Shown: one piece after another, positions 1 to 44,498 of the stretch
How positions within the stretch are numbered: position 1 is the first letter of the stretch
Layout: each line of letters starts with the position of its first letter
IMG/VR virus record: IMGVR_UViG_3300048800_000097
Span: 1-44,498 of that record
Source: a virus
DNA length: 44,498 bases
Strand: one strand, 5' to 3'
Translations under genes and position numbers: made by a program
The notes under the pieces: generated by a model
What the model saw: the letters and a program-made list of their open reading frames with translations, nothing else
Databases searched by the model: none
What the model was told of the DNA's origin: nothing

Positions 1-657
1 GTGCGGCTCACCGAGGGCGTCCATCCACTCAACGCCTAGCCACCTCGAGAGGTCGACTGGGCCGAGGAGCGGCTCGCAGCTCAGGAACTGCACCGCCGCC
101 GGCGTCTCCAGGAGCAGCGGGATCCGCTCATCGGCCCAGTGCTGATTCTCGACACTGACTCCTAGCCAGACATTTGGCAACGGCCAGACCCACGGCGGAT
201 ATGCTGGCTTCCAGCCTGGCCCAACTCCGGCGCGCCAAACAGGGCTGGCGTCTTCGGCCCACGCCGCCAGGAGCCGCCGCATCCTGTCCGGCCGCTTGGT
301 CAAGATCTGGAACGTGTGCTTCTGGACGGATGGGCCAGACATAACCCAGAAGACCTTGGCGATAAAATCGTCGGGCACTTCGTCGTGGAACAGGTCGGAC
401 ATCGAGTTCACGAATACGCGGCGCGGCTGCCGCCAGCGGCGCGGCTCCATGAGCTTGTCGGGATGCAGGGTCACACCGAAGCCCGGACCACTGGTGTCAG
501 CGGCGCCGTCGTGCTGGTATCGCGGGTTGCCCATCGCCTTCAGCCGGGCCGCCAGATCAAGGGCATAGCAGTGGGCGCAGCCGGGCGAGACGCGATCGCA
601 GCCAGTCACCGGATTCCACGTCGAGTCGGTCCATTCGATCGCGCTCTTGTCGCTCAC
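1..657 (-). CDS. DUF5131 family (phage Gp37/Gp68-like) protein, 3' end off the window
   Basis: Read from GTG at 657 to the left edge without a stop (219 codons), so the C-terminus is missing. The start overlaps the stop of the preceding gene (GTGA). The N-terminus reads MSDKSAIEWTDSTWNPVTGC, followed by a cysteine cluster of the form GC-x4-SPGC-x2-CYA around residues 20-32. Further on are VFVNSMSDLFHDEVP, FQILTKRPDRM and FLSCEPLLGPVDLS. This pattern is typical of DUF5131 proteins, widespread in phages and mobile elements and thought to be radical-SAM-like. The biochemical role is not established. It is the last visible gene of the left-hand early operon. Confidence 0.85.
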   Translation of the reverse strand, partial: MSDKSAIEWTDSTWNPVTGCDRVSPGCAHCYALDLAARLKAMGNPRYQHDGAADTSGPGFGVTLHPDKLMEPRRWRQPRRVFVNSMSDLFHDEVPDDFIAKVFWVMSGPSVQKHTFQILTKRPDRMRRLLAAWAEDASPVWRAGVGPGWKPAYPPWVWPLPNVWLGVSVENQHWADERIPLLLETPAAVQFLSCEPLLGPVDLSRWLGVEWMDALGEPH

Positions 658-911
658 AGGCCGAGGTCCTCGATAGCCCGGACGGCCATGGCCGCCACCT
701 GGATCAACTCCTTGCGCAGCTCGGCCGCCACCCAGCTCTCAGGGATGGCTTCGCCGGGCTGCGTCTTGATCAGCTCCCACGCCTCGTCGAGCTCCTCGAG
801 AATGACGGCGTAGGCCTCGTGGGCACTGTGCATCGCCTTGTGCTTGGCCTGGGCGCGGGTTATCTCGCGGTCGACGTCGTCCAGGATGTCGTGCTCGAGG
901 GGGAGGCTCAT
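654..911 (-). CDS. MazG-like nucleotide pyrophosphohydrolase candidate
   Basis: This 85-aa all-helical protein starts at ATG 911, inside a longer open frame; the start just precedes the stop of the upstream gene at 908. Acidic motifs ILEELDEAWE (about residue 38) and ELRKELIQVAAMAVRAIEDL (C-terminus) resemble the EExxE...ExxxxD metal-binding helices of small phage MazG-fold proteins. Such enzymes hydrolyse NTPs or dNTPs and would fit an early nucleotide-metabolism role. The assignment is by motif only; it could be a non-catalytic relative. Confidence 0.6.
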   Translation of the reverse strand: MSLPLEHDILDDVDREITRAQAKHKAMHSAHEAYAVILEELDEAWELIKTQPGEAIPESWVAAELRKELIQVAAMAVRAIEDLGL

Positions 912-1198
912 GCCCGGCGTCCGTCGTCGAGTAGCCCGGCGTGGACCATGTCGTGGTGAGGGACGCAGGCCATCAGGAGCCGGGAGGTGGCCCGGTTCAG
1001 CCGCCGGTCGACGTGGTGCAGGATCGGCTTGTTGGGACAACCCACCACCAGCTCACAGTCGGGGTGAGTGCGGCGATACGCGGCCTCTCGGGGTGTGTCG
1101 CCCTTCACTGCCGGGTGGGCCTTGGGGCGCCCGATGCCCCCGGCTCCGGCCATCTTGAAACTGCAGAGCGGGAGGTCGCAAGGAACTCCGTGGCACAT
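908..1198 (-). CDS. HNH-like or zinc-binding small protein
   Basis: A 96-aa protein beginning MCHGVPCDLPLC. ATG 1198 shares a base with the upstream stop (TGATG). Pairs of cysteines at the N-terminus and in CELVVGC are followed by ILHHVDRRLNRATSRLLMACVPHHDMVHA. The HHVD ... C-x2-HH-x3-H arrangement resembles the core of HNH nucleases or related zinc-binding folds. It lies directly after the VRR-NUC gene, so a nuclease or DNA-processing role is plausible but unproven. Confidence 0.45.
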   Translation of the reverse strand: MCHGVPCDLPLCSFKMAGAGGIGRPKAHPAVKGDTPREAAYRRTHPDCELVVGCPNKPILHHVDRRLNRATSRLLMACVPHHDMVHAGLLDDGRRA

Positions 1199-1545
1199 CA
1201 GGCGGCCCGCCTTCGGCTGAGCACCAGCTGGACCGTCGGCCAGTCTTGGGGTCGCCACACGCAGGCCCTCACGTCGCCGCCGAGCTCATCAATCCACGCC
1301 TGCTGCTCGGGGGTGACCTTGCCCTTGACCTTCAGCTCGGCGGCGACCACCTCGCCGTTTCGGGCCAGGATGAGGTCGGGGAATCCGACGTCACCCTGCA
1401 TCGGGGTCGCCCACCTCCCGCTGCGCACCATGGCCGGCCGGAAATGGGCCACGCGCCAGCCGGTCAACCGGGCGAAGTCGATCACCAGCTGCTGCCACTG
1501 GCGCTCGGTCATCGCCCCCGGCGCGTTGGCCACGGTGGCTGTCAT
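1198..1545 (-). CDS. VRR-NUC domain nuclease
   Basis: A 115-aa protein. The real start is taken as ATG 1545 (MTATVANAPG), which overlaps the TAA of the upstream gene (TAATG). The core reads ERQWQQLVIDFARLTGW, then GDVGFPDLILARNG, then VVAAELKVKG. This gives the D...E-x-K signature of the VRR-NUC branch of the PD-(D/E)xK nucleases. Standalone phage VRR-NUC proteins are common beside replication genes and probably act on branched or replicating DNA. Confidence 0.85.
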   Translation of the reverse strand: MTATVANAPGAMTERQWQQLVIDFARLTGWRVAHFRPAMVRSGRWATPMQGDVGFPDLILARNGEVVAAELKVKGKVTPEQQAWIDELGGDVRACVWRPQDWPTVQLVLSRRRAA

Positions 1546-1940
1546 TACGCTGGCGCTCCCTCGAGGGCAGCGACCACGTCGGCCTCGTCTTCCGGCTGGC
1601 CCTCGCGCTCCATGCCATCGTTGTCGAAGTGGGCCTCGGGCTCCGCTTCCGGTTTTGCGACCTGGTTTGAGGGCCTCCGCCGCTTGGCCGCCACCCCGTG
1701 CTCCAGGGTGAGTTTGGTGGTCTTGATGACCTTCAGCCGGATCGCCGGCTCCCAGGCCGAGCAGACCACGGCTCGGTAGGTCCCGGAGTCCGCGCCCGAT
1801 GCCTGGCTGTGATACCGGACGGCCGCGTCGGCGCCGTGGGCGGTGTAGGTGCCGACCTCGTGCCACGCTGGCTCGGGCGGTGAGCCGGCGTCGCGCAACT
1901 CGAGCACAACGTAGGAGCGAGTGGCCTTGGGCGCGGTCAT
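1545..1940 (-). CDS. hypothetical early protein
   Basis: A 131-aa protein starting at ATG 1940 (MTAPKATRSYVV), overlapping the metallopeptidase stop by ATGA. The first 80 residues look like a small beta-rich domain (SYVVLELRDAG, YRAVVCSAWEPAIRL). The C-terminal third is charged and low in complexity and probably disordered (KRRRPSNQVAKPEAEPEAHF). No family was recognised. It sits between the metallopeptidase and VRR-NUC genes in the early operon. Confidence 0.6.
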   Translation of the reverse strand: MTAPKATRSYVVLELRDAGSPPEPAWHEVGTYTAHGADAAVRYHSQASGADSGTYRAVVCSAWEPAIRLKVIKTTKLTLEHGVAAKRRRPSNQVAKPEAEPEAHFDNDGMEREGQPEDEADVVAALEGAPA

Positions 1941-2491
1941 GCCGGCACCTCGGGCGCGGCCTTCTTGCTCCGGCTGCCCATGGCCTGCAGGTCCTTGTCC
2001 GGCTTGCCGTTGGGATCGCCGTTGCGCTCGATCGTCACCGTGGTGCCCTTGCCGAACAGCGGCAGTTGGGCGGCTTCGGCGAAGGCCTGGAGGTCGGGCT
2101 TCCACAAGCCTCGCCGCAGCACCACGTCGTTGAACTCCTCGAGGTCGTGGGGCGCCAAGTAGGGGACCTCGTCCCCGTCCTCGGTGGTCTTGACCTGGAA
2201 GTGGCAGAGCTCGTGGTCGACAAGCGCCTCTCGCTGGGCGTTGGCCAGCGCCTCCCAGGCGTCGTCTGCCAGTTCGAGGACGAAGAACGTATCGCCCGCC
2301 TCCCGGGCCAGGTAGGAGTTCAGCCCAGTGACGGTGCGGGCCTTGCCGAGGACGGTCTTGCCCTTAGTCCGGGCCGCGACATCGCGGAAGACGACCTCCA
2401 GTTTCCAGCCGTCGAGGTGCTTATGGTGCTCTCGCTGGACCTTCTGGACGAGTTCCAGGACCGGCTCGGGGGCGGCGTGGTAGGTGGTCAT
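1937..2491 (-). CDS. putative phage metallopeptidase (HExxH-like)
   Basis: A 184-aa protein with a good AGGAGG ribosome site before ATG 2491. The central motif VDHELCHF is an HExxH zinc-protease signature with upstream helix WEALANAQREAL, and a downstream PHDLEEFNDVV. This pattern matches the putative phage metallopeptidase family found in early regions of actinophages. The C-terminus is lysine-rich. The substrate is unknown. Confidence 0.75.
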   Translation of the reverse strand: MTTYHAAPEPVLELVQKVQREHHKHLDGWKLEVVFRDVAARTKGKTVLGKARTVTGLNSYLAREAGDTFFVLELADDAWEALANAQREALVDHELCHFQVKTTEDGDEVPYLAPHDLEEFNDVVLRRGLWKPDLQAFAEAAQLPLFGKGTTVTIERNGDPNGKPDKDLQAMGSRSKKAAPEVPA

Positions 2492-3267
2492 GCGTTAGTT
2501 CCTCCTGTTGCTGCAGCGTCCTTTCGCCGCAGACGGTAAGCGCGCTGATTCAGCCGCGCATGGGTTCGGGTGCAGGTTCGGCAACGTCGGGCGCCTGCTG
2601 AGTCGATCAGGGTGTTGCCCTCGTCATAACGGTGGCCGTTGACGCAAGCAGCGACTGGCACGTAAAGCACGCCAGAGCGGCTCGCCCCGCGCCGCACGTT
2701 CTCCGCGATGGTCACCGGCTCCATGTGGTCTGGATTTCCACAAGCCCGGTTTCGGCAGATGTGGTCTAGGGGTTGGCCGGGATCTCCGTGCCGCAGCGCG
2801 TACATGAACCGGTGAACCTTGATAGGCCAGCTGCCTCGACGTCCGCCGAAGGTCGCGTAGCCGTCAGGATTCAGTCCACCGACCCACGTCCAGCAGCCAT
2901 CGTCTGAGACTTCGAATCCGAGGCGGCGGGTTCCAGCCGGCCAAGGCATGTCGACGTGGCGCCCGCCATTTTCGAGGTCGTTGTACTGCGGATGCTCGGT
3001 TTGGATGGCCCGGCGCTCATCCGCGATCGCCGCCTGGCGAGTCACGTAGTGCTCGAAGTCACACGTCGCCACATCCAACCACCACGGCTGCTCATAACTG
3101 TGCTGCCGGAAGCGAAGCGGGCCGAGCAGGGTGATGCCGATGTAGAGCAGAGCGCCGGCACGGTCGTAGAACCTGTAGAGCGTGGTCGGCCTCACGTTAT
3201 TACCGGCCAGGACCGAGACGCGGTCTGGTGAGACCTGGGGGCCGTTGCAAGCACCCCTTCCACACAC
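2488..3267 (-). CDS. GIY-YIG + HNH fusion endonuclease
   Basis: A 259-aa frame combining two nuclease domains. Residues about 27-95 read TTLYRFYDRAG-LLYIGIT...RFRQH...WW, a GIY-YIG core. Residues about 122-195 read CWTWVGGLNPDGYATFGG...KVHRFMYALRHG...LDHICRNRACGNPDHMEP, an HNH_3-type nuclease. A zinc-ribbon-like tail follows (ACVNGHRYDEGNT...CRTCTRTH), as in the HNH genes at 7190 and 33841. GTG 3267 gives the longest frame, but GTG 3195 (MRPTTLYRF) starts just at the domain and is equally possible. No strong ribosome site supports either. It is likely a freestanding homing-type or DNA-processing nuclease. Confidence 0.75.
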   Translation of the reverse strand: MCGRGACNGPQVSPDRVSVLAGNNVRPTTLYRFYDRAGALLYIGITLLGPLRFRQHSYEQPWWLDVATCDFEHYVTRQAAIADERRAIQTEHPQYNDLENGGRHVDMPWPAGTRRLGFEVSDDGCWTWVGGLNPDGYATFGGRRGSWPIKVHRFMYALRHGDPGQPLDHICRNRACGNPDHMEPVTIAENVRRGASRSGVLYVPVAACVNGHRYDEGNTLIDSAGARRCRTCTRTHARLNQRAYRLRRKDAAATGGTNA

Positions 3268-3278
3268 CCCGTAGGGGT
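3266..3278. other. small hairpin at the GIY-YIG gene start
   Basis: ACCCC-GTA-GGGGT forms a 5-bp stem with a 3-nt loop that covers the most upstream possible GTG of the GIY-YIG-HNH gene. It could hide that start or be part of the adjacent repeat region. Confidence 0.35.
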
Positions 3279-3287
3279 GGTGGGGGC

Positions 3288-3353
3288 TGCAACAGACACC
3301 TCACCTGAGGCCAGTTGCAACGCATGCAACGGAGTGCAACGCAAAACTGCAAC
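3288..3353. repeat. TGCAAC iteron-like repeats, candidate origin or regulatory site
   Basis: Five exact TGCAAC hexamers begin at 3288, 3316, 3325, 3335 and 3348. The last four are spaced 9, 10 and 13 bp apart, and a related TGCAAG lies at 3245. They fill the 88-bp gap between the RepA-like ATPase gene and the next gene. Short direct repeats at near-helical spacing next to a replication ATPase are typical of iteron origins, but a regulator binding site is an alternative. Confidence 0.5.
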
Positions 3354-3355
3354 GC

Positions 3356-4585
3356 TCACGCTTTCAGCCCTATCCGGTTGTCGGGCAGACGCCAGAGGCG
3401 GGGGCTCCGGTGAACGGCTGACCGGACGCTGGACTCCTGGACCCCGAGTTCGGCGGCCAGCTTGGGCCCGGCCATCGCGCCGGCGAGCAGGACCTCCACC
3501 ATCCGGTCGGTCAGACTTCTGGCGGCCTGCATCTCGGGGGCTGTGATCTCCGACCTCACGATGCGAATTTCGCCGGGCTCGTAGACCATCGCCAGTCCGA
3601 TTGGGGCCAACTTGCGGCCCAGGTTGCTCTTGGTGTGCACCAGCATCACCTCGCTCCGCCCCTCAACGGGCTCGCGCTCTCGCTTGAGCTCGAATACCGA
3701 CCGCGCCAGGTTGGTCTTGTAGACGGAGCCGTAGGGCCGAGAAACCGCCTTCTCGCTGCCCAGGGCATCGCCCCGGACGTGGTCGATGATGAGCACGGTG
3801 CAGTCGAGCAGCGCGAGGGCGCCAAACATCTGGATGGCCGAGTCCTCGGCGCTGCCATGCTCCTTGCCGGCGCCCATCGCCATCCCCATGGAGTCGATGA
3901 CGACCACCTCGACGCCGTCGCGGGCGCATTGGGCAGCGATCCGCTCGACCTGCTCGACGAAGGGCCGGCGCTGGCGCTGGTAGTTCACCCCGGGCTGCTC
4001 TATTCCGGCGCCCTTGGCGAGTTCGTGCAGGCGGCCGCCCCAGACCTCCGGCTGGTCCTCCCAGTCGAGCACCAAGACCTTGCTGGGAGAAGGCTGCATC
4101 CCGGGGATAACCTCGACCCCGGTCTCCAGCGCGAGCGCGGCCGCCGCGGCGATCGTCGACTTGCCGGCGCCGCCCTCGCCGAACAGGATGGTGGGCCGGT
4201 GGTGGGTCAGCAACGGAGGCAGGACCGGCGGGAAGGGGTTGGTGTTGGCGTATTGGCCGTTGAGCGACAGGACTTCGTCGCCGGCCCGGTGCTGCTGGAG
4301 TACGTCCAGGCAGAGCTCCTCGAGGATCTGCCGCCACGGCACCGTCTCGTCGACCACGCTCAGGTACTTGGCCTGTGAGTTCCGGGCCGTCAGGCTGGAC
4401 AGGTTGAATCGCGCCTGACTCACGTGGCGATCGTCCAGCTGGACCGTCAACTCGGCGGTCAACTCGTCCCGCCCCTCGTGCAGGTGGTCGAGGCGCAACT
4501 TGGCCCCACCGGAGATGGCTTCATAGGATGGCCCAAGCCGGCGTACTTCAGTATGGCCAGGCAATGAAATCCACTGCCCGCTCAT
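3356..4585 (-). CDS. RepA-like AAA_25 ATPase (replicative helicase or RecA-fold)
   Basis: A 409-aa protein. Walker A GEGGAGKST lies at about residues 135-143 (TILFGEGGAGKSTIA). Walker B-like VEVVVIDSMGMAM follows, then LLDCTVLIIDHVRGD and a C-terminal winged-helix-like region (VLLAGAMAGPKLAAELGVQESSVRSAVHR). This matches the AAA_25/RepA group of hexameric RecA-fold ATPases found in phage and plasmid replication modules. The N-terminal 120 residues are unassigned. ATG 4585 lies 37 bp inside the upstream gene. The TGCAAC repeats immediately after its stop suggest a replication-initiation pair. Confidence 0.8.
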   Translation of the reverse strand: MSGQWISLPGHTEVRRLGPSYEAISGGAKLRLDHLHEGRDELTAELTVQLDDRHVSQARFNLSSLTARNSQAKYLSVVDETVPWRQILEELCLDVLQQHRAGDEVLSLNGQYANTNPFPPVLPPLLTHHRPTILFGEGGAGKSTIAAAAALALETGVEVIPGMQPSPSKVLVLDWEDQPEVWGGRLHELAKGAGIEQPGVNYQRQRRPFVEQVERIAAQCARDGVEVVVIDSMGMAMGAGKEHGSAEDSAIQMFGALALLDCTVLIIDHVRGDALGSEKAVSRPYGSVYKTNLARSVFELKREREPVEGRSEVMLVHTKSNLGRKLAPIGLAMVYEPGEIRIVRSEITAPEMQAARSLTDRMVEVLLAGAMAGPKLAAELGVQESSVRSAVHRSPRLWRLPDNRIGLKA

Positions 4586-4772
4586 ACGCTTGCGCCACGA
4601 CAGCTTTCGCTTCGAGACTGAGACCTGCGGCCCAGAGGCTGTTGATGGCGATCGCGGTTGCCCTCTGGTCTTGATTGGCGATTAGGGCCAGCGTGCCCTG
4701 GGTGATCGGCGGCCCGAGATCGGCCTCAACCTTGACCCACGCGGATGTGACTTTCACCGCGGGCAGGCTCAC
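4548..4772 (-). CDS. hypothetical small early protein
   Basis: A 74-aa protein starting at GTG 4772, which overlaps the stop of the upstream gene (GTGA). It reads MSLPAVKVTSAWVKVEADLG and ends in helices containing AAGLSLEAKAVVAQAYERAV. Only this part of a longer open frame is coding. No family was recognised. Confidence 0.55.
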   Translation of the reverse strand: MSLPAVKVTSAWVKVEADLGPPITQGTLALIANQDQRATAIAINSLWAAGLSLEAKAVVAQAYERAVDFIAWPY

Positions 4773-4993
4773 CCTGGGAGCCCGAGCGGAGCGGGGGGCG
4801 TGGCAAAAAAGTGCTCCTCGAACTCGGCTGCCGACTTCCCCGCGTGAGGGCTGCTCGGCCCAAGTGTTCCCTGCTGGATCGCGCGCAGGATGACCCGGGC
4901 CGTGGCGATGCGCTCCCGCTCCTGGTTGGCCTGGAACGCCTGCAGCGACTTCATGTGGGTGCTGGCATCCGACAGGGGTGGCATTGGTCTCAT
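4769..4993 (-). CDS. hypothetical early protein, first gene after promoter P1
   Basis: A 74-aa protein with an excellent AGGAGG site eight bases before ATG 4993. Mostly helical and charged (MKSLQAFQANQERERIATARVILRAIQQG). The start lies about 85 nt downstream of a strong promoter at 5086-5114, so it heads a second transcript in the early region. Function unknown. Confidence 0.6.
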   Translation of the reverse strand: MRPMPPLSDASTHMKSLQAFQANQERERIATARVILRAIQQGTLGPSSPHAGKSAAEFEEHFFATPPAPLGLPG

Positions 4994-5082
4994 CTGGGTC
5001 CCTCCTGTTTCGCAGGTGATCGGTGAGGGAGTGCGGGCCGGTGGCGATCACTCCACCAACCCGCCGCCATTGCTGACGTATC

Positions 5083-5098
5083 GGGACGCTACCGTATC
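5083..5098. promoter_or_regulatory. 16-bp dyad operator candidate (site 1)
   Basis: GGGACGCTACCGTATC, a near-symmetric member of the dispersed dyad family. It overlaps the -10 box of promoter P1 and the stop codon of the upstream gene. Confidence 0.6.
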
Positions 5099-5114
5099 GG
5101 TCCGGCCTTGTCAA
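5086..5114 (-). promoter_or_regulatory. promoter P1 (early operon, left segment)
   Basis: On the minus strand TTGACA (5114-5109), a 17-bp spacer and TAGCGT (5091-5086). The -35 is a perfect consensus. It would drive the genes from 4993 leftwards, and its -10 is inside operator-like dyad site 1. Confidence 0.7.
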
Positions 5115-5424
5115 GCGCCACAGAATCGGGCTGTGGTGCCTCGAGCGGCGCGGCCGGAGCCGGCTGGGGTTGGGGTGCCGGGGAGGGTGCTCGCTGGGTC
5201 TTGTGGTGTTTAGAGGCGGAAGGGCAGCTGGCAAAGTGATTCCGGTGGCGGTCGCCCGACGGCGCTGAACCCTTGGGGACGATGGTGTACTCCTCCCGGT
5301 GGAGGTCGATGGTGATGTTGCCGCCAAAGCCCTCCTCGATGTCGATCGGGGCCAGGTTGCCGGTGCGGGCATGGCGGAGCCAGTACACGGGAGCGCCACA
5401 GCTGCGGCAGAGCGCGGTGACCAT
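5089..5424 (-). CDS. zinc-ribbon-like hypothetical protein
   Basis: A 111-aa protein beginning MVTALCRSCGAPVYWLRHA, with one CxxC pair and a later HFASC. The middle reads GNLAPIDIEEGFGGNITIDL. This style of small Zn-binding protein is frequent in actinophage early regions. The C-terminal third is Ala/Pro-rich and probably disordered. The stop (TAG at 5089) falls within the P1 -10 region. ATG 5424 shares a base with the preceding stop (TGATG). Confidence 0.65.
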   Translation of the reverse strand: MVTALCRSCGAPVYWLRHARTGNLAPIDIEEGFGGNITIDLHREEYTIVPKGSAPSGDRHRNHFASCPSASKHHKTQRAPSPAPQPQPAPAAPLEAPQPDSVALDKAGPIR

Positions 5425-5870
5425 CAGGCGACCGCCAGTTTGGCCTTGGCCTTTCGGAGGTCGAGCAGACGGTGGGCGGCCTCCCCGCCCTTGCTGATCT
5501 GAGCCGCCGCGCGCTTGCCGTCCACCTTGAGCTCGTGGGTCACGTCGGCGCCGGGGACCTCCTCGGTTACGAGGCTCAGCACCCGCTCGGCCTGGTCGAG
5601 GGTGTCGACCGTTGCCGTCACGACATGGCGCCCCAGCCCAGGGAACTCCTGGGCGATCTCAGGCGGGTACTCGAACGTCCCGAGGGCCTCCAGGTAGACC
5701 CGTCCAGCAGCTGTGATGATCGGACCTTGGTCTCTGACTGCCTCACCGAGGCGCCGCTTGGCCTTGTACATGAAGCTGTCGACCGCGGTCAGCTCTTCGA
5801 GGTGGCTGGTGTAGTAGCTGGCGAGCTCGTCGATCGAGCAGAACTCGGGGTCGGGGAGGGCGGAGTTCAT
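5424..5870 (-). CDS. hypothetical early protein
   Basis: A 148-aa protein with a helical N-terminal half (DELASYYTSHLEELTAVDSF, MYKAKRRLGEAVRDQG) and an alpha/beta C-terminal half. ATG 5870 overlaps the upstream stop by ATGA. It lies directly after the Sak4-like ATPase gene and one tiny Cys-rich gene, so a role in early DNA metabolism is possible. No family was recognised. Confidence 0.6.
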   Translation of the reverse strand: MNSALPDPEFCSIDELASYYTSHLEELTAVDSFMYKAKRRLGEAVRDQGPIITAAGRVYLEALGTFEYPPEIAQEFPGLGRHVVTATVDTLDQAERVLSLVTEEVPGADVTHELKVDGKRAAAQISKGGEAAHRLLDLRKAKAKLAVA

Positions 5871-6052
5871 GGCCGGGCCTCCTGCAGCTTGGGCAGGCCG
5901 GGGCCCTCGGGGATCTCCGGCCGGATCCCGGTCGCCTCGATGCGCCGGGCGCAGGGTGCGCAGCAGAGCCCCACGCCGGCCACGGCGACCACCCCGGGCA
6001 GAACGTGGGAGTTCGGGCAGGCCAGGCAGAAGTCGATGTTGCCGATGCTCAT
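5867..6052 (-). CDS. small cysteine-rich protein
   Basis: A 61-aa protein with FCLACPNSH and LCCAPCARR, two paired cysteine sets suited to binding one zinc ion. ATGA overlaps at both ends couple it to its neighbours. Function unknown. Confidence 0.6.
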   Translation of the reverse strand: MSIGNIDFCLACPNSHVLPGVVAVAGVGLCCAPCARRIEATGIRPEIPEGPGLPKLQEARP

Positions 6053-7023
6053 GCCAGCGCCTCCTTCCCGGCGAGGATCTCGTCAGCGATCCGCTGGCAG
6101 GCCTTCTGGGTGGTGAGCTGCAGTTTGGCCCAGGCGGCGGCGTTTATGGTCACGCCCCTCAGGCCGCACTCTGCGTACCAGCGGTCAAGCAATCCCACGC
6201 CCTTGAGCCCCGCCAGGCGCTCTCTCATGGACTCCCAGCTGTTGTCCCCATTTGAAGCGGGGACCTGGAGGACCTCCTGGTCGGGCTCGGCCGGCGGCTG
6301 GGCGGTGGGCTCGAGGTCTGGTGCGGCCTCGTCCAGCCACTTCCGCAGCAAGGTGCCCACGCCTTCGGCGCGGCCCTTGGAGATCAACTTGTCGGCCAGG
6401 GGATGGCACCGGCTCTTGGTGATCGAGATCCGGTGCTCCATGTCGAGCTCGCCAATGAGGGTGAACTCGTACTCGATGTCGTCGCGCTGGACCGGCGCCA
6501 GCCCCAGCCGGGTGACGCGCTGCTTGCCCTTCTCGTCCTGCTCGACGAGGTACTCCATCTTGGAGCGCATGCAGGCGATGACGTGGGCCGGCGTGGAGAG
6601 GAAGGCCTCGACCATCAGCTCCTGGGCCTTGCCGGGTTCCTTCCAGGCTCCGATGCCCTGGCTGCCCTTGCGGGCCTTGGCGGCGTCGACCTGGTCGAGG
6701 GTGCCTCCCTCGCCGCGCCAGAAGTGGCTCAGGCTATCGACGATGACCACGTCGTATTCCTTGCCCGCCTCCATCAGCACCTGGGCCAGTTCAGTCGGGT
6801 CGTAGGGCGGCTGCCAGTCCAGCTCGGTGAAGGTGAAGTCGTCGGCGTAGAGCTTGGCCGTGCCGCGCTCGGTGTCGACCACGAGGTGCTTGCCGTCCGG
6901 TGCCAGCCCCTTGGCGATGCAGAGCGCCGTCCAGGTCTTGCCGCTCCCGGTTGGGCCGGCGAGGGCGATGCGCGCCTTGGTGCCCCGGCGCTGGGCCGGC
7001 TGGGCCTGCGTCAGGCGGCTCAC
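6049..7023 (-). CDS. Sak4/AAA_24-like RecA-fold ATPase
   Basis: A 324-aa protein starting at GTG 7023 (MSRLTQAQPAQRRG), which overlaps the preceding stop (GTGA); longer upstream frames are shadows. Walker A GPTGSGKT is at about residues 23-30. Walker B DVVIVDSLSHFW and a sensor-like VIACMRSKMEY follow, as in AAA_24/Sak4-like single-strand annealing or RecA-paralogue ATPases of phages. The C-terminal about 100 residues are a separate helical domain. It probably supports recombination-dependent replication together with the RepA-like ATPase. Confidence 0.8.
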   Translation of the reverse strand: MSRLTQAQPAQRRGTKARIALAGPTGSGKTWTALCIAKGLAPDGKHLVVDTERGTAKLYADDFTFTELDWQPPYDPTELAQVLMEAGKEYDVVIVDSLSHFWRGEGGTLDQVDAAKARKGSQGIGAWKEPGKAQELMVEAFLSTPAHVIACMRSKMEYLVEQDEKGKQRVTRLGLAPVQRDDIEYEFTLIGELDMEHRISITKSRCHPLADKLISKGRAEGVGTLLRKWLDEAAPDLEPTAQPPAEPDQEVLQVPASNGDNSWESMRERLAGLKGVGLLDRWYAECGLRGVTINAAAWAKLQLTTQKACQRIADEILAGKEALA

Positions 7024-7193
7024 CTGAGCACCGTGGCGCCGGCGACATAGACCAGCAGGACGAAGATGACGGCGGCCAGGAAGCAGGTCATGACGATTTT
7101 GAACCAGCGCCGGTCCTCGGCCACGATGCCGGTCTCCCATCGCTGGAGCCAGTCGGTGTGGCGGATGCGCTCCGCCTGTTCGCTGCGTTTCAT
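7020..7193 (-). CDS. small single-pass membrane protein
   Basis: A 57-aa gene with a strong AGGAGG before ATG 7193. It overlaps both neighbours (ATGA upstream, GTGA downstream). A charged N-terminal half (MKRSEQAERIRHTDW) is followed by one hydrophobic segment (VMTCFLAAVIFVLLVYVAGA) near the C-terminus. Its position in the early operon does not suggest lysis. Function unknown. Confidence 0.6.
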   Translation of the reverse strand: MKRSEQAERIRHTDWLQRWETGIVAEDRRWFKIVMTCFLAAVIFVLLVYVAGATVLR

Positions 7194-7645
7194 GTGGGGT
7201 CCTCCTGGACCGATTGCCCCGGCCCGGTGGGGGTCCGGCGAGTGCCGGAGGTGCGGCGGCAGGCCTTGCAGCTACGGCTGCCGCGCCTGTCGACGTAGGT
7301 GTTGAGAAGGTCGTAGGGATGCCCTTGCGGGCAGTCGGTCGTCCGGGCGTGGCGTGCGCCAGTCCCGCCGCTTCTCAGGATGTTGGTGCGCAGCGTGACC
7401 GCCTCGAGGTGATCGGGGTTCACGCAGAGGCGGCTACCACAGAGGTGGTCGACCGTCAGGCCGGGGGGCACCGGCCCGTGGGCCATCTCATAGGCAAGGC
7501 GGTGGGCGTACACCGTCACCCCCGGGCTGCGCTTCAACAGGCCGTAGCCTGAGCTGGTGACGGCGCCCGTCCAGAGCCAGCAGGCATCTGTGCGAACCAC
7601 CTTGGCCGCGAAACGGTCAGCCAGGGGCCGATGCCGACCGCTCAT
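7190..7645 (-). CDS. HNH_3-type endonuclease
   Basis: A 151-aa protein with CWLWTGAVTSSGYGLL, VYAHRLAYEMAHGPVPPG, then LTVDHLCGSRLCVNPDHLEAV. This is a classic HNH_3 core with its zinc cysteines, at about residues 22-85. The tail CPQGHPYDLLNT...SCKACRR is shared with the HNH genes at 2488 and 33841. It sits second in the early operon, coupled by ATGA on both sides. It is probably a freestanding homing-type nuclease. Confidence 0.85.
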   Translation of the reverse strand: MSGRHRPLADRFAAKVVRTDACWLWTGAVTSSGYGLLKRSPGVTVYAHRLAYEMAHGPVPPGLTVDHLCGSRLCVNPDHLEAVTLRTNILRSGGTGARHARTTDCPQGHPYDLLNTYVDRRGSRSCKACRRTSGTRRTPTGPGQSVQEDPT

Positions 7646-7890
7646 GCCTTTACCCGGCTGGAGGACCGGCGGTTGTCGGCCACGGCGACGCTGGCGAGCT
7701 TCTCGGCGGTCACGCCCAGGCGGGCGGCCAGGCGAAGCAGGTTCGCTGCGTTGGGAGGGGCGTAGCCCAGCTCCCAGCGCTTCAGGGTGTTGTAGGCAAT
7801 CCCGAGATCCTCAGCCAGTTGCTGCCGGCTGAGGCCGTTGCTCTCGCGGATCAGCCTCAGGGATGATTTCTTGCGTCTTACACGCTGCAC
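7642..7890 (-). CDS. Cro-like Xre-family HTH regulator
   Basis: An 82-aa protein. The helix-turn-helix is LRLIRESNGLSRQQLAEDLG followed by IAYNTLKRWELGYAPPNAANLLRLAARLG, a full HTH_3 domain. GTG 7890 lies exactly 7 nt after the TAGTGT -10 box of P2, so its mRNA is probably leaderless. It heads the leftward early operon and diverges from the Xre-type repressor gene at 8056, the arrangement of a cI/cro switch. Confidence 0.8.
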   Translation of the reverse strand: MQRVRRKKSSLRLIRESNGLSRQQLAEDLGIAYNTLKRWELGYAPPNAANLLRLAARLGVTAEKLASVAVADNRRSSSRVKA

Positions 7891-7894
7891 AGTT

Positions 7895-7910
7895 GGTACA
7901 CTAGCGGACT
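7895..7910. promoter_or_regulatory. dyad operator candidate (site 2, weaker match)
   Basis: GGTACACTAGCGGACT matches the dyad family at about 12 of 16 positions and covers the -10 box of P2. Confidence 0.4.
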
Positions 7911-7926
7911 AATCGCGCAATGTCAA
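7898..7926 (-). promoter_or_regulatory. promoter P2 (early leftward, cro)
   Basis: Minus strand TTGACA (7926-7921), 17-bp spacer, TAGTGT (7903-7898). The start codon GTG 7890 begins 7 nt after the -10, pointing to a leaderless transcript. Confidence 0.75.
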
Positions 7927-7984
7927 GCGCCGCCCCGGAAGGGGCCTGTCACCAGTAAAACCCGCGGTAAACGCCTCATTCGGC

Positions 7985-8013
7985 TTGACAGTGAAGTAGC
8001 GCTCAGGTACCAT
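7985..8013 (+). promoter_or_regulatory. promoter P4 (rightward, repressor-integrase)
   Basis: TTGACA (7985-7990), 17-bp spacer, TACCAT (8008-8013). It lies 43 bp before the repressor ATG and faces away from P2 within a 165-bp intergenic switch. The flanking 7-bp inverted repeat GAAGTAG (7993) / CTACTTC (8026) may add regulation. Confidence 0.7.
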
Positions 8014-8022
8014 ACGGTCCCC
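8007..8022. promoter_or_regulatory. dyad operator candidate (site 3)
   Basis: GGTACCATACGGTCCC overlaps the -10 of P4. Its presence at the repressor's own promoter would allow autoregulation. Confidence 0.5.
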
Positions 8023-8055
8023 TATCTACTTCGTCATGGAACGGAGGTATCACCC

Positions 8056-8541
8056 ATGGCTGTTGCTCACAACAAACCCCGCGCCGAGCGTGCGGCGCCC
8101 GCGGCCTCTCTTGGCCAGGCCTTGCGCCGACAACGGCAGGCGACCGGGCTGCCGGTATGGAGGCTAGGTCAGGAGTTGAAAGAGAATCCCGAGAGCATTC
8201 GAGCCCTCGAGTCGGGGAAGCGGCCGATCACCCAGTTGGCCCGGCGGCTGATCCTGCACTTCCAGGTGGACACCAGACCGCTGGCGCGCCAGCTCAAGGT
8301 CGCGGCTGAGGCTGAGATCGGGGCCCTCCCCGAGATCGAGCAGCTCGTCATGTGGGACGCTCTGCTGCTCGCCGTCCGACGCCACACGCCTGGCAATACG
8401 CCAATCATCAGGCTCGAGGAGCACGGCGTGAAGTCAAAGCGAACTAAGGGCGAGAGGTTGCACTCTCCCGCTGAGTTACTCCCGCGCAACAAAACCTTAC
8501 CAGCGCCCCGACTCCACATCTTGGCCTCAGCCACCTCGTAG
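8056..8541 (+). CDS. Xre-type HTH immunity repressor candidate
   Basis: A 161-aa protein. GGAGG at 8043-8047 is well placed before ATG 8056. The HTH spans about residues 19-70 (LGQALRRQRQATGLPVWRLG ... ESIRALESGKRPITQLARRL). The C-terminal region is basic and has no recognised peptidase domain, so it is not a typical LexA-like CI. First gene of the only plus-strand operon, divergent from the Cro-like gene and upstream of the integrase, it is the best candidate for the lysogeny repressor and for the protein that binds the dispersed dyads. That link is inference. Confidence 0.75.
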   Translation: MAVAHNKPRAERAAPAASLGQALRRQRQATGLPVWRLGQELKENPESIRALESGKRPITQLARRLILHFQVDTRPLARQLKVAAEAEIGALPEIEQLVMWDALLLAVRRHTPGNTPIIRLEEHGVKSKRTKGERLHSPAELLPRNKTLPAPRLHILASATS

Positions 8542-8591
8542 CAGCGCCGTGCTACGCTGCTCCCCTTTGCTGTGTTGCAGGGGATGACCTG

Positions 8592-9566
8592 ATGGAATCC
8601 ACCATTCCGACGCGCGAAGAGGTCCGGACCGCCGCCCAGGGCTGGCTCAAGTGGCTGATGTACGAGCGCAGGGCCAAGCCCACCACCGTGAAGTGCTGGC
8701 GCTCAGCGATCACCTGCTGGCTCAACCTGCTGCCGGAGTACCCAGACCACGATGAGTTCTACGCCGCTCTGGACGCCCGGCTGCCCAGCGACCGCAAGGC
8801 CGTCCGGGGCAAGACCTGGGACGCTCTGCGCTCCTTCTACGGCTGGTGGGAGCCTCGAGGCGGGCCGCCCTTCCCGCTGCGGGACATGCCGCCGCCCAAG
8901 CAGAGCCGGACCCGGCGCCAGCCGCTCTCGGAGGAGGAGCTGGAGCTCATCCTGGTCCGCATCCAGGGCGCCGACGTCAAGGCCCGGGCGATGATCTTCA
9001 CCCTGCTGCTGGCCGGCGCCCGGCCCTCAGACGTGGTCGGCATGTGGCGCGAGGACGTCGACCTCACGCCCGGCCGCGAGCGGATCCGCTTCCGCGATCG
9101 CAAGTCGGACGGCTCCGATGAGTGGCACTCGATGTCGCCCACCCTGGCCGACGCGATCACGCTCTACCTCGATCGCTTCTCCATCCCGGCCGGCTACCTG
9201 TTCCCGGGGCGCCACGGCCGCATGACCCCAGAGGCCGTCCGGATGGCCTGGTATCGCCACATCGGGCAGGGCGAGGCCGGGATGCCGTCTCAGGCCCGCC
9301 GGTGGTTTGCCGTCAGCCTCAAGCGCAGCGGCACCGACGTCGACACCATCCGGCAGTTCCTTGGTCACGCCGACCTGCACACCACCCAGATCTACCTCAA
9401 CTCCGATCTCGCTGAGGGCCGCCGCGGCGTGGTCGACCTCGGCGACTATCTCAGCCGCAAGGAGGCCAAGCTGGCCTCGCCTCAGGAGGTGCCCAATGTC
9501 AAGCCGATCCCTCTTCGCCGGCCTCACGCTGGCCCTGCTCGTCCTGGTCGCCACGGGGTGCGGTGA
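8592..9566 (+). CDS. int: tyrosine recombinase integrase
   Basis: A 324-aa protein with a SAM-like N-terminal DNA-binding domain (GWLKWLMYERRAKPTTVKCW) and a catalytic domain. Box I arginine is in LLLAGARPSDVVGM, a lysine in RDRKSDGSDEWH, box II in PSQARRWFAVSLKRSG, and FLGHADLHTTQIYLN gives GH...Y with the tyrosine. The HxxR histidine seems replaced by Ser (PSQAR), which is unusual. It follows the repressor by 50 bp and overlaps the lipoprotein gene by about 70 bp. It marks the phage as temperate. Confidence 0.9.
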   Translation: MESTIPTREEVRTAAQGWLKWLMYERRAKPTTVKCWRSAITCWLNLLPEYPDHDEFYAALDARLPSDRKAVRGKTWDALRSFYGWWEPRGGPPFPLRDMPPPKQSRTRRQPLSEEELELILVRIQGADVKARAMIFTLLLAGARPSDVVGMWREDVDLTPGRERIRFRDRKSDGSDEWHSMSPTLADAITLYLDRFSIPAGYLFPGRHGRMTPEAVRMAWYRHIGQGEAGMPSQARRWFAVSLKRSGTDVDTIRQFLGHADLHTTQIYLNSDLAEGRRGVVDLGDYLSRKEAKLASPQEVPNVKPIPLRRPHAGPARPGRHGVR

Positions 9567-9993
9567 CGCCGCATCCAACCCAGCCCCGAAGGCATCGTCG
9601 ATCACTGGCACCATCACCCCGCCGACCACCCAGGTCGGGCAGCCGGTGGTCCTGACTTTTGAGATGGCCGGGTTCAGCCGGGACATCAAGACGCTGGCGC
9701 TGGACTTTGACGGCGACCTCGCCGACCACCATGTGATCCAGGGTGTCACGGCCGCGCTCGATGGTGGCAGTCCCACTGACTGCTCTCCCGATCCGAACAA
9801 CGGCAAGTTTTACGACTGCGGAGGCGTCAAGAAGGCTCAAAAGGCCGAGGTCACGATCACGGCTGTGCCAAAGGACGCGGGCAACTTCAAGCCCGATGTC
9901 CTCTTCAGTGATGGCGTTCTCGGCTCCGGGTCACAGACCTTCGACGGCGCCAACTCCGTGATGGGCTTCACCGAGACGGTCAACCCGGCCTAA
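9496..9993 (+). CDS. lipoprotein, putative lysogenic conversion or exclusion protein
   Basis: A 165-aa protein beginning at ATG 9496 with a strong AGGAGGT 6 bases upstream, inside the end of the integrase gene. MSSRSLFAGLTLALLVLVATGC is a lipoprotein signal peptide whose lipobox cysteine is at residue 22. The exported part starts like a beta-sandwich domain (ITGTITPPTTQVGQPVVLTF). Co-transcribed with repressor and integrase, it is likely made in the lysogen. Phage-encoded lipoproteins in lysogeny modules, such as Ltp of phage TP-J34, block superinfection; the same role here is inference. Confidence 0.8.
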   Translation: MSSRSLFAGLTLALLVLVATGCGDAASNPAPKASSITGTITPPTTQVGQPVVLTFEMAGFSRDIKTLALDFDGDLADHHVIQGVTAALDGGSPTDCSPDPNNGKFYDCGGVKKAQKAEVTITAVPKDAGNFKPDVLFSDGVLGSGSQTFDGANSVMGFTETVNPA

Positions 9994-10000
9994 GCCTCGG

Positions 10001-10210
10001 TCAGTCAGCCCCAGGAGTGAGGTTAAAGCCCAAGCGTTTCGCCTCGTTCGGCAGCAACACGCCCGCCGTCAGCAGTGCGATGGCCTGCGCCTCCTCGTAG
10101 GTGTCCGCCTCGATCTCATAGATCTCGAACCTGGGCTCGGGATAGGCATCGGTCTCAATGACGAGTGTCTCGGCCACCCTACGCCGCCGGAAGAACCGCC
10201 ACCGCCTCAT
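10001..10210 (-). CDS. hypothetical small protein
   Basis: A 69-aa protein with a very basic N-terminus (MRRWRFFRRRRVAE) and an acidic, helical middle (FEIYEIEADTYEEAQAIALL). ATG 10210 overlaps the HTH gene stop by ATGA. It converges on the lipoprotein gene with only 7 bp between the two stops and no visible terminator. Confidence 0.55.
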   Translation of the reverse strand: MRRWRFFRRRRVAETLVIETDAYPEPRFEIYEIEADTYEEAQAIALLTAGVLLPNEAKRLGFNLTPGAD

Positions 10211-10425
10211 GGGGTTACGATACTCCCGGCGGGATTGTCCCCCGCCGCTTGGGGCGCTGGTTTCGGCCGGCGCCCTTTCTCCCAGCGGGTCAGGTCGGCT
10301 GTGGTGACCAGGCGCCAGCCGCGGACCAGGTGGGAGCGGAGCTCGCCAGCGACCACCAGTTGGCGCACCCGGCCAGGCGTGACGCCCAGGCGAACGGCGA
10401 CCTCGGAGACGGTCAGCTCAGCCAT
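10207..10425 (-). CDS. excisionase-like HTH_17 protein
   Basis: A 72-aa protein from ATG 10425. ELTVSEVAVRLGVTPGRVRQ followed by LVVAGELRSHLVRGWRLVTTADLTRWE is a MerR/excisionase-type winged HTH. It is closely similar to the protein at 38782 and to the C-terminus of the one at 37754. Its closeness to the integrase makes it a candidate Xis, although it is transcribed on the other strand. Confidence 0.75.
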   Translation of the reverse strand: MAELTVSEVAVRLGVTPGRVRQLVVAGELRSHLVRGWRLVTTADLTRWEKGRRPKPAPQAAGDNPAGSIVTP

Positions 10426-10678
10426 CGCACACGGCACACCGGCAGCCGTCCTCGAATGGGTCGCTCGACCAGTCGTGGAGAAGTTGGGGACAGGTGGCGT
10501 CTTCGCAGACCTCCGGTTCGCGGTCGAACCAGCGTCGCCACAGCCGATGCATGTTGCGAGAAAAGTCGGCTCCACCGCCCGCTGGCCACCGACCACCGAG
10601 CGGCGTCGAGTGCCGATGGCAGACCTCGTGCGGCGTCTGGCGCCCGCAGATCAGGCAGCGGGAGTAGCAGACGATCAC
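10418..10678 (-). CDS. small cysteine/histidine-rich protein
   Basis: An 86-aa protein starting at GTG 10678 (MIVCYSRCLICGRQTPHEVC), overlapping the upstream stop (GTGA). Several paired cysteines (CLIC, CEDATC, CRCAVC) suggest zinc binding. Function unknown. Confidence 0.55.
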   Translation of the reverse strand: MIVCYSRCLICGRQTPHEVCHRHSTPLGGRWPAGGGADFSRNMHRLWRRWFDREPEVCEDATCPQLLHDWSSDPFEDGCRCAVCDG

Positions 10679-10866
10679 GGCGCCACCCCGGCCTGCCCGG
10701 CCATCGCCCGCAGTCGGTAGACCTGCTCCCAGACGTTGTCCTGCAGTCCCCGGAGCAGGGCTCTGGAAAGGCCCGCCTGCACCGCCTCGCGATCGCCGGC
10801 GTTGTTGGCCGCGATGGCGAGGCTGGCGGCGACATCGGCGATTGCTTCTCGCTCGGCGTTGTTCAT
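10675..10866 (-). CDS. hypothetical small helical protein
   Basis: A 63-aa protein, all helical and alanine-rich (MNNAEREAIADVAASLAIAA). ATG 10866 overlaps the preceding stop. No family was recognised. Confidence 0.5.
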   Translation of the reverse strand: MNNAEREAIADVAASLAIAANNAGDREAVQAGLSRALLRGLQDNVWEQVYRLRAMAGQAGVAP

Positions 10867-11081
10867 GGCCGGCGCCTCGGGCGGCCCAGGGGGAGGACGG
10901 CAGCGCAGTTGGCGCAGGCCGAGTCCTCGAACGGGTTCACCAGCTGGGCCTCAGCCAGCGGGGTCACGATCAGCGCGTCGAGGTGGACGCCGCAGCGCGC
11001 CCGGTAGGCCCCAAAGCCCCGCGGGTCGTCGAGCAGGTGGACGACGGTGCCGCTCTTGGTCCGACCGTAGGCGGCGCTCAC
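10863..11081 (-). CDS. hypothetical small zinc-binding protein
   Basis: A 72-aa protein from GTG 11081 (MSAAYGRTKSGTVVHLL), overlapping the endonuclease gene stop by GTGA. RCGVHLDA and CANCAAV provide three or four metal ligands. Small proteins with this VHLL...C.....CxxC pattern are frequent in actinophages. Function unknown. Confidence 0.55.
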   Translation of the reverse strand: MSAAYGRTKSGTVVHLLDDPRGFGAYRARCGVHLDALIVTPLAEAQLVNPFEDSACANCAAVLPLGRPRRRP

Positions 11082-11686
11082 GGCTGCACCACAGCGAGCC
11101 GCGCTGGCGCTTCGAGGTAGGAGATGAGGGCTCTCAGGACGGCGGGGTTGTCCTGTGCCATGCCGAGCACCGTGTTGCAATTGCGGCACAGTAGCCCTCG
11201 TATTTCGCCGGTCGAATGGTTATGGTCGACGCTTGTCGCGGCACGCCCACAACCCCCGGCGCAGCGGCCATCCTGGGCCGCAAGTAGAGCGACGTGCTCG
11301 GCTTGGGTCAGGTTGTATTTCCGCAGCCGTTTGCGGGCCGCGACCTTCTCTGGGTTGGCGATGACCCAGGCCCGGTATCGCGCCGCCTTCGCCGCCATCT
11401 TCTCTGGATTGGCCTCGCGATAGGCGCGATACCGCGCCGCAGCCTCCTCTGGGTTGGCCAAGCGATAGGCCCGCCTCTTCGCCGCATTGGCCGCGTAATA
11501 GGCGCGATCCCGGGCCGCCATCTTCTTCGGATTGGCCAAGCGATAGGCGCGCATCCCCGCCGCAATCTTCTCCGGGTGGGCGGCCCGATAGGCCCGTCGG
11601 TGCGCTGCGGTCTTCTCTGGATCGCGACTCCCACGACTAAACCGCCCGCCGCCCGGGAGGCCCGGAAGGGCAAGTTGGCCGGTCAT
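11078..11686 (-). CDS. endonuclease VII-like HNH nuclease with ANPEK repeats
   Basis: A 202-aa protein. The C-terminal domain reads CAGGCGRAATSVDHNHSTGEIRG then LLCRNCNTVLGMAQDN, the recombination endonuclease VII signature with zinc cysteines and DHxH. The first 110 residues consist of five to six imperfect repeats of about 13-16 residues containing AYR-ANPEK-AA, probably a long basic helix that grips DNA. The repeat is also visible in the DNA (11330-11630). The gene has its own promoter (P3) and follows the lysis genes. A relative lies at 20863. Confidence 0.85.
   Translation of the reverse strand: MTGQLALPGLPGGGRFSRGSRDPEKTAAHRRAYRAAHPEKIAAGMRAYRLANPKKMAARDRAYYAANAAKRRAYRLANPEEAAARYRAYREANPEKMAAKAARYRAWVIANPEKVAARKRLRKYNLTQAEHVALLAAQDGRCAGGCGRAATSVDHNHSTGEIRGLLCRNCNTVLGMAQDNPAVLRALISYLEAPARLAVVQP
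11330..11630 (-). repeat. imperfect tandem repeat coding for ANPEK units
   Basis: Tandem units of roughly 40-55 bp, each with a variant of TTCTCTGGGTTGG and GCGATAGGC on the plus strand. They encode the repeated N-terminal helix of the endonuclease VII-like protein. Confidence 0.6.
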
Positions 11687-11719
11687 ACGATCACCTCATC
11701 CAACACCGGATGGTGCGCC

Positions 11720-11735
11720 GTTACGTTGGCGTACC
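11720..11735. promoter_or_regulatory. dyad operator candidate (site 4)
   Basis: GTTACGTTGGCGTACC starts 3 nt downstream of the P3 -10 box, over the expected transcription start. Confidence 0.55.
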
Positions 11736-11738
11736 GCT

Positions 11739-11767
11739 ACACTAGCACCCCCGCTAGCGGAAGTCAA
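11739..11767 (-). promoter_or_regulatory. promoter P3
   Basis: Minus strand TTGACT (11767-11762), 17-bp spacer, TAGTGT (11744-11739). It drives the endonuclease VII-like gene and the small genes down to 10001, with a leader of about 45 nt. Confidence 0.7.
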
Positions 11768-11770
11768 GCC

Positions 11771-11914
11771 CTAGAGCGAGCGGCTGGCCAGGATAACGCT
11801 CAGCGACCAACACGCCAGGCCCGCAGCCAGAAGGTTGACCCGGGGAGAGGCCACCCCCAGCGCGGCGAAGACAAAGAGCAGGAAAGCCGCGAAGAGCAGC
11901 AGCAGCGAGATCAT
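11771..11914 (-). CDS. small two-segment membrane protein, holin-like
   Basis: A 47-aa gene from ATG 11914 overlapping the preceding stop (ATGA). It reads MISLLLLFAAFLLFVFAALG and then a second hydrophobic stretch, LLAAGLACWSLSVILAS. The size and place right after the endolysin cluster suggest a holin or holin partner. Confidence 0.6.
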   Translation of the reverse strand: MISLLLLFAAFLLFVFAALGVASPRVNLLAAGLACWSLSVILASRSL

Positions 11915-12114
11915 GCGGCTGCTGGTGGGGGTGCCGGTGGCGCGGCTGTTGGCATGGGGGACGGAGTGAGCCAGCCACCGGCGGCGCCGAGCACCACGGG
12001 GAGGGCGATGCTGAGGATCGCGCCCCAGCCTCCGCACTGCGCCAGGATGGTGGTGCCGAGCGTGCCCAGGAGGGCACCGACCGCGCTGCCATAGACCTTC
12101 GGGTGAATTGGCAT
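11911..12114 (-). CDS. membrane protein, holin candidate
   Basis: A 67-aa protein from ATG 12114 (MPIHPKVYGSAVGALLG), preceded by AGGAGA. Two hydrophobic segments (SAVGALLGTLGTTILAQ and AILSIALPVVLGAAGGWL) and a Pro/Ala-rich tail fit a small class II-type holin. It lies downstream of the endolysin and overlaps the second membrane gene. Confidence 0.6.
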   Translation of the reverse strand: MPIHPKVYGSAVGALLGTLGTTILAQCGGWGAILSIALPVVLGAAGGWLTPSPMPTAAPPAPPPAAA

Positions 12115-12122
12115 GGTTCTCC

Positions 12123-12400
12123 TTACAGATGCAGCCAAGCTCGAAGCCAGGCCACGAATCGCTGGATGAAGCTCAGGGTCTCAGGCGACGGCTGCGGTGG
12201 ACCGACCACCGGCGCCTGTGAGGGCGCCGGGGTCGGCAAAGGGAGGAGGGGACATCCGGCGTGATTGGCGCCGGAACCGGAGGGAACACTGCCGCAGTAC
12301 CGGAAAGCTGCGGTGCCGGCACAGGATCGAGCTGTGGTGGCGCTAGCGGCCCGGGGGGAGCTGGTGTGGGGGTTGGGGCCGGGGTCAGGTCAGAGCTCAT
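12123..12400 (-). pseudogene. proline-rich protein gene with apparent frameshift
   Basis: From ATG 12400 one frame gives a proline-rich start (MSSDLTPAPTPTPAPPGPLA ... PVPAPITPD) and then turns into an unlikely Arg-rich tail ending at 12173. A different frame continues the proline-rich pattern from about 12250 (LPLPTPAPSQAPVVGPPQPS) and ends with an amphipathic helix, SFIQRFVAWLRAWLHL, stopping at 12123. The switch falls near the run at 12241-12252. Either an assembly indel, a real frameshift mutation or programmed slippage would explain it. It lies between endolysin and holin genes. Confidence 0.45.
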
Positions 12401-12434
12401 CAGGCGCCCCTCAGGCCGGTCTCGAGCGCAGCCA

Positions 12435-13328
12435 TCACGGGACGGCCTTGAACGTCTTGGTAATGGCGGCAGTCAGGTTTGCGATAAGTAGGCGATCGGC
12501 GTCTGTCAGGCCCGCGCCCGCTGCGGCTTTGTCGATAGCCTCGATCGCAGCCGTGGTGTTGTAAACGTCCCCGACGTAATCGCGGAGCGTCTTGACGTTG
12601 GGGTCGGTTCCCGGAACCAGGGCCCCTTCGATCGCGTTGCCGGTGTTGTAAATATCGCCGATCCACTTGCGAATGTCGGTGAGTTGGGCCTCGAGGGATG
12701 CTGCGTCTGCCAAACTGAGTCCTCCTTGTGGTGAGCTGAAGTAGTCATCGAGCCAGCTGCGGTCGACGCCGGCGCCGAATTCGGTATGAGAGTTCCACCA
12801 CTGCCACCCGTGGGGCTCGGCGGGCGGGGCGCCGCGCCATGTGGCGTTCGGATTGTTGACGCTGCCATTGGCGTTGAAGTAGGTGCCGTAGAGGATTCGG
12901 AAGGGCGCCCGGCAGACGTTTTGAGTCGCTTGGTTGGCGTATAGACCCCCACCCGACGCGTCGAGGTTGGGCTGGGTCCAGGCGCCGTAACCGCGGATTC
13001 CGCCCTCCACGTCGAGACAGAGCCGGACCTTGACACGGAAGGCGGCAGCCTTAGCCTTGACTGCGGCGGGGTTATCCCATCCCGAGTAAAAGGCGATCGG
13101 CGGTTCGCCGCACCCGGCAGCGATAGCAAACTCATCCTCCGACCAGGGGCGGCCCAGGTTGAAGGCCGAGCCACCAGTAAAGGGCGTCGAGGCGATGTAG
13201 CCCGACCAGACCTTCACGTTGGCAGCCTTGGCCTGCTGGACCTGGGCCGCGGTTGGCGGGGTTTCGCTGTCGAGGCTGCCAATCACGGCCTCTCTCCCAG
13301 AAGCTCCCTCACGCGGACCATCGTACAC
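12435..13328 (-). CDS. endolysin, DUF1906/Rv2525c-like glycoside hydrolase fold
   Basis: A 297-aa protein from GTG 13328. Residues about 15-205 form a TIM-barrel-like domain: IGSLDSETPPTAAQVQQAK, VKVWSGYIAS, RLCLDVEGG, LYGTYF, then GWQWWNSHTEFGAGVDRSWL. This matches the DUF1906 glycoside-hydrolase-like group related to GH25, common in actinobacterial peptidoglycan enzymes. The C-terminal 90 residues contain a duplicated motif (WIGDIYNTGNAIEG and YVGDVYNTTAAIEA) that may bind the wall or multimerise. It should cleave host peptidoglycan at lysis. Confidence 0.8.
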   Translation of the reverse strand: MYDGPREGASGREAVIGSLDSETPPTAAQVQQAKAANVKVWSGYIASTPFTGGSAFNLGRPWSEDEFAIAAGCGEPPIAFYSGWDNPAAVKAKAAAFRVKVRLCLDVEGGIRGYGAWTQPNLDASGGGLYANQATQNVCRAPFRILYGTYFNANGSVNNPNATWRGAPPAEPHGWQWWNSHTEFGAGVDRSWLDDYFSSPQGGLSLADAASLEAQLTDIRKWIGDIYNTGNAIEGALVPGTDPNVKTLRDYVGDVYNTTAAIEAIDKAAAGAGLTDADRLLIANLTAAITKTFKAVP

Positions 13329-13337
13329 CAGCGCGCC

Positions 13338-13353
13338 GGTACGCTGGTGAGCC
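13338..13353. promoter_or_regulatory. dyad operator candidate (site 5, weaker match)
   Basis: GGTACGCTGGTGAGCC lies just upstream of the endolysin start. The same spot also holds a 7-bp stem, ACCAGCG/CGCTGGT (13328-13349). Confidence 0.35.
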
Positions 13354-13354
13354 G

Positions 13355-13582
13355 TCAGGTCCGGTTGTGCTCGGAGTTGCGGCGGGCAAGGAAGCTGCGC
13401 ATCTGCTGGTCGAGCAGGCGCCCGGGCGTCCAGCCCAGCTCGATGGCCGCGAGCTCGAACTGCAGGCAGGTGTCGGGGTCCAGGCCGTCAAAGCTGGTGA
13501 GCATTTTGGGCTCGGGGTTGCCGGCCTCCAGGACGAGGATCCGCGCCTGGGGCCGGTTGGGGTGCGGCCCGCGGAGTCCCAA
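13355..13582 (-). CDS. hypothetical small protein
   Basis: A 75-aa protein read from TTG 13582 one base after the upstream stop. It reads MGLRGPHPNRPQARILVLEA and ends in a helical Arg-rich tail. It lies between a membrane protein and the endolysin. Function unknown. Confidence 0.5.
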   Translation of the reverse strand: MGLRGPHPNRPQARILVLEAGNPEPKMLTSFDGLDPDTCLQFELAAIELGWTPGRLLDQQMRSFLARRNSEHNRT

Positions 13583-13583
13583 C

Positions 13584-14198
13584 TCAGGCGGCCCTCAGGT
13601 GCCCGAGGAGAGCGAGAATCGCCACTATGGCCACCACCACAGCCACAGACGTCGTGACGAACCACTGGTTGGTCCGCCCGCTGTCGTTGCGCACCTGCCG
13701 CTGCCCTTGATTCCGGTAAAGCAGGAGGGCGCCGGCGCCGAGCAGGACTGCCCCGCCCAGGATGACCGACGAGATCACCCACTGGTCGGTGGACTTGCCC
13801 TCGGCGTACGCCAGCCTCTCGCCCTGCTGTTGGTATTGGGTCTGGGTGAGTTCGTCCAGACGCTTGTTGATCGGCGTTACGACGGTGCTGATGCTGGTGG
13901 CGAAGGCATTCTTGGTGGCCTCCACCTGACCGCGCAAGGTCTCGGCGGTGGTCGACACCACAGTGGCCAGCGTCGTGGCTTCAGCTCGTGCTGCTAGAGC
14001 CGCCTGCTGCAGAGCCAGCGCCGACGCCGCCAGGATCGCGTTGATGCGACTGCTCTCCCCCTTGCGAAGCTCCCTGGCGTGCCTACGATCCTGCTTTCGG
14101 AGGTCGTCCTGGCGGAGCATCCCAGCATCGAAGAGCTCGCGGACGTTGAAGGACGGATCGTGCCCGTTTGGCTTCACGTGACGAGAGAAGAGTCCCAT
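13584..14198 (-). CDS. coiled-coil protein with two C-terminal membrane segments
   Basis: A 204-aa protein from ATG 14198 (MGLFSRHVKPNGHDPSFNVR). Residues about 40-135 are a long predicted helical or coiled-coil region (SSRINAILAASALALQQAAL ... TQYQQQGERLAYAEG). Two hydrophobic segments follow (WVISSVILGGAVLLGAGALLL and WFVTTSVAVVVAIVAILALL). It is the first gene after promoter P5 and precedes the endolysin, so it may be a holin or spanin-like lysis protein. Confidence 0.6.
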   Translation of the reverse strand: MGLFSRHVKPNGHDPSFNVRELFDAGMLRQDDLRKQDRRHARELRKGESSRINAILAASALALQQAALAARAEATTLATVVSTTAETLRGQVEATKNAFATSISTVVTPINKRLDELTQTQYQQQGERLAYAEGKSTDQWVISSVILGGAVLLGAGALLLYRNQGQRQVRNDSGRTNQWFVTTSVAVVVAIVAILALLGHLRAA

Positions 14199-14207
14199 GC
14201 CTACTTG

Positions 14208-14223
14208 GGAACGGTAGCGTACC
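14208..14223. promoter_or_regulatory. dyad operator candidate (site 6)
   Basis: GGAACGGTAGCGTACC covers the -10 box of P5, in the same register as at sites 1, 8 and 10. Confidence 0.6.
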
Positions 14224-14239
14224 GAGGCGTCTTTGTCAC
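14211..14239 (-). promoter_or_regulatory. promoter P5 (lysis genes)
   Basis: Minus strand GTGACA (14239-14234), 17-bp spacer, TACCGT (14216-14211). It lies in the 46-bp gap between the tail and lysis modules, 12 nt before the ATG at 14198. Confidence 0.6.
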
Positions 14240-14244
14240 CACTA

Positions 14245-15420
14245 TCACGGCGCCTGGCCCTCGATGATCTGCAGACGCTTATCGACGTTCTGCAGCAGGG
14301 AGCCCAGGGTCTGGGGGTGGATGATGGTGTCCTGCGAGGGCGGCCCCAGGATAAGGGGCACGCTCTCGGCCTGCCCAGCATCGGGCGGGGTGATGTCATA
14401 GCCCACGATGCGCTGCAGCAGGCTCAGGCCGGCGGGGAAGCGGAGGGCATCGGTGATCTGGATCTGACAGTCATCCCCCTGGGTGTAGCTGCCCAGGATT
14501 GGGTCCATGTCCGCGCGCACGGTGATTTCAGGGATCGTCACCACCTGGGCCCGGGCGTTGACGTCGGAGCTGGCGCGGTCGTCAAGGGTGGCCTGCACCG
14601 TCACGTCTTTATACGGGACCACCGCCTCCAGCAGGGGGTAGCCGGCGGCGATGAGATCGGCGCGGTTGGCGGTGCTCAGGAGCTGGGCGGCGCCGGCGCC
14701 GGCGCCGGTGGCCATGATCGCGGTGGCCTGGGTGGTGCCATCCTCGGGCCAGCCGTAGTCGATGATGTTGCCGGGGAAGTCGAACACCCAGCCGGTCATG
14801 CCCTGACCCTGGCCCCGGCGCGGGTAGCTCAAGCGAAGGGTCTTGGTGGGCAGGCCGCTGCTGTTGTAGGCCACGTCCACGGCAAAGTCGAAGCCGCCCG
14901 CGACCGCGGACAGCTCGACGATGGCATCGCCGATCTTTTTGAGGTCGTAGCTGTTGTAGGTGCGACTGACCAGACGCCCGCTAACTTCAGCGCCCACGAT
15001 GATGCCGATGTTGCCGCCAGAGGCCGCCTGAGCCCAGTTGACGAGGTCTCGCACGATGAAGAGCTGGTCAGCGGCGGCGTAGGTCTTGGTGGCCGTCAGG
15101 AATCGGCGGAAGAAATACCCAAAGAAATCAGTCCCGGCCAGGGTCAACTTGGGCGCGCTTGCCCAGTAGGGGCCACGGACCCAGATAATGCCACCCCAGA
15201 GCAAGGTCCCGTCGCGGTCGAGGTAGAGCGCGGTCCGGCTCGGCTGGGTGCCGCTGAGCAGGTCGGCGATGCGGTTGGCGCTGTTCCCCTGCAGGTAGAG
15301 GTCCCCCTGGAAGCTGCCGGCTGCGTTGAGGCGTACGCCGGCAGTGACGGCCTTCAGCGGCAGTTCGGCCAAGATGGCGTTGGTCATCAGGTCCGCAACG
15401 AGATAGGTATAAGTCGCCAA
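14245..15420 (-). CDS. minor tail protein, Gp37-like (ReqiPepy6 type)
   Basis: A 391-aa protein read from TTG 15420. The N-terminus (MATYTYLVADLMTNAILAEL) and the motif GDLYLQGNSANRIADLLSGT with YLDRDGTLLWGGIIW are typical of the siphovirus ReqiPepy6 Gp37-like tail proteins of actinophages. The middle holds a tail-hub-like domain, and LLQRIVGYDITPPDAGQ lies near the end. It probably forms part of the tail tip with Dit and the upstream fibre-like protein. Confidence 0.75.
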   Translation of the reverse strand: MATYTYLVADLMTNAILAELPLKAVTAGVRLNAAGSFQGDLYLQGNSANRIADLLSGTQPSRTALYLDRDGTLLWGGIIWVRGPYWASAPKLTLAGTDFFGYFFRRFLTATKTYAAADQLFIVRDLVNWAQAASGGNIGIIVGAEVSGRLVSRTYNSYDLKKIGDAIVELSAVAGGFDFAVDVAYNSSGLPTKTLRLSYPRRGQGQGMTGWVFDFPGNIIDYGWPEDGTTQATAIMATGAGAGAAQLLSTANRADLIAAGYPLLEAVVPYKDVTVQATLDDRASSDVNARAQVVTIPEITVRADMDPILGSYTQGDDCQIQITDALRFPAGLSLLQRIVGYDITPPDAGQAESVPLILGPPSQDTIIHPQTLGSLLQNVDKRLQIIEGQAP

Positions 15421-15422
15421 GC

Positions 15423-16448
15423 TCAGCCCAGGAAATGAACCGAGAGCCAGCCGGTGAATCCGATCGCGCCGCCGGGCGAGATCCCCATCACGTTGATCGT
15501 CTGCCCAGCCGTGACTTGTATGTGGGTCGAACCTGTCAGCCCACTGTTCGCCGCTAGGTTGACTACATCTTGCAGGTTATGGACGCTCGACCCATTGATC
15601 CCAACGGCGAGCCTAATTTGCCCGCCACCGGAGGCGCTGACAATTTCGAGACCAGCGCTGACGTGCCAAATCCCGGTGTAGGGAACGGTGAAGCCGTTGC
15701 TCACACCCATCGCAAAGGGGTCGAGGTCACTGGTGTCCAAGGCGATGATGGTTAGTAAGTTGCCAATGGACGTTGTCGCAACCCCATGTCGACGTCCCGC
15801 GATCTTGCCGGCGGCGCCCACGATCTTCCAGGTCCCCGGCGTCCCCGCCGCGGTGCAGGTCCACAGGATGCCGTTGAGGTCGAAGACGTACTGGCCGACG
15901 ACGAAGGCCCCGGTGGTCGGGGGCCCCGCCGTGGCCTGCTGCCCGGCGTAGCGATCCGGGGCGGAGCCCTTGGCGCGGAGGTCGGTGATGTTGCCGGCCA
16001 CGATCGAGGACGCATTGGCATTGACCTGCACCCTGGCCAGCACCAGCGAGTCGGCGGGGGTCGCCGGGTCCACGGGACTGCCGGCAGGCGTCCCGGTGAC
16101 AACCACCAGCGCGGCGTCATCGTTGGCCCCGCTGTAAGCGGTGTCGCGGATGCGGGCCACAACCAGGTCGTGGCGCGGGTTGGTGACGTCGGCGGCGGCG
16201 ACGACCAGGTTGACCACGGCATCGTTCAGGAAGTAGTACGAGCCCTGGAAGGTCGCCTCAGTCCCAGCAATGAACGCGCTGCCCGCAGCGACGTCCACGC
16301 TCATATTCGGGGTGCCGTGGGCCGCGACCAGCAGGTCGGCGAAGTTGCTGATCCCCGCTTGGCCCGCCAGCGCGGCCATCATCTGACGCACCCGCTCTGC
16401 AGGGTGGCTGCCAGCCTGGACGAATATCGGCGGAGTTCTTACTGTCAT
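15423..16448 (-). CDS. minor tail / baseplate fibre-like protein
   Basis: A 341-aa protein from ATG 16448 (MTVRTPPIFVQAGSHPAERV) with an AGGAGG nine bases before it. The segment GSAFIAGTEATFQGSYYFLN ... NPRHDLVVARIRDTAYSGA is typical of phage tail-tip or receptor-binding proteins. The C-terminal half looks like a C1q/TNF-like beta domain (FTVPYTGIWHVSAGLEI, GWLSVHFLG). Likely host-recognition component. Confidence 0.75.
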   Translation of the reverse strand: MTVRTPPIFVQAGSHPAERVRQMMAALAGQAGISNFADLLVAAHGTPNMSVDVAAGSAFIAGTEATFQGSYYFLNDAVVNLVVAAADVTNPRHDLVVARIRDTAYSGANDDAALVVVTGTPAGSPVDPATPADSLVLARVQVNANASSIVAGNITDLRAKGSAPDRYAGQQATAGPPTTGAFVVGQYVFDLNGILWTCTAAGTPGTWKIVGAAGKIAGRRHGVATTSIGNLLTIIALDTSDLDPFAMGVSNGFTVPYTGIWHVSAGLEIVSASGGGQIRLAVGINGSSVHNLQDVVNLAANSGLTGSTHIQVTAGQTINVMGISPGGAIGFTGWLSVHFLG

Positions 16449-16458
16449 TGAAGGCCTC

Positions 16459-17319
16459 CTAAAGCCACGCGCTTCTGAATGTGAGGGTGCAGACGCTGCC
16501 GAGCTGGACGGTGTCTGCTGAATACCGCAGGTGGTTGTCTCCGGGGGTGAGTTCAAACCACCGCGAGGCCGCCGTGAGGGTGGAGCGCCGACTCGCAGTG
16601 CCGTTGAGGATGATCGTGTGGGCGGCGAAGTCGATGTCGAGGTAGTCACCAGCAGCCAGGGAGATGGCCATGGTGATGGCAGCGCCCTGGTCCGTATGCT
16701 CAATTCGCGGGTTGTCGACCGGGCCCGTAATGTGAGCGGTGGGCAGAGTTGAGTAGTTGCCGGCGTTGGTCGCTATGATTTGGCCGCTGACGGTGGCCGT
16801 GCCAAAGGTCAGCGGGAAGGTCAGCGGGAAGGTGACACCGCCACCCAGCACGGCCACGCTGGCGGCCAGGGTGGTGAGGTTGGCAGCGTACTTGCGTGGG
16901 TCGGTGGCGACCAGCTCCAGCAGGGTCTCGCCTTGGGTCTGAGCCCAGGAGAGGTCCATGCCGCCGCTGCGCTTTTTGACCCGGGCAAAGATGATGCGGG
17001 TGTTGTTGAACAGGTACAGCGGCAACTCGGCGCTGCGCATCGGCTGGAAGGCGGTCTCGAGGTCCTGGCGCATCTGCCGGAAGGTGGGGTTGTCGGGGGC
17101 GATCAGGTTGAGGCCGAGAGTGATCACCCGCTCATCCAGGTAGTCGAGACCGCCGAAGCTGCCGTCCTGCTGAGCGCGGGGCACGTCGCTCTGGCGGACG
17201 GTGGGGAGGTCGTCCACGCCGTCCATCTGGGTGACGTAGATCTTGTGCTGCAGGTCGTCGAATGTCTTGTCGAAGACGTAGTTGTTGTAGCTGCCGTTGA
17301 GAGCGCCGAGGACTGGCAT
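16459..17319 (-). CDS. distal tail protein (Dit-like)
   Basis: A 286-aa protein starting at ATG 17319, one base from the tape measure stop. Residues 1-130 hold a hub domain (LDERVITLGLNLIAPDN, MRQDLETAF). The C-terminal part has the galectin-like signature of siphovirus tail component proteins (NAGNYSTLPTAHITGPVDNP, GDYLDIDFAAHTIILNG, WFELTPGDNHLRYS). It should cap the tail tube below the tape measure. Confidence 0.8.
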   Translation of the reverse strand: MPVLGALNGSYNNYVFDKTFDDLQHKIYVTQMDGVDDLPTVRQSDVPRAQQDGSFGGLDYLDERVITLGLNLIAPDNPTFRQMRQDLETAFQPMRSAELPLYLFNNTRIIFARVKKRSGGMDLSWAQTQGETLLELVATDPRKYAANLTTLAASVAVLGGGVTFPLTFPLTFGTATVSGQIIATNAGNYSTLPTAHITGPVDNPRIEHTDQGAAITMAISLAAGDYLDIDFAAHTIILNGTASRRSTLTAASRWFELTPGDNHLRYSADTVQLGSVCTLTFRSAWL

Positions 17320-17320
17320 G

Positions 17321-19630
17321 TCAGCCCGCGCCCGTCTTCAACTGCCAGGCGATGTCGCGGCCCATCTGCCGCCCCTCGCGGGGGTCAATCTTGGCCTGGA
17401 AGTAGTTGTTCACGATCTGCTGCACTGGGCCGCCCCGGGCACCACCGCCCTGGTTGCCGCCACCCTGCCAGCCGGAGTTCTGCCCGCCCCCGAGCTGTCC
17501 CTGTAGCTGGCCCAGCTGGCTCTTCATCGCCTGGCCCACCGCGGTGCTCCGCCTCATCCCGGCGGCGACCCCGGCCATGATCGGCTCGCCCACCTGAAGC
17601 GCCATCACCGAAGACGGGCTCTTGATCCCCAGCATCCCCTTGAAGCCGCTCACGACGCTGCCCGCGACGCTGCCCACCGCGCCCGCGATCTTGCCTATCC
17701 CGCCCAGCAATCCGCTGATGAGGCCGTCGATGATCTGGCCGCCGATCGCCACCAGCTGCCCCGGCAACTTGCCGAACTCGCTCAGGATCGAGGACACCAC
17801 GTTGCCGATGGTCCCTACGACCCCGCTGATGATGCCGCCAAAGGTTGAGACAAGCCAGCCTCCGACCCCCTGGAGTATGTTCCACACCACGCCCACCGCC
17901 GCGCTCAGGAGCATGAACTCGATCTTCATCGGCAAGAGCGCGATGCTGATGACGGTGCTGATGATGCTGATCAGCGCCTGGAAGGCGGGGACCAGGCCCG
18001 GGCTGCCACCCACGATCCAGTGCCACAGGATCTGAATCTCCTGCCAGAGCCAGCCGACAACGTCGCGGACCAGTTTGATATGGGTCCAGGCGAGGACGAG
18101 GACGCCGACCAGGAGCATGATCCCGATCACGATCGCCCCGACCGGGTTAGCGTCCATGGCGAGGTTTAGGAGCCACTGGGCGGCCGCCAGCGCGGAGACC
18201 TGGCCGGTGGCGATCCCGGTGATGACCGCGCTGGCGATCATCGCCACCTTCCAGATCGTGGTGGCCACCGTCCAGGCGGTGGTCGCCACGGTGACGAGCC
18301 CGGTGGCGATCGCGTGGGCGATCATGATCGCCTTCCAGAGCACGAATCCGGCAACGACGGCGCCAACAATGGGCACGATGGTCTTGAGGTGGTCGGTGAG
18401 GAACCCGGCGGCCGCGACGAGCGGCGGGAGCGCACTCACGGCCAGCTGGGTGGCGACCGGGAGAAGCTTGGTCCCCAGTTCGATGCCGGCCCTCTCCGCG
18501 GCTGCCTTCAGCACGTCGAGTTTCTGGTTGAAGTCGCCCTGGATCGTGGACCAGCCCTGCACGTCCTTGCCGCCGTCCCTGGCAGCCTTCGAGATCGAGC
18601 CCATATTGGCCGCCCAGGTGGCGGCATGGCTGCCAGTCAGCTCGAGGGCTGCCGTCATTCCGCGGGTCCCGCCGACGGCTGCCTTCAGCGCCGCCTCGTA
18701 CTGGGCCGACCCGGCTGGGAACTTCTTGCCGATCGCGTCGGTGATCATCGCCATCGCGCCGGGGAAGTCACCCGAGGCCAGCTTTGCCGCCACAGCCGAG
18801 GTGTGCAGGCCCAGGTCGGCCAACTCTTTGGACACCGATTTCGTTATCCCGGGGATATCTTTCAACCCAATCCCCAGCCCCGCGAACTCCTTGGCGGCTG
18901 CCGAGGTGGGCCCAGCCATGGACGCCATCAGGAACCGGAGCGACTGCGTGGCGGTGGCGGCGTTGGTGCCCTGGGAGGTCATGGTGGCGATCGCACCGGT
19001 GACCTGCACGAGGGGCACGTGCAAGGCCGCGGCGGTCGGCAGGATGGCCCCCAGCGAGGCGGTCAGGTCCTCCATGTGCATCTTGCCGGCGGCCACCGTG
19101 GCCACCAGCTCGCTGGTCACCCTGGCCGCCTCGGTGGCGGGCATCTTGTAGGCGTTCAGAACCGTGGTCAGCCCGTCTGCCACGACAGCCATGTCGGCGC
19201 CGCCGACCTTGGCGCCCTCGGCGGCAGCCTTCATCACCAAGAGCCCCTGGGCGCCGTGGAAGCCCGCCGACTCGACCAGGTACATGCCTTCGCTGAGCTT
19301 TCCGGCGGAGGTGCCCACCTGCACCGACATGTCGAGCAGGCCCTGGCGGACCATGCCGATGGCGCTCTGCGACTCCCCGGCGCCGGTGACGAGCTTGGTG
19401 GTGGAGCTCTGGAAGTCGCCGGCCATCTTCACTGACGCACCGCCCACCGCGAGCAGCCCGACCGCGCCGACGAGGCCCAGGGTGGCGATCGACTTGCCGA
19501 CGCCGGCCATACCTCCGCTCGCCTTCTTCTCAAAGGAGCCGACGGCAGCGTCTCCCTCAGCCAGTCCGCCGATCAGCTCTTTGTTCGAGACGCCCAACTC
19601 GAGCGCGAGGCGGCCCAGCGTGCCGGCCAT
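17321..19630 (-). CDS. tape measure protein (TP901 family)
   Basis: A 769-aa protein from ATG 19630 (MAGTLGRLALELGVSNKELI); the upstream extension is a shadow. A TP901/PhageMin tail domain covers about residues 60-350 (MAGDFQSSTTKLVTGAGESQ ... GLTTVLNAYKMPATEAARVT). A long hydrophobic helical region follows (VVAGFVLWKAIMIAHAIATG, IVIGIMLLVGVLVLAWTHI), and then a Gly/Gln-rich linker near the C-terminus. The length suggests a tail of roughly 110-120 nm. It is coupled to the chaperone gene by TGATG. Confidence 0.9.
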   Translation of the reverse strand: MAGTLGRLALELGVSNKELIGGLAEGDAAVGSFEKKASGGMAGVGKSIATLGLVGAVGLLAVGGASVKMAGDFQSSTTKLVTGAGESQSAIGMVRQGLLDMSVQVGTSAGKLSEGMYLVESAGFHGAQGLLVMKAAAEGAKVGGADMAVVADGLTTVLNAYKMPATEAARVTSELVATVAAGKMHMEDLTASLGAILPTAAALHVPLVQVTGAIATMTSQGTNAATATQSLRFLMASMAGPTSAAAKEFAGLGIGLKDIPGITKSVSKELADLGLHTSAVAAKLASGDFPGAMAMITDAIGKKFPAGSAQYEAALKAAVGGTRGMTAALELTGSHAATWAANMGSISKAARDGGKDVQGWSTIQGDFNQKLDVLKAAAERAGIELGTKLLPVATQLAVSALPPLVAAAGFLTDHLKTIVPIVGAVVAGFVLWKAIMIAHAIATGLVTVATTAWTVATTIWKVAMIASAVITGIATGQVSALAAAQWLLNLAMDANPVGAIVIGIMLLVGVLVLAWTHIKLVRDVVGWLWQEIQILWHWIVGGSPGLVPAFQALISIISTVISIALLPMKIEFMLLSAAVGVVWNILQGVGGWLVSTFGGIISGVVGTIGNVVSSILSEFGKLPGQLVAIGGQIIDGLISGLLGGIGKIAGAVGSVAGSVVSGFKGMLGIKSPSSVMALQVGEPIMAGVAAGMRRSTAVGQAMKSQLGQLQGQLGGGQNSGWQGGGNQGGGARGGPVQQIVNNYFQAKIDPREGRQMGRDIAWQLKTGAG

Positions 19631-19959
19631 CAGACGCGGTTCTCCGCGCCGAACCACTCGGTGGCCATCCGGATCAGGTTGTCCTCTGCCTGGGCGATCT
19701 CCTCTGGGGTGGCGACCGCCTCGTCGCTGGCCTCGTCAGGCCAGAAGTCGAAGACCTCGTCCAGCACGTCCTGGGGCTGGACCAGCTGGTCCTCGCGCTC
19801 GGCGAAGAGGTTGCGAATGGAGGCCGCGATGATCGCCGTCCGGTAGTCTTCGCGGCGCTGGCCCAGGGGTTCCACGCGCTGGAAGGCCAGCACCTCCGCG
19901 AACTGGTGGGAGGTCATGTCCTGCTGCAGCGCCTCGGCTGACGGGTAGCCGAGCGTCAC
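19630..19959 (-). CDS. tail assembly chaperone, frameshift extension (gpT part)
   Basis: The 109-aa open frame is best read as the -1 frame continuation of the gene at 20438, not as an independent gene. After the slip the fusion reads RRPERRHWVDLAVTLGYPSA and goes on through DMTSHQFAEVLAFQRVEPLG to an acidic C-terminus. The domain matches the T part of siphovirus G/GT tail chaperones. The fusion product would be about 269 aa. Confidence 0.8.
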   Translation of the reverse strand: MTLGYPSAEALQQDMTSHQFAEVLAFQRVEPLGQRREDYRTAIIAASIRNLFAEREDQLVQPQDVLDEVFDFWPDEASDEAVATPEEIAQAEDNLIRMATEWFGAENRV

Positions 19960-19967
19960 GGCCAGGT

Positions 19968-20438
19968 CTACCCAGTGACGGCGCTCGGGTCGTCTTTTAA
20001 ATCGGTGACGATCTCCTCGATGTCGTCATCGCTGAGCCCGCTGAGCCGCTGGGCGACCAGGAAGACGCGCTGCAGGGAGGCCGCCGACTTCTGGGTCAGC
20101 CACTCGATGTCCGAGGGCTGGAACTGGAGCGTGCCGTCGTCGTTGATGCAGGTCTTCTGCACCAGGCTGGCACGGGTGTCAGCCAGGGTGACGCGCTGCT
20201 TCTTGGTGCCGGCGTTGACCACCATGCCGGCCTCCCAGGCGTCGCGCTCGTGGCCCGTGAGGCCCTTGACGACCACGTAGCCGCCCCACTCCGGGACGTC
20301 GAGCTCCTCTTTGCCAAGGCCGCTGTCCTGCCCGCTCTGGATGTCGCCACGGCTGAGGCGCTTGCGCTCGGGCGCCCCGCCGTTGGCAACTGGGGCCTGG
20401 GCCTGAACGGTGGGCTCGGTGAGGATCTCCTCGGTCAT
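19968..20438 (-). CDS. tail assembly chaperone (gpG part)
   Basis: A 156-aa protein from ATG 20438 (MTEEILTEPTVQAQ), coupled by ATGA to the tail tube gene. The core includes VPEWGGYVVVKGLTGHERDA and IEWLTQKSAASLQRVFLVAQ, as in actinophage tail assembly chaperones. Nine codons before its stop is the slippery heptamer TTTAAAA in the T-TTA-AAA register, giving a second, longer product. Confidence 0.85.
   Translation of the reverse strand: MTEEILTEPTVQAQAPVANGGAPERKRLSRGDIQSGQDSGLGKEELDVPEWGGYVVVKGLTGHERDAWEAGMVVNAGTKKQRVTLADTRASLVQKTCINDDGTLQFQPSDIEWLTQKSAASLQRVFLVAQRLSGLSDDDIEEIVTDLKDDPSAVTG
19995..20001 (-). promoter_or_regulatory. -1 ribosomal frameshift site TTTAAAA
   Basis: The coding strand reads GA-T TTA AAA-GAC, an exact XXXYYYZ heptamer in the correct register. 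Re-reading one base leads straight into the open frame that ends at 19630, which lies in the -1 frame relative to the first gene. Confidence 0.85.
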
Positions 20439-20866
20439 CCGCCGAGGCTCCACTGGCCGGTGGGCTTGAGCGTGCAGTCAGCCACCAGTGCGCCGGTGAC
20501 TGGGCCCATCATCTTGAAGCCCACCACGTAGGCCGAGAACTGGACGTACTTGGTGCTGGTCTTCAGGAAGAACCTGAAGTTGCGCAGCGTCCGGTTGTTC
20601 TGGTCGGCCATCATGCCGGTGTTGTTGTCGTGTGTGGGGTCGAGCACGTTGAGGTTGATGGGGAAGGTCACGTCGTCGGTCCGGATGATGGTGGGGACGA
20701 TCTCCTCAACGCCACCCGGGCTGGACTGGTTGGTGACGTCGTGGGTGTCAGTCTTCTGCCCAGGGCCGGCGATGGCGCCAACCTCGCCGATGGTGGTGAA
20801 GGCCTCTGGCGCGCCTCCATCGCCCTTACTCATTAAAAAGCCCGGCCCAGTTTTCGCCCAGCTCAC
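20435..20866 (-). CDS. major tail tube protein
   Basis: A 143-aa protein from GTG 20866 (MSWAKTGPGFLMSKGDGGAP), directly upstream of the tail chaperones. It is beta-rich (TFPINLNVLDPTHDNNTG, KYVQFSAYVVGFKMMGPVTG) and its size suits a siphovirus tail tube subunit. Assignment is mainly by position and general pattern. Confidence 0.7.
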   Translation of the reverse strand: MSWAKTGPGFLMSKGDGGAPEAFTTIGEVGAIAGPGQKTDTHDVTNQSSPGGVEEIVPTIIRTDDVTFPINLNVLDPTHDNNTGMMADQNNRTLRNFRFFLKTSTKYVQFSAYVVGFKMMGPVTGALVADCTLKPTGQWSLGG

Positions 20867-21348
20867 AGTAGATCCTCCTGGACCAGGGCCAGTTGCGGCC
20901 GGAAGTCCTCGATGTACCGGACCGCAGCGAGGAGCAGGTCAGGGCGCTCCCTCAGAAGCCCAATGCCGGTGTTGCAGTTGAAGCAGAGCAGCCCGCGAAC
21001 GGGGAGCCCGGGGACGTGGGCGTGATCGACGGCGAGCGCCTTGATGTTGCCGCTGGGGAGCATCTTGGTCTCGGGCTCCCGGCAGATCGCGCACACGCCG
21101 TCCTGGGCGTCCAGCATGCGCTGGTACTCCTGAACGCTGAGCCCGAACTTCACCCTGAGCCGGTATTCCTTGGCTGCGGTTTGCCGCTCCTCCTTGTGCG
21201 CATCACGCCAAGCCTTCTGCTCGGCACGATGGGCAGCCGCGTAGGCCCTGCGCTTGGCCAGGTATGCGGGAGTGCGCTCAGCCTCCCGCTGCCGAGGGCG
21301 GTATCCCCTGCGGTTGGCGATCCTGGCAGCGGGATCTTTGTACGGCAT
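20863..21348 (-). CDS. endonuclease VII-like HNH nuclease
   Basis: A 161-aa protein starting at ATG 21348 (MPYKDPAARIANRRGYRPRQ); the longer frame is a shadow. A basic helical N-terminus (RAYAAAHRAEQKAWRDAHKE) precedes CAICREPETKM, VDHAHVPGLPVRG and LLCFNCNTGIGLLRERPDLL, the endonuclease VII signature. It sits between structural genes, coupled by overlaps on both sides, which suggests insertion of a mobile nuclease into the tail module. Confidence 0.85.
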   Translation of the reverse strand: MPYKDPAARIANRRGYRPRQREAERTPAYLAKRRAYAAAHRAEQKAWRDAHKEERQTAAKEYRLRVKFGLSVQEYQRMLDAQDGVCAICREPETKMLPSGNIKALAVDHAHVPGLPVRGLLCFNCNTGIGLLRERPDLLLAAVRYIEDFRPQLALVQEDLL

Positions 21349-21731
21349 CAGCTCAGGGCCGGCAGTCTGACGATGCAGAACCAGACGGTGGCTGCGGAGC
21401 CCTGCAGGTGGACGGTGCCATCCGCCTGAGCCCACCCGGCGAGTGGCAGAGGACCGTGGACGGCGAACTGCGGGGTGACGCTGCCGATCGGCAGGCTGTA
21501 GGCCGTGACGTCGCCGGTGCGCGCGGTGGGGTCCGCCACGCTGTTGATTGTCACAGTGCCAGGAGCGGCCCCGGTATTCATGACCAAGATCAGCTCGCGC
21601 CCGGTGGACACGAAGCTGTTGCCGTTGGCGACGTCGGCGGGGGTGAAAACCAGCGCGGCTGAGAGCGCGGTCAGCGGGGTGGCGAAGACGCGCCCCGGCG
21701 GGGTGGTGATGGGAAGGGCTGTGATGGCCAC
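21348..21731 (-). CDS. hypothetical beta-rich structural protein
   Basis: A 127-aa protein from ATG 21731 (MAITALPITTPPGRVFATPL). The pattern GNSFVSTGRELILVMNTGAA...GTVTINS resembles a small immunoglobulin-like phage protein often encoded near capsid or neck genes. It could be a decoration or neck protein. Its position is just before the tail tube. Confidence 0.6.
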   Translation of the reverse strand: MAITALPITTPPGRVFATPLTALSAALVFTPADVANGNSFVSTGRELILVMNTGAAPGTVTINSVADPTARTGDVTAYSLPIGSVTPQFAVHGPLPLAGWAQADGTVHLQGSAATVWFCIVRLPALS

Positions 21732-22061
21732 TTACTTGCCTCCTGGGTGGGCGCTGCGCCGGTGAACGCGGACCGCCTGGCTGCCGCCCTGGATGTCCAG
21801 GAAGGCGATGTGGCAGTCGGGGCACTTGTGATTCGGGTGGCCATTCCACGCACCGGAGAGAAACTCGTCATCGCCCTCTTGGGCCGCGACCGCCTCCTGC
21901 TGGGGCGCGTCCTCGGGGTTGCTGGCGGCGGCGGCGCGGCGGGAGCTCTTGGCGTCGGCCTCGCGCTGGGCCTTGGTCTCGTCGGACTCCTCAGGAGCGT
22001 CGACGACAGAGCCGGACCGCTCGGTCAATTCGACAGGCTCGCTGCCCACAATCTCGCTCAT
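21732..22061 (-). CDS. C2H2-like zinc-finger protein with acidic N-terminus
   Basis: A 109-aa protein. Residues 1-70 are acidic and disordered. The C-terminus reads KCPDCHIAFLDIQGGSQAVR followed by VHRRSAH, a CxxC...HxxxxH finger. AGGAGG precedes ATG 22061. A short gap of 65 bp before it carries dyad site 7. Function unknown. Confidence 0.6.
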   Translation of the reverse strand: MSEIVGSEPVELTERSGSVVDAPEESDETKAQREADAKSSRRAAAASNPEDAPQQEAVAAQEGDDEFLSGAWNGHPNHKCPDCHIAFLDIQGGSQAVRVHRRSAHPGGK

Positions 22062-22077
22062 CTAGGCCTCCTGTGCC

Positions 22078-22093
22078 GGGACGTTGGCGTCCC
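22078..22093. promoter_or_regulatory. dyad operator candidate (site 7), also a perfect small hairpin
   Basis: GGGACGTTGGCGTCCC has a 6-bp perfect stem (GGGACG/CGTCCC). It lies 17 bp upstream of the gene at 22061 in the only gap of the neck-tail operon. A TACGAT box lies just upstream on the minus strand, but no good -35 is seen. Confidence 0.55.
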
Positions 22094-22126
22094 ACGCATC
22101 GTAGCAGAGCACGAAATAGAACACGC

Positions 22127-22504
22127 CTACTCGTCGATCCAGTACAGGTACTCGAGTCGCCGGCGGAACAGGCCCGTGTTGGGGTCGTCGTCCTCCTGGT
22201 CGCCGGCCTTGGTGTGCCCGTTCCCCGGGCCCGCATCGCCCTTGAGGTCGCTTATAACGGCTCCAGCGAGCGCGTTGGCGCCCTCGTAGGTGACGTCCCA
22301 GCAGTTGATCCGGATGCGGGCCTGCGTGGGGCCCTCCTCGGCCTGGGAGGCGATGGGGTTGAGGCCGCTGATGCGCTGGTAGGTGATCGCCGGCATGACG
22401 GCCTGGGCGACCAGCTTGAGCGGGGAGACGCGATCGCCCACCAGCGCCGAGGTTTTGGGCGCCTCGATGGTCAGGTAGGTGTGGAACTCATCGCTGAAGG
22501 TCAC
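22127..22504 (-). CDS. tail terminator/completion-like protein
   Basis: A 125-aa protein from GTG 22504 (GTGA overlap). MTFSDEFHTYLTIEAPKTSA ... VMPAITYQRISGLNPIASQA ... TQARIRINCWDVTYEGANAL fits the DUF3168/gp17-like tail completion proteins that close the tail at the head-proximal end. Confidence 0.7.
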   Translation of the reverse strand: MTFSDEFHTYLTIEAPKTSALVGDRVSPLKLVAQAVMPAITYQRISGLNPIASQAEEGPTQARIRINCWDVTYEGANALAGAVISDLKGDAGPGNGHTKAGDQEDDDPNTGLFRRRLEYLYWIDE

Positions 22505-22959
22505 AGCTTGCCGGCTGCCTCAAGCCGGATCCGAAGCACCGCCCCGATCTCCTCCTCGGCCTTGTCCTTGGTCTCGTCCCAGGCCGGCTGGCAGCTGGGC
22601 TGGGCGGCCATGCGGGAGGTTCCGTCCTCCAACATCGCGGGGTAATTCGGATCCACGATGTCGGTCCCGATCGTGACCAGCACGTGGTCGGCGTCCAGCT
22701 CGGGCTCGGGCAGGGCCTCCCGCTGCTTGACGTGGCCATCGTCGCCGCCCTCCTCTGGCTGCGTGATGCCGCCGATGTGGACGCTGCGCCGGTAGGTCCC
22801 AGTGTCTACGGGCGCCTTCTCCTTCCAGGCGTTCTGGACCGGGACGGCGCCGGCGGTCACGGCTGTCTTCAGCCCTCCTGGGCCCACGGCCAGGGCCACC
22901 TTCTTGAAGTTCAGATGAACGTTGGAGCTCCCCACGAGGCGGCCGACGAAGCTGGCCAC
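22501..22959 (-). CDS. HK97 gp10-like neck protein
   Basis: A 152-aa protein from GTG 22959. The motif VQNAWKEKAPVDTGTYRRSV is the signature of the HK97 gp10 / minor tail completion family. It is placed between the head closure and tail terminator genes as expected. Confidence 0.75.
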   Translation of the reverse strand: MASFVGRLVGSSNVHLNFKKVALAVGPGGLKTAVTAGAVPVQNAWKEKAPVDTGTYRRSVHIGGITQPEEGGDDGHVKQREALPEPELDADHVLVTIGTDIVDPNYPAMLEDGTSRMAAQPSCQPAWDETKDKAEEEIGAVLRIRLEAAGKL

Positions 22960-23354
22960 TACTCGCCCGGGCTGGCGGTCGGGGTCACCTTGCGGCAGGT
23001 GAGCTGGCTCATGGTGCGCATGGGGTCAGCGTCGGCGGCGAAGATGTCCCAGGTGGTGCCGTCGTCGAGCAGGCAGCGCATACTCTCGTCGATCTGGGAG
23101 AAGTAGCCGGCCAGCTGAATCCTGGTGAAGATCTCCTCAACGATCATCTCGGGGCCGCGCTGCTCCACCCCGCCGGTGACGTCCTTGGTGGCCGGGATGG
23201 TCTCCAGCCCGGGCACGGTCGCCCAGGTGCTGGTTTCACCTCCCGCGGTGCCGATGACCCGGGTGGGCGCCTGGATGGTCGCCGTGAAGGGAAAGAAGCC
23301 GCTGGCGACCAGCGCCTCGAGCAGGTGCGGATGGACGATGCTGGCGGGGCGCAT
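22959..23354 (-). CDS. head-tail joining (stopper) protein
   Basis: A 131-aa protein with ATATIQ-like beta strands (FFPFTATIQAPTRVIGTAGG), VEQRGPEMIVEEIFTRIQLA and DGTTWDIFAADADPM. This resembles gp16/head closure proteins of siphoviruses. Order relative to gp6-like and gp10-like genes supports it. Confidence 0.65.
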   Translation of the reverse strand: MRPASIVHPHLLEALVASGFFPFTATIQAPTRVIGTAGGETSTWATVPGLETIPATKDVTGGVEQRGPEMIVEEIFTRIQLAGYFSQIDESMRCLLDDGTTWDIFAADADPMRTMSQLTCRKVTPTASPGE

Positions 23355-23572
23355 CAGCTAGTCCGCTCCAGGGTCTCGTCCACTGACCCAGGGCAGAACA
23401 CGCTCTCGTTGGAGCGGTGCAAGGGCACGTGCTCCCGGTGGCTCAGGAACATCAGGTCGCCACACGCCTTGCAGTGGTGGGTCCCGTCCGCCGAGACCAC
23501 GATGGCAGGGAGCGGGTCAGCCGAGTCAGGCAGATCCGCCCAGGGGTCGGCCGGCGTGGGAGTATCAAACAC
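23354..23572 (-). CDS. small zinc-ribbon protein
   Basis: A 72-aa protein starting at GTG 23572, just after the connector gene stop. CKACGDLMFLSHREHVPLH gives a CxxC-H-H metal site. It sits inside the head-tail connector block. Function unknown. Confidence 0.55.
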   Translation of the reverse strand: MFDTPTPADPWADLPDSADPLPAIVVSADGTHHCKACGDLMFLSHREHVPLHRSNESVFCPGSVDETLERTS

Positions 23573-23576
23573 GGCC

Positions 23577-24011
23577 TCACACGCTTGGGAAGTCACGCTC
23601 AAACTGCTTCTGGATGCGCTCGCGCTCGGCGAACTCATCGACCACGGTCTCCGCGATCTCGAAGACCCCGACCATGCTGCCGGTGCCGTCGTCGCCCTGC
23701 TCGTACCGCTGCTCGTAGTCGTCAGCGATGGCGCGCAGCTCGGCGCCCATCAGGTGGGCGTTGGTCTGCAGCCCCAGAAGCTTGATCGCCTTCAGCGTGT
23801 AGACCTGGTTGGCAGCGATCACGCGCAGCGCCTTGGCGCCGGCCAGCATGGGGGCCTGGGAGCTCATGTCGAGGAAGCTCTGGATCTCGGTGTCGCTGAA
23901 GATGAACGCGGCGACGTCGGTGTCCTGAGCCAGCAGCCGGGTCCTGCCCAGCAGTGTACTCGGGTCGTAGGGCAGAACTGGGGCCTGGATTGGCGGGCCG
24001 CTGAGGGGCAT
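23577..24011 (-). CDS. head-tail connector protein (gp6/gp15-like)
   Basis: A 144-aa, largely helical protein (LLGRTRLLAQDTDVAAFIFS, DTEIQSFLDMSSQAPMLAGA, ALRVIAANQVYTLKAIKLLG). The fold pattern and position fit the connector ring below the portal. Confidence 0.75.
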   Translation of the reverse strand: MPLSGPPIQAPVLPYDPSTLLGRTRLLAQDTDVAAFIFSDTEIQSFLDMSSQAPMLAGAKALRVIAANQVYTLKAIKLLGLQTNAHLMGAELRAIADDYEQRYEQGDDGTGSMVGVFEIAETVVDEFAERERIQKQFERDFPSV

Positions 24012-24014
24012 TGG

Positions 24015-24302
24015 TTAGTCCTGGGCCTCGTCTGGCGGGGCGTCGAGGGCCTTGCGCTCGCGCAGGCGGGCAGAGTCGATCAGCAGCTCCACGTTGGCCG
24101 GGTCCATGCCCGACGCCTCACAGAAGCCGTCGATCCAGATGCCGAACTGCTGAGTGCCAATCAGCATGGCGGCAACCTTGTTGCGAACGCGCTGCTCCAG
24201 CGGAACGACTCGCTGTGTTGCCTTGGGTTTGGTGGCGCGACCGTTACCCTCGGCGGCATCGGGCGCTGCGGGCTTGTCGGTCAGGATCTCAGCTTCAGTC
24301 AT
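24015..24302 (-). CDS. hypothetical head-region protein
   Basis: A 95-aa protein from ATG 24302 (MTEAEILTDKPAAPDAAEGN). A disordered N-terminus precedes a helical C-terminus (QRVRNKVAAMLIGTQQFGIW). Located between a small head gene and the connector. No family was recognised. Confidence 0.55.
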   Translation of the reverse strand: MTEAEILTDKPAAPDAAEGNGRATKPKATQRVVPLEQRVRNKVAAMLIGTQQFGIWIDGFCEASGMDPANVELLIDSARLRERKALDAPPDEAQD

Positions 24303-24564
24303 GGCTCTCCTCAGGTGGTGGGGTGGAAGGCTGGTCGACGACGGCCCTGGCAAAGCTCGCCTCCTGCACGTCGAGGAAGCAGCCGAGATAGTCGGCGGGA
24401 ACGAGGACGGACCAAGTGCGAGTCACACCTGGCAGGAGCGTTAGCGTCCAGGTGAAGACCCAATCGCCACGGCGTCCAACCTGCATCCCAGTCGGCCCCT
24501 GAAGGGTGTGGTCCTGGTCGAGCTGCTGAATGCTGGTGGGAGGACGGACCTGAAAGTCGGTCAC
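24295..24564 (-). CDS. hypothetical beta-rich protein
   Basis: An 89-aa protein from GTG 24564 (GTGA overlap with the fibre-like gene). MTDFQVRPPTSIQQLDQDHT, then beta strands VFTWTLTLLPGVTRTWSVLV. It follows the fibre-like gene and may belong with it. Function unknown. Confidence 0.5.
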   Translation of the reverse strand: MTDFQVRPPTSIQQLDQDHTLQGPTGMQVGRRGDWVFTWTLTLLPGVTRTWSVLVPADYLGCFLDVQEASFARAVVDQPSTPPPEESHD

Positions 24565-25784
24565 GATGCTGGTCCTATGGCGCTCTTATGGAGGTTGCCG
24601 TTGGAGTCGATGGTCACGTACTTGTCGGCAGCAACGAAGCCCCCCAGCGCAGGAGCGACCAGTGCCCCGTCTGTAATCAGTGCCCCGACGTGGAGCAGGA
24701 GGCGTGAAGAATCGTTGGAGTTGGAGAGGCGCAGTTCTCCAGCAACCGGGTGCAGGTAAAACGCCCACCCGCCGCCATCCAGTTCTATGTCACCTGGAGT
24801 CTGTAGCCCTCCGTTGAAGGTACCCTTGCCGGTGGAGTCAATACTGGCCTTGGATGCGCTTGCAATTTGCAAGTCCAGCAGGTTGCCGCTGGCCGAGGTA
24901 GGGTTGACCAGTAGGGCCGTGGCAGCACCCATCGCTGCGGCTACTCCGAGCGTGACCGCGCCCGTCGCCCATGCTATCGCCAGGCTGGTGCCCGCATTTG
25001 GACCACTTCGGTAGACCTGAAATGCGTCGCTGTTGCCACCGCCGATGTTCTGGCCGATGCGCCAGAAGATAGTCCCGCCGCGCCGGAGCTGGATCTCGGT
25101 GTAGTCGCTAACCGCGCCAGTCGTACTGTTGAGGATCAGTAGCGTCCCGGTCGTATTCTCAATGTCCATCGCCTGGGCTTGGAGGTTCCCCGCTGAGACT
25201 GTGCCAGTGAAGGACGGACTCGCCAGCGGAGCCTTGAGCGCCAAGTCGGTGTTCAGGTTGGTGACGTCAGCCTCGGCCAGCACGACCGCGCCCGTCCGGC
25301 CCGCAACAGAGAGAACGTTGGAGCCCTCGAACCCGGCTATGTCCGCCTCGATCTCGGCCAGGTCGCCTACCAGCGTCCCTACGTCGGCGTTGGTGATTCC
25401 TCGCCAGGCGGGGGTTGTTCCGTTGGAGAACGGCACCGTACCAATAGCCCCGACTGCCAGGCGGGTCGCAGCGCCCCCAATACCTCCGACGATGAGGTCG
25501 CCCAGGGTGGTCATGCCCTCGGTGTCGCCGGGGTAGAACTCCCAGGTGTCCACCCCGGCGATGACGGCGTGGGTCCAGTAATCCTCAGCCGTTGGGGTGC
25601 TGATCTGGTAGGTGCCCAAGCCGCCGAACGCCGCGCCTGAGGTGACGGGTCCGGCGTCCGGGCCGCCGCCAGGTGGTGCGGTGCCCCGCTGCGGCGCCAC
25701 GCCGAACCGGGACGCCTTGTAGGCGCTGACGGCGATGCCGTCCTGGGGGACGCCGCCAGCCGTGACGACGTCGGCGATCAGCAC
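24561..25784 (-). CDS. fibre/spike-like protein inside the head module
   Basis: A 407-aa protein. Residues about 160-205 contain VTNLNTDLALKAPLASPSFT-GTV, the stalk motif typical of phage tail fibres. The rest is a beta-rich repetitive shaft (STTGAVSDYTEIQLRRGGTI, ELRLSNSNDSSRLLLHVGAL). It lies directly after the major capsid gene and before the connectors, far from the tail tip genes. It may be a head fibre or decoration fibre rather than a tail fibre. Confidence 0.7.
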   Translation of the reverse strand: MLIADVVTAGGVPQDGIAVSAYKASRFGVAPQRGTAPPGGGPDAGPVTSGAAFGGLGTYQISTPTAEDYWTHAVIAGVDTWEFYPGDTEGMTTLGDLIVGGIGGAATRLAVGAIGTVPFSNGTTPAWRGITNADVGTLVGDLAEIEADIAGFEGSNVLSVAGRTGAVVLAEADVTNLNTDLALKAPLASPSFTGTVSAGNLQAQAMDIENTTGTLLILNSTTGAVSDYTEIQLRRGGTIFWRIGQNIGGGNSDAFQVYRSGPNAGTSLAIAWATGAVTLGVAAAMGAATALLVNPTSASGNLLDLQIASASKASIDSTGKGTFNGGLQTPGDIELDGGGWAFYLHPVAGELRLSNSNDSSRLLLHVGALITDGALVAPALGGFVAADKYVTIDSNGNLHKSAIGPAS

Positions 25785-25810
25785 GGCCCGCTCATCTCAG
25801 GAAGGCGAGG

Positions 25811-25841
25811 GGGCCCGATGACTCAAATGGTCACCGGGCCC
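25811..25841. terminator. strong stem-loop after the major capsid gene
   Basis: GGGCCCG ... CGGGCCC (7 bp) plus an inner TGAC/GTCA stem, loop TCAAATG. It lies in the 71-bp gap between the capsid and fibre-like genes. No T-tract follows, so it may be a partial terminator, attenuator or mRNA-stabilising element. Confidence 0.5.
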
Positions 25842-25855
25842 GCTGTTGCCTGCTC

Positions 25856-27073
25856 CTATGCGGCGCCGTCGCCGCGCGAGGCCACCGTCCTGCGTCCGTC
25901 CATGCGGGTGCCGCCCATGACGTGGCGCACCTTGTACCGGACGGCGTCGAAGTCGAAGTCTCCGTCGAGGGGGTCGACCGCTCCACCGCCGACGCGGCGC
26001 TGGTTGGGGTCCTTGACAAAGAGCTGGGGCTCCGGGTAAGCGGCCAGGAAGCCCATCTCGGCCGCGGGCCGGGACTCGTTGGGATCCCCGAACAGGAACC
26101 ACGGCAGGCTGCCTCCCGCGCGGCCCGTGGCGATCGCGGTGATGTAGCGATCGACGTAGGGCCCTTCCATGAAGTCGGGGATGTAGTTGGCACCCTCGAC
26201 CCGCTGGCCGGTGGCACTCAACGTGCCCGCGGCGTTGACGATCAGCATGGTGGCGGTCATGATCTGCCGGGCCTTGACCTCAAGCCCCTGCGGGACCACC
26301 AGGCGCATCTTGCCCACGTCGATCGGCTCACCCTGCTCGTCCACCTGGTTGAGCAGCACGTTGATCGCGTCGGTCAGCGCGTCCACGCTCAGCACGGGGT
26401 TGTTGACGAGGGCGCCGTTGGCGATGTTGACCAGGTTCTTGTTGCCGGCGTTGTAGAGCCCGATGTGGGGGCCGTTGACGTCGACGTAAAGCCCAGTGGC
26501 GAACCGCTGCTCGGTGCGGCGGGCACCTCGGCCCTGCCGGGCCGGGATGTCGGTCAGGGCGCCGAGGTCATCGTTGACCTCGTCCTCCCAGGTCAGGCTA
26601 AGGGTCTTGCCGTACTTGGCCACCGAGTAGGTCCAGGCGATGTCGGTGAGCTGGGCCTGGGGGTACTCGGTCTGGGGCGGAACCAGGCTGAGCTGGTCGT
26701 CGGCGCCGTAGACGGCGAACCGCTTGACCGGGCGGAAGTCCCGAATGTTGCGGTTGACCCGGATGAAGTTCTGGAAGACCGGCTCGACTTCCTTGTAGCC
26801 GGCGTACAGCATGCGGTCCAAAACATCCGCGAAGATGTTGGGGAAGTCGGAGGTGCCCAGGGCTTCCTGGAAGATCACCATCCCGCGCCTGCTCTTGTCG
26901 GCGGCGGCGAAGATCCGCACCGCCTCAGCCAGCTTCTGCTGGTACTCCGGGTTCTTCTGGTTGCGGCTGCGGATGCTGTGGGCGCCGCGGCCCTCACCGC
27001 CGAACAAGGCCGAGACGGAGGCCTCCTCAGCGGGGAGCGTGGTGACCAGGTCGAGGATGTCGTTTTGTTTCAT
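25856..27073 (-). CDS. major capsid protein
   Basis: A 405-aa protein with ATG 27073 and a good GGAGG site. Features expected of a HK97-fold subunit include YGKTLSLTWEDEVNDDLGAL, a long central helix-strand region (LSVDALTDAINVLLNQVDEQ) and a C-terminal AEMGFLAAYPEPQLFVKDPN-Q with DFDFDAVRYKVRHVMGGTRMD. Order after the protease-scaffold and cement genes supports this strongly. The family looks closer to Mu-gpT-like capsids than to HK97 gp5. Confidence 0.85.
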   Translation of the reverse strand: MKQNDILDLVTTLPAEEASVSALFGGEGRGAHSIRSRNQKNPEYQQKLAEAVRIFAAADKSRRGMVIFQEALGTSDFPNIFADVLDRMLYAGYKEVEPVFQNFIRVNRNIRDFRPVKRFAVYGADDQLSLVPPQTEYPQAQLTDIAWTYSVAKYGKTLSLTWEDEVNDDLGALTDIPARQGRGARRTEQRFATGLYVDVNGPHIGLYNAGNKNLVNIANGALVNNPVLSVDALTDAINVLLNQVDEQGEPIDVGKMRLVVPQGLEVKARQIMTATMLIVNAAGTLSATGQRVEGANYIPDFMEGPYVDRYITAIATGRAGGSLPWFLFGDPNESRPAAEMGFLAAYPEPQLFVKDPNQRRVGGGAVDPLDGDFDFDAVRYKVRHVMGGTRMDGRRTVASRGDGAA

Positions 27074-27083
27074 GACGGGCCTC

Positions 27084-27437
27084 CTAGCGCCCCAGTCGAA
27101 CTGCTATGGACCCGGCGCCGGCTTGGACCGCCAGAGCGTGTCCGAAGATGATGGCAGCGGCGGCGACGGCGGCCGCGATGGTGGCGTAGCCGGTCAGCAC
27201 AACGGGCGACCCCGCGGCTCCGCCGATGACGTCACCGACCGCGGTGGCGTTGGCCACCGGCAGGGTGAAGACGCCGTCGAACTTGACCGACGTGAGGCCG
27301 GTGGTTGCGTTCTTGGCCTCAAGCGCCACGCCTGCCAGGTTCTTGACGATCACCGGATCGCCAGCTGCCGGGGTGGCCGGGCTGGTGACCGCGACGGCGA
27401 GCTGCCGTCCCAGTGGATATACCTCGTTGCGTGCCAT
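27084..27437 (-). CDS. DUF2190 capsid cement/decoration protein
   Basis: A 117-aa protein. MARNEVYPLGRQLAVAVTSP, DPVIVKNLAGVALEAKN and VKFDGVFTLPVANATAVGDV match the DUF2190 family. These trimeric proteins stabilise capsids and are usually encoded beside the major capsid gene, as here. Confidence 0.85.
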   Translation of the reverse strand: MARNEVYPLGRQLAVAVTSPATPAAGDPVIVKNLAGVALEAKNATTGLTSVKFDGVFTLPVANATAVGDVIGGAAGSPVVLTGYATIAAAVAAAAIIFGHALAVQAGAGSIAVRLGR

Positions 27438-27440
27438 GCC

Positions 27441-29099
27441 TTACCTCCGTCCAGCGGCGGCGAGCTTGGCGCCCGCCTCTGAGAGCCCAAGGTCTGCGAA
27501 GGCCTCGGTCAACTCGGTTTCGGTCTGCTCGGTGCTGACCTCGCCCTCAGCCTCGGTGGAGCCGAAGCCCCGCACGCGGCCGGCGCCGTTGGCGCTGGCC
27601 AGCGACTCGAGGTAGGCCTGCTCGTCCTTGACGGCCGCCTGGATCGACTCGACCAGCTTGGCCTTGTCGAGCTCGCGCTCGCCGTCCTTCTCGGTGAGCG
27701 GGGGTGCCGCTTCGCTGAGATTGTGGACCAGGCGGTCCCTGGTGATCTGGGGCAGCTTGACTTCGGGCTTGGCGACCTCGGCCGTAATGATGTCGACGGC
27801 GTCCCGCTGGAGCAGCCGCTCCTCGGCGCGGGCAGCCCTGTCTGCGGATGCCTTGGCGGCGTCCTGGGCTTCCTTGAGTGCGACTGGATCCACGTTCGGG
27901 TCCTCCGTTGGGGTGGTTGGGTGGGTGGTTTGGGCCTCGCGTGCGCGGGCCCGAGCAGCTTCGAAGAGGGGCAGAATCTCGCCACCGGCGCCGGGGATGG
28001 TCACGAAGTCGGTTGAGGCGACCTCGGTGAAGTCATCGACCAGAATGCCGGAGCGGCCCTCGGCCTCACCGCGGTGGCCGGAGCCGAACGCGCGGATGCT
28101 CACGCCGATGTCGCCGCCCAGTTCGTTGACAGCCGGCTGGAAGGCCTCGTAGACCAAGGCGTCGGCGTACAACCCCGGACCCTTCGGCTTGCCGTCCGGG
28201 CCCTTGGGGCCGACCGGGTCATAGGCCGCGTCGGTGACCAGCTTGCCCGCTAGGTCACGCAGGCTGCGCTCAGGGCGGTCGGTCTCCTCGGTCTTGGTCG
28301 GGTGATCCCAGTACATCTGAGTGCCGGCGGTGAAGACCTCGCCCTCGCAGGCCCTGAGCAGCGCCTCGCTGTAATAGCCGCTGACTCCCCAGCCGGGGGC
28401 GATGAGCTTGACGGGGATGGTGCCGTTCGAGCGCACCACAGCCTCCTGCAACAACGTCTTCTCGGCCAGGGGCGCGGAGGCGGACTCCTGGAGTGGGATC
28501 ACGCTGGGGTGGCGGATGTCGATGCCCTTGGCCTCCCAGCCGTAGTAGGGGCCGAGGTCTGCGGGCTCGTCGGCGTCGGTGCCGATCTCAGCAGCCTCCT
28601 CGCGGACCCATTCGGCCATGCCGTCGTAGACCGTCTGCAGTTGCGCCAGCTGGTCGGGCTCGTCCGCCTCGTCGCCCATGATCCGCAGCAGTTCCGCCAG
28701 TACCCAGGCACCGCGGGCGGCGTCGTCGGCGCTCTCACTGCCGGACTCCTGCAGGCCCATCAGCTCCAGCGAGCGGGCGCGGCCGGCCTCGGTTGTGGCT
28801 GCGGGCTTGTCGGACTTGAGCGAGCCCAGCACGTCCTCGAGGTGGCCGTGGGCGGTGCGGACCTTGTCCTCGTTGGCGCTGCTCAGGACCTTGCCAACCT
28901 CGGCCAGCAGGAGCATCACCGAGGCACGGGAGCCGGCCTCCTTGACGTTCTTGGCGACCTTGGTGGCGAGGTCCTTGGCGGCGGCCTCGGTCTTGCCGTC
29001 ACCGTCGGCCTTGTTGGCAGTCTTCACCCAGGTGTCGTGCTGGACATCCGACCCGTCCGGCAGGGCTTCCTTGGCGTGGTCCTTGGTGAACTTGGCCAT
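27441..29099 (-). CDS. prohead protease fused to scaffold
   Basis: A 552-aa protein. Residues 1-180 are helical and charged. About 215-365 form a protease domain with TQMYWDHPTKTEE (catalytic His candidate) and DIGVSIRAFGSGH (catalytic Ser candidate). About 380-552 are a helical, coiled-coil scaffold (VALKEAQDAAKASADRAARA). This matches maturation protease-scaffold fusions in phages with Mu-like minor head proteins. GAGGAG precedes ATG 29099, and dyad site 8 lies 20 bp upstream. Confidence 0.75.
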   Translation of the reverse strand: MAKFTKDHAKEALPDGSDVQHDTWVKTANKADGDGKTEAAAKDLATKVAKNVKEAGSRASVMLLLAEVGKVLSSANEDKVRTAHGHLEDVLGSLKSDKPAATTEAGRARSLELMGLQESGSESADDAARGAWVLAELLRIMGDEADEPDQLAQLQTVYDGMAEWVREEAAEIGTDADEPADLGPYYGWEAKGIDIRHPSVIPLQESASAPLAEKTLLQEAVVRSNGTIPVKLIAPGWGVSGYYSEALLRACEGEVFTAGTQMYWDHPTKTEETDRPERSLRDLAGKLVTDAAYDPVGPKGPDGKPKGPGLYADALVYEAFQPAVNELGGDIGVSIRAFGSGHRGEAEGRSGILVDDFTEVASTDFVTIPGAGGEILPLFEAARARAREAQTTHPTTPTEDPNVDPVALKEAQDAAKASADRAARAEERLLQRDAVDIITAEVAKPEVKLPQITRDRLVHNLSEAAPPLTEKDGERELDKAKLVESIQAAVKDEQAYLESLASANGAGRVRGFGSTEAEGEVSTEQTETELTEAFADLGLSEAGAKLAAAGRR

Positions 29100-29118
29100 C
29101 TGCTCCTCGATGGGCCCG

Positions 29119-29134
29119 GGTACGTTAGCGTCCC
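29119..29134. promoter_or_regulatory. dyad operator candidate (site 8)
   Basis: GGTACGTTAGCGTCCC. On the minus strand it contains TAACGT in the -10 register seen at sites 1, 6 and 10, but the matching -35 (TGGCGG) is poor. Confidence 0.55.
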
Positions 29135-29152
29135 GGTGCGGTCACCGCCATC

Positions 29153-29230
29153 TTAGAGAATGCGAAAACTCGATGCGGGGGTGCCGGTCACTTCGCAGGG
29201 CTGGCATTTCAGTGCTACCGGCGGGCCCAT
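29153..29230 (-). CDS. possible 25-aa Cys-containing peptide
   Basis: ATG 29230 to TAA 29153, reading MGPPVALKCQPCEVTGTPAS. It fills most of the 138-bp gap between the minor head and protease genes. The CxxC and lack of overlap with other genes make it possible, but it may be chance. Confidence 0.25.
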   Translation of the reverse strand: MGPPVALKCQPCEVTGTPASSFRIL

Positions 29231-29237
29231 CAACCAG

Positions 29238-30116
29238 CTATTCGCCGCCTGTGTCGCCCTCGTCGGTGGTGCTGCCGTCGCTGTTGACACGGCGGTAGAG
29301 CGTGGTGCAGCGGCACGCCGGATGCGCGGTCGGGGTGTCGTCGCCGCTGTCGAAGCCGTCGTCGGCGGAGATCCAGTCCTGTTCCGCGTTGGCCTCGCAG
29401 ATGGGGCAGGCATCGCCCTCAGCCAGCCAGGACTTCTCGTACTCCAGCCCGGTGTCCTGCAGGTCCTGGACGACGGCGCGGCTGCCGGCCTCGTAGGCGT
29501 TGCCGATCTCGGTGACGGCCACCATCTCGGCGCGGTCCTGGATGAACGCCTGGGGCTCGCTCCAGTTGTCGAACTGGTCGCGCAGGGTGGCGGCGATCTT
29601 CTGGTAGCTGAGCCCCTCCTGGACGCCGCCGGTGATCAGGCGGTTGAGGGTGTCGCGGGTGGTCTCGTCGATGTTGCTGACCAGGTCCGCGGCGTATTTG
29701 TCGAGGTAGCGGACGGCGAGCGGGTTGCTGAGGTTGAAGCTGGTCTCGAGGCCGAGGCTGGCCTCGGTGGCCGCGGCTCCTGCCATCAGGGCGTCCTCGG
29801 CGCCGGAGTTGAGCGCCTCCTCCATCGTGGGGTCGCCGCTGGAGCTGGCATCAGTCCAGAGTGGCTGCCAGGCGTCGCCCACAGCCTCGCGTAGGCGCCG
29901 ACTCTCCTGGGCGGGGAACTGGTCCCGGATGCCGCCCAGGGCGGCCAGGAAGGCCTTGCCCTGTTTGCGCCAGCCGACGCGGAGCTGCTTCGCGGTGCGC
30001 TCCTCGAGCGGGGCCAGGGTGGCGTCGCGGCTGGCGGCCCGGGTCGCCTCAAGGAAGTGGTCGATCGCCCGGGTTACGATCCCAGTGTCAGTATCTGGCA
30101 GGGCGCTCAAGGCCAC
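29238..30116 (-). CDS. minor head protein, Mu gpF-like
   Basis: A 292-aa protein; GTG 30116 is the favoured start because longer frames only shadow the preceding gene. The C-terminal domain has AEMVAVTEIGNAYEAGSRAV, then CPICEANAEQDWI and HPACRCTTLYR, the gpF/SPP1 gp7-like signature with paired cysteines and His. Such proteins attach to the portal and help in assembly or ejection. Confidence 0.85.
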   Translation of the reverse strand: MALSALPDTDTGIVTRAIDHFLEATRAASRDATLAPLEERTAKQLRVGWRKQGKAFLAALGGIRDQFPAQESRRLREAVGDAWQPLWTDASSSGDPTMEEALNSGAEDALMAGAAATEASLGLETSFNLSNPLAVRYLDKYAADLVSNIDETTRDTLNRLITGGVQEGLSYQKIAATLRDQFDNWSEPQAFIQDRAEMVAVTEIGNAYEAGSRAVVQDLQDTGLEYEKSWLAEGDACPICEANAEQDWISADDGFDSGDDTPTAHPACRCTTLYRRVNSDGSTTDEGDTGGE

Positions 30117-30258
30117 AGCGGATGCAGTAGAGCCGGTCGAGTCGATCCAAGGTCCAGTGGTGGAGCTCGAACAGGCAGGGGATGGCGCGTAAGCCGGCCA
30201 CGACCACATCGGCCAACGCGCGGACCACCGCCCACAGCGCGCGGAGCACGGCGAGCAT
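30088..30258 (-). CDS. small basic membrane-associated protein
   Basis: A 56-aa protein from ATG 30258 (MLAVLRALWAVVRALADVVV) with an amphipathic N-terminal helix and RLYCIRCGLERPARY at the end. TGATG overlap with the 21-aa gene upstream and 28-bp overlap with the minor head gene. Function unknown. Confidence 0.5.
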   Translation of the reverse strand: MLAVLRALWAVVRALADVVVAGLRAIPCLFELHHWTLDRLDRLYCIRCGLERPARY

Positions 30259-30323
30259 CAGTTGGTGATTACCAGGATGACGATCAGGATCAGGGCGCCC
30301 AGCACGATCAGAAACCACTCCAT
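30258..30323 (-). CDS. 21-aa hydrophobic peptide
   Basis: MEWFLIVLGALILIVILVIT, almost entirely one membrane helix. An AGGAGG lies about 11 bases upstream of ATG 30323 and its stop overlaps the next start (TGATG). The small size leaves some doubt. Confidence 0.45.
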   Translation of the reverse strand: MEWFLIVLGALILIVILVITN

Positions 30324-30339
30324 CCCCGTGTCAGGCCTC

Positions 30340-30489
30340 CTATGCCTGGGCCTCCTGCAACCGCTTCCCCTCGCGGTCGACGAGGTACGGCGCGTCCATT
30401 GGGCCTGCTGGCCAGCCTGGCAGGACCGGGTTGTGAGCGACGCCGGGTCGGCAGCCAAGGAGCCGGGCCAGCAGGTAGCGCCAGGTCAC
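30340..30489 (-). CDS. small hypothetical protein after portal
   Basis: A 49-aa gene from GTG 30489, overlapping the portal stop (GTGA). It reads MTWRYLLARLLGCRPGVAHN and ends KRLQEAQA, the same last four residues as the portal protein (LQEAQA). The shared tail could mark a small local duplication. Confidence 0.5.
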   Translation of the reverse strand: MTWRYLLARLLGCRPGVAHNPVLPGWPAGPMDAPYLVDREGKRLQEAQA

Positions 30490-32228
30490 GCCTGGGCCTC
30501 CTGGAGCCGGCGGGCAAGGATCGGCTCCACCGCCTGGCGGACCTCGCGCAGCGCCTCGGCCACGGCAGCCATCACGGGCTCAGCCGCGGGCGGGGTGCCC
30601 GGGACTGCGGCCAGCATGGTGGCGTTGCCCGGGAACAGGCGATCGAGGGTCTCGTCGATGTCGTCCTCGCCGAGCGCGCCGAGCAGCAGCTTCATGGCCG
30701 TCTTGTCGTCGATGATCCCGGCCTTCACGCCCTGGGTGTTGCCCAGCGTGAGCGCCTCCACGATAGCCTGGACCCGCTCCAGGGTGCTGCGCTCGAGCAG
30801 CTCGGGGTAGCTGATGTCGATGGTGCGGCTCGGCTGGTCGGACTCGTCGAGCCCGTCGCCGGTCACCTGGACGCCGCCAGCGGCGGCCTTGCCCGCGGCG
30901 GGCAGCTTGGCCAGGATCAGCTCCTCGCGGCCGCTGTAGGGGTTGGTGACGGGCTTGCCTTTGATCGGGCCCTTGGTGGCGCGGATGGCGCTGTCGATGA
31001 CGTAGTTGAGGATCACCTTGTAGGCGCCCGCCCAGGTCGTTTGCATGTTCTCCATGGCGAGCTCGGTGGGGCGGTCCAGGCTGGTGGCGGTGGCCAGGCT
31101 GCCAGCGTCGGCGTCGCCGAACAGCATGGTGTCGGGCCAGCCGGTGCCGGCGCTGACCATCAAACCCAGGCGCCGGCCCTCCTCCGGGCTGACGGTGGCG
31201 CCGGCGATCTGGAAGGGCGCCATGTCGGTGGCCTGAGACTGCACCATCGTGGAGCCCCTGACCGGCGGGGGGTTGCGCTCGACCAGGCTGCCGCTGGGCG
31301 CTGAGCCGATGGTGCTGCCGAGCCGGTTAACGGCGGCCGCCACGCCCGCCTTGCCGCCCTTAGTGGTGAACTTCCAGGCGAACTGGGAGAGTGCCTGCAT
31401 CCGGTTGGCGTAGGCCTCCAGGTTCTCCTTGACCGCCCGGGCCCAGTCAAAAGCGCTGTAGTCCTCGGGCACGCCGAAGCGCATCCCGGGCAGGTTGCCC
31501 CTGGTCATGTGGTAGATCGGGCTGTCCCAGCGGATCTCGGTGTCCCCGAACTTTTTGGGCTTGTCATCGGGGTCGTAGGCGATGTCGGGGTAGTAGGCGG
31601 TCTTCTGGGTGCGGGCGGGCTGGCCGGCGGCGGTTGTCTTGGCGTCGATGGTGGTCTCAGTCCACGCGCGGCGGTAGAACCACGGCTCGGCCGCGTCGTC
31701 CGGGTTGCAGATGATGTCCTGAACCTCATCGACTGGCAGGCTTCGGATCTGCACCCAGCCCGTCATGGGGTCGGTGAACAGCGCGAAGAAGACGTTGCCC
31801 TCCACGCGGAAGCCGATGCAGTTCTTGAGCCGGGCCTCATGCCCGCTGAAGACCTTCTGGTTGCCGGGGTCGTCAAGGAAGGCCTGGATCAGGTCGTTGA
31901 CGCTGGCGGTGCGGGCTTTGATGGTGACGCCGCGGCCCCACACGTAGTACGCCTCCAACAGCGAGCTGCGCTTGATCAGGGGGTTCTTGAGGTACATGAG
32001 GCGGGCCAGCCGGATGAGGCGCTGCAGGCCGCTCCGGGTGAACTCGCGCTGGCCCTCGAGCGTGAGCCGCAGCCAGCCGGTGTCCTCGATCGCCAGCTCG
32101 AGCTCGGCCAGCGCCTCCTGGTAGAGCTCGACGCTGTCCTCGCGGACCAGGACCTCCTGGAGGAGCTCGTCGTGGGTCAGGCTCTGCAGGCTCTCGGTAA
32201 AGGTCGACGTGCCATTGGTGGTGGCCAT
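30486..32228 (-). CDS. portal protein
   Basis: A 580-aa protein placed between terminase and minor head genes. Recognisable portal features include LIRLARLMYLKNPLIKRSS, YYVWGRGVTIKARTASV, VRGSTMVQSQATDMAPFQIA, LMVSAGTGWPDTMLFGDADA-GSLATATSLDRPTELAMENM. The C-terminus is helical. It forms the dodecameric DNA-entry ring. Confidence 0.9.
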   Translation of the reverse strand: MATTNGTSTFTESLQSLTHDELLQEVLVREDSVELYQEALAELELAIEDTGWLRLTLEGQREFTRSGLQRLIRLARLMYLKNPLIKRSSLLEAYYVWGRGVTIKARTASVNDLIQAFLDDPGNQKVFSGHEARLKNCIGFRVEGNVFFALFTDPMTGWVQIRSLPVDEVQDIICNPDDAAEPWFYRRAWTETTIDAKTTAAGQPARTQKTAYYPDIAYDPDDKPKKFGDTEIRWDSPIYHMTRGNLPGMRFGVPEDYSAFDWARAVKENLEAYANRMQALSQFAWKFTTKGGKAGVAAAVNRLGSTIGSAPSGSLVERNPPPVRGSTMVQSQATDMAPFQIAGATVSPEEGRRLGLMVSAGTGWPDTMLFGDADAGSLATATSLDRPTELAMENMQTTWAGAYKVILNYVIDSAIRATKGPIKGKPVTNPYSGREELILAKLPAAGKAAAGGVQVTGDGLDESDQPSRTIDISYPELLERSTLERVQAIVEALTLGNTQGVKAGIIDDKTAMKLLLGALGEDDIDETLDRLFPGNATMLAAVPGTPPAAEPVMAAVAEALREVRQAVEPILARRLQEAQA

Positions 32229-32506
32229 CAGGGGACGGTGCCTCTCCAGGTCCGGGGATGAAGCAGCACCCGGCGGCGGAACACCGTCCGCAGCGCCACC
32301 TCGGCCGGCTGGTGCTCCCGCTCCTCGAGCGCCACAGAGCCGGCGGCGCAGGCGTTGAGCACAGTGACAATGCCCTCAGCCATGGCGGGGGAGGGCTCAT
32401 CCTTGAGGTAGCAGGCGGCGATCATCTGGTCCTTGCCGCTCAGGTCCACCCAGACGCGGCCCTCCTCGTCCGCCCGGAAGGTGATGTCGAGCGTTAGCTT
32501 GGCCAT
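32228..32506 (-). CDS. hypothetical protein upstream of portal
   Basis: A 92-aa protein (MAKLTLDITFRADEEGRVWV), TGATG-coupled to the portal gene. Beta-rich start, basic C-terminus (RTVFRRRVLLHPRTWRG). No family was recognised. Confidence 0.55.
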   Translation of the reverse strand: MAKLTLDITFRADEEGRVWVDLSGKDQMIAACYLKDEPSPAMAEGIVTVLNACAAGSVALEEREHQPAEVALRTVFRRRVLLHPRTWRGTVP

Positions 32507-32769
32507 CAGGTCTTCTGCTCGAGGCGCTGGTCGATGTAGTCATCGACTGAGGTGCGGCGCCTGGTGAGCGGGCTGGATTGCGCCTTGGGCAGGTCGACGT
32601 GCAGGCCGCCGGGCACCTTGGAGAGCCGGGTGCAGGCCTCGCACAGCCGCACAAAGTGGCTGTCGCCCTCCACCAGCAACGTCACGTCACCAGCAGGCCG
32701 CTCGCCCTTCTGGACGTGGGTGCAGACCAGGGTGGTGCCGAACTGGACGGCCCGGACGGTGGCTTGCAT
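32506..32769 (-). CDS. hypothetical protein
   Basis: An 87-aa protein (MQATVRAVQFGTTLVCTHVQ) with a later FVRLCEACTRLSKV CxxC pair. It may bind zinc. It follows a hairpin-bearing gap and leads into the portal operon. Confidence 0.55.
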   Translation of the reverse strand: MQATVRAVQFGTTLVCTHVQKGERPAGDVTLLVEGDSHFVRLCEACTRLSKVPGGLHVDLPKAQSSPLTRRRTSVDDYIDQRLEQKT

Positions 32770-32785
32770 GTCCGGTCAGGGAGTT

Positions 32786-32811
32786 GGGCGCCGGGATCGA
32801 GTCCGGCGCCC
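32786..32811. terminator. perfect 9-bp stem-loop
   Basis: GGGCGCCGG / CCGGCGCCC with an 8-nt loop, in the 56-bp gap before the gene at 32769. No T-tract. Could attenuate or process the head-gene transcript. Confidence 0.5.
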
Positions 32812-32825
32812 TCGTCCCTCTTGCC

Positions 32826-32981
32826 TTACGCTCCTGCCGGTGGCTCGGGCTGTGTGGGTGCGTCGGGCTGCACGGGCGCATCCGGCTGCACTGGCGCGTC
32901 TGGCTGTACCGGAGCATCCGGTTGGGTCGGGGCGTCGGGCTGGGTCGGGGCGTCGGGCTGGACTGGGGTTGACTCGCTCAC
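32826..32981 (-). CDS. 51-aa QPDAPx-repeat protein
   Basis: From GTG 32981 with a strong AGGAGG. After MSESTP it consists of seven consecutive six-residue units of the form V/T-Q-P-D-A-P, then ends PPAGA. An 18-bp unit is visible in the DNA. It is probably an extended, disordered peptide or linker. Its start region copies that of an internal start in the preceding gene (33328). Confidence 0.6.
   Translation of the reverse strand: MSESTPVQPDAPTQPDAPTQPDAPVQPDAPVQPDAPVQPDAPTQPEPPAGA
32836..32970 (-). repeat. 18-bp tandem repeat coding for QPDAPx
   Basis: About seven tandem 18-bp units with a GTCGGGCTGG / GCATCCGGCTG core, differing mainly at third codon positions. Confidence 0.6.
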
Positions 32982-33694
32982 GGGTGATCCTCCTGTGGTG
33001 CTGGGGCCGGGGTGGGTGCGAAGGGATCGGTCGGTGCCGCATCCTCGGCAGCGTCAGCGGCCTCGGCGTCCAGGATCGCCTGGTCGGCCGCGTCGGGCGC
33101 GTCAGGGGCGGGAGGTGGCGCGAAGGGCGGCTCTACGACTGGCGCCAGCTCGGCGATCACCACGGGCACGCTGGAGGGGGCGTTGGGGTCGACCTGCTCA
33201 GGCGGGGCGCCCACGGTCGGGGCGCTGCCGTCAGGGACGGTGTTGCTCGGCTCGAGCGCGGTTGGGATCGGGCTGGCGCCGGCGCTGGTGTCGCCCGGGC
33301 CTCCCTGGAATGGGGGTGTCTCGCTCACGGGGGAACCTCCTGTGGTGGTGGGCCCGGTGAAGAGCCCGCCGGGCTGGGCGCCGGACGGTGCCTGGGTGAC
33401 GGTGTCCACGGCCGCCGGCGGGGGCGGTGGTAGGGCGGCGAAGATCTGGATCCCGGACTGCTCACGCAGCGCGGTGTTCTCGGCGCCGCTGGCGTGGGTC
33501 CCGGCGATGTAGGCGCCGATGTGGGTGGCCTCGGTCAGGTGGGCTGCCATCGCCTTGGTGGCATCGGCAAGCTTGGCGATGAGCGCCTTGACCTCATCGG
33601 GCAGAGAGGCCGCCTGGGCGTCTACGGCAGCGTCTACGGCCGCCGGGAACTCACTGACGGCGACGGGGCTGATGTTGATGGCGTAGGGCTGCAT
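32978..33694 (-). CDS. low-complexity Ala/Pro-rich protein with internal start
   Basis: A 238-aa protein from ATG 33694 (AGGAGG before it). Residues 1-85 are helical (FPAAVDAAVDAQAASLPDEV). The rest is Pro/Ala/acid-rich and probably disordered. An in-frame GTG at 33328 with its own AGGAGG 7 bases upstream could give a second, 116-aa product, MSETPPFQGG... . Located between terminase and portal. Function unknown. Confidence 0.6.
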   Translation of the reverse strand: MQPYAINISPVAVSEFPAAVDAAVDAQAASLPDEVKALIAKLADATKAMAAHLTEATHIGAYIAGTHASGAENTALREQSGIQIFAALPPPPPAAVDTVTQAPSGAQPGGLFTGPTTTGGSPVSETPPFQGGPGDTSAGASPIPTALEPSNTVPDGSAPTVGAPPEQVDPNAPSSVPVVIAELAPVVEPPFAPPPAPDAPDAADQAILDAEAADAAEDAAPTDPFAPTPAPAPQEDHP

Positions 33695-33718
33695 GGCTCC
33701 TCCTGCTTTAGATCAAGA

Positions 33719-33778
33719 CAGGCGCCGGCGCGCTGCTGGGCTCGTACCTCCAGCCCGCTTTCCAGCGCCGGCGTCTAC
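33719..33778. other. structured leader upstream of the Ala/Pro-rich gene
   Basis: A long GC-rich imperfect stem (GCGCCGGCGCGCTG against CAGCGCCGGCG) with an inner GCTGG/CCAGC stem. It lies within the 146-bp non-coding gap before ATG 33694. Confidence 0.4.
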
Positions 33779-33806
33779 CTGCTTCGAGAGCAGCGTAGCA
33801 CGTCCC

Positions 33807-33822
33807 GGAACGATGCTGTACC
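33807..33822. promoter_or_regulatory. dyad operator candidate (site 9, weaker match)
   Basis: GGAACGATGCTGTACC, in the non-coding gap between the HNH and Ala/Pro-rich genes. Confidence 0.4.
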
Positions 33823-33840
33823 GGCGCGAGAGGGCGCTGG

Positions 33841-34377
33841 TCAGGGCCGAGCGTACCGAGGCGGCGGCTCTTCGTGGCCCCAGCGATCCCAGTAGTCTGT
33901 CGGGCCACTGCGCTCTGGGTTGCGCTCTCCGTTCCTGCACCTGCGGCAATAACGCGCTCCCTTGTAGTAATCCGTGTTGGCCTCGTCGTAGGCATGGCCG
34001 CTCGGGCAGTGGGTCTTTTGCGCGTTCCGGCTGGCGATGCAGTCGCCTCGCAGCGAGTTGGTCCTGGAATCCACAACCTCGCAATGTGTTGGTCTGACGC
34101 AGGCGCGGTTGCGACAAAGATGGTCACGCATCCTGCCCTTGGGCACCTCGATGCCCGCCAGCTCCATCGCGACGTGATGGGCTCTCCGGGTGCGCCCACC
34201 GAAGCGGACGAGGCCATAGCCCTTGCCGTCGAAGGCCGCCATCCAGATCCAGCAGGGGCCCAGGTCGGGGCGGTGAGCTGGGAGTGAGCCGTCCAGGTCA
34301 ACCTTGGCCCAGTAACGCTCCAGGTCGGTCGCGCCGACCATCTTCGTGCCCTTGATCCAGCGTGCCGCTCCGTCCAT
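33841..34377 (-). CDS. HNH_3-type endonuclease
   Basis: A 178-aa protein. CWIWMAAFDGKGYGLVRFGG, RRAHHVAMELAGIEVPKG, then RDHLCRNRACVRPTHCEVV form the HNH core. CPSGHAYDEANTDYY...RYCRRC is the tail shared with genes at 2488 and 7190. It lies between terminase and portal. ATG 34377 is 7 nt after a TACCGT -10 box, so it may be transcribed leaderless from P7. Confidence 0.85.
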   Translation of the reverse strand: MDGAARWIKGTKMVGATDLERYWAKVDLDGSLPAHRPDLGPCWIWMAAFDGKGYGLVRFGGRTRRAHHVAMELAGIEVPKGRMRDHLCRNRACVRPTHCEVVDSRTNSLRGDCIASRNAQKTHCPSGHAYDEANTDYYKGARYCRRCRNGERNPERSGPTDYWDRWGHEEPPPRYARP

Positions 34378-34381
34378 GTCT

Positions 34382-34397
34382 GGGACGGTAGCGTATC
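34382..34397. promoter_or_regulatory. dyad operator candidate (site 10)
   Basis: GGGACGGTAGCGTATC, nearly identical to site 1 and covering the P7 -10 box. Confidence 0.6.
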
Positions 34398-34413
34398 ACA
34401 CCTACTGATTCAG
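34385..34413 (-). promoter_or_regulatory. promoter P7 (HNH gene)
   Basis: Minus strand TACCGT at 34390-34385, 7 nt before the ATG; the -35 at 17 bp is poor (CTGAAT, 34413-34408). Supported mainly by analogy with P2 and P6. Confidence 0.45.
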
Positions 34414-35957
34414 AATGGACTTATGGTGTAGTCCGGCTCCCAGGTCACCACGCCTTCCTCCTCCTGGGGCGGCTCGTACAGCGCCAGCAGCAGGGCGTCG
34501 GCGCGGTCTGTGGATCGGTGCAGGCGCTTCTTGATCTCGGCCTTGGGCTCGACCCGCGTCCGGCCGCGCGCGTCGGGTTTGTACTCCGGCACGATCAACT
34601 CGGCCACCGTGTCCTCGCCAACGTCGGTGAGGTCGATGGCCTTTTGAAGGCAGAGCTCGCGGAGCATCCACCAAGTCTCTGAGCGTTGGTTGGGGAAGAG
34701 GGCGGGCTCGTGGCCGGGCAGGGCGACGTTGACCGGGATGACCTCGGCATGGTGGGCGCTCTGGGCCGCAAGGTTTTGCAGCCGGCTGGCGATGTACCAG
34801 CCCACGCCGATGGCGTCCACCTTGACCCGCTCAGCGCCGGTCTCCCGGATGGCCTGGACGACGTGGCCGACCACGACCTCCTCCTCGCTGCTCTGCACCA
34901 CCCAGGAGCGCCACGGTCGGCCACCGCGACACTCGTAGATCACCGTGGGGTCCCCGTCCTCACTGGCGCCGATGTCAACGCCCAGGGACACTGGGGCCAT
35001 CTCGAGCTTCTCCTCGTCGGTCAACCAGGGGATGTCGAGATTAGTGCCGAGCGTCGAGCCGTCCGCCCTGATCGCCTGCCGGCCTCTGATGAAGCTCTGG
35101 GGGATGACAGCGTTGCTGTTGTCCTCAGGGAACTGGCCAAACACCTTGGCGATGACGTACGGGTGGGTCTCACCAAAGCGGTCGATCTGCTCTTTGACCC
35201 ACAGCTTTGAGGTCAGCGAGCGGAGCACCAGGTCAGGCATCGGTTCGCCGGTGAAGTTGGGGGTGTCGTAGGCGCTGATGGTGATGACGTGCCACGACGA
35301 GCCCGCCTTGCAGACGCCCTGAAAGTACGTGTCTGAGCTGTTGGGGTTGCCGATCGCCAGGATGCGGCTGTCCTCGTTGGCGATCAGGCCCTCAGAGGCC
35401 AGGAAGAGCGACTCGGGGACGCCGTTGGCCTCGTCGATAATGACCAGCACGGCCGGCGCGTGGATGCCGGTGAAGGCGTCCGGGTTGTGCTCGTCAGGCT
35501 TGCGGCCGTAGGCGACGAGCTCGTTGCCGATGAACCACTCGGTCTGGTTGACGCGGCCGATGAGCGTTGGCCACGGCTCCGGGTCGCCCTCCGGCCCGCG
35601 CCGGCCGCGGCTATGCGCCCGGTTGACCTCGCGCCACAGGATCGCCCGGACCTGGGAGCCCGTGGGAGCCGTGGAGACCACGAAGGCCTGCCCGGGCGCA
35701 TGAGCCTCCAACCACCAGCAGGCCGAGCGCGCGGCGACCCACGACTTCCCGGACTGGAAGCAGCTGGGGACGGCGGTGCGGCGGTTGACGGCGATCGACT
35801 GCAGGATCTCCACCTGCTTGCTGTAGATGCTCTCGCCCAGGACGTCGGCGACGTAGAGGTCGGGGTGATCGAGGAACCACTGACGCTTGAGCTCGGCCAG
35901 GAGCTCGGCCTGGAGGACGTCGGGCCACTCCTCCCAGTTATCGGGGAGGGCGCTCAC
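34410..35957 (-). CDS. terL: terminase large subunit
   Basis: A 515-aa protein. GTG 35957 (MSALPDNWEEW) is chosen because it overlaps the preceding stop (GTGA). The ATPase has Walker A-like CFQSGKSW (about residues 66-73) and Walker B VLVIIDEANG (about 170-179). The nuclease domain has VDIGASEDGD, VDAIGVGWY and RSTDRADALLLALY. It packages DNA into proheads and cuts the concatemer. Confidence 0.92.
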   Translation of the reverse strand: MSALPDNWEEWPDVLQAELLAELKRQWFLDHPDLYVADVLGESIYSKQVEILQSIAVNRRTAVPSCFQSGKSWVAARSACWWLEAHAPGQAFVVSTAPTGSQVRAILWREVNRAHSRGRRGPEGDPEPWPTLIGRVNQTEWFIGNELVAYGRKPDEHNPDAFTGIHAPAVLVIIDEANGVPESLFLASEGLIANEDSRILAIGNPNSSDTYFQGVCKAGSSWHVITISAYDTPNFTGEPMPDLVLRSLTSKLWVKEQIDRFGETHPYVIAKVFGQFPEDNSNAVIPQSFIRGRQAIRADGSTLGTNLDIPWLTDEEKLEMAPVSLGVDIGASEDGDPTVIYECRGGRPWRSWVVQSSEEEVVVGHVVQAIRETGAERVKVDAIGVGWYIASRLQNLAAQSAHHAEVIPVNVALPGHEPALFPNQRSETWWMLRELCLQKAIDLTDVGEDTVAELIVPEYKPDARGRTRVEPKAEIKKRLHRSTDRADALLLALYEPPQEEEGVVTWEPDYTISPF

Positions 35958-36202
35958 GCTGGCCGGGCGGTCCACCGGCAGAGGCACTCAGGCCCGTGGC
36001 GCAGGTAGAGCCGTCTGTTCCACGCTCGGCTGTAGCGGTGAAGGGCGCCGTACCTGCCGCAGACCCGGCACCGCTTGACGCTGGAGTAGACGTAGCTCGT
36101 CCAGCCGCAACCGGCGCAGAGGACGTGACTCCAGCGCAGCGTGGTGATCAAGTGCCGGCGGTCCTGGCCGCTCGAACGGCCTCCCTCGATGCTTCGAGGC
36201 AT
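35954..36202 (-). CDS. small zinc-ribbon protein
   Basis: An 82-aa protein from ATG 36202 (MPRSIEGGRSSGQDRRH). CAGCGWTSYVYSSVKRCRVC gives two CxxC pairs, followed by a basic tail with CLC. It lies between small and large terminase genes. Function unknown. Confidence 0.6.
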   Translation of the reverse strand: MPRSIEGGRSSGQDRRHLITTLRWSHVLCAGCGWTSYVYSSVKRCRVCGRYGALHRYSRAWNRRLYLRHGPECLCRWTARPA

Positions 36203-36203
36203 C

Positions 36204-36695
36204 TCAGTCGGTGTCGCCCTGCGTCCCAGGTTCTGCGACCTCAGGCGACGTTTGTTCCGGGGCCGCCGGCGCCTCCACTGTACCACTCAGCAACCTCTGG
36301 GTATAGGCCCGGATCTGCTCGCTCACGTCACCTGGGATCAGCGGAGAGCCGCCGGCGCCGGTGAGCTCCAGGCGGTCAGTGGGGGCGACGCCACGCAGCT
36401 GCAGGACCTTGAGCGCCTGCGCCAGCCCGCGCCCCTTAGAGAAGCCAGCGATCAGGGCTCTCGGGGCGGCGACAGCGACGAAGTTCCAGTGCTCGGCGAG
36501 CGCATCGTCGATGGCTCGCTGCATCTGGCGCGTGTGCATGGCTCGGGTCACGGTCACTCTGGCGCGGCCGGTCTTCTTGGCGATCTCCCGATGGGTAACC
36601 GAGGGAGTGGTGACCAGCATCGCCGCAGCAACTCGATACCAGGCGGGCATGGGCCGAGGCGCGTTGGTGTCGTCCGGTATCGTCTGCTCGGTCAT
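36204..36695 (-). CDS. terminase small subunit candidate
   Basis: A 163-aa protein from ATG 36695. A helix-turn-helix (VTHREIAKKTGRARVTVTRA) at about residues 33-52 is followed by helices (AIDDALAEHWNFVAVAAPRA) and an acidic tail. DNA-binding HTH plus position one gene before terL supports terS. Confidence 0.7.
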   Translation of the reverse strand: MTEQTIPDDTNAPRPMPAWYRVAAAMLVTTPSVTHREIAKKTGRARVTVTRAMHTRQMQRAIDDALAEHWNFVAVAAPRALIAGFSKGRGLAQALKVLQLRGVAPTDRLELTGAGGSPLIPGDVSEQIRAYTQRLLSGTVEAPAAPEQTSPEVAEPGTQGDTD

Positions 36696-36701
36696 GCCTC
36701 T

Positions 36702-36707
36702 ACGATA
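36702..36707 (-). promoter_or_regulatory. possible -10 box of the terminase operon
   Basis: Minus strand TATCGT, six bases before ATG 36695. It sits in the same context as at 38740 (GCGTATCGTAGAG) and downstream of dyad site 11. No consensus -35. Confidence 0.4.
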
Positions 36708-36718
36708 CGCCAGGGACC

Positions 36719-36734
36719 GGGACGCTGGCGTGCC
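36719..36734. promoter_or_regulatory. dyad operator candidate (site 11)
   Basis: GGGACGCTGGCGTGCC, in the 58-bp gap upstream of the terminase operon. Confidence 0.6.
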
Positions 36735-36753
36735 GGCTATCCGGCTCGGTCGA

Positions 36754-37185
36754 TCACGGCCACGCGATCAGGGTGCTGCCCTCGGCCAGCCGGTCGAGCA
36801 GCCCCAGGTCTTTGCGGGGCGGGCCCTCGATGCGTCGCCACAGCTTGGCCGGCTGGCTCAGCATGTCGTTCTTGAATAGCCACCACTCTGAAGCCGGCTC
36901 AAAGATGGCGCCACCGTGGAGCGCGTCCACGTACTCGTGGAAGCCCAGGGCGTTGCGGAACCGGCAGTGAACCCACATGTGGCAGCGGAAGCACAGGGAG
37001 TGGGCCCCGATGTGGTCGCCGAAGGGGCTGGAGTAGTCCTCGGAGTGCTCCATCACCTTGCCCTTGTCCTGCCCGCAGACCTCGCAGACGGCGGCCCTCA
37101 GCCGTCGGCCGGCGGCCTGTTCCTGGCGCAGCCAGCGCAGGGCCTTGGTCCGCTGCTCGGGGGAGAATCCGTTGTAGCTGTTCAC
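36754..37185 (-). CDS. HNH-like zinc protein beside terminase
   Basis: A 143-aa protein from GTG 37185 (MNSYNGFSPEQRTKALRWLR). CEVCGQDKGKVMEHSEDYSS ... HSLCFRCHMWVHCRFRN has the CxxC...H...CxxCH...H layout of an HNH-like treble clef. HNH proteins next to terminase often help cos cleavage; here that is inference. Confidence 0.6.
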   Translation of the reverse strand: MNSYNGFSPEQRTKALRWLRQEQAAGRRLRAAVCEVCGQDKGKVMEHSEDYSSPFGDHIGAHSLCFRCHMWVHCRFRNALGFHEYVDALHGGAIFEPASEWWLFKNDMLSQPAKLWRRIEGPPRKDLGLLDRLAEGSTLIAWP

Positions 37186-37556
37186 GGCTGCACGCTGGCA
37201 ACGCAGCGCCAGAAGCGGCCTCGGGGCCCCACCGCGACAAAGCCGAATTGGGCGTAGTAGGCGGGCTCGGCGGTGATGACCTCGAGGCGGCCGCCGTGGC
37301 GCTGAGCTGCCTTGAGCCGCCATAGGGTCAGCTTGGTGTGGTAGCCCTTGCCACGGTGCTCTGGCCGCGTGTAGTCGCCCCTGAGCCGCGCCATATTGGG
37401 CATCCTCAGCAGGCCGGCCACCGCGACGAGCTCGCCGGCGACACGGATGCCGTACCAGTCCGTGGGCCAGCTCGTGGGGCGGAGGCTGACGCCCTCCCGG
37501 GCCGCCCTCGAGGCCAACGGCAGCAGGTCCTCCTGTGTCAAGGTTTCGACCTTCAC
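37182..37556 (-). CDS. GNAT-fold acyltransferase-like protein
   Basis: A 124-aa protein. WYGIRVAGELVAVAGLLRMP, then RLRGDYTRPEHRGKGYHTKL (acetyl-CoA binding RGxGxxT-like loop), then EVITAEPAYYAQFGFVAVG. This is a compact GNAT domain. In phages, Mom DNA-modification enzymes also have this fold, and a ParB-like gene lies three genes upstream. Substrate unknown. Confidence 0.75.
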   Translation of the reverse strand: MKVETLTQEDLLPLASRAAREGVSLRPTSWPTDWYGIRVAGELVAVAGLLRMPNMARLRGDYTRPEHRGKGYHTKLTLWRLKAAQRHGGRLEVITAEPAYYAQFGFVAVGPRGRFWRCVASVQP

Positions 37557-37562
37557 GCCGAT

Positions 37563-37757
37563 TCAGACCTCGCCTTCGTGCCAAGCCCCGCACGTCATGC
37601 AGTGCAGCTTAGGCTTGTCCAGCACGGTTCCCGCGTCGGGGTCGACATAAGCGAGGCCCCAGAAGTGCATCCTTCCGAAGCGGCATCGGGAACGATGTTT
37701 ACCGCACTCGCAAGTGACTGGACCGCTGCCCGGCAGCCCTCGGCGCCCCGCCTTCAT
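37563..37757 (-). CDS. small zinc-binding protein
   Basis: A 64-aa protein (MKAGRRGLPGSGPVTCECGK) with CECGKHRSRC and LHCMTCGAWH. ATGA-coupled to the HTH gene and 6 bp before the GNAT gene. Function unknown. Confidence 0.6.
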   Translation of the reverse strand: MKAGRRGLPGSGPVTCECGKHRSRCRFGRMHFWGLAYVDPDAGTVLDKPKLHCMTCGAWHEGEV

Positions 37758-38215
37758 GCCGCCGCCCAGAAGGTGGCCACGTCGGCTTCGGTGTAGAGCA
37801 GCTGGCGGCCAAACAGGGTCCCGCCAATGCGCCCGGTGGCGTAAAGCTGGCGCACGCGGTCCGGGGTCAGGCCCAGGCGCTGGGCCGTCATGGCGCTGGT
37901 CAACCAGGTCCCGGCCTCAACCAGGTCCCGGCTATGGATGTCAACGCGGCCAACGATTTCAACGTCGCGGCCCTGGGCCTCGTCGTCCTCGGGGCCCCAC
38001 GGGGCGGCGTAGTAGGTGTTCTCAAGGGCGGCGGTGCAGCGGGAGCAGTGCTCCTCAAAGAGCACGTCGCCAAGGTCGGCGGTGATCCAGTTGCCGCCGG
38101 TCCGCTGGCCACACAGAGTCCGGGTCTGGTCAGGGGTCATCCGGTGGCACTTCATTAGGCCATCGTCGCGGCTGGGCCAGGTCAGCGGGCTCCGGGTGTT
38201 GGCACTAGCGGTCAT
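37754..38215 (-). CDS. Zn-finger plus HTH_17 (excisionase-like) protein
   Basis: A 153-aa protein from ATG 38215, 7 nt after the P6 -10 box (probably leaderless). N-terminal Cys/His cluster (CHRMTPDQTRTLC, HCSRC). C-terminal HTH: TAQRLGLTPDRVRQLYATGR then LLYTEADVATFW. It is related to the HTH proteins at 10207 and 38782, here fused to a metal-binding domain. Probably a regulator. Confidence 0.65.
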   Translation of the reverse strand: MTASANTRSPLTWPSRDDGLMKCHRMTPDQTRTLCGQRTGGNWITADLGDVLFEEHCSRCTAALENTYYAAPWGPEDDEAQGRDVEIVGRVDIHSRDLVEAGTWLTSAMTAQRLGLTPDRVRQLYATGRIGGTLFGRQLLYTEADVATFWAAA

Positions 38216-38217
38216 GT

Positions 38218-38577
38218 CTAGAATACTAGCGCATCCGTTAGCGAATAGCAAGTCGTGGGCCCTCTATTTTGGGCGTCCGCGGACCCCGGATTCGGCCGGC
38301 ACCCAGGCGTTGGAATAACGCGCTCCGTCCAGCCCTTGTGGTCGTAGGGCCGGCGGTTGACGTCGACCTCGGTGTGGCCCTCAGCGGCCAGCGCCTCGAC
38401 GGTGCCGTGGCCGGCGAGGATCACGTTGTCGGCGGCGATCACCACGGTCCGGTACTGGCCGCCGTGCTCGCGGATTGACTCGCGCAGGGCCTCGAGGTCG
38501 TGGCGCTTCGGGTTGCCCGGGAAGGGCTTGAGGTCAGCGATCTTGACGCGCTCAGTAACGAGGGCAGCGGCGGTCAC
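38218..38577 (-). CDS. ParB-like (ParB/Srx fold) protein
   Basis: A 119-aa protein from GTG 38577. VKIADLKPFPGNPKRHDLEA, LRESIREHGGQYRTVVI and VILAGHGTVEALAAEG are the ParB N-terminal domain signature with a GHG...EA loop. It lacks the central HTH of partition ParB. Standalone phage ParB/Srx domains are often nucleases or modification partners. Its 3' end contains promoter P6. Confidence 0.8.
   Translation of the reverse strand: MTAAALVTERVKIADLKPFPGNPKRHDLEALRESIREHGGQYRTVVIAADNVILAGHGTVEALAAEGHTEVDVNRRPYDHKGWTERVIPTPGCRPNPGSADAQNRGPTTCYSLTDALVF
38223..38251 (-). promoter_or_regulatory. promoter P6
   Basis: Minus strand TTGCTA (38251-38246), 17-bp spacer, TAGTAT (38228-38223), then 7 nt to ATG 38215. 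It lies within the end of the ParB-like gene. Confidence 0.65.
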
Positions 38578-38732
38578 CTGGCCAGCCTCCGGAGTAAGCT
38601 GACCTCGGTCCTGGCGCGGTAGCCATCCTCGAACTCCACGAGCGCAGCCCGACCACGACCCTTGACGACGATCCGACAGCGATGCCCGTGACGCTCGGGG
38701 AGGTAGCTGCGGCCGATCCAGCGGTGCGTCAT
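38574..38732 (-). CDS. small hypothetical protein
   Basis: A 52-aa protein from ATG 38732 (MTHRWIGRSYLPERHGHRCR), which reads as a small SH3-like beta barrel (RIVVKGRGRAALVEFEDGYR). Seven bases before the ATG is TATCGT. Overlaps the ParB-like start by GTGA. Function unknown. Confidence 0.55.
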   Translation of the reverse strand: MTHRWIGRSYLPERHGHRCRIVVKGRGRAALVEFEDGYRARTEVSLLRRLAR

Positions 38733-38739
38733 GGGCTCT

Positions 38740-38769
38740 ACGATACGCTGCTGCCCGGGACGCTGTCGT
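38740..38769 (-). promoter_or_regulatory. possible promoter upstream of the 52-aa gene
   Basis: Minus strand TATCGT (38745-38740), 7 nt before the ATG. A weak ACGACA lies 18 bp upstream (38769-38764), inside dyad site 12. Confidence 0.45.
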
Positions 38770-38772
38770 CCC
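38757..38772. promoter_or_regulatory. dyad operator candidate (site 12)
   Basis: GGGACGCTGTCGTCCC, perfect GGGACG/CGTCCC arms, in the 49-bp gap between the HTH gene and the 52-aa gene. Confidence 0.6.
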
Positions 38773-38781
38773 GGTTCGCCG

Positions 38782-38970
38782 TTACTTGGCTGGCTTCGGC
38801 CCACGCCGGGCCGCGGGCCGGGCCTCGAGGCGGGCCAGGTCGCGCTCAGAGATCAGGCGGGTCCCGCCTACCTTGCGGGAGCGGAGCTCACCCGATGCCA
38901 GCAGCTGACGGATGCGCCCGGGGGTAACCCCCAGGCGCTCCGCGGCCTCGGCGCTGGTCATCTCTCTCAT
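38782..38970 (-). CDS. excisionase-like HTH_17 protein
   Basis: A 62-aa protein: TSAEAAERLGVTPGRIRQLL then ASGELRSRKVGGTRLISERDLARLE. It is almost a single winged HTH and is closely similar to the protein at 10207. Candidate excisionase or small repressor. Confidence 0.75.
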   Translation of the reverse strand: MREMTSAEAAERLGVTPGRIRQLLASGELRSRKVGGTRLISERDLARLEARPAARRGPKPAK

Positions 38971-38981
38971 TGGAAGTAAGC

Positions 38982-39512
38982 CTAGCGCATCCGCTCGAGG
39001 CGCTGGCTATTGCGGCTGATGTTCCCGCTCAGGTTGGCCGTCGCGTAGGACGGGTAGGCGCCGTTCTTGCCCAGCTGGTAGGGGCAGACGCGGGCTATCG
39101 AGGCCAGGTTGGCCTGCTGGTTCTCGTCCAGCAGGGATGTGTCCCGGGCGCCCTTGCGGCAGCTGGCGTTGTAGGCCTTGATCCGGTCCCGCTCCGCCTC
39201 CAGCCCGGCGATCCGGACCTTGAGCGCCTCGATGGCGTCAGGGTCGTCCGAGTAGATGGCATGGTCGAGCTGGCCCTCGATGTTCTCCGCCCGGTTGGTC
39301 ATGCCCTCCGCCTTGCGTAGGCTCTGGAAGGCCCGGTCGGCCTGGGCGTTCACCCGGTCGCGCTCGGGGATGCGGCCGGGCTGGGTGTTGAAGGCGGTGT
39401 CGCCTCGGTAGACCTCGTGGCTCTTGAAGGTGGCGGCAGCAGCGGCCTCCCGCTTGCCGGCCCACCCGCGGAGCCGCTCGGCCCGCGCTTCACGGCGCTC
39501 GCGGTAGGTCAT
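38982..39512 (-). CDS. DUF3560 family protein
   Basis: A 176-aa protein. TYRERREARAERLRGWAGKR, then RAFQSLRKAEGMTNRAENIE and a coiled coil with IAGLEAERDRIKAYN. This is the DUF3560 pattern found in phages, plasmids and conjugative elements. Role unknown. Confidence 0.8.
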   Translation of the reverse strand: MTYRERREARAERLRGWAGKREAAAAATFKSHEVYRGDTAFNTQPGRIPERDRVNAQADRAFQSLRKAEGMTNRAENIEGQLDHAIYSDDPDAIEALKVRIAGLEAERDRIKAYNASCRKGARDTSLLDENQQANLASIARVCPYQLGKNGAYPSYATANLSGNISRNSQRLERMR

Positions 39513-39676
39513 CGCAGGTATCCCTCGAACTCGCCGCGGGCCTCGGCTACGAGGACGCGGGCCTCTTCTTCAACGTCGTCCAGGTGTCCCGGGCACAGCC
39601 ACTCGTCGAACTTCTTGACGGTTGGCACGTCGGGGTCCTGGGTCCAGCAACGCTCGCAGTTATGTCGCTTTGCCAC
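39509..39676 (-). CDS. small zinc-binding protein
   Basis: A 55-aa protein from GTG 39676 (MAKRHNCERCWTQDPDVPTV) with CERC...LCPGH and an acidic C-terminus. ATGA overlap with the DUF3560 gene. Function unknown. Confidence 0.55.
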   Translation of the reverse strand: MAKRHNCERCWTQDPDVPTVKKFDEWLCPGHLDDVEEEARVLVAEARGEFEGYLR

Positions 39677-39681
39677 GGCCG

Positions 39682-39939
39682 TCAGTCCCAATACGGGGTG
39701 GCGCGGACGGTGGTCGTGCCGCTGGTGGCGCGCTGGGTGTCGGTGGCGAACGCGCTGGGCCGAGGCGGCTCTGGTTCCGGCTCGGTGTAGTCGCAGCACC
39801 AGACTTGCCCGCACTCGCAGCGCCAGATCGCGCCTGCCTCAAACCGCTGCCCCTTCCACCACCTGGCGGGCTGCTGGGGCACCTCGCAGACGTGGGGCGC
39901 TGGGCATTCGAGGCCGGTCCGCAGGAACGTTCCGCTCAC
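39682..39939 (-). CDS. small zinc-ribbon protein
   Basis: An 85-aa protein from GTG 39939 (MSGTFLRTGLECPAPHVCEV). WRCECGQVWCCDYTEPEPEP gives a CxC...CC site. A degenerate copy of the start repeat lies just before it, followed by a short frame ending in TGA overlapping this GTG. Confidence 0.55.
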   Translation of the reverse strand: MSGTFLRTGLECPAPHVCEVPQQPARWWKGQRFEAGAIWRCECGQVWCCDYTEPEPEPPRPSAFATDTQRATSGTTTVRATPYWD

Positions 39940-39953
39940 GGCTTCCCCTCCCC

Positions 39954-39978
39954 GCCTGGGACGCGGGGTGACTGCCGG
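39954..39978 (-). repeat. start-spanning repeat, degenerate copy R1
   Basis: Contains the conserved CTGGGACGCGGGGTGACTG (plus strand) but has lost the CAGTCAT half with the start codon. It is probably a relic. Confidence 0.6.
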
Positions 39979-39981
39979 GAG

Positions 39982-40401
39982 CTAGGTTCGGTCAAGTCGG
40001 TCACGTAGGGAGTCCTCCACAAGATTCGGGATGTCCTTGACCCCGGCGACGTTGAGAAGCGGCAGGGCCCAGAGGTCGCGGCGATTACGTTGCATCCGGT
40101 GGGTGTGGTTGTCGAGGAAGGCAACTCGGAGCGGGTGGTAGGCGCCTTCGGGGTTGATCGGCTTCAGGAATCGCGGGATACGCAGCCTTACCTTGTCGCG
40201 CCTGCCGCAGATCGCACAGACCAACTCCATCCGGCTGACTCCCCGCAGGGCAGCCTCCCGACTGTCACTGAGGTAGAAGTAGCAAATCCACGGCTTGCCC
40301 ACCTCGTACTTCGGCTCGGTTGGGAACGGCTGGACGATATCCCGCAGCCAGTAGCCGAAACGCTGCCGCAGGGCTGGGAGGCGGGGTGACTGCTCAGCCA
40401 T
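39982..40401 (-). CDS. hypothetical protein with repeat-coded start
   Basis: A 139-aa protein. The start is placed at ATG 40401 because the repeat-encoded sequence MAEQSPRLPA begins there, and the ATG shares a base with the upstream TGA. Contains MELVCAICGRRDKVRLRIPR (CxxC) and NHTHRMQRNRRDLW. Function unknown. Confidence 0.6.
   Translation of the reverse strand: MAEQSPRLPALRQRFGYWLRDIVQPFPTEPKYEVGKPWICYFYLSDSREAALRGVSRMELVCAICGRRDKVRLRIPRFLKPINPEGAYHPLRVAFLDNHTHRMQRNRRDLWALPLLNVAGVKDIPNLVEDSLRDRLDRT
40372..40401 (-). repeat. start-spanning repeat copy R2
   Basis: 30 bp ending on the ATG of the gene at 40401; palindrome with one mismatch (TGACTGCTCAGCCA). Confidence 0.75.
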
Positions 40402-40622
40402 CATCGGGGCCAGATAATGCGGGAGCATTTCTCGCAGGTGACGGTGCCCTCGTCCTCGACCATCCGCCAGTGAAGCGCGCGCTGGCCGCAGACCGGCTGA
40501 CCGTGGCCGTTCTCAGCATGGCTGGTCGTCCCGCCTCTCCCGGGTTTGTCGAACGCCTCCGCAAACAGAATCGCGCCTATGCTGCTCCGCTGGGCTGGGA
40601 CGCGGGGTGACTGCTCAGTCAT
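40401..40622 (-). CDS. hypothetical protein with repeat-coded start
   Basis: A 73-aa protein beginning MTEQSPRVPAQRSSIGAILF. The C-terminal part VTCEKCSRIIWPR has a CxxC. Apart from the first ten residues it shares nothing with its neighbours. Confidence 0.55.
   Translation of the reverse strand: MTEQSPRVPAQRSSIGAILFAEAFDKPGRGGTTSHAENGHGQPVCGQRALHWRMVEDEGTVTCEKCSRIIWPR
40593..40622 (-). repeat. start-spanning repeat copy R3
   Basis: 30 bp, full palindrome TGACTGCTCAGTCA over the start codon. Confidence 0.8.
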
Positions 40623-40830
40623 CGATCCGCTCGATACTCGATCCGTGCCCCGGTGTGAGCGGGATCAGCTTCTGGCCCGACCGGACCAAAACCGTGCCAC
40701 CCTCGATGCGCTCGACGTATCCCTGCCGGTAGCGCGAGGAGCCGTTGAGGATCAGGCCGCCTACTGTGAGCCGCACATAGTCTCCCGGCTGTAGCCCTTC
40801 GGCTGGGACGCGGGGTGACTGAGCAGTCAC
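40615..40830 (-). CDS. hypothetical protein with repeat-coded start
   Basis: A 71-aa protein from GTG 40830 (MTAQSPRVPAEGLQPGDYVR). The rest reads LTVGGLILNGSSRYRQGYVE, a small beta-barrel-like domain (KOW/SH3-like). GTGA overlap with the upstream gene. Confidence 0.55.
   Translation of the reverse strand: MTAQSPRVPAEGLQPGDYVRLTVGGLILNGSSRYRQGYVERIEGGTVLVRSGQKLIPLTPGHGSSIERIDD
40801..40830 (-). repeat. start-spanning repeat copy R4 (central bases flipped)
   Basis: 30 bp; the palindrome reads TGACTGAGCAGTCA on the plus strand, AG in the centre where the other copies have CT. Confidence 0.8.
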
Positions 40831-41120
40831 AGCGGCACGTCCATTGCTTCGGGCCAGTCCATGAGGGCTGCCGACTCGTCGTAATCCCAATCGCGGACTG
40901 AACTCTCGAGGTCTTGGATGACGCGGCTGGCTCGCTTAGCCCACACCAACACGCCCTCCAGTTCCTTGATGCGCTGGTCGCGGGACTCCAACTGAGCCTT
41001 GAGGTCGCGGATGGTAGCGGCTGCAATCCGATACGCCTCCTCGGTTGGACCTCCATAGGGCCGGTTTCGGCTCACCGTGTACGGCTTCCCGGCTGGGACG
41101 CGGGGTGACTGCTCAGTCAT
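40827..41120 (-). CDS. hypothetical protein with repeat-coded start
   Basis: A 97-aa protein beginning MTEQSPRVPAGKPYTVSRNR, mainly coiled coil (AYRIAAATIRDLKAQLESRD, RIKELEGVLVWAKRASRVIQ). The segment ESRDQRIKE recurs in the protein at 41481. Confidence 0.6.
   Translation of the reverse strand: MTEQSPRVPAGKPYTVSRNRPYGGPTEEAYRIAAATIRDLKAQLESRDQRIKELEGVLVWAKRASRVIQDLESSVRDWDYDESAALMDWPEAMDVPL
41091..41120 (-). repeat. start-spanning repeat copy R5
   Basis: 30 bp, full palindrome, identical to R3. Confidence 0.8.
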
Positions 41121-41404
41121 TTCAGGCCCTCAATAGGAGCATCAAGCGCGGCATCAAATCGCCTGAGCAGCGGACTCATGGTGATCTCGTCAACGGCGCC
41201 GTGATCCGGACAAATTGCCACACAGCCGCGCGCCTCACGGGCTACTTCCGCGAGTCGGATAGTGTAGGCCAGCAAGGCCGGGGCGCGCGCCGCAATCCGA
41301 GCACCGCTCGGTGTCAATATCATGGCCCGCGCCGTCGCCGCTTCCTCTGGCGTGGCCCATACCCCGCCCTCTCGCAACTTCCGCAGAAAGTCGAGGGTGC
41401 TCAT
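41117..41404 (-). CDS. hypothetical protein
   Basis: A 95-aa protein from ATG 41404 (MSTLDFLRKLREGGVWATPE), overlapping the stop of a 27-aa frame (ATGA). Helical, with CVAICPDHG. It lacks the start repeat. Confidence 0.55.
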   Translation of the reverse strand: MSTLDFLRKLREGGVWATPEEAATARAMILTPSGARIAARAPALLAYTIRLAEVAREARGCVAICPDHGAVDEITMSPLLRRFDAALDAPIEGLK

Positions 41405-41484
41405 AGCCACCAATTGCTGCCCGGATTCCAATGCTCGCCAGTGACGAATCCCAGCAGGTATCGGTAGAAGTTTCGGATGCTCAT
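41401..41484 (-). CDS. 27-aa coupled peptide
   Basis: MSIRNFYRYLLGFVTGEHWN, from ATG 41484 (ATGA with the upstream stop) to TGA 41401 (ATGA with the next start). The double coupling exactly bridges an otherwise empty gap, suggesting a real, if tiny, gene. Confidence 0.45.
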   Translation of the reverse strand: MSIRNFYRYLLGFVTGEHWNPGSNWWL

Positions 41485-41774
41485 CTCTCCTCCCGCTCCT
41501 CTCGGTTCAGGTAGGTATCCACGTCCATCGCCAACCGCAGCAGGGCTTGAGGGTTGTCAAGGTCGGCGGCGTTGAGTCGGTACAGCAGGGCCTCGGCTTC
41601 CTTGATGCGCTGGTCGCGGGACTCAGCAGCGGCCTTGTAGCCAGCGCGGAAGCTCCGATGGTCGTGTGCCAAGTCCACCTGCCCCGGTCGGCACCATGCA
41701 TCCTCGGCCCGTATCGTTTCTTGCTGAAGGTCGCTCAGTCCCTCGGCTAGGACGCGGGGTGACTGCTCAGTCAC
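41481..41774 (-). CDS. hypothetical protein with repeat-coded start
   Basis: A 97-aa protein from GTG 41774 (MTEQSPRVLAEGLSDLQQET). AAESRDQRIKEAEALLYRLN is coiled coil and similar to the one at 40827. An AGAGGAGA site precedes the start. Confidence 0.6.
   Translation of the reverse strand: MTEQSPRVLAEGLSDLQQETIRAEDAWCRPGQVDLAHDHRSFRAGYKAAAESRDQRIKEAEALLYRLNAADLDNPQALLRLAMDVDTYLNREEREER
41745..41774 (-). repeat. start-spanning repeat copy R6
   Basis: 30 bp, full palindrome, one change (GGCTAGGACG) and GTG instead of ATG. Confidence 0.8.
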
Positions 41775-41992
41775 GGGCTCTCCTCTTGCCGGGATGCCGC
41801 CGCCGTGAGCTTTTCGACGTGAGCATGAGCCGCCCGTAGAGCGGTCGCGGCAACGGCGCAGTTGTGGAGCGCCGCCACGTTGTCCAGTTCAGCTTGGCGC
41901 AACTCCCGGCCCGCCTCCATCCACTCGCTCATCCAGTCGGTTGTTGCTGACTCGCTCATCGTGGCTGGGACGCGGGGTGACTGCTCAGGCAT
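41771..41992 (-). CDS. hypothetical protein with repeat-coded start
   Basis: A 73-aa protein. Start at ATG 41992 (MPEQSPRVPATMSESATTDW) is set by the repeat. Helical (MEAGRELRQAELDNVAALHN). Confidence 0.55.
   Translation of the reverse strand: MPEQSPRVPATMSESATTDWMSEWMEAGRELRQAELDNVAALHNCAVAATALRAAHAHVEKLTAAASRQEESP
41963..41992 (-). repeat. start-spanning repeat copy R7
   Basis: 30 bp, one mismatch in the palindrome (TGACTGCTCAGGCA). Confidence 0.75.
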
Positions 41993-42212
41993 CGACGGCC
42001 ACGAAATGATCCGATCCGAACCGGGAGTAGTCCCGCTCATCGCAGCGCACATATCCCTTGCGTTCCAGCGCGTTGATAGTTCGTCCATATCGCATGTAAC
42101 GGTGGACGTATAGACCCCCCTCGTTGATGATTTCGTCCAGCAATAGGCGCTGTGCCACTGTCAGTGGCTTCCTCATCTCCTGTTGGGGGTTCACGGTTGG
42201 CTCCTCAGCCAT
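41985..42212 (-). CDS. hypothetical winged-helix-like small protein
   Basis: A 75-aa protein (MAEEPTVNPQQEMRKPLTVA) with LLLDEIINEGGLYVHRYMRY then INALERKGYVRCDERDY, which looks like a winged-helix domain (cf. helicase-like small regulators). No start repeat. Confidence 0.5.
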   Translation of the reverse strand: MAEEPTVNPQQEMRKPLTVAQRLLLDEIINEGGLYVHRYMRYGRTINALERKGYVRCDERDYSRFGSDHFVAVDA

Positions 42213-42384
42213 CAGCAGGGCCTGCCGGCGGCTTCAGCCCGAGCCGGTGGTGGACGTGGCGGTGCAGTTTGCGGTAGCTCATCTCTGTCTCCTTTTTCGT
42301 TTCGATCTGGGCCAGCCAGTACCCGGAGAAGGCGGCCACGAGGGCAACGATCACCACCAGCGCCAGGACCTGGTCGGTGCTCAC
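42205..42384 (-). CDS. small single-pass membrane protein
   Basis: A 59-aa protein from GTG 42384 (MSTDQVLALVVIVALVAAFS), one N-terminal membrane helix and a His/Arg-rich tail. An in-frame ATG at MSYRKLHRHVHHR has its own AGGAGA and could give a 25-aa product. Confidence 0.5.
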   Translation of the reverse strand: MSTDQVLALVVIVALVAAFSGYWLAQIETKKETEMSYRKLHRHVHHRLGLKPPAGPADG

Positions 42385-42560
42385 GGCTGCCGCTCCAGGA
42401 GGAGCAACAGAGCAGCCGTCCAGGAGGCGATCGTCAGGAGCAGCCAGAGGGCCGAGTCCAGGGCCGCGATCGGCACCGCCATCAGGCCGGCGGCGATCAG
42501 CAGCACGGCGCCCATCTTGCTCTCCGGGCGGCGAGGCGGCAGCGGCCTTATGGGAGCCAT
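42381..42560 (-). CDS. small two-segment membrane protein
   Basis: A 59-aa gene: MAPIRPLPPRRPESKMGAVL then LLIAAGLMAVPIAAL and ALWLLLTIASWTAALLLLL. GGAGG before ATG 42560. It overlaps the HerA-like gene end by 13 bp and the next gene by GTGA. Function unknown. Confidence 0.55.
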   Translation of the reverse strand: MAPIRPLPPRRPESKMGAVLLIAAGLMAVPIAALDSALWLLLTIASWTAALLLLLERQP

Positions 42561-44323
42561 AGCGCCTCCGTGCCGACGACACGGCCGGGGCCGGCGTAAT
42601 CCACCAGCCCGAGCGTTCGCAGCGAGCTGACCACGTTGGCAAAGTGGCCGCCGCCGGCGTTCATCCCGCTTCGATCAGCGAGCTCTTCGCGGCTTAGGTT
42701 CTCAGGGTAGGTGGCGATGACGACCTCGACGACCTTGCGCTGAGAGCCTGTGAGCTGGCGCAGCAGCATGTCCTGGAGGGCCTCGCTGTCGAGGGGCGCA
42801 TCAGGCGCCTGGGCGATCGCGCGGCCAGCATCAGCCAGGGCCAGCATTCCCGGGCCCATGTAGTCGATGGCGCCGGCGGTGCGCAGGCTGCTGACGACGT
42901 TGGCGTAGTGTCCGCCGGTGTGCTTGATGCCGGCGACCATGCCGACCTGGGGGCGGCTGGCAGGCGAGATCCCAACGGCCTCCAACCAGGCCAGGGCGTC
43001 GAGGATCTTCTGCTGGCTGCCGGAAGGACTGAAGGAACCATTTTGGTGGGGCTGCGCGGCAGGTGCCGCCGCGACAGCTGTCTGTCGCGTATTCGGGATG
43101 GGCCTTGGCACCGCCCGGTTTGATGCCGTTGGATTTGGTTTACGGTTCTGGGCACGCGCGTAGGGCACGGCTTGCGCGCCCAGAATGCGAGCCGCGATGG
43201 CGGTGCCCTCGTCGACCATGCCCTCGACCTGCTGCATGATCGGTGCAATAAGACGGGCCGCCTCGAGGACGCCCTGAGCGAAGGTGCGGAGCTTGGTCCA
43301 ATCCTCCTCGGTGACAGTCGAGACCTCGACGACCTTCTCGACCTCAATCGTCTGTGGCTCGGCATTAACACGAATCGTGTTAATGGTTTTCTCGAGCTCA
43401 GCGATACGCCGCCGGAGCTCGCGCGGGTCGTCAGCCTTGGCCTTCTCGATGGTGGCCGCCATCTGCTTCTGCAGGGCCGCGATGTCGACCTCCGCGAGTC
43501 GCGCTGGCGGCCGCGCCTTCACGCCAACCTTGGGCGTCGCGCCAGAGTCGTAGGTGCGCCGCCGGCGGAAGCGGATCCTCATGAGTGTCCCGAGCCAATG
43601 GGGGCTGAACACCCACGCCTCGCCGCTGTCGAGCTCGGGCAGCTCGTCGACCAGCTGGGCCCCGAGCGCATTCTGTTGCACCCAGGCGAGGATGGCCTTG
43701 CGGTCCTGGGGCGACGTCGTGCGCATCGCGAAGAGCGTCTGAATTTGGGTGAGGACGTCCTTGTTGAGTGACGCCGAGCGCTGGGTGATGAGGGTGATCC
43801 CGATGCCGCGGAAGCCTCCACGCTTCACCAGCTGCTCAAAGGCCCCGACCATCCTGGCGACGTCGCCACGCACCATCTGCGGGATGTACTCGTCGGCCTC
43901 CTCGCAGAAGACGTGCAGCGGTTCGCGGTTGCGCTTGTAGAGCCGATCGGCGAAGTCAGTCAGGAAGCGCCTCTGGTCCGCCTTGGACATCTCCGAGACG
44001 TCGAGCACGCAGGTGAGGCGCTGGTCGACCACCAGGTCGGCGACGAGGTGGCCACCGGTTGCCTCGAGCGGCACGTCGCCGTGCAGACCGCCGAGCACCA
44101 GGATCGGCAGACCTGGCCCGGCGCCGTCAGCCGAGGACCTGATGCCCCACCAGTCGCCTTTCGGGTCGATCGCCACCCAGGGCAGCCCGGCGTCGAACAT
44201 CTCCTCGGCCATCACGACGGCGGCGTTGGACTTGCCGGCGCGCTTGACCGCGAGGATCCCAAAGGTCTCGGTGACCGCCTCGAGCGACAGCGCCAGGTCG
44301 GGAGAGACGCGCAGCTCGGTCAC
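42548..44323 (-). CDS. HerA/DUF87-like ATPase with duplicated C-terminal domain
   Basis: A 591-aa protein from GTG 44323 (GTGA overlap). The P-loop is an unusual GILAVKRAGKSN (about residues 22-33), Lys-Arg in place of the usual Thr-Gly. WVAIDPKGDWWG, then Walker B LHVFCEEADEYIP (about 137) and ITLITQRSASLNKDVLTQ fit HerA/DUF87 helicase-like ATPases. After a coiled coil (about 290-335) come two related winged-helix repeats (GGHYANVVSSLRTAGAIDYM and GGHFANVVSSLRTLGLVDYA). It may act in DNA translocation or defence. Confidence 0.8.
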   Translation of the reverse strand: MTELRVSPDLALSLEAVTETFGILAVKRAGKSNAAVVMAEEMFDAGLPWVAIDPKGDWWGIRSSADGAGPGLPILVLGGLHGDVPLEATGGHLVADLVVDQRLTCVLDVSEMSKADQRRFLTDFADRLYKRNREPLHVFCEEADEYIPQMVRGDVARMVGAFEQLVKRGGFRGIGITLITQRSASLNKDVLTQIQTLFAMRTTSPQDRKAILAWVQQNALGAQLVDELPELDSGEAWVFSPHWLGTLMRIRFRRRRTYDSGATPKVGVKARPPARLAEVDIAALQKQMAATIEKAKADDPRELRRRIAELEKTINTIRVNAEPQTIEVEKVVEVSTVTEEDWTKLRTFAQGVLEAARLIAPIMQQVEGMVDEGTAIAARILGAQAVPYARAQNRKPNPTASNRAVPRPIPNTRQTAVAAAPAAQPHQNGSFSPSGSQQKILDALAWLEAVGISPASRPQVGMVAGIKHTGGHYANVVSSLRTAGAIDYMGPGMLALADAGRAIAQAPDAPLDSEALQDMLLRQLTGSQRKVVEVVIATYPENLSREELADRSGMNAGGGHFANVVSSLRTLGLVDYAGPGRVVGTEALWLP

Positions 44324-44498
44324 GACCGATCCTCGGCCGACCCGGCCTTAGTCGGCACCAGCGGGCACTTCGGGTGGTAGAACTCGCTGCGCCAGGTGCG
44401 GAAATGGGCGGCGATCGCGCCCGCGTCTACCTCGGCGTCAATCAGCTGCCCCCGGGTGACCTCGACGGCCCGCTGCAGACGCCTGATCGTGCGGTGGC
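44320..44498 (-). CDS. unknown protein, 5' end off the window
   Basis: The last 58 or so codons are visible, ending at TGA 44320 in a GTGA overlap with the HerA-like start. The C-terminus reads RRLQRAVEVTRGQLIDAEVD ... FRTWRSEFYHPKCPLVPTKA. No family was recognised from this piece. Confidence 0.6.
   Translation of the reverse strand, partial: HRTIRRLQRAVEVTRGQLIDAEVDAGAIAAHFRTWRSEFYHPKCPLVPTKAGSAEDRS

Follow-up and report, generated by a model that had tools for sequence, protein, structure and literature searches.

Small genes enter and leave phage genomes rapidly, but the joints involved can seldom be seen. The locus described here raises the question of why a series of small phage genes begins with nearly the same 30 nucleotides and then continues with bodies that have little in common. 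The window, i.e., the whole stretch of DNA that was analysed, is one 44,498-bp record of an uncultured virus, and the genes of the array region lie on its minus strand. The 30-mer ATGACTGAGCAGTCACCCCGCGTCCCAGCC, hereafter called the leader, is found there in six minus-strand copies that are 26-30/30 identical, the variants carrying one to three changes. Copy R7 (ATGCCTGAGCAGTCACCCCGCGTCCCAGCC; starting at 41992 and running down to 41963) opens a 73-aa gene (41771-41992) with a second in-frame ATG 33 nt inside, and contains, at leader bases 6-8, the TGA stop of the preceding 75-aa gene (41985-42212), whose product has a predicted structure of low confidence. R6 (GTGACTGAGCAGTCACCCCGCGTCCTAGCC; 41774 to 41745; upstream stop TGA at bases 2-4) opens a 97-aa gene (41481-41774), which is followed by two leaderless genes, one of 27 aa (41401-41484) with a strong Shine-Dalgarno (SD) sequence and one of 95 aa (41117-41404) that terminates in leader R5. 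R5 itself has the consensus sequence (41120 to 41091; upstream stop TGA at bases 2-4) and starts another 97-aa gene (40827-41120), and R4 (GTGACTGCTCAGTCACCCCGCGTCCCAGCC; 40830 to 40801; upstream stop TGA at bases 2-4) starts a gene of 71 aa (40615-40830). R3, again the consensus and identical to R5 (40622 to 40593; upstream stop TGA at bases 6-8), starts a 73-aa gene (40401-40622), and R2 (ATGGCTGAGCAGTCACCCCGCCTCCCAGCC; 40401 to 40372) a gene of 139 aa (39982-40401). The six copies of the preliminary description were thus recovered, while its statement that they head consecutive small genes fails at the two leaderless genes between R6 and R5. A relic, R1, had likewise been placed at a start codon; it keeps only a 20-nt core, GCAGTCACCCCGCGTCCCAG (39956-39975, minus strand), has lost the start codon and is intergenic, lying between the TAG stop of the R2 gene and the GTG at 39939 of a leaderless 85-aa gene (39682-39939), which has a strong SD sequence of its own and with which R1 is out of frame. 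We propose that R1 may be the scar of an array member that was lost or degraded.

The array is closed and its unit is well delimited. A PWM built from the six copies scores them at 43-49 bits and R1 at 19.5 bits; the runner-up sites reach 6.4 bits on the minus strand and 8.3 bits on the plus strand, the latter being R4's own dyad in reverse. Since the score falls to 6.4 bits after R1, there is no further leader copy in the genome. When every possible ORF start in the window was scanned, the six leaders formed the sole group alike at 24/30 positions or more. A candidate eighth copy at 42212 (82% identity to R2 over 28 nt) had no PWM score and was taken as chance, and a likeness downstream of R1 and R5 (GGGAAGCCGT) was insignificant when compared with shuffles. 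The boundaries of the leader unit are sharp on both sides: the upstream flanks show no significant similarity, the downstream flanks none except for R6/R7, which is marginal (P 0.0025 before correction for 21 pairs), and the 45 nt past the leaders are alike at 9-12/45 positions among the pairs listed, i.e., near random. SD-like purines directly follow 5/7 copies, against a background of 26-30% (P of about 0.02, binomial estimate). All exact repeats of at least 22 nt in the window are leader pairs, bar one 27-nt repeat in the same array, an identical block in the bodies of R5 (40962-40988) and R6 (41598-41624) that encodes ESRDQRIKE and is the genome's longest repeat after the leader. The earlier claim that most of the proteins are unrelated past the repeat agrees with the near-random 45 nt that follow it, although R5 and R6 are, through this block, not entirely unrelated. 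Since the bodies are unrelated, whole-gene duplication does not explain the near-identical leaders.

The position of the unit relative to gene boundaries suggests how it could work. The upstream gene's stop, which the preliminary description had placed within the repeat in several cases, lies inside the leader at 5/6 junctions; at R2 the end of the upstream gene overlaps the start codon (TGATG). With the start codon taken as frame 1, the 30-bp unit carries a TGA in frame 2 (bases 2-4) and/or in frame 3 (bases 6-8). R4 lacks the TGA at bases 6-8, and its upstream gene stops at bases 2-4; R7 and R2 lack the TGA at bases 2-4, and their upstream genes stop at bases 6-8 or end earlier. The leader variants therefore keep whichever stop the upstream gene uses, so that the unit works as a stop plus a restart. 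The SD pairing upstream of the starts is uneven (in kcal/mol: R6 -9.0, R4 -6.3, R5 -6.1, R3 -3.2, R7 -3.1, R2 -1.5) and is weak at three of the six (R7, R3, and R2), which would fit coupling via the overlap rather than independent initiation. Through translational coupling, ribosomes that terminate here would initiate again at the start codon in the overlap, and any open frame joined in frame behind base 30 would thereby be expressed. In our best reading, the 30-bp unit would be a stop-restart junction translated as codons 1-10 of each gene.

Shared N-termini may also arise from annotation, and what is preserved in the leader may be either its DNA or its peptide. Codon usage, trained on ten other phage genes, places the coding frame of the body in the leader frame in 6/6 genes; for an untranslated leader with free spacing, the chance of such agreement is about 0.0014, so that a mis-called start is unlikely and the leader most likely represents codons 1-10 of its genes. 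In Glutamicibacter phage Montesquieu (OV696619, L077), the N-termini of genes 37, 43, and 50 are alike through a repeated promoter/RBS leader upstream of the ATG: the annotated starts (27034, 31469, 34513) lie inside this leader, with an ATG coming after it, and give false shared N-termini. Were our repeat likewise untranslated and placed ahead of the true starts, one would expect starts past the leader. Indeed, in-frame starts follow shortly after it in R7 and R5, at which these two genes could also begin, and R1 is followed by a genuine start. However, R2, R3, R4, and R6 have no plausible ATG/GTG/TTG shortly past the leader, and the upstream genes end at the leader start and not past the leader, which together with the frame agreement makes such an artefact the least probable of the explanations considered here. 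Also very unlikely, in our view, is that codons 1-10 act as a shared N-terminal signal for addressing or processing, comparable to the T4 internal proteins' capsid targeting sequence, although a common N-terminus on unrelated bodies is the pattern of those proteins (PMC3012670), the QSPR motif is invariant and occurs in no clear non-array gene, and in a single-sequence AF2 model of the R4 protein, a small beta barrel, the leader part is of low confidence and lies outside the predicted barrel. Start codons aside, the six full copies differ by five internal changes (R7 base 4; R2 bases 4 and 22; R6 base 26; R4 bases 8-9, taken as one), all of which are replacements and none silent, the third codon positions being invariant except within R4's two-base change. 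As 81 single changes are possible in the leader, 23 of them silent, the count of 0/5 silent has a P of 0.19 if the changes are neutral and of 0.004 under peptide selection at an omega of 0.2. Hence, the peptide is not obviously what is preserved, and R1 retains its DNA core in an intergenic, out-of-frame position without a gene. The comparison of silent with replacement changes thereby agrees with the earlier claim that conservation is at the DNA level. Moreover, R4 and R6 both go on with EGL, in three codons that differ silently while the leader shows no silent change; this contrast hints at DNA-level upkeep, although it concerns three codons only and was noticed after the fact.

The preliminary description had suggested a translation or regulatory element located downstream of the start codon, and the unit does begin at that codon. 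A downstream-box-type enhancer acts through complementarity to 16S rRNA after the start codon. Against one actinobacterial 16S sequence, which may not be the host's, the longest exact antisense match of the leader is 7 nt compared with a shuffle mean of 7.6, and the duplex energy is equalled by 11/150 shuffles; the 30-mer contains no SD motif, and as RNA the copies do not form a start-site hairpin consistently and show no compensatory changes. Given neither 16S pairing nor a conserved hairpin, a downstream-box element and an RNA hairpin are unsupported, and the suggestion of a translation element gained no positive support. It is possible, if on the doubtful side, that the leader is a regulatory site and only incidentally coding, at which a protein or RNA would bind the dyad unit and control the operon, as has been proposed for the stoperator-like or dyad repeats of actinophages. 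The left half of the leader is a dyad, TGACTG-NN-CAGTCA, with 6-bp arms that are perfect in 4/6 copies and carry one mismatch in R2 and R7; it is kept in R4 (40801-40830) through a change of AG to CT at its exact centre, equal to an inversion of the dyad core, and dyads with 2-bp spacers are found near starts in cluster EG phages (PMC7302621). The single orientation of all copies, the noncoding core kept in R1, the EGL codons of R4 and R6 (with the limits given above), and the small DNA-binding-like genes close by, such as those at 38782-38970 and 41985-42212, would also suit a binding site. On the other hand, it is the left dyad arm that varies (R7 and R2) and that is absent from R1, the hairpin is not conserved, the genome holds no copy elsewhere, and no cognate regulator was identified. 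A ParB-like N-terminal fragment and two small excisionase/BldC-like proteins are encoded just downstream of the array (38218-38577, 38782-38970, 37754-38206) and are possible binders of the repeat.

A search for the repeat in related phage genomes, together with the gene content between its copies, had been proposed as a check, and the leader proved absent from every relative searched, in collections that may lack the records closest to the window. In IMG/VR, the exact leader gave three single-copy matches without repeats, judged to be chance, and the codon-degenerate leader gave no match. In GTDB (84,980 prokaryote genomes), a leader-like pattern matched 30 times against about 120 matches expected by chance, each as a single copy, except for a self-overlapping site in L032. 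The body proteins found nothing convincing in Pfam and PHROGs, no match by tblastn in 50,697 phage records, and none in IMG/VR pattern searches, which detect close relatives only. Relatives were sought through HerA, terminase, and capsid. The HerA gene (42548-44323) shows up to about 55% identity to its relatives; in the 68 HerA neighbourhoods (819 kb), neither a body homologue nor the leader core was seen, nor any array of at least three shared starts, and six relatives plus seven named phage records agreed with this, apart from ordinary promoter/RBS repeats, paralogues, and low-complexity matches. The product of the HerA gene is a HerA/FtsK-like ATPase whose C-terminus carries two similar winged-helix-like domains, and this family is represented at 68 IMG/VR loci, yet in one named phage record only (MW202482). 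The HerA region of L146 (6650-7900) carries an exact internal tandem duplication with a period of 629 bp, or else an assembly artefact, and L013 has a 27-bp tandem repeat of about 20 units (15756-16371) downstream of a HerA relative. In LuckyBarnes (NC_047851, L075), a repeated promoter-like motif, AGTGAGTTATAGTTATTACATCA, precedes at least three small genes (31934, 36620, 43002) by about 50 nt.

Taken together, the most likely explanation, which we rank first and hold tentatively, with DNA-level regulation second, is that the stop-restart junction has been copied between genes by short-homology recombination, by which leader copies may have spread, become uniform, or allowed bodies to be swapped. 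In simulated exchanges between the six leaders, the upstream protein and the downstream frame were both kept in 30/30 ordered exchanges, compared with 1/3 of random body-to-body joins. Exchange would be harmless because neither neighbour is damaged by a crossover at any point of the conserved right part; any shared start sequence would give such in-frame safety, which is hence no proof that exchange happens or is selected. That short segments are copied here is indicated by the 27-nt repeat common to two bodies of the array. As a possible background for short-homology recombination, we note two features of the phage's gene set: an ATPase that weakly matches Sak4-like annealing proteins (PHROG 124, E 2e-7), and an endonuclease VII domain (E 1e-21). 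In cluster O phages, gene gain and loss have been explained by recombination between junction repeats (PMC4351075), and in T4, microhomologies of 6-10 bp flank the genes that are amplified and deleted (PMC9391042). The anatomy of the junctions thus agrees with a recombination joint, a reading that is unproven, as no relative with the leader or the bodies was found. The strong identity of the leaders could simply reflect recent copying, and aberrant replication may have put a functionless leader on neighbouring starts too recently for the copies to diverge. This would account for the confinement of the leader to 2 kb, its absence from all relatives searched, and the other 27-nt copy in the same array; we consider it rather improbable, since all seven copies lie at gene junctions, six of them in the right frame. 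The preliminary description had set against its own proposal the absence of the repeat from every relative combined with simple local duplication: the former was found in the relatives searched, the latter was not, as the leaders are near-identical on unrelated bodies. Somewhat more plausible than functionless copying, and still unlikely, is a dedicated in-frame gene-capture joint, offering stops in two frames and, in the remaining one, a start and ten codons, at which small accessory genes would be added, dropped, or swapped by recombination with their neighbours unbroken and which gene conversion would keep uniform. Genes of the HNH/endonuclease VII type (2488-3267, 11078-11686, 20863-21849) are scattered among the phage genes and are candidates for free-standing homing endonucleases.

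An element that ends one gene and is also translated as the beginning of the following gene would illustrate the fusion of unrelated frames to an existing expression signal, and would provide a tangible path to gene capture and gene birth. It also carries a warning for annotation, as shared N-termini need not imply shared ancestry.

Several known systems resemble the array in part. Cluster A stoperators are asymmetric repressor-bound sites that occur throughout the genome in the direction of transcription; the leader is like them in its single orientation and unlike them in forming one 2-kb array. Integron attC arrays are built on GTTRRRY/RYYYAAC core sites. Like integron cassettes, the small genes of the array stand head-to-tail and are separated by a common short sequence, but the leader lies inside the gene start, and the 30-mer contains no GTT or AAC and hence no such core; no integron integrase was identified in the phage, only a distant tyrosine recombinase at 8592-9566. 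The Start-Associated Sequences (SASs) of cluster K, also known from cluster EF, are 13-bp motifs of the GGGATAGGAGCCC type with AGGAG (PMC3203893, PMC7302621); in cluster K they include the SD core and are placed 3-7 bp ahead of the start (PMC3203893), and they mostly precede genes with intergenic gaps of more than 50 bp (PMC3203893, PMC7302621). Like SASs, the leader is a short conserved DNA repeat at the starts of unrelated non-structural genes, in a single orientation and sometimes with the upstream stop inside the repeat. Unlike them, it opens with the start codon itself, is translated, lacks an AGGAG-like core, and joins overlapping genes. The leader array is therefore not a member of the cluster K/EF SASs, and the difference from cluster K that the preliminary description had drawn is upheld.

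Cluster O phages (Corndog) carry more than 30 copies of 17-bp dyad repeats genome-wide, mostly intergenic or within ORFs (PMC4351075), and cluster EG phages carry 18-bp dyads 14-22 bp upstream of starts (PMC7302621). The leader resembles both in containing a dyad and in lying near gene junctions; it differs in being confined to 39956-41992 and fused in frame as codons 1-10. A repeat of the cluster O/EG kind would have perfect inverted arms around a short spacer in nearly all copies; in the leader, the arms are perfect in 4/6 copies and have one mismatch in R2 and R7, and R1 lacks the left arm. In the internal proteins of T4, a conserved N-terminal peptide, the capsid targeting sequence, directs proteins into the head (PMC3012670). 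As a case of unrelated small proteins with a common N-terminal sequence, these are the best parallel for that trait, but the T4 tag is defined by the function of its peptide, whereas the leader is preserved as DNA, with a substitution pattern that goes against peptide conservation. We consider the array real and unusual, as seen in one genome so far and with its mechanism inferred, and it differs from the known phage repeats at junctions and starts by its placement. In logic, it stands closest to the Corndog (cluster O) repeats and to the internal-protein tag of T4.
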